This document shows, one piece after another, positions 1-20,716 of a DNA stretch of 20,716 bases. The stretch covers positions 1 through 20,716 of the forward strand of contig JACRGO010000215.1 of the NCBI GenBank assembly GCA_016212295.1, written 5' to 3'. Source of the DNA: Nitrospinota bacterium. Its GTDB lineage: Bacteria; Nitrospinota; Nitrospinia; JACRGO01. Position 1 is the stretch's first letter, and each line of letters starts with the position of its first letter. Both the position numbers and the translations under genes were made by a program. The notes under the pieces were generated by a model. That model worked only from the letters and a program-made list of their open reading frames with translations, was not told where the DNA came from and did not search any database.

Positions 1-33
1 ATTATACTGCCGCGATTAAAATTTTTTCCTTTG

Positions 34-143
34 AAAAATTCCCCTCTTGAGAGGGGTGGCCGCAGGCCGGGGTGTGTTAAGGATTTCAGTGGCTGCTTGC
101 AAGGCGGCGGACCATAATGCTTTTTTCAAGACAGCTTCTTAAA
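34..143. repeat. Dispersed GC-rich palindromic repeat, left copy (inverted relative to 20572-20685)
   Basis: The block at 34-77 contains two short hairpins: CCCCTCTTGAGAGGGG, then GGCCGCAGGCC. It matches the reverse complement of 20642-20685 at 43 of 44 positions. A second block at 121-143 matches the reverse complement of 20572-20594 exactly over 23 bases. The 43-47 bases between the blocks are not conserved between the copies. The conserved-block, variable-spacer, conserved-block layout suggests a small mobile or structured element rather than one simple terminator. A more distant relative lies at 17379-17482. Confidence 0.85.
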
Positions 144-156
144 TCTTAAATTCCAA

Positions 157-813
157 ATGCCTCTTCATTCTCTCCCTTACCGCCTCTGCCTGATAACTGA
201 TCCAGCCTACCTCCCCGAGGGGTCCTTTGAAGAAAAAATGTCCGAGGCATTGTCTGGCGGAGTGGACATGGTTCAATATCGGAATATAACCGGGACCAGG
301 GAAGAAAAGATGGCCCAGGCAAGAATACTTCGCCGGATTACCGGGCAATGGGGGGCGGCCCTGATCATCAATAAGGAAATGGATATAGCCGAGGCGGTCC
401 AGGCCGACGGCGTTCAGTTGGGCAAAGGGTCTCTCTCCGTTTCGGAGGTTAGGTCACGATTAGGAAAGGACTTTCTCATCGGGGCCAGCGTGCATAATGC
501 GGGGGAGATAGAGGAAGCTGAATCCGCCGGCGCTGATTTTCTCATCCTGAGCCCCCTCTTCGCGCCCGGAAGCAAGGAGACAAATCTTCCCTCCCTCGGA
601 CCCGTAAAATTTTCCGCTCTTTGCCGCGCCGCCAAGTCCCCGATTTTCGCCCTGGGCGGAATAACTCCAGAAAATGCGGCCATAGCCTTTGAATGTGGCG
701 CGCACGGGCTGGCGTCAATTTCCGGAATACTGGGTGCGCCTTGTGTATATGAAGCGGCGGGAAGAATGAAAAACATGAATTCCAATATTCAAAACCACAG
801 GGCCGGGTTTTGA
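157..813 (+). CDS. Thiamine-phosphate synthase superfamily protein (ThiE/TenI-like)
   Basis: This 218-residue protein has the length and motif order of the ThiE/TenI TIM-barrel family: LCLITDP at the N-terminus, VDMVQYR, LIINKEMDIA, DGVQLGK, IGASVHN, ADFLILSPLFAP, the phosphate-binding FALGGI, and GAHGLASISGI. ThiE joins hydroxymethylpyrimidine diphosphate and thiazole phosphate to make thiamine phosphate in the cytoplasm. TenI is a related thiazole tautomerase. Two points argue against a simple ThiE call. The usual basic residue after Q-[YF]-R is missing (QYRNIT), and the pyrophosphate loop reads APGSKETN instead of a T-x-T-K type motif. It could therefore be a TenI-like paralogue. No other thiamine gene and no TPP riboswitch is visible. 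The ATG at 157 has no clear Shine-Dalgarno sequence, but the family begins a few residues before LITD, so this start fits. Confidence 0.78.
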   Translation: MPLHSLPYRLCLITDPAYLPEGSFEEKMSEALSGGVDMVQYRNITGTREEKMAQARILRRITGQWGAALIINKEMDIAEAVQADGVQLGKGSLSVSEVRSRLGKDFLIGASVHNAGEIEEAESAGADFLILSPLFAPGSKETNLPSLGPVKFSALCRAAKSPIFALGGITPENAAIAFECGAHGLASISGILGAPCVYEAAGRMKNMNSNIQNHRAGF

Positions 814-814
814 A
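788..814 (+). terminator. Hairpin overlapping the stop codon of the ThiE/TenI-like gene
   Basis: A perfect 9-bp stem, TTCAAAACC at 788-796 and GGTTTTGAA at 806-814, has a 9-base loop and spans the TGA stop at 811-813. No run of T follows directly, so it may be a 3'-end processing structure or part of the AT-rich repeat downstream rather than a true intrinsic terminator. Confidence 0.4.
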
Positions 815-880
815 ATTTGAACCTTTGAATTTTGAGATTGTTTCGGATTTCGTTATTCGGATTTTGAATTTATTTTTTCA
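815..880. repeat. AT-rich low-complexity intergenic tract
   Basis: This tract is built from variations on TTTGAA/TTTTGA and GGATTT (for example TTTGAATTTTGAGATTG and GGATTTCGTTATTCGGATTT). It lies between two convergent genes and shows no coding potential. It resembles degenerate short-word repeats common in intergenic DNA. I see no known RNA or site in it. Confidence 0.45.
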
Positions 881-887
881 AAGGAGG

Positions 888-1085
888 CTAATTGACCAGG
901 TTATAAAAAAACATCGGGTCCATTTTTGATACCTGGACTTTGTTCCCGGAAACATAATTCAGTAAATCCGAAAGGGAAATCATTTCCCAGTGGCCTGTCG
1001 TATACCATGAATACCCGTTAGCGCAGATCAATGCTATGCCTATAAAGGCCCATATGTTAGTTAAAAATTTTAGTAATTTAATCAT
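888..1085 (-). CDS. Small single-pass membrane protein of unknown function
   Basis: This gene encodes 65 residues. A short basic start (MIKLLK) is followed by a hydrophobic segment at about residues 8-25 (FLTNIWAFIGIALICANG), then a polar tail with a predicted helix (SLSDLLNYV). A TTTGGAGAC Shine-Dalgarno sequence sits about seven bases before the ATG, which supports real translation despite the small size. I do not recognise a family. The orientation suggests an N-in, C-out topology under the positive-inside rule, or an uncleaved signal anchor. It is transcribed alone, convergent with the ThiE/TenI-like gene and divergent from the histidine kinase. Confidence 0.6.
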   Translation of the reverse strand: MIKLLKFLTNIWAFIGIALICANGYSWYTTGHWEMISLSDLLNYVSGNKVQVSKMDPMFFYNLVN

Positions 1086-1346
1086 GGCATGTCTCCAAAG
1101 ATAATTTCCTGTTCCGTTAAAAGAGAAGCATTAACCATGCCATATTTTTTTCTTTGAAAATCAATGAGTTGCAGGAAGGCTGACTTAAGCCTGTATACAT
1201 TTTAATAATTTGGCTTTAATTTTCAGGATTTGTTATGAAAGCGGGAAGGTTGATAGAATAATAGTGCTTGAGCTTGCGGTAATTTCGCCATCATAAAAAA
1301 TTTGTATCATTATAGCCTTTTGAAAAAGTTTGTTTTTAAAAAGAAG

Positions 1347-1476
1347 GAACCACGAATGGACACGAATTATTTGTAAAGGAAGAAGTCTACCCACGCCCGG
1401 AGTTGAAATGGAAAAGAGTGGTTTCATGACATACGGCTTATTCGTGTTAATTCGTGTTAGTGTTAATTAGTGGTTC
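1347..1476. repeat. Imperfect inverted repeat with ACGAAT words, in a 455-bp gene-free stretch
   Basis: The 455-bp gap at 1086-1540 contains GAACCACGAATGGACACGAA at 1347-1366 and, at 1441-1476, a roughly complementary arm made of TTCGTGTTAA repeats that ends in TTAGTGGTTC. The arms are about 70 bases apart. The repeat extends into the artificial upstream part of the kinase reading frame, which argues for the later kinase start at 1541. The rest of the gap (1086-1340) is AT-rich and must hold the promoters of the two divergent genes, but I cannot assign -35 or -10 boxes with confidence. Confidence 0.6.
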
Positions 1477-1540
1477 AGGCGGTCTTCTTTTTTTCAAACA
1501 GTTAATAGCAACAAAATTTCTAATATCATTGGTCAGGCTT

Positions 1541-3331
1541 ATGGCTCAAGAGACAGGAAAATCCAACCCGAATATCATACATATCCAGAAGAGGCCGCCG
1601 CAGGGCTATCACGAGGCCATTCTTCTGGACGCCATTGAAAAAAGCATAGATCACCTTATCAGCACCTGGAAAATATCCGGGCCGGAGACGGTAACGGTCC
1701 GGCTTCGTATGAGGAACACATTGGAACGTGTCCTCTGCATTACAAACGATGACCGCGTGTTCCCCCTGTTGAATGACCCGGACTATAAAGAAACCAAGGA
1801 ATCCTTTTATAACAAATTTTATGATGGGAGGGATAAATTTATTATTAACGATATTCTTGAGGAGGGTGAGGACTATCCTTTAAAAAAGGATTTTATCCTG
1901 TTCGGCTACCGGACGAGAATATTGGTCAAATTGGAGCACGTGGGGGTAGTCGCCATTCATTCCGAGATCGATTCCACACACCCGGAAAACCTTGAGATGG
2001 TGAGGTCAAAGATTTATGAGTTTGAAAAAATGGTGGTGGAAAAAATCAGAGCCGCGTCTGAAGCGAAGCTGGTGGGCCTTTATCAGGAGATAAACATCCT
2101 CACCACCTTGGCGCAGGAGAACGAGGAGACCGCCTTTCACCATGTCCTGGAATTTGTAGGCAGACACCATTCCATTTTCCGGACCGCCATATTTGGAATC
2201 AATCCGGCCAATGACAGCTACACCCTCCTCGCGGGCTATCCCAAGGGGACGCATGGAAAAGACAATGGGTTTCTGGCCGATCATCCGTTATTGAAAAGCA
2301 TAGTGGAAACAAAAAACAGCATTCATGTGTTCGATCTGAGGCAGGACACGCGGACGAAATGGCTCACGGCCCCCGGAGGGGTGGTGGATAGATACGGGAT
2401 CACTGAAATCGCTGGATTTCCGATTTCCCAAAGCGGAGAGGTCAAGGCGGTCATGACCGTGGATTACGCGGAAAAGGATTTGCAATTCAATCCCGTTATT
2501 GACGAAAACTTTTTCAACAGCGTTTGCGACATCCTTTCCAACATTCTATCCATTGTCAGCAAAATAAAGCAGATTCGCATAGAAGAAGACATACGGAGGA
2601 TAGTGGACCATTTCCTGCATGAAATAAGAAACCCGATCACCGCCTCCGCCGGATTCGCCAGAAGGAATTACAATTTCGTGGGAGAAAAGATCAAGCAGTG
2701 CTCGGAAATAGGCGAATTGTGCAAGGATGATTTTTCCGCCTTCCTCAACGCGCTTCAACGGAACACCTCCGTCATCATTAAGGAATCAGACAGGGTGGAG
2801 GAAATATTGAACGAGTTTGAGACATTCATAAAATTGAAGCGAGGAATGGTGGAAATAAAGCGGGGGCCTGTCCTTATCGTTGAGCTTGGAAAATATTTTG
2901 TTGACCTTTTCCATGGGCTCTCCTTTTCCTATTCCCCGGAGCTTGGGGATTACCGGCTGTTCACTGACAAGAACCGCTTGCACCAGATTCTGCTGAATCT
3001 CCTGATAAATTCCTATGAACACACGTACAATATGGGATACCGCGCCATCTCCCATCAACCGGAAAGTTTTTTCACGGAAAAAGTGCGCTTCAATATTTTT
3101 CCAAGGGAAGAAAGCATTGTCTTCGAAATCATCAATGGCGGAAAGGTCCCCAGGGAAAACGTCGACAGGCTGTTCGAGCCGTATTTCACCTGCGGCTACC
3201 ATGACGGCTCAGGGTTGGGATTGGCTATCAGTTCCGAACTGATTAAACTGATGAATGGACAAATTTCCTTTGAAAATGTGGTAGAGGAAAAAAAAGACTA
3301 TGTTGTCTTCCGGCTGGCCTTGCCCAGGTAA
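1541..3331 (+). CDS. Soluble sensor histidine kinase with GAF-like sensor regions
   Basis: The protein is 596 residues from the ATG at 1541 (MAQETGKSN). The frame stays open to a GTG at 1454, but that part encodes repeat DNA and is unlikely to be translated. The N-terminal half appears to hold two GAF-like regions, at about residues 40-165 and 185-335, the second with the typical end IAGFPISQSGEVKAVMTVDY. The kinase core follows: an H-box DHFLHEIRNPITAS with H360, an N-box QILLNLLINSYEH with N490, and a G-box DGSGLGLAISSELIKLMNG. No membrane segment is visible, so it is probably a cytoplasmic sensor. No response regulator is adjacent on this strand. The stop is 8 bp from the next ATG, so the two genes are probably cotranscribed. 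The nearest receiver proteins in the window are at 6811-7227 and 16261-17217. Partner and signal are unknown. Confidence 0.9.
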   Translation: MAQETGKSNPNIIHIQKRPPQGYHEAILLDAIEKSIDHLISTWKISGPETVTVRLRMRNTLERVLCITNDDRVFPLLNDPDYKETKESFYNKFYDGRDKFIINDILEEGEDYPLKKDFILFGYRTRILVKLEHVGVVAIHSEIDSTHPENLEMVRSKIYEFEKMVVEKIRAASEAKLVGLYQEINILTTLAQENEETAFHHVLEFVGRHHSIFRTAIFGINPANDSYTLLAGYPKGTHGKDNGFLADHPLLKSIVETKNSIHVFDLRQDTRTKWLTAPGGVVDRYGITEIAGFPISQSGEVKAVMTVDYAEKDLQFNPVIDENFFNSVCDILSNILSIVSKIKQIRIEEDIRRIVDHFLHEIRNPITASAGFARRNYNFVGEKIKQCSEIGELCKDDFSAFLNALQRNTSVIIKESDRVEEILNEFETFIKLKRGMVEIKRGPVLIVELGKYFVDLFHGLSFSYSPELGDYRLFTDKNRLHQILLNLLINSYEHTYNMGYRAISHQPESFFTEKVRFNIFPREESIVFEIINGGKVPRENVDRLFEPYFTCGYHDGSGLGLAISSELIKLMNGQISFENVVEEKKDYVVFRLALPR

Positions 3332-3339
3332 GGCTGAAA

Positions 3340-4134
3340 ATGGCAAAAGATTTTGACTACGATGAGGAAGACCTGGAGGAATTGGACCCAGACGAGGACG
3401 CCGCCGCTCCTGATTCCGATGATTTTAACTATGACGATGACGATATAGAAGAGGTGGGGGAAGACGAGGGAAAATCAGGGGAAACCTCAACCGCTGAAGA
3501 TACACACTCCTTCGACAGGAAGGAAGCGGAAGAAGCGGAAATAGATGAAGAGGATGAAGAAGACGACTCATCCTTTTTCGATGATTCCCTGGAAGATGAT
3601 GACGACCTGGGCCTGGGGGAATCAGCGGCAAAAACCCATCCGGCTAAAAGCGCGCCGCCTCTCCGGATACCCGTTGTGGGTGTATCGGCCCGGCCCTCTG
3701 AAAAATCTGGGTCCAGGCCAATCAGCAGAATCCTTATAGTATTGGCGCTTGTTGCCGTTATAATGGGGACATGGGCTTTTTTCCTAAAGGCCAAGAGAGG
3801 CGGGCAGCCACTGTCACCGGAGAGCGGCCCCACGAATAAGCATAAAGACGCAGGAACGGTCCAGGACGTCTACGTGGAGTTAAAACGGGTCGAGGTCACG
3901 GACCCTTTTAAAATCATTTCCCTGGTTGACTCAAGCCTGCTGGAAAAAAAAATAGGGGACTCCGGCCTTTCCATTGAAAAGCTGACAGTGGCCCTTTACA
4001 AAAACAAAATGAAATATGTGGTCAAGCAGACCTACCGGTACTCTGACGGGACCGAGCTTACGGTGGAGGTCCCCTTCCCGGGAAATAAAAACAGCCACGA
4101 AGAGGCGGTCAAGGACTTTGAAAGAACCTATTAA
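3340..4134 (+). CDS. Acidic single-pass membrane protein of unknown function
   Basis: This 264-residue protein has three parts. Residues 1 to about 95 are extremely rich in Asp and Glu (DYDEEDLEELDPDEDAA and several similar runs) and probably disordered. One transmembrane helix lies near residues 129-150 (ISRILIVLALVAVIMGTWAFF). A C-terminal domain of about 110 residues ends in alternating polar and hydrophobic strands (MKYVVKQTYRYSDGTELTV). The likely topology is an acidic cytoplasmic N-terminus with the C-terminal domain in the periplasm. The start at 3340 follows the kinase stop by 8 bp, with an AAGG Shine-Dalgarno sequence at 3330-3333 overlapping that stop, which suggests translational coupling. 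Location with a kinase, a PilZ protein and MotAB suggests a role in signalling or the motor, by context only. I see no FliL, FlgN or other flagellar family motif. Confidence 0.8.
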   Translation: MAKDFDYDEEDLEELDPDEDAAAPDSDDFNYDDDDIEEVGEDEGKSGETSTAEDTHSFDRKEAEEAEIDEEDEEDDSSFFDDSLEDDDDLGLGESAAKTHPAKSAPPLRIPVVGVSARPSEKSGSRPISRILIVLALVAVIMGTWAFFLKAKRGGQPLSPESGPTNKHKDAGTVQDVYVELKRVEVTDPFKIISLVDSSLLEKKIGDSGLSIEKLTVALYKNKMKYVVKQTYRYSDGTELTVEVPFPGNKNSHEEAVKDFERTY

Positions 4135-4166
4135 TGAACGCGGCTCCACCTACTTTTAAAAAGATA

Positions 4167-4264
4167 TGGAACGCTGATGACGCGGATTAGACGGATCCAC
4201 GCGGATTTTAAAAAACAATTTTTTATCCGTCCAAATCCGTCTAATCCGCGTCATCAGCGTTCCA
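4167..4264. repeat. Perfect 30-bp inverted repeat between the membrane protein and pilZ genes
   Basis: The arms at 4167-4196 and 4235-4264 are exact reverse complements over 30 bases and share words such as GCGGATTAGACGGAT. The 38-base loop contains a smaller inner hairpin (CGGAT/ATCCG). As RNA this would be a very stable stem inside the 201-bp gap that interrupts the otherwise tight operon, so it could attenuate or process the transcript ahead of pilZ-motA-motB. It resembles a widespread intergenic repeat type, and the element at 19513-19576 has a related word structure. Confidence 0.9.
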
Positions 4265-4335
4265 TTAAAATTTAAAAAATTTTTTGTTAAAATTAAGGAT
4301 TTTTTAAAAACCTGAATTGACGCGAAAGCTTTATC

Positions 4336-4842
4336 ATGTCCGACAAAAGAGAACATTGCAGGGTAGACGCCAAAATGCTTATCGGCAGCAGGCTTCTCCA
4401 AAGAGAAGAGGCCGCTTCCGCTAAATCCAGGATAGGGACCAGGGAAGCGGGCGCGCCTGAATTTCCGCCCCCCCCCGTTCAAGACGACCCGCGATTAAAC
4501 GAGTGGTTGAAGTTGCTCCATACTAAGCTGAGCGGCCTGCTGGCCCTTCACGCCAGTGAAAAAAAAGGGGCTGTGGAAATGAAAATGCGTCCGGTGAATA
4601 TAAGCGCAGGCGGCATTATGTTTCCGCCGGAGGTTGGTTACAAGCCAGGCGACAGGATTGAAATTCACATGGAACTTCCAATGAAAAAACCCGCGGCGCT
4701 TGTGGTTATCGCGGAGGTGCTGCGTGTAAGTCCGCCCCTGGTTTGCGGTTCCTTCATTAATATGGAGGAAAATGTGAAGCAAAAATTGTCCGAGTTCGTT
4801 TTTTTCAGGGAACGGGAAATACTAATGTCTGAAAGGATGTAG
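4336..4842 (+). CDS. PilZ-domain c-di-GMP-binding protein with long internal helix
   Basis: This 168-residue protein carries both c-di-GMP-binding signatures of PilZ: RxxxR at residues 5-9 (REHCR) and NxSxxG at residues 88-93 (NISAGG). The beta-barrel segment continues with YKPGDRIEIHMELPM. About 78 residues separate the two motifs, far more than in a minimal PilZ domain. The insert contains a Pro-rich patch and a predicted amphipathic helix (LNEWLKLLHTKLSGLLAL), so oligomerisation through that helix is plausible, as known for tetrameric PilZ proteins. The Pro run is encoded by nine consecutive C at 4468-4476. The stop lies 10 bp before motA, so a job in c-di-GMP control of the stator is a reasonable inference. 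Confidence 0.85.
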   Translation: MSDKREHCRVDAKMLIGSRLLQREEAASAKSRIGTREAGAPEFPPPPVQDDPRLNEWLKLLHTKLSGLLALHASEKKGAVEMKMRPVNISAGGIMFPPEVGYKPGDRIEIHMELPMKKPAALVVIAEVLRVSPPLVCGSFINMEENVKQKLSEFVFFREREILMSERM

Positions 4843-4852
4843 GGGGCCGCCA

Positions 4853-5725
4853 ATGATATTTATCGGATTTATCGCCGTTACACTTGCCGTGGTGGGCGGC
4901 TACTTGATGGAGCAGGGCAATCTCCACATACTTTTTCAACCCGCCGAGGTCGTGATTATATTCGGCGCCGCTATAGGGGGATTCATTATCGCCACGCCCT
5001 CCCACGTCATCAAACTGGTTAAGGAAGGAATAGGCCAGGCGTTTAAAGGCAGGATGTACACGAAAAATGATTATATAGAGCTTTTATCGCTATTGTATGA
5101 AACTCTTCAAAAGATAGGAAAGGAGGGATTGAGGGAGATTGAAAAGGACGTGAACAATCCTGAAAAATGCGCTTTGTTTAAAAAATACCCTCTGGTTTTC
5201 AATAACCCTCTGGCCATGACGTTTTTAGTGGATATTCTCCGGAGCATCATCTCCACCACGCTTTCGGCCCACGAGCTGGAGTCCTTGCTGGACAACGAGT
5301 TGGAGACAATCTATGAAGATGTGCTGGCTTCCTCCAAGAGCGTGGCCAACGTGGCTGACGCTCTTCCAGGGCTTGGAATCGTCGCCGCGGTCCTGGGGGT
5401 GGTCATCACAATGCAGAAAATGAGCGAACCTCCGGAAGTGCTTGGACACAGCATAGGCGCGGCGATGGTGGGCACCTTCCTTGGCGTCTTGATGTGCTAT
5501 GGTTTCGTCGGGCCCTTGGCTAAAAAACTGGAATATATCGCCGAGGAACACAGGAATTTCCTTGACGTCATACGTGTGGTCTTTGTTTCCTTTACCGGCG
5601 GGGCGCACTATATGATCGCAACCGAGTTCGGCAGGCGGGTCATTCCTCCAAACCTGAGGCCGACTTTTGATGAAACGGAGCGTGTTGTGGGACGAAAAGA
5701 GAAAAAAGAAAAAAAAGGGAAATGA
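4853..5725 (+). CDS. motA: Flagellar motor stator protein MotA
   Basis: This 290-residue protein starts in typical MotA style (MIFIGFIAVTLAVVGGYLME, then FQPAEVVIIFGAA). Four membrane helices are visible at about 2-20, 32-50, 170-188 and 203-222. The two conserved prolines next to the proton channel are present: P172 in ALPGLGIVAAVLGVV and P221 in FVGPLAKKLEYI. The cytoplasmic loop between helices 2 and 3, which contacts FliG in the rotor, is intact. The C-terminus is strongly basic (GRKEKKEKKGK). With MotB it forms the ion-conducting stator in the inner membrane. A GGGGG-rich Shine-Dalgarno sequence at 4842-4846 precedes the ATG, directly after the pilZ stop. motB follows after 88 bp containing a repeat. 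Confidence 0.96.
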   Translation: MIFIGFIAVTLAVVGGYLMEQGNLHILFQPAEVVIIFGAAIGGFIIATPSHVIKLVKEGIGQAFKGRMYTKNDYIELLSLLYETLQKIGKEGLREIEKDVNNPEKCALFKKYPLVFNNPLAMTFLVDILRSIISTTLSAHELESLLDNELETIYEDVLASSKSVANVADALPGLGIVAAVLGVVITMQKMSEPPEVLGHSIGAAMVGTFLGVLMCYGFVGPLAKKLEYIAEEHRNFLDVIRVVFVSFTGGAHYMIATEFGRRVIPPNLRPTFDETERVVGRKEKKEKKGK

Positions 5726-5733
5726 CATTGGGG

Positions 5734-5775
5734 CGTCTTCCCGCTTATCAATGACAAATGGCAAATGCCCAATGA
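5734..5775. repeat. Repeat between motA and motB, related to the insert of the 18292-18461 element
   Basis: The stretch GTCTTCCCGCTTATCAATGA (from 5738) and the following CAAATG and CCAATGACT words match, with scattered differences, the reverse complement of about 18366-18408, where the equivalent sequence sits inside the longer copy of a dispersed repeat. The motA-motB spacer thus appears to have been invaded by a short element of this family. It contains no coding sequence. Confidence 0.6.
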
Positions 5776-5813
5776 CTCTTTCCTAATGAAAATTCCCATA
5801 CTAATAGAAAGAC

Positions 5814-6578
5814 ATGGAAGAAGAAGAAAACACTGAAGAACAAAGCACTATAATCGTCAAAAAAATAAAAAAAGTCCATCACGGGGGCCATGGCGGAAGC
5901 TGGAAAGTGGCATACGCCGACTTTGTCACCGCCATGATGGCCTTGTTTCTGTTGTTGTGGCTCATAGCGAATGTCCCGGCCAAAAAGAAGGGGGAGTTGG
6001 CGGGCTATATGAAGAACCACAGCATTTTTAAACCGTCCGGCGTCTCCCTTACCGACAAAGGCCCGTCCCCATTCGGGGAAACGGTAAGGGCCACTGGAAA
6101 AGAGGCCGCCATTGCGGACAAGGGAACGGCAGTGGAGGAGGAATTGAAAAGATTCGCCAGGGACGTGACATTGGAACTAGGAGACCTTCAGGACCATGTC
6201 GTTATAGAAATGCTGGACGGAAAAATCAGGATTAATCTTGTGGACAAGGAAGAGGAACCCGCCTTCCCTCCGGGCGGAACCATGCCGAACGACATGGGGA
6301 AAAAACTCCTGAAGTACACCGCCCATACCATAAAAAACACCAATTACAGGATTGCCGTGGAAGGACATACAGACGCCCATCCCTTTGTCGGGGGCGGACT
6401 GTCCAATTGGGACATTTCCACCATGAGGGCCTCGGAGGCAAGAAGGGAGTTGGAGGCGAACGGTTTGGAAGCGTCAAGGTTCGACAGGGTGGTGGGATAC
6501 GCCGCTACTCAGCCCTTGATCAAGGGAGATCCCTTGAATCCGCACAACCGGAGGATCAGCTTGCTGTTGTTTCAATAG
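5814..6578 (+). CDS. motB: Flagellar motor stator protein MotB (OmpA-like peptidoglycan anchor)
   Basis: This 254-residue protein has the hallmark MotB N-terminus IIVKKIKK, a Gly/His-rich patch, then GSWKVAYADFVTAMMALFLL, with D36 as the proton-binding aspartate and a single membrane helix at about 35-53. The plug and linker region follows, then an OmpA-like peptidoglycan-binding domain (IAVEGHTDAHPF, then MRASEARRELEANGL, then NPHNRRISLLL). All key residues appear present, so the stator should be functional. The extreme N-terminus is unusually acidic (MEEEENTEEQ). The ATG at 5814 is preceded by a weak AGAAAG ribosome-binding site. Confidence 0.96.
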   Translation: MEEEENTEEQSTIIVKKIKKVHHGGHGGSWKVAYADFVTAMMALFLLLWLIANVPAKKKGELAGYMKNHSIFKPSGVSLTDKGPSPFGETVRATGKEAAIADKGTAVEEELKRFARDVTLELGDLQDHVVIEMLDGKIRINLVDKEEEPAFPPGGTMPNDMGKKLLKYTAHTIKNTNYRIAVEGHTDAHPFVGGGLSNWDISTMRASEARRELEANGLEASRFDRVVGYAATQPLIKGDPLNPHNRRISLLLFQ

Positions 6579-6611
6579 ACCAGAATTAATACAAAAATAT
6601 TTTAAATTCAA

Positions 6612-6806
6612 ATGGAACATGGCGCGGATAAAAAAAAATTATTTTTAAAAATCCGTGTAGAGCCGTATCTTCCGCGCCATCCGTACTACAAATTTAAAGT
6701 GAGCTAAAGTTAAGGTGGAAAAGCAATTTTTTATTTTAACTTTAGTCACTTTAGTTGACTTTAGGCACTTTTAATTTGGTTGCGGCTCCGCCGCGCCATG
6801 TTCCAT
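6612..6806. repeat. Nested inverted repeats downstream of motB
   Basis: The outer arms at 6612-6627 (ATGGAACATGGCGCGG) and 6791-6806 are perfect reverse complements. Inside them lies a second imperfect stem, at 6696-6713 and 6736-6752 (AAAGTGA and CTAAAGTTAA words). It looks like one palindromic element inserted into another. It fills the 232-bp gap between the convergent motB and receiver genes and could work as a bidirectional terminator, though no classical T tract follows the stems. Confidence 0.75.
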
Positions 6807-6810
6807 ATCA

Positions 6811-7227
6811 TTATTTTTCTTTGAATTTCGCAAGCTCTCTCCTGGATAGAAGCAAGGATAGATGCGTGCTTACCTTGGTCAACAATTCCAACCGGTCAAA
6901 AGGCTTTGTTATATAGTCCACCGCCCCCAGTTCAAATCCTTTTTTCCTGTTTTCCGCTTCGTCCATGGCGGTCAGAAACACTATCGGGATGTCCCTTGTC
7001 CTTGCGTCGCTTTTGAGGCGGCTGCACACCTCGTAGCCATTCATTTCCGGCATCATTATATCAAGCAGAATAAGGTCAGGAGGATCGGATTCAACCATCC
7101 GAATGGCGCTTTCTCCGCCATGGGCGGTTTTTACCTCGCACTCATCGGCAAGGGTCTTGGCTAAAACATTCAGGTTGAACTCGGAATCGTCAACCACGAG
7201 CACTTTGCATTCCGAAAAGTCTTCCAT
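6811..7227 (-). CDS. Stand-alone response-regulator receiver protein (CheY-like)
   Basis: This 138-residue protein is a single REC domain with the acidic pair D13-D14, phospho-acceptor D56 (LILLDIMMPEMNGYEV), T86 (VFLTAMD) and K108 (YITKPF). A short, probably helical tail (LSRRELAKFKEK) follows and there is no output domain. All phosphorylation residues are present. A perfect AGGAGG Shine-Dalgarno sequence at 7237-7242 precedes the ATG. It faces motB convergently and could be an orphan partner of the kinase at 1541-3331 or a motor-binding protein of the CheY type, but the MMPEMNGYEVC pattern is common to many receiver domains and does not prove either role. Confidence 0.92.
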   Translation of the reverse strand: MEDFSECKVLVVDDSEFNLNVLAKTLADECEVKTAHGGESAIRMVESDPPDLILLDIMMPEMNGYEVCSRLKSDARTRDIPIVFLTAMDEAENRKKGFELGAVDYITKPFDRLELLTKVSTHLSLLLSRRELAKFKEK

Positions 7228-7359
7228 TGGCAGGTCCCTCCTAAATCTTTAGTAAGAATAGAATATAGTTTCGCGAATTTATTAACGAAAAGCTCTGAAG
7301 CACGGATTTCACAGCGCCGCTTTGCCGCAAACAAAGGGAAAACAAAATCCCAAATGACA

Positions 7360-7431
7360 AATAGCAAATTACAATTACCGAATGTCCAGAACAATTCCAT
7401 TTCCTTGTTTATTTTTTGTAATTTTGCTATT
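7360..7431. repeat. AT-rich inverted repeat upstream of the receiver gene
   Basis: AATAGCAAATTACAA at 7360-7374 pairs with TTGTAATTTTGCTATT at 7416-7431, with one extra base. Further partial copies of the same words lie at 7439-7470 (TTTGCTATTTGGCAATTG). The tract fills the 251-bp space between the receiver gene and kdsA. It belongs to the CAAATGACAAATAGC type of low-complexity intergenic repeat. No gene is visible. Confidence 0.6.
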
Positions 7432-7478
7432 GAGATTTGTTTGCTATTTGGCAATTGTAATTTGAAATTTTACAAGAA

Positions 7479-8312
7479 TTAAAGCCTCTTCGTTATTTTA
7501 TCAATGGCCATGGCTTCTACTAAAATCTCAGGAAGCCGCTTCATGGGCAGCATATTCGGTCCGTCGCAGGGGGCGGAATCAGGATCAGGATGGACCTCCA
7601 TGAACAGGGCGTCGCAACCCACGGCCGCGGCGGCCCGCGCGAATTGTAGGATGAATTCCCTGTTGCCGCCTGAGACATTGCCCAGTCCGCCCGGCAGTTG
7701 GAGGGAATGAGTCACGTCGAAAACCACCGGATAACCTAGTCTTCGCATCCATACCAGGGAGCGGAAATCAGCTACCAGGTTGTTATATCCAAAGGAAACG
7801 CCCCTTTCCGTCAAAAGGATGCGATGGTTCCCCTTGGCCTCGATCTTATCCACGACATTTTTCATGTCCCAGGGCGCGAGGAATTGTCCTTTTTTCACGT
7901 TTATGGGCTTGTTTGTCAAAGCAGCTTCATTTAGAAGATCGGTCTGCCGGCAGAGAAAGGCTGGTATTTGGAGGACGTCCAATACCTCCGCGGCCTGCCT
8001 TACCTCTTCCTCCTTATGAACATCGGACAGCACTGGAAGCCCGGTTTCTTCCTTGATTCGTTGAAGTATACTCAAGCCCTCGCGGAATCCCGGCCCCCGG
8101 AAGGACCCAATGGAAGAGCGGTTTGCCTTGTCGTATGAGGTTTTAAAAATAAGGCCGACCCCGGCCTTCAGGCAAATCTCCTTAAGCTCAAAGGCGCAAT
8201 CCAAGGCATGCCCCTCGTTTTCCATGACGCAAGGCCCGGCGATGAGGGCCAGCGGATTGTTCCCGCCGATTATGACGTCCTTGACTTCCACTACCCTGGT
8301 TATTTCCTCCAA
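7479..8312 (-). CDS. kdsA: 3-deoxy-8-phosphooctulonate synthase (KDO-8-phosphate synthase)
   Basis: KdsA condenses phosphoenolpyruvate and arabinose-5-phosphate into KDO-8-phosphate, the precursor of the lipopolysaccharide core sugar. Family motifs run in order: [92 protein letters not shown] and PCDGPNMLP. The Cys in AGPC, His in DVTH, Glu in FMEVH and Asp in PCDGPN match the ligands of metal-dependent KdsA. The chosen start is a TTG at 8312 ([13 protein letters not shown]), with a GAGGGAG Shine-Dalgarno sequence 8 bases upstream. It gives 277 residues, the usual family length. The frame remains open to 8378, but that would add 22 hydrophobic residues not typical of the family. Confidence 0.93.
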
Positions 8313-8320
8313 GCGCGAAG

Positions 8321-8327
8321 CTCCCTC
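8321..8327 (-). promoter_or_regulatory. Ribosome-binding site that decides the kdsA start
   Basis: GAGGGAG on the minus strand lies 8 bases upstream of TTG at 8312. No comparable site precedes the alternative ATG at 8378. The promoters for kdsA and the divergent spoVG gene should lie within about 8330-8475, where I see no unambiguous boxes. Confidence 0.6.
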
Positions 8328-8477
8328 AAAAATTTGAAACACTATGAACGAAATTATCACAGTTGGTCCATATTTCACAAGCGTTTTACTTTTCCCATGA
8401 TGTAAATTCCCATCTAAAACTAGTACAATAAAGTTTTATCAGCGCCGAATTCATTGTGGTTGCGGCTGGGGCTTCTT

Positions 8478-8747
8478 ATGATCATAACCTCTGTGAAAAT
8501 TTATCCCTTTGATACCACGGAAATGGGGGGAATGATCCTGGCCTTCGCGGAGGTGGTCCTGGACGATGTCCTTTTGCTGAAGGGGATCAAGGTGATGGAG
8601 GGGAAGGGAGGGGGACTCTTCATCAGCTATCCTTCGCAGAAAGGGAAAGACAATCAGTTCCATGACCTCGTGGTACCCCTTGACGAGGACCTGAAAAAAC
8701 AGATACGAAGGGCCGTGGTGGACGCTTTTAAAGCCTCGGACTTGTAA
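8478..8747 (+). CDS. spoVG: SpoVG family RNA/DNA-binding regulatory protein
   Basis: The 89 residues from the ATG at 8478 (MIITSVKIYPF) show the SpoVG fold sequence: ASI-like strand MILAFAEVVLDD, then VLLLKGIKVMEG, GGLFISYPSQKGKDNQFHDLV, and a C-terminal helix with Lys/Arg residues (DEDLKKQIRRAVVDAF). In Firmicutes and spirochaetes SpoVG is a small site-specific nucleic-acid-binding regulator. Its role in other bacteria is less clear. The frame is open to a TTG at 8454, but family alignment favours 8478. It lies divergent from kdsA and 23 bp upstream of a DUF4254-like gene, so the two downstream genes may be an operon. Confidence 0.87.
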   Translation: MIITSVKIYPFDTTEMGGMILAFAEVVLDDVLLLKGIKVMEGKGGGLFISYPSQKGKDNQFHDLVVPLDEDLKKQIRRAVVDAFKASDL

Positions 8748-8770
8748 TTTTAACCAATGGAGGATTAAAA

Positions 8771-9223
8771 ATGGCGGAGACCCTGGGAAGTCTTGTCGAT
8801 AAATTATCCATTAAAAACCTCAGACTTTGGCATATGGACGAAGCCAAGGACATTGAAGGCTATGAGGAAAAGAGGAAATTGGTGTTAGACCAGCGGGACC
8901 GTCTTATACGGGAAATAGACGCCTTTACCGCGGAAGCGGTCAAGGGCAATGTCGTTTTGAGAGAGGAAAAGGTAAAGCTTTATAATAAACCGGAAGAGAA
9001 GGGACTTTTTCACCATTTGGGGAAGGTCGGGGAGGCAGTTGACCAGTTGGCATACCAAAATATTCTGCTATGGCATCTGGAGGACCGTATCCGCGAGGAG
9101 GGCCTCCCGGACGCCGGGATCGCTCAATTGAAGAGGGAGATCGATAAGGCGAACCAAAAAAGGAATGACCTGATTGACAAAATTGATGAATTATTTGAAA
9201 GGGAGATAAAATTCATAGTATAG
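8771..9223 (+). CDS. Tandem-duplicated DUF4254-like protein
   Basis: This 150-residue protein consists of two similar halves. Residues 7-52 carry LVDKLSIKNLRLWHMDE, ending QRDRLIREIDAF. Residues 88-144 carry AVDQLAYQNILLWHLED, ending QKRNDLIDKIDELF. The repeated pattern is VDxL, then N, LWHxxD/E, an EK/KR helix, xRxDLIxxID. This LWH..D and QxRNDLI signature is that of DUF4254, a helical family often found near lipopolysaccharide or glycosyltransferase genes. The divergent kdsA upstream fits that context. A GGAGG Shine-Dalgarno sequence at 8759-8763 precedes the ATG. No catalytic role is established. A strongly charged, coiled-coil-rich, cytoplasmic protein is the best description. The stop codon lies inside the start of the dispersed repeat at 9215-9333. 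Confidence 0.8.
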   Translation: MAETLGSLVDKLSIKNLRLWHMDEAKDIEGYEEKRKLVLDQRDRLIREIDAFTAEAVKGNVVLREEKVKLYNKPEEKGLFHHLGKVGEAVDQLAYQNILLWHLEDRIREEGLPDAGIAQLKREIDKANQKRNDLIDKIDELFEREIKFIV

Positions 9224-9333
9224 GGATTTTCATTTTTTTCGTTTATAAATCAAACAGTTGCATATCAGCGACATCAGGTGATAGTCATTGGCCAATGACT
9301 CTTTAAAGTCCGCCAGAAGGGCGATAAGTTCAA
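9215..9333. repeat. Dispersed repeat, short copy (related to 18292-18461)
   Basis: The sequence from ATAGTATAGG at 9215 to GCGATAAGTTCAA at 9333 matches 18292-18461 nearly throughout, including a central TATAAATCAAACAGTTGCAT. The second copy has about 51 extra bases. In this copy the centre is the perfect 16-bp palindrome GTCATTGGCCAATGAC at 9284-9299, exactly where the insert lies in the other copy. The repeat occupies the first third of the gene-free stretch 9224-9577. The remainder is AT-rich promoter DNA for the toxin-antitoxin genes. Confidence 0.88.
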
Positions 9334-9444
9334 TTTTTTTTATAGAATTTATCTTCTAACTTTTTGAAAAATAACAATAATCAGTCTATCGCTATGAAGG
9401 CTTGAGTTTTAAAGCCAGTAAAAAAGTTGTTGAAAAAATTTTCA

Positions 9445-9506
9445 GTTTATAGTACTATAAACCTGACAGAATTAGTCAGAAAGATTTTTGTTTTATGTAA
9501 ACATAA
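9445..9506 (+). promoter_or_regulatory. Palindrome cluster, candidate operator/promoter of the toxin-antitoxin operon
   Basis: Three dyads lie within 62 bases: a perfect 18-bp palindrome GTTTATAGTACTATAAAC at 9445-9462, CTGAC/GTCAG at 9463-9479, and TTATGT-AA-ACATAA at 9493-9506. They sit 70-130 bases before the antitoxin start, in AT-rich DNA with several possible -10 boxes (TTATATATAAT from 9523). Antitoxins commonly bind such palindromes to autoregulate the operon. The role here is inferred from position and symmetry. Confidence 0.55.
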
Positions 9507-9577
9507 TTTTTCTTATATATAATTAGATAATTATATTAAATAATTTTTAGGATATTTATTGTTTGCTGGAGCGGAAG

Positions 9578-9937
9578 ATGATTGTAAATACGGTAAGTTC
9601 TGATTTAATGGAAGAATTGGCTGGCCATTTCCGGGCGGTCAAGGGCAGGGATTCAGAGGACGATCCCTCCAAGGGGGCAAGGAGGGGTAAAAAACCCCCG
9701 AAGGGCCAGAATAACGGCTTAAGGACCTTAAAAGAAAAAATAAACAAAATGGCCGGCCTGACGGAGGAAGAAATCCAAAAAGCCATTGAGGCGGAACTGA
9801 TTGTCAAGGACCAGAGCTGGAACTGGATACCTTCCAATATGGATTGCCTAAGGGAAGGATTAAAGGACATTCAACAAGGAAACCGCAGGGGCCCTTTCAA
9901 GGACATTGATGAATTGATTTCTTCATTGAAGCCATAG
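9578..9937 (+). CDS. Putative antitoxin of a type II toxin-antitoxin pair
   Basis: The protein is 119 residues from the ATG at 9578, which has GGAG at 9568-9571 as its Shine-Dalgarno sequence. The frame is open to a TTG at 9563, but that would lie over the ribosome-binding site. The middle is basic and Gly/Lys-rich (GARRGKKPPKGQNNG). The C-terminus (LREGLKDIQQGNRRGPFKDIDELISSLK) matches the style of toxin-binding tails of antitoxins partnered with RelE/ParE toxins: a helix ending in a GPF-x-x-x-x-ELI-x-x-L segment. It does not closely match Phd, RHH or Xre domains, so its DNA-binding type is uncertain. The stop is 6 bp from the toxin start, which is the usual antitoxin-first order. Confidence 0.72.
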   Translation: MIVNTVSSDLMEELAGHFRAVKGRDSEDDPSKGARRGKKPPKGQNNGLRTLKEKINKMAGLTEEEIQKAIEAELIVKDQSWNWIPSNMDCLREGLKDIQQGNRRGPFKDIDELISSLKP

Positions 9938-9943
9938 CGAAAA

Positions 9944-10219
9944 ATGAATATCTACTATTCCGAACATTTCAAGAATTGCTACAATTCCCTTCCGGTCCCG
10001 ATCCAAAAAAAGGCCAATAAGGCATTCTTTATTTTGATGGACGATTTCTGGAACCCCACCCTGCATACCAAAAAATTAAAGGGTCTTGCCTTTCAAGGCA
10101 AGGAACTCTGGTCCATAAACATCGACCCCAATTACCGGATCAGATTTTTCATAGAAAACAACGGGGAAAATTACTATCTCATCGACACCGGCCCATTGAA
10201 TCCGGCTCTTATGCAATAA
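9944..10219 (+). CDS. RelE/ParE superfamily toxin
   Basis: This 91-residue protein shows the RelE/ParE core: an N-terminal strand and helices (IYYSEHFKNCYNSLPVPIQKKANKAF), the loop FWNPTLHTKKLKG, then the beta-sheet with ELWSINIDPNYRIRFFIE and the closing strand YYLIDTGPLNPAL. The KKLKG and W-S-I-x-x-x-x-x-YRI-x-F pattern is the family signature. Members are mRNA interferases or gyrase poisons. The Arg in YRIRF is conserved in ribosome-dependent nucleases, but the exact class cannot be fixed here. It is translated just after the antitoxin and ends 9 bp from the convergent PilZ gene. Confidence 0.82.
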   Translation: MNIYYSEHFKNCYNSLPVPIQKKANKAFFILMDDFWNPTLHTKKLKGLAFQGKELWSINIDPNYRIRFFIENNGENYYLIDTGPLNPALMQ

Positions 10220-10228
10220 AGGCCGTTT

Positions 10229-10897
10229 TTATTTGGTCTCGCCCGGCAACACACCCCTTTCTTTTTCCGTGGCATCATCCAGAAATCGGACCAGACACGA
10301 CTCAATGGCCTTTTTGTGTTTTTCATCCAGGTCAACAAACTCCATTCCCACCTCATAACCGTGCTCTCCGGAACTTGTTTTCATTGACTTGCACTCCACG
10401 TTCTTGAACGCCTCGCCCGTTGGCAAATAAAAGGAAAGATAATAAGACCCGGACTTTTTGATTTCCTCCTGAAATCGAAGCCTGATCCCGCCGGCGCTTA
10501 TGTCCAGGGACACACCCTTGTAGTACGCGCTTAGTTCACGGTCCTTATGGGTATGGACCAACACCGGCATATTCACCTTGGCCCGTGATTGTTTCCTCAG
10601 GGAGTGGGCCTCCACGCCTTTCGGAAATTCCAGCAGAAATAAACCACTGGAAGGGATGGAATCGGTCCCTTTGACCTTGAATCCCACCACCTTCCCCTTA
10701 TGAATGAACCGGACCACCCAGTTGGCCTTTAGATACGTGGAAACCGGAAAGGCAAAGTCAAATTGGGGGATGTCCACTATGAGATATTCACCTGGCCGCC
10801 ACCCACGAAGGACGCTTTTCGCCTTTTTATGCGTGGCGGAGGGGCATTCCATGGAGATTTCAAGGCCGGTTTTTAAGTTGTATTTATTCTCTTCCAT
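10229..10897 (-). CDS. YcgR-like PilZ protein (flagellar brake type)
   Basis: This 222-residue protein has two domains. The N-terminal PilZN/YcgR-type barrel covers about residues 8-93 (SVLRGWRPGEYLIVDIPQ, then WVVRFIHKGKVVGFKVKG). The PilZ domain follows, with RKQSR at 101-105 and DISAGG at 132-137, both intact c-di-GMP-binding motifs, and a closing YEVGMEFVDLDEKHKKAIESCL. In characterised bacteria YcgR slows the flagellar motor by touching MotA or FliG when c-di-GMP is high. motAB lie 4 kb away, so a brake on that stator is a fair inference. It is a lone gene convergent with the toxin gene. The start has only a weak ribosome-binding site. Confidence 0.88.
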   Translation of the reverse strand: MEENKYNLKTGLEISMECPSATHKKAKSVLRGWRPGEYLIVDIPQFDFAFPVSTYLKANWVVRFIHKGKVVGFKVKGTDSIPSSGLFLLEFPKGVEAHSLRKQSRAKVNMPVLVHTHKDRELSAYYKGVSLDISAGGIRLRFQEEIKKSGSYYLSFYLPTGEAFKNVECKSMKTSSGEHGYEVGMEFVDLDEKHKKAIESCLVRFLDDATEKERGVLPGETK

Positions 10898-11018
10898 TTT
10901 TCAGCGCGGCAGTTTGCAATAATCATTAGCCCTTATTATAATCGTCTTCGGCTATAAATCAAACTGTGGGCTTTTATGCCACCTCCCTTGAAATTACAAC
11001 CATTCAAGTAAAAATTCC

Positions 11019-11819
11019 ATGCAGAAATTCCATCCGGCCACGCAGGCGCTTCTGGCCACCCTTTTTACGTGGGGAATGACCGCCTTGGGCGCGGCCCTTG
11101 TTTTTTTGTGGAAGGAAATTGGCAGGAAGACACTGGACGTTATGCTAGGGTTCGCGGGAGGCGTTATGATCGCCGCCAGTTTCTGGTCCCTCCTGGCCCC
11201 GGCCATTGAGATGTCGGAGGGAATGGGCTATCCTTCGTGGTTTCCAGCGGCCACTGGATTTATGGCCGGCGGGCTTTTTCTGCGCCTTGTGGACATGTTC
11301 CTTCCCCATCTGCATTTCGGCCTTCCCATGGAGGACGCTGAGGGAGTGAAGACTTCATGGAGGAGATGCACTCTGCTGGTTTTGGCCATCACCCTGCACA
11401 ATATTCCCGAAGGGCTCGCGGTGGGGGTGGCGTTCGGGGCAGCGGCCGCCGGGCTGCCGGACGCCACCTATGGGGCAGCCGTGGCCCTGGCCATAGGCAT
11501 AGGAATCCAAAATTTTCCCGAGGGCGCATCGGTCTCCGTCCCACTGCGCCGGGAAGGGATGTCGCGATGGAAAAGTTTTTGGTACGGGCAGTTGTCAGGG
11601 TTCGTGGAGCCCTTGGCCGGCGTTGCCGGGGCCGCTGTTGTGCTTTCCGTCCAGCCGCTCCTGCCTTTCGCCCTCTCATTCGCCGCTGGGTCCATGATCT
11701 TCGTTGTGGCGGAAGAAGTAATCCCCGAGTCCCAGTCCGGCGGCAGCTCTGATGCCGCCACCATTGGCCTCATGTGCGGTTTCACCATCATGATGGTATT
11801 GGACGTCGCGTTTGGCTGA
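11019..11819 (+). CDS. ZIP family metal transporter (GufA/ZIP11 type)
   Basis: This 266-residue protein has about eight membrane segments. The transport signature HNIPEG lies in TM4 (LLVLAITLHNIPEGLAVGVAF), the partner motif QNFPEG in TM5, and EEVIPES in TM6, giving the histidine, asparagine and glutamate ligands of the binuclear metal site. The Gly-rich GFAGGVMIAASFWSLLAPA segment is typical of the GufA branch. Zinc uptake is the usual role, but manganese, iron or other divalent metals are possible. The 121-bp leader contains no recognisable metal-responsive operator and the ATG at 11019 has no clear Shine-Dalgarno sequence. The neighbours are unrelated. Confidence 0.93.
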   Translation: MQKFHPATQALLATLFTWGMTALGAALVFLWKEIGRKTLDVMLGFAGGVMIAASFWSLLAPAIEMSEGMGYPSWFPAATGFMAGGLFLRLVDMFLPHLHFGLPMEDAEGVKTSWRRCTLLVLAITLHNIPEGLAVGVAFGAAAAGLPDATYGAAVALAIGIGIQNFPEGASVSVPLRREGMSRWKSFWYGQLSGFVEPLAGVAGAAVVLSVQPLLPFALSFAAGSMIFVVAEEVIPESQSGGSSDAATIGLMCGFTIMMVLDVAFG

Positions 11820-12031
11820 ACATTGGAAAAAATGTACATGGAACCGTGAAGCATGGTTTTAAAATCCCTCGTTTGCGCAAGCCTTTCCCCTTCCTGTAGA
11901 ATTAAAATACAAGGCATTAATTATCACCTGAATTTTTTATTTAGAAAGTTTTTCCTGCCTTCCTGTCTTCCTAATGCACTAATATTTATAAGGAATTCAG
12001 GAAATCAGGAGAAAAAAAGAAATCACTAAAT

Positions 12032-13195
12032 ATGAAACGAAAATCCTTACTCAAAAAAGCTGAACGCATCGTCTTCAAGATCGGCTCAGGGACCATCGCC
12101 AAGCGTGACGCGGAAAAAAAATACCTGCCCGGCGGCGGACTTGACGCTGAGGTCATTAAGCGTCTCGTTGACAAGTTCGCCGCTTTCCATACGGCTGGAA
12201 AGGAGATTATCCTGGTCTCCTCCGGGGCGGTCCTGGCCGGGAGGAGCTGCCTCAATGTCCCGCACGGCAGGACCCTTACCATTCCGCAGAAGCAGGCCGC
12301 CGCGGCTATAGGACAAAGCAGCCTGGTCCGTTGCTACGAATCCTGCTTTGAAAAATACGGGATAAAGGCGGCGCAGATACTTTTCACGCGCGACGACTTT
12401 CACAACCGCCGCCGGTTCCTGAACATCCGCAATACCCTGGAGACCCTTCTTTCAAACCGCATTGTGCCTGTCATAAACGAAAACGACACGGTAATGGTGG
12501 AGGAGATCAAGATCGGAGACAACGACACCCTCTCGGCCCTCTCAGCCGTTGTCTCGCAGGCGGACCTCCTGGTCATTCTCTCGGACGTGGATGGGCTTTA
12601 TTCCTCGGACCCCACGCTGACGGGACCGGCCAAGCCGGAGATCATTTCCACCATCGAGAAAATCACCCCGGAGATCGAAGGCATCGCCGGCAAAAGCGGC
12701 GGCCCCTTCGGCATAGGGGGCATGTATACCAAGGTCTCGGCCGCGAAGCAGGCTTCGGAATTCGGGATCCCAACCGCCATTGTGAACGGCCTGGATCCTG
12801 ACAATATTGACCGCCTCTTCTCCGGCGAGGCCATAGGGTCCATTTTCCTTTCCAGGGAAGACAGGCTGTCCAGCCGCAAGCACTGGATCGCCCACGTGCT
12901 GAAACCCTCAGGGGAGATCGTGGTCGACGAAGGGGCGAAGAAGGCGCTGGTCTCCAACGGGCGGAGCCTCCTTGCCACCGGGATAATTGATGTAAAAGGG
13001 GAATTCGAACCAGGGGTGTCGGTCTCCTGCACGGACCTTTCCGGGAAGGAGTTCGCAAGGGGGCTGGTTAATTACAACTGCCAGGATCTGAGGAAAATCA
13101 AGGGGGTTCAAAACGAGCGAATCGAATCCATCCTAGGATACAAGGTGTTTGACGAGGTCATCCACCGTAACGACCTGGTGATTTTGTCTTCGTAA
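12032..13195 (+). CDS. proB: Glutamate 5-kinase with C-terminal PUA domain
   Basis: ProB phosphorylates glutamate in the first step of proline synthesis. The 387 residues show the amino-acid kinase fold: IVFKIGSGT with K16, LVSSGAVLAG, the glutamate-binding NENDTV, GDNDTLSALSAVVSQADLLVILSDVDGLYSSDP for ATP and Mg, and GGMYTKVSAAKQA. A PUA domain follows from about residue 290 (GEIVVDEGAKKALVSNGRSLL to RGLVNYN). No proA is adjacent. The start at 12032 matches the family (short basic lead before IVFKIG), although the AGGAG sequence at 12007 is about 20 bases away, so initiation may be weak. The stop lies 5 bp from the convergent uvrA stop. Confidence 0.96.
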   Translation: MKRKSLLKKAERIVFKIGSGTIAKRDAEKKYLPGGGLDAEVIKRLVDKFAAFHTAGKEIILVSSGAVLAGRSCLNVPHGRTLTIPQKQAAAAIGQSSLVRCYESCFEKYGIKAAQILFTRDDFHNRRRFLNIRNTLETLLSNRIVPVINENDTVMVEEIKIGDNDTLSALSAVVSQADLLVILSDVDGLYSSDPTLTGPAKPEIISTIEKITPEIEGIAGKSGGPFGIGGMYTKVSAAKQASEFGIPTAIVNGLDPDNIDRLFSGEAIGSIFLSREDRLSSRKHWIAHVLKPSGEIVVDEGAKKALVSNGRSLLATGIIDVKGEFEPGVSVSCTDLSGKEFARGLVNYNCQDLRKIKGVQNERIESILGYKVFDEVIHRNDLVILSS

Positions 13196-13200
13196 GTCTG

Positions 13201-16017
13201 TTAAATCAAAACCTTCCTTAAATATTGCCCTGTATAGGAGGAATGATTCCCCGCGACCTGCTCAGGAGTCCCCTCCGCCAATATCCTCCCGCCATCGTCG
13301 CCGCCTTCCGGTCCAAGGTCTATGACGTAATCAGCGGACTTTATGATATCAAGGTTATGCTCGATCACCACTATGGTGTTCCCCGCGTCAGTGAGGCGGT
13401 TCAGCACCGCCAGCAGATGGGCGATGTCCGCGAAGTGAAGCCCGGTGGTGGGCTCATCCAGTATGTATAAGGTCCTCCCGGTGCTCCGCCTGCTAAGCTC
13501 CTTGGCCAGCTTCACACGCTGGGCCTCGCCCCCGGAGAGGGTGGTGGCGGATTGGCCCAATTTTATATAAGATAATCCCACTTCGTTTATGATTTTCAGT
13601 TTTTCCTTCAGCGCCGGCACATTATCGAAAAACGCCAGGGCCTCCTCGGCGGTCATATCCAGCACGTCCGCTATGTTTTTTCCCTTGTATAATACGTCCA
13701 GGGTTTCCCTGTCGAACCGCCTCCCCTTGCAGACCTCGCAGGTCACGTAGATGTCCGGCAGGAAGTGCATCTCTATCTTGATTGCTCCGTCGCCCGAGCA
13801 AGCCTCGCAGCGCCCGCCCTTGACGTTGAAGCTGAACCTTCCGGTCTTGTAGCCCCTTTTCCTGGACTCCGGCACTTGCGCGAACAATTCCCGCGCGGCG
13901 GTGAAGAGCCCGGTATAGGTCGCGGGATTCGACCTCGGCGTCCGGCCTATGGGACTCTGGTTAATATCTATGACCTTGTCGATGAATTCCGCTCCGAAGA
14001 TTCCACCATGCCTCCCGGCTTTTTCCCTGGAGTTCCATATCTTCTTGAGCATGGATTTATATAGGATGTCTATCACCAGGGTGCTTTTGCCGGACCCGGA
14101 AACCCCGGTAACGCAGGTAAAGGCGCCCAAGGGAATTTTCACGTCGATTCCCTTGAGATTATTATGCGCCGCGCCTTTTATTTCCAGGAACCTGCCCATG
14201 CCTTTTCTTCTTTGCTTTGGCGTCTCGATCCTCAACTGCCCGGACAAATATTTTCCAGTGACGGAATTTGGATTCCGCAGCAGACTCTCCGGCGTGCCTT
14301 CAGCCACCACCTCTCCGCCGTGGACCCCGGCGCCAGGCCCCAGGTCCACTATATGGTCAGCGGCCAGCATGGTCTCCGGGTCATGCTCCACTACTATCAC
14401 TGTGTTTCCAATATCTCGCAGCCGGATGAGGGTGGCAAGGAGCCTCTGGTTGTCCTTCTGGTGCAGTCCGATGCTAGGCTCATCCAGTATGTACAATACC
14501 CCCACCAGGGCGGAACCAATCTGTGTGGCTAGGCGTATCCTCTGTCCTTCTCCGCCGGACAGGGTCGATGACGGCCGGTCCAGCGCAAGATAATCGAGTC
14601 CGACGTCCCGCAGGAAACCAAGGCGTTCCTCTATCTCCTTCAGGATACGTCCGGCTATGATCATTTCCTGCCCGGTGAGTTTCAGGTTCCTGAAAAAGGC
14701 AATGGCCTCCTTCACCGACATGGACGTGGCTTCAATGATTTTCAATCCTCCCACCCGGACGGACAGGCTCTCTTTTTTCAAGCGGGCGCCCTTGCAGGCA
14801 TGGCAAGGCTGGGCGCTCATGTATTGCTCTATCTCCTCCCTGGCGTACTGGGAGTCGGCTTCCTTGTGCCGTTTTTCCATGGAGGGAAGCACACCATCGA
14901 ATTCCTTTATGTATTCATACTTCTTGTTGTTCCTGTAGTAAAAAAATTCTATCTGCTCCTCTCCTGAACCGAATAACAGGACCTGGCGGATTTTGTCGCC
15001 CAGGTCCTTGAATGGGGCGTCCAGGCTGAACTTGTAATGCTCCGCCAAGGCTTCCAGGGCATGTTGGATGAATGGAGAGGTCTTGGGGTTCCACGGGCGG
15101 ATTGCGCCTTCGGCCAGGGACAGGGAGTGGTCAAGGATGACAAGCTCCTGGTCCACAATTTTTTTGATTCCGAGTCCTGAGCATTCCGGGCAGGCGCCGT
15201 GCGGACTGTTGAAGGAAAACATCCTCGGAGTCAATTCAGGATAGCTGACGCCGCAGTCGATGCAGGCGAAATTCTCGCTGAAGATCCTCTCCGACCCGTC
15301 CTCCATCAGTATCGAGACAAGCCCCTCTGAGTGCCGGAGCGCCAGTTCCACGGAGTCGGCCATCCTTTTTTTTATTCCTTCCCTGGCCACCAGCCTGTCC
15401 ACAACCAGCTCGATGTAGTGCTTTTTATTTTTATCCAGGTCCACGGTTTCGGAAAGGTCCAGGATATCGCCGTTTATACGAACGCGCACGAACCCCTTTT
15501 TCCTGAAATTTTCCAGGACCTTTTTATACTCGCCTTTTCTTCCGCGGACTATGGGGGATAGGATTTGCAGCTTGCTCCCCTCGGGAAGGGAGTCCACCTG
15601 GTCGACTATCTGCTGGACCGTTTGGGAAGAGATCTCCCTGCCGCATTGGTAGCAGTTGACCCTGCCTACCCTGGCGTACAGGAGGCGGAGGTAGTCGTAT
15701 ATTTCGGTGACCGTGCCGACGGTGGAGCGGGGATTCTTGGTGGTGGTCTTTTGCTCAATGGAGATGGCCGGGGAGAGGCCGTCTATCTGGTCCACCTCCG
15801 GCTTGGACATCTGCTCAAGGAATTGCCTGGCATAGGCGGAAAGGGACTCAACGTACCTTCTCTGCCCCTCGGCGTAGATGGTGTCGAAGGCGAGCGAGGA
15901 TTTCCCTGAGCCGCTGGGTCCGGTGACCACTATCAGCTTGTTCCTTGGGAGCCTGAGGTTGATGTTTTTCAGGTTATGTTCCCTGGCGCCCTTTATGACT
16001 ATTTCGTTTAATTGCAT
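13201..16017 (-). CDS. uvrA: UvrABC excinuclease subunit A
   Basis: UvrA scans DNA for lesions and loads UvrB in nucleotide excision repair. The 938 residues from the ATG at 16017 ([19 protein letters not shown]) contain two ABC ATPase units. The first has Walker A GPSGSGKS at 33-40, a CxxC zinc module ([10 protein letters not shown], then CPECSGLG), signature [12 protein letters not shown] and Walker [13 protein letters not shown]. The second has [11 protein letters not shown], the zinc finger CEACSGDG and CEVCKGRRF, signature [15 protein letters not shown] and [15 protein letters not shown]. All elements are intact and length is normal. The frame is open to a TTG at 16035, which adds MRTCRA and is unlikely. 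A 25-bp inverted-repeat arm begins 8 bp upstream of the ATG, and no LexA-type box was recognised. Confidence 0.98.
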
Positions 16018-16024
16018 AGCGCGG

Positions 16025-16223
16025 CATGTCCGCAAACAAAATAAATTTCGATGTATTCAAACGTTCGATGATATTATTACGTTCCGCAATTTACGTTTTC
16101 CGCTTGAAATAAAATCAGCGTTGAATGCTTCAAGAGAAATTTATTTTGTTTGCGGACATGCGCGCTCCTGGAAACGGTTGAAAAATTTGCGCGGACAACG
16201 TAAATTTCTGAATGTAATAATAT
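16025..16223. repeat. Two interleaved inverted repeats upstream of uvrA
   Basis: Arm A at 16025-16049 (begins CATGTCCGCAAACAAAATAA) is the exact reverse complement of A' at 16136-16160 over 25 bases. Arm B at 16071-16103 matches the reverse complement of B' at 16191-16223 at 29 of 33 positions (ATATTATTAC and AATTTACGTT words). The order is A-B-A'-B', so the two stems cannot form together as simple hairpins: they would be alternatives or a pseudoknot. The whole lies in the 243-bp leader between the double-receiver gene and uvrA, on the uvrA transcript side. A MITE-like element with 25-bp terminal repeats is another reading. Confidence 0.85.
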
Positions 16224-16260
16224 ATAAGGCAGGCATGTTACAAGGAAGCGGCCCGCGCAA

Positions 16261-17217
16261 TCAATTTCTGGTGGTAAGGGCCAGGTAAATCCCGATGATC
16301 GCGCCTATGAGAGTGACTATGAACGTCAGGACAATGTGTCTCATCCTGTAAGGGGATTCTTCGACTTTTTCCATCTGGGCCAGCAAAAGCTCAGTGGTCT
16401 CGGCCAGGCGCGCGTTGAAATGGTTTTCCATGGACAGGAGCCTGGACTTTTTTACTCCCTCCCGGACCCGGGCCAGGACCTCTTCCCTGTCAAAGGGTTT
16501 TTTTATGTAATCAATGGCCCCCCCCTTCATCAAGTCAACGGCCTTGTCCTCTGACCCGTGGGCGGTCACAATGATGACAGGGAGTTCCGGGTGTTCCTTT
16601 TTGATGATTTCCAGAACCTGAGCCCCGTTCATTTCAGGCATCATGAGGTCCAAAAGGACCAAGTCCGGCTTTTCATGTTTAATCATCTCAAGCCCTTTTT
16701 TCCCGTTCACGGCCTCGACCGTGTCGTAATTTTCCTTTTCCAGTATTGCAATTAGCAGTTTAATGATCGATGGATCGTCGTCCACCAGCAAAATTTTTTC
16801 TTTCCCGGTTTTCCTCTTGGGGCGGTCCTCGAAGAGGATATCTTCCACCTTGTCCAGAAAGTCGTCCTCGTCAAACGGCTTATTCAGGACATGGTCGGCG
16901 TTAAAGTGCTTGTCACACCCTATCGTGAACCCTTCGCCATCTCTTAAGCCGTTCACCATGACGGGGGTGAGGGCCAATATGTGGAGGTCCCTGAAATGAG
17001 GATCTGATTTCAATTCGTTTATCAGGCGCAGTCCGCTTATTTGCGGGAGGGTTAACTCCAGGACCACCAGGTCCGGCTTGGAGCTTTTGACGAGCTTCAG
17101 TCCGGCCTTGCCGTCAGACGCGGATTCCACCTCATAATTCCCCTCTCCCTCAAGGGCGTCCAGCATCTTCTTCATGTAACCCGGATTGTCTTCTATGAGG
17201 ATGATTTTTTTCTTCAT
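16261..17217 (-). CDS. Double-receiver protein with degenerate first REC and C-terminal membrane anchor
   Basis: This 318-residue protein has two receiver domains. REC1 (residues 1-128) has E54 in place of the phospho-acceptor aspartate (LVVLELTLPQISG) while keeping E9-D10, T84 and K113, so it cannot be phosphorylated in the normal way and may mimic the active state. REC2 (140-260) is complete: D146-D147-D148, D190 (LVLLDLMMPEMNG), T218 and K240. A charged helix (FNARLAETTELLLAQMEKVEE) leads to a single membrane segment near residues 294-314 (HIVLTFIVTLIGAIIGIYLAL), followed by TTRN. There is no DNA-binding or enzymatic output domain. A C-terminal anchor on a tandem receiver protein is unusual and suggests a signal relay tethered to the inner membrane. 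It lies upstream of uvrA in the same direction, with no kinase next to it. Confidence 0.9.
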   Translation of the reverse strand: MKKKIILIEDNPGYMKKMLDALEGEGNYEVESASDGKAGLKLVKSSKPDLVVLELTLPQISGLRLINELKSDPHFRDLHILALTPVMVNGLRDGEGFTIGCDKHFNADHVLNKPFDEDDFLDKVEDILFEDRPKRKTGKEKILLVDDDPSIIKLLIAILEKENYDTVEAVNGKKGLEMIKHEKPDLVLLDLMMPEMNGAQVLEIIKKEHPELPVIIVTAHGSEDKAVDLMKGGAIDYIKKPFDREEVLARVREGVKKSRLLSMENHFNARLAETTELLLAQMEKVEESPYRMRHIVLTFIVTLIGAIIGIYLALTTRN

Positions 17218-17378
17218 GGCATCTGATGGAACTTTAAAAAAATTTTATAAAAGTATAGCATAGTTGGAACAGCTTTTTATATAATCCGGCCTTTGGGGTG
17301 AATTTCTTTCCCAATTATGAACTTATCGCCCCTTGGGCGGACTGAAAATAAAACACGCACAGGCAGGAAAGAATTGAC

Positions 17379-17482
17379 ATCCCCCTGGCCCCCTTTTTTA
17401 AGGGGGAATATCTCAGAAATTCCCTTATGGCGGGGAGTATCTCAGAAATTCCCCCCTGGCAAGGGGGGATCAAGGGGGGTGT
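17379..17482. repeat. C/G-run palindromic repeat with internal direct repeat
   Basis: This element fills much of the 338-bp gene-free stretch 17218-17555. CCCCCTGGCCCCC near 17381 and GGGGGGATCAAGGGGGG near 17464 form outer arms. Inner C-run/G-run hairpins lie at 17388-17405 and 17450-17468. Between them TATCTCAGAAATTCCC occurs twice, at 17409-17424 and 17438-17453. Its order of C runs, G runs, AAATTC and a terminal GGTGTG resembles the repeats at both window ends. The rest of the stretch must hold the divergent promoters of the double-receiver and MOSC genes. Confidence 0.75.
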
Positions 17483-17555
17483 GATTCATATACGCGGCCA
17501 AGGACGAGCAGCGCAACAACGCAGCGGCCCTGAAACTTTTTCTTGAGGAAACAAA

Positions 17556-18260
17556 ATGAAAAAAAGCATACTGATTTCGATCCAGGTAGGCCTCCCAAGG
17601 GAAATCATGGACAATGACCCTTCCGGCTCAGCAGGTCCCTGGTCAACCGGTCTTTTCAAGGAACCCGCGCAAGGTCCCCTCTGGCTTGGAAAAACCAATC
17701 TCGCAGGAGACGGCCAAGCCGACCTGAAAAACCACGGCGGCCCTGACAAGGCGGTCAATGCCTATCCAATTGAGCATTACGCCTTCTGGCGGAAGGAGAC
17801 CGGCAGGGCGGAACTGGCAAACGGCGCCTTCGGAGAGAATTTCACCACTGAGGGGATACTGGAGGAAACGGTTTGCATCGGCGACGTGTACTCTGTCGGG
17901 GAGGCCAAGGTACAGGTCTCCCAACCCCGGCAGCCCTGCTGGAAAATCGCCCGCCGCTGGGGAATCAAGGACCTTGCCAGGCTGGTACAGGACACGGGGC
18001 GGACCGGCTGGTACTTCCGGGTCATCCAAGAGGGAACGGTGAACTCAGGCGAGAGCATGGAACTTATAGAGCGGCCTTGCCCGGAGTGGACCCTGGCCAA
18101 GGCCAACGACATCATGCACCGGCGGGCCGAGGATAAATACCTTCGCTTGGAGCTTTCGCGGTGTCCGTATCTCTCCGTTAGCTGGCGGAATACATTGTCT
18201 GAAAGCAGCTTGAAATCGCTGACCAAACGGATCGGGGCCAGATTGAAAGGGTCAAAATAG
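17556..18260 (+). CDS. MOSC domain protein, YiiM-like
   Basis: This 234-residue protein has the YiiM-type MOSC layout: KNHGGPDKAVNAYPIEHYAFW, then NGAFGENFTTEG, IGDVYSVGEAKVQVSQPRQPCWKIARRWG with the conserved cysteine, TGRTGWYFRVIQEG, and the C-terminal 3-alpha helical domain (WTLAKANDIMHRR). MOSC domains bind the molybdenum cofactor. E. coli YiiM takes part in reducing N-hydroxylated bases such as 6-hydroxylaminopurine. Whether this protein has that activity is inference from architecture. The start is well supported by GAGGA at 17546-17550 before the ATG. It is a single gene flanked by repeats. Confidence 0.92.
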   Translation: MKKSILISIQVGLPREIMDNDPSGSAGPWSTGLFKEPAQGPLWLGKTNLAGDGQADLKNHGGPDKAVNAYPIEHYAFWRKETGRAELANGAFGENFTTEGILEETVCIGDVYSVGEAKVQVSQPRQPCWKIARRWGIKDLARLVQDTGRTGWYFRVIQEGTVNSGESMELIERPCPEWTLAKANDIMHRRAEDKYLRLELSRCPYLSVSWRNTLSESSLKSLTKRIGARLKGSK

Positions 18261-18291
18261 CAAGGAAACGCGAGGCTGACGGATTAATTTA

Positions 18292-18461
18292 ATAGTATAG
18301 GAATTTCCATTTTTTTCGTTTATAAATCAAACAGTTGCATATTAGCGGCATCAGGTGATAGTCATTGGTCAATAGTCATTTGTCATTGATAAACAGGAAG
18401 ACACCCTAATGACCAGTGACCAATGACTCTTTAAAGTCCGTCCGAAGGGCGATAAGCTCAA
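18292..18461. repeat. Dispersed repeat, long copy with 51-bp extra segment
   Basis: It matches 9215-9333 except for an additional stretch in the centre. The flanks of that stretch are 11-bp inverted repeats, GTCATTGGTCA at 18361-18371 and TGACCAATGAC at 18417-18427. Within them is a smaller stem, GTCATT at 18382-18387 and AATGAC at 18408-18413. The extra segment in reverse orientation resembles the motA-motB spacer at 5734-5775. The element ends 24 bp before the RAYT remnant, so it may be the flank of that mobile element. Confidence 0.88.
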
Positions 18462-18484
18462 AAATATTCTATGCTGACGGGGTG

Positions 18485-18736
18485 TTACGACTGGCTGTCA
18501 ACCTTTCCCCGCAGAGATTTTTTTTGGCCCAGTTTTATTTTGCCGGCCAAGCGCCTTTCCAGATATCCTTTTGTTGACCTTGTCGCTCTACGCTTCTTAC
18601 GAGGAACGGCAATGCTCTTTATAAGATATTGAAGTCTATGGAGCGCGTCTCCCCTGTTCTTTTCCTGGCCATCATTTCCTCTTACCATGACATGGTAAAA
18701 GGCCCCTGGGACATGTAAACGCGATTTTCTCGCCAT
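18485..18736 (-). pseudogene. Remnant of a REP-associated tyrosine transposase (RAYT, Y1 transposase family)
   Basis: The 83-residue frame from the ATG at 18736 starts MARKSRLHVPGAFYHVMVRG, the unmistakable N-terminus of RAYT/TnpA-REP proteins (M-A-R-x-x-R-x-x-x-P-G-A-x-Y-H-V). After NDGQ the normal sequence is lost and the frame continues as a basic tail (YLIKSIAVPRKKRRATRS), which may come from the C-terminal part of a longer homologue. The HUH metal-binding pair and the catalytic tyrosine region of a full protein of about 150-300 residues are missing, so this is an internal-deletion relic. A REP-like sequence stands just upstream at 18762-18786. Confidence 0.82.
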
Positions 18737-18761
18737 ATTGCCTTGAAATAACAACCACTAA

Positions 18762-18786
18762 ATGCCACAATTGCAAGCCTGACCCC
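18762..18786. repeat. REP-like sequence upstream of the RAYT remnant
   Basis: ATGCCACAATTGCAAGCCTG followed by ACCCC, containing the CAATTG palindrome, is the kind of sequence that commonly borders RAYT genes. It lies 26 bp before the transposase ATG, as expected for the element's 5' end. Only one copy with this exact sequence is visible in the window. Confidence 0.55.
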
Positions 18787-18845
18787 AGTTCTTTCATGCT
18801 GAATCGTCATTACCGAAAAAAGCCTGTTTATGAAAGGAGCGCGAG

Positions 18846-19418
18846 GTGGAGCTGGACAAAATCGACCGCGTCCTCCGGGCGGCGTCAACGGCCCCGATGG
18901 GAATTCCGCCGTCGGACGTGGGCGTTGTCGTTTTTCACGGAAGGGAAAAGGTCAGGGCTTTCGCGACGGACATGGCAGAGGTCTTCGGAAAATCGAGGTG
19001 GCTGGGCAGCCCGGCTTTTCTCGCCATGCTCAGGCCCTTTATGGGCAAGGCGATGTATGAGTTCCTGAAAAACTTTGTGGCGCCATTGGTCCAATTGACC
19101 CTCGAATGCAGGGAAAAAGGGATTGACTCACTGTTTTACGACGCCCCGGCGGCGCTGCTCTTCCACCAATCGCCTTACGCCGACCCTGCTGATTCGCATA
19201 TCGCCGCCACTTACGCGATGATCGCGGCGGAATCCATGGGGCTTGGGGGATGCTTGATAGGGACCGTCGCGCCGTTCATGAACATGAACAAGCGCGTCAA
19301 GGCCAAGTACGTGGCGCCGGACGGGAACAAGGCCGGGATTGTCTACGTCCTTGGATATCCGGCCTTTCATTTTCAGAAAGGGGTCCGCCGGAGGTTCGCG
19401 TCCGTGAAGCGCGTTTGA
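18846..19418 (+). CDS. Nitroreductase-family protein, 5'-truncated and probably frameshifted (likely pseudogene)
   Basis: The 190-residue frame begins at a GTG with AAAGGAG six bases upstream. The body is nitroreductase-like: VLRAASTAPMGIPPSDVGVVVF, DSHIAATYAMIAAESMGLGGCLIG and GIVYVLGYPAFHF. The N-terminal FMN-binding arm (usually an RRSxRxF type motif about 30 residues before AAsxAP) is missing. Just upstream, in another frame at 18796-18837, the DNA reads MLNRHYRKKPVYER, which looks like the end of that missing arm (YRKKPV). A one-step frameshift near 18834-18845 would join it to EVELDKIDRVL. The gene therefore seems to have lost its 5' end at the RAYT/REP junction. Without the arm, flavin binding is doubtful. 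A sequencing error at the shift is possible, but would not restore the whole N-terminus. Confidence 0.75.
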   Translation: MELDKIDRVLRAASTAPMGIPPSDVGVVVFHGREKVRAFATDMAEVFGKSRWLGSPAFLAMLRPFMGKAMYEFLKNFVAPLVQLTLECREKGIDSLFYDAPAALLFHQSPYADPADSHIAATYAMIAAESMGLGGCLIGTVAPFMNMNKRVKAKYVAPDGNKAGIVYVLGYPAFHFQKGVRRRFASVKRV

Positions 19419-19512
19419 GTTCCAGGAATGGACTATACTTTCTTAAATCTTTCCGCGACCGCCGCGATATGCCGGTGGTCAGTGCCGCAGCAGCCGCAAC
19501 CAAAGCTTTTTA

Positions 19513-19576
19513 AACCACAGATTACGCAGATTAAATTATTTTTTAAAAATCTGTGGAATCTGTGAAATCTGTGGTT
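19513..19576. repeat. Inverted repeat with CACAGATT words
   Basis: AACCACAGATTACGCAGATT at 19513-19532 pairs with 19557-19576 at 18 of 20 positions, around an AT-rich loop. It is the first structured element in the gene-free stretch 19419-19750 and could end the nitroreductase transcript. Confidence 0.8.
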
Positions 19577-19668
19577 GCTGCTGATTGCGGATTTGCAATC
19601 CCTCTTCTCGTTCCAAGCTTCCGCCTCGCGCCATTAGATTGAGGTTTATGGGCGCAAGTCCTGGGAGC

Positions 19669-19735
19669 GCGGGCGTCCCGCCCGCTATTTTAAAGCAGTA
19701 TGGCTCCATATAGCCCTGACGGGACTATGGAGCCA
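19669..19735. repeat. Two hairpins downstream of the TPR pseudogene
   Basis: GCGGGC at 19669-19674 and GCCCGC at 19680-19685 form a GC stem with a 5-base loop followed by TATTTT, terminator-like on the plus strand. A second perfect stem, TGGCTCCATA at 19701-19710 and TATGGAGCCA at 19726-19735, ends 15 bp from the stop of the minus-strand pseudogene. They may be convergent terminators or small dispersed repeats. Confidence 0.6.
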
Positions 19736-19750
19736 GCAAGGGACGGGACC

Positions 19751-20592
19751 TCAGCTTTCCTTCATCTTGGAGCGGACCAGTTCGATGTTTTCCTCGGCTT
19801 TTTTAAGTTCTGGTTTGGCCCCAATTTGCTCAAACATATTCCGTGCCTGGGTGAACTTTTCCAGGGCCGCTGGATAATTTCCCATATTCTGATAAATGGT
19901 GGCCAGGTTTCCCAAGGCAATGGCCCTGGGTTGTGTCCGCGCTCTCCTTGAGGAGCTTCATAAGGCGGTCCAAGTGGCCCCATCGCAGGAGATATTCACA
20001 AGCTGCGACAACAATATACGCCGCCCGCTCAAACTCCCCGGCCTGGTAAAAATAATCCCTGGCCTGCAGAAGGTCCTCAAGGGATTGAGACTTTTTCACC
20101 AAGTCTACGTAATACTCTCCGGCCCGGACCAGGAGCTGGGTCCGGTCCAAATCAGGGTTTTCCCTTAACCGCTCCTGGCAGGTCTCCCGCGCCAGTGCGT
20201 AAAGGGAATAGAGGGTCCCCTCTTCCCTTTGCTCCCTGGACATAAGCCCCAGCCCATGATCTCCTCCGCCTCCCTGGCAATGTCCTTCCCCTCCGCCATC
20301 CATTGCATGGCCTCCATGGGAAAAGCCTCTTCCAGAACTGAGAGCTGTTGGAGCAGGTCCTTGGACATGGCAGAGAGTTTTTCATAGGTGGCCTCCAGCA
20401 GGGTGAATGCCTTCAACTCCTTCTCCGCAGGGGCCAGATCGGACAGGGCCTCCTCCACCGTTGTGCCTTTGTCCAGATGCCTGCAAAAGATTTCGTAGGC
20501 AAAGGGGTGGCGGACCCGCACCGGGCCTTTGTCCGTGCAGCGCCGCAAGACAGGCGGAGCGGACCAGCCCTTTTAAGAAGCTGTCTTGAAAA
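19751..20592 (-). pseudogene. Frameshifted fragment of a TPR protein, possibly from a STAND-type ATPase
   Basis: Reading the minus strand, coding similarity passes through four frame segments. About 20592-20546 gives QDSFLKGLVRSACL. Then 20548 to about 20250 gives RRCTDKGPVRVRHPFAYEIF to KDIAREAEEIMGWGL. Then about 20250-19925 gives MSREQREEGTLYSLYALA, LLQARDYFYQAGEFERAAYI and HLDRLMKLLKESADTTQG. Then about 19928-19751 gives AIALGNLATIYQNMGNYPAA, LEKFTQARNMFEQIGAKPEL and a TGA stop at 19751. The last part is a clear tetratricopeptide repeat. The segment LSAMSKDLLQQLSVLEEAFP resembles the winged-helix region that joins NB-ARC/STAND ATPases to TPRs, which is a tentative reading. At least three shifts, plus truncation at the terminal repeat, mark it as a decayed gene. 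Confidence 0.8.
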
Positions 20593-20685
20593 AATGTTTA
20601 CCCTGAAGCACGTATATGAGGTTTGAATAAAAAGCCCGCTGACACACCCCGGCCTTCGGCCACCCCTCTCAAGAGGGGAATTTTT
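20572..20685. repeat. Dispersed GC-rich palindromic repeat, right copy (inverted relative to 34-143)
   Basis: The blocks at 20642-20685 and 20572-20594 match 34-77 and 121-143 in reverse orientation (43 of 44 and 23 of 23). The 20572-20594 block coincides with the first readable codons of the TPR pseudogene, so the element marks the truncation point of that gene. Confidence 0.85.
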
Positions 20686-20716
20686 TAAAAATAAATTTTC
20701 AGCCGCCGCGGACATG

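Follow-up and report, generated by a model that had tools for sequence, protein, structure and literature searches.

Sequence analysis supports the assignment of the gene described in Table 1 as encoding a membrane-anchored tandem receiver (REC-REC-TM) in which no further output domain is recognised, and we suggest that the novelty of the protein lies in its C-terminal tail, a membrane helix with a G-x-x-x-G motif that is shared with other small proteins. We regard this helix, and not the altered switch residue of the first receiver, as the real lead because nearly the same helix is found in a sister protein and in free-standing tiny proteins encoded beside signalling genes. The gene lies in a window of 20,716 nucleotides (the whole stretch of DNA analysed), contig C173 in an assembly of 3.7 Mb. 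Response regulators are usually classed by their output domain, which may bind DNA, act as an enzyme or serve for docking. If our reading is true, a receiver with a short membrane helix as its sole output, shared with mini-proteins, would be a simple tie between phosphorylation and membrane assembly. Asp-less receivers, two-receiver proteins and small lineage-specific modules found alone or fused to REC (in archaea) are already known.

Architecture and relatives of the protein

In the 318-residue protein Pfam recognises a single type of domain, PF00072, in two copies (whole-protein E=4.3e-52), and no output domain was recognised besides the TM helix. The initial annotation had proposed a tandem receiver with E54 in REC1 and D190 in a complete REC2, a C-terminal membrane helix and no other recognisable output domain. 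The reading frame, the Pfam result and a residue check confirm the first of these and Pfam the last, while the membrane helix is borne out by the single hydrophobic segment and by the tail, which a paralogue and several stand-alone peptides also have. The AlphaFold2 model, predicted for a monomer, has a mean pLDDT of 87.7 and shows both receivers folded; REC2 is left by a helix of 43 residues (244-286), which is followed by a short break at P289 and by a separate helix spanning residues 290-316.

Table 1. Features of the REC-REC-TM gene, in window coordinates
Feature	Position	Strand	Basis or remark
REC-REC-TM gene	16261..17217	(-)	318 aa, ATG start, open reading frame
REC1, pseudo-receiver (aa 3-128)	16834..17211	(-)	E54 for D, V110 at K-3, Pro at T+1, alpha4 unstructured in model
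E54 codon (GAG)	17056..17058	(-)	sequence
REC2 (aa 140-255)	16453..16800	(-)	PF00072; all catalytic residues present
D190 codon (GAC), predicted phospho-acceptor	16648..16650	(-)	sequence
Extended alpha5 / linker helix (aa 244-286)	16360..16488	(-)	AlphaFold2 model
C-terminal TM tail (aa 294-316), T302-x-x-G305-x-x-x-G309	16270..16338	(-)	common to paralogue and stand-alone small ORFs of genome G015

The best match of known structure over nearly the whole protein is PleD (2v0n, E=4.9e-17), whose degenerate receiver serves as an adaptor. Like PleD (REC-REC'-GGDEF), the window protein has tandem receivers, one of them non-functional as a phospho-acceptor; unlike PleD, it carries a membrane tail in place of the output domain, and the degenerate receiver is the first. 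It is not a PleD, because it has no GGDEF domain, and its score with the NCBIfam PleD model is 130.6 bits, where 474 would be needed. The DVU0259 DivK family (NF045717) gives 143 bits, summed over the two receivers, against a cut-off of 160, and among the best 25 matches listed no NCBIfam receiver family reached its cut-off.

Among full-length proteins, the nearest sequence relatives of the two-receiver part are Nitrospinota REC-REC-histidine kinases and REC-REC-HD proteins (about 30% identity), which differ in that they have HisKA/HATPase or HD domains, keep Asp in REC1 and lack the TM tail. A protein from a genome of the same genus (L180:234-1031) is also REC-REC with no catalytic output, shares 28% of its residues with the window protein across the two receivers and has a PilZ/chemoreceptor neighbourhood; it differs in having 265 residues, ending with REC2 with no TM tail, and keeping, by motif, the Asp of REC1. 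FrzZ-type proteins are dual receivers without an output domain, and resemble the window protein by description in having two receivers and no catalytic output. Two-receiver proteins are common, accounting for 7.7% of two-domain TCS proteins (PMC3018481). Archaeal response regulators possess small output modules of narrow range, several of which occur both alone and fused to REC, and one of which, MetOD3, is a membrane-anchored domain (PMC5847659). The tail is like these modules in all of these respects, a likeness by description with no sequence link known, and unlike them in that they are archaeal and that MetOD3 is N-terminal and about 180 residues long. A phrase search of the literature, with most subscription journals outside its scope, found no membrane-anchored or tandem-receiver-TM regulator.

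A conserved receiver and tail

REC2 is by its residues an ordinary receiver, predicted to be phosphorylatable at D190; its active-site set is complete (D146, D147, D190, T218, Y237 and K240), including the acidic pair, acceptor Asp, Thr/Ser and Lys of PF00072 receivers. The same genome encodes a paralogue of 184 residues (L031:1137-1691, contig C183) that consists of one receiver and the same tail and is about 61-62% identical to the window protein where the two align (residues 138-314). Synonymous sites are saturated between them (pS 0.89 for REC2 and 0.77 for the tail) while pN is 0.25 and 0.28 respectively, which argues that receiver and tail have both been kept by selection since the duplication. 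As the paralogue has the receiver and tail without REC1, we take REC2 and the tail to be the conserved core; in the simplest history, either a REC-TM core gained REC1 or the paralogue lost it.

The only hydrophobic segment of the window protein is a TM helix at approximately residues 295-314 (best 19-mer 295-313, mean Kyte-Doolittle 2.62). It is flanked by R/R/H on the N-terminal side and by few residues on the C-terminal side, and the N-terminal part is for this reason probably cytoplasmic, with N-in tail anchoring. With the last 74 residues as query, the search yielded the paralogue tail (E=1.3e-10) and a 48-residue ORF in contig C16 of G015 (E=3.9e-5), another Nitrospinota genome. The window's genome and 76 others, G015 among them, fall into a single phylum and class. 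A three-sequence profile, built without contig C292, then found a second G015 ORF of 53 residues in that contig (E=2.6e-16), as well as a contig-edge fragment. The four sequences have 12 invariant columns and the consensus H-I-x3-F-x2-T-L-I-G-x-I-x-G-x-Y-L, to which the window tail conforms. The likeness is not due to chance, as it is shared with the paralogue and with independent small ORFs and as the alignment scores of 68 to 163 (68-84 for the stand-alone ORF homology) are far above those of shuffles and of 352 real TM segments (at most 51). Both small ORFs have strong Shine-Dalgarno sequences, and between them dN is 0.23 and dS 0.63 (dN/dS about 0.4).

The remaining 75 genomes of the phylum gave no convincing match to the tail. 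Three further phyla (245, 297 and 282, or 824 genomes) gave three marginal partial matches with E about 5e-4, which were taken as chance, and nothing exceeded the cut-offs of Pfam or NCBIfam. The family is thus very small and confined to two genomes, both MAGs. Judged from sequence, the anchor is real and modular, and the tail is a small lineage-specific family whose invariant G-x-x-x-G suggests helix pairing.

The REC-REC-TM gene is flanked by uvrA, on the same strand and separated from it by a 205-bp repeat, and by a divergent MOSC gene; neither a conserved operon partner nor a kinase gene lies next to it. We considered uvrA and MOSC as operon partners and judged them incidental neighbours. 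The initial annotation had asked whether kinases, chemotaxis genes or uvrA are consistent neighbours, and they are not: the paralogue lies elsewhere, upstream of a gene for a CRP-family regulator. Upstream of the paralogue, and overlapping it by four bases (ATGA), is a gene for a 282-residue protein of no recognised family (L031:292-1140), homologues of which occur only in the window's genome and in a genus-mate; one of them adjoins tandem REC, PilZ and chemoreceptor genes. This remote homologue, a PilZ protein and a chemoreceptor accompany the TM-less REC-REC protein in the same-genus genome, a neighbourhood that again indicates, though it does not prove, a link to chemosensory or c-di-GMP signalling.

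In G015 the small ORFs adjoin YcgR-like PilZ genes, whose products are 45% identical to each other; the ORF precedes PilZ in one contig and follows it in the other. CheX comes next in contigs C16 and C204; in C292 the genes are preceded by one for CRP. The CRP proteins near the tails, at the paralogue locus and in C292, are 35% identical, which is ordinary for the CRP family, and the window's genome gave only weak matches to the G015 PilZ gene when an orthologue was sought. That the G015 peptides and the REC-TM proteins share a pathway is a guess from these neighbours, as the peptides are not fused to REC. The gene sets at L151:6101-8053 and L153:1-1077 of G015 each contain a tail peptide and CheX (and PilZ), followed by a membrane protein of ~180-186 residues, and the CheX of the two sets is near-identical.

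Proposed function

The explanation that we prefer, and to which we would give an even chance, is a tail-anchored response regulator in which REC2 is live, the output is membrane protein-protein contact through the GxxxG tail, and REC1 is an adaptor. REC2 is regarded as live and REC1 as not because the catalytic set is complete in the former and broken in the latter. A kinase or small phosphodonor would phosphorylate D190 at the membrane, and the resulting change on the alpha4-beta5-alpha5 face would pass along alpha5 of REC2, modelled as a single long helix that extends to the TM helix. This could alter self-association, or association with membrane partners; candidates are proteins that also carry the tail, as well as PilZ, CheX-type or motor proteins. 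The output would be a localised protein-protein contact rather than DNA binding or catalysis. REC1 would not be switched by phosphorylation and may, by analogy with the degenerate receiver of PleD, act as a structural adaptor or docking surface. We count the signalling neighbours (CRP by the paralogue and the C292 peptide; PilZ and CheX by the G015 peptides) in favour of this explanation, as far as gene order can indicate function. The lack of a conserved operon partner and of a neighbouring kinase, and the small size of the tail family, count against it. A stronger claim would make the GxxxG tail a novel form of response-regulator output, in which phosphorylation drives the pairing of membrane helices, between receivers or between a receiver and a free tail peptide, and recruits PilZ, CheX or motor partners; this seems to us rather unlikely.

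It is also doubtful that the protein is a membrane-fixed phosphate sink or buffer, whose REC2 would take phosphoryl groups from kinases or phosphorelays and lose them with no output of its own. Such a role would suit a protein that has a TM helix and no output domain, in a genome rich in receivers (41 matches above the search cut-off). However, a sink has no need for a TM helix with a conserved GxxxG that recurs in independent peptides encoded next to PilZ and CheX.

The first receiver and the history of the gene

REC1 retains the acidic pair (E9 and D10), T84 and K113; it is recognised by PF00072 and lacks the key catalytic residue, as Asp-less or pseudo-receivers do. The K-3 aromatic required for Y-T coupling in receivers is replaced by V110, the T+1 residue is Pro, and the alpha4 region (89-103) has pLDDT <50 and forms no alpha4 helix in the AlphaFold2 model. 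Residue 54 was compared among 138 receivers, which are REC1 relatives from the fetched loci, include the window protein and contain no true orthologue: it is Asp in 136, Gly in one and Glu in one, the last being the window protein itself. On present evidence E54 is therefore private to this protein, and we reject a clade-conserved phosphomimetic Glu on the very comparison that the initial annotation had put forward as its test.

That annotation had further suggested a built-in phosphomimetic at E54, which might keep REC1 in an active-like, dimerising state; in its full form, the idea makes the whole protein a permanent active dimer that REC2 tunes. Glu is indeed the commonest replacement in Asp-less receivers, which make up ~4% of the domains identified as receivers across all life, and at the Asp position it is able to activate some receivers in part (2025 review, PMC12632262); REC1 also keeps T84 and K113, residues able to hold a Glu. 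By the same figures, the altered residue is an ordinary one (PMC12632262). Nevertheless, we consider a REC1 locked 'on' quite unlikely, because of V110, the Pro at T+1 and the unstructured alpha4 of the model, and E54 occurs in no relative. REC1 is better read as a degenerate pseudo-receiver.

An orthologue of the whole REC-REC-TM protein was found in none of the 77 genomes of the phylum, including a 99%-complete genome of the same genus, and a close-range scan of the genome collection, whose reach is close relatives, gave none. This absence from the same genus, the high-copy 205-bp repeat just downstream of the gene and the degeneracy of REC1 are what one might expect if receivers had been joined to a TM peptide by accident, or if such a fusion were in decay, and the product did little. 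We consider this reading improbable in view of the purifying selection on REC2 and tail relative to the paralogue, the GC3 of the gene (0.63-0.71, in line with neighbouring genes) and the 318-codon open frame. Contamination of single contigs in the two MAGs is possible; for the window gene, both the existence of the paralogue and the codon usage speak against this.

The ~205-bp repeat (16020-16225) has sharp bounds and two interlocked inverted repeats (26 nt, 100%; 33 nt, 88%), and about 40 copies of 80-94% identity are spread over the contigs of the genome. It folds far better than shuffles (z -5.9), has no Rfam match and looks like a non-autonomous mobile element. Upstream of the gene, a C/G-rich intergenic stretch (17380-17480) contains two 29-nt direct repeats that are 86% identical. 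An 89-residue ORF (18485-18754, (-) strand), with no Pfam match at 0.001, has a start similar by eye to REP-associated (RAYT) transposases. Elsewhere in the window, a PilZ protein followed by motA and motB is encoded at 4336-6578 and 6811-7227, with a single-domain receiver nearby on the opposite strand.
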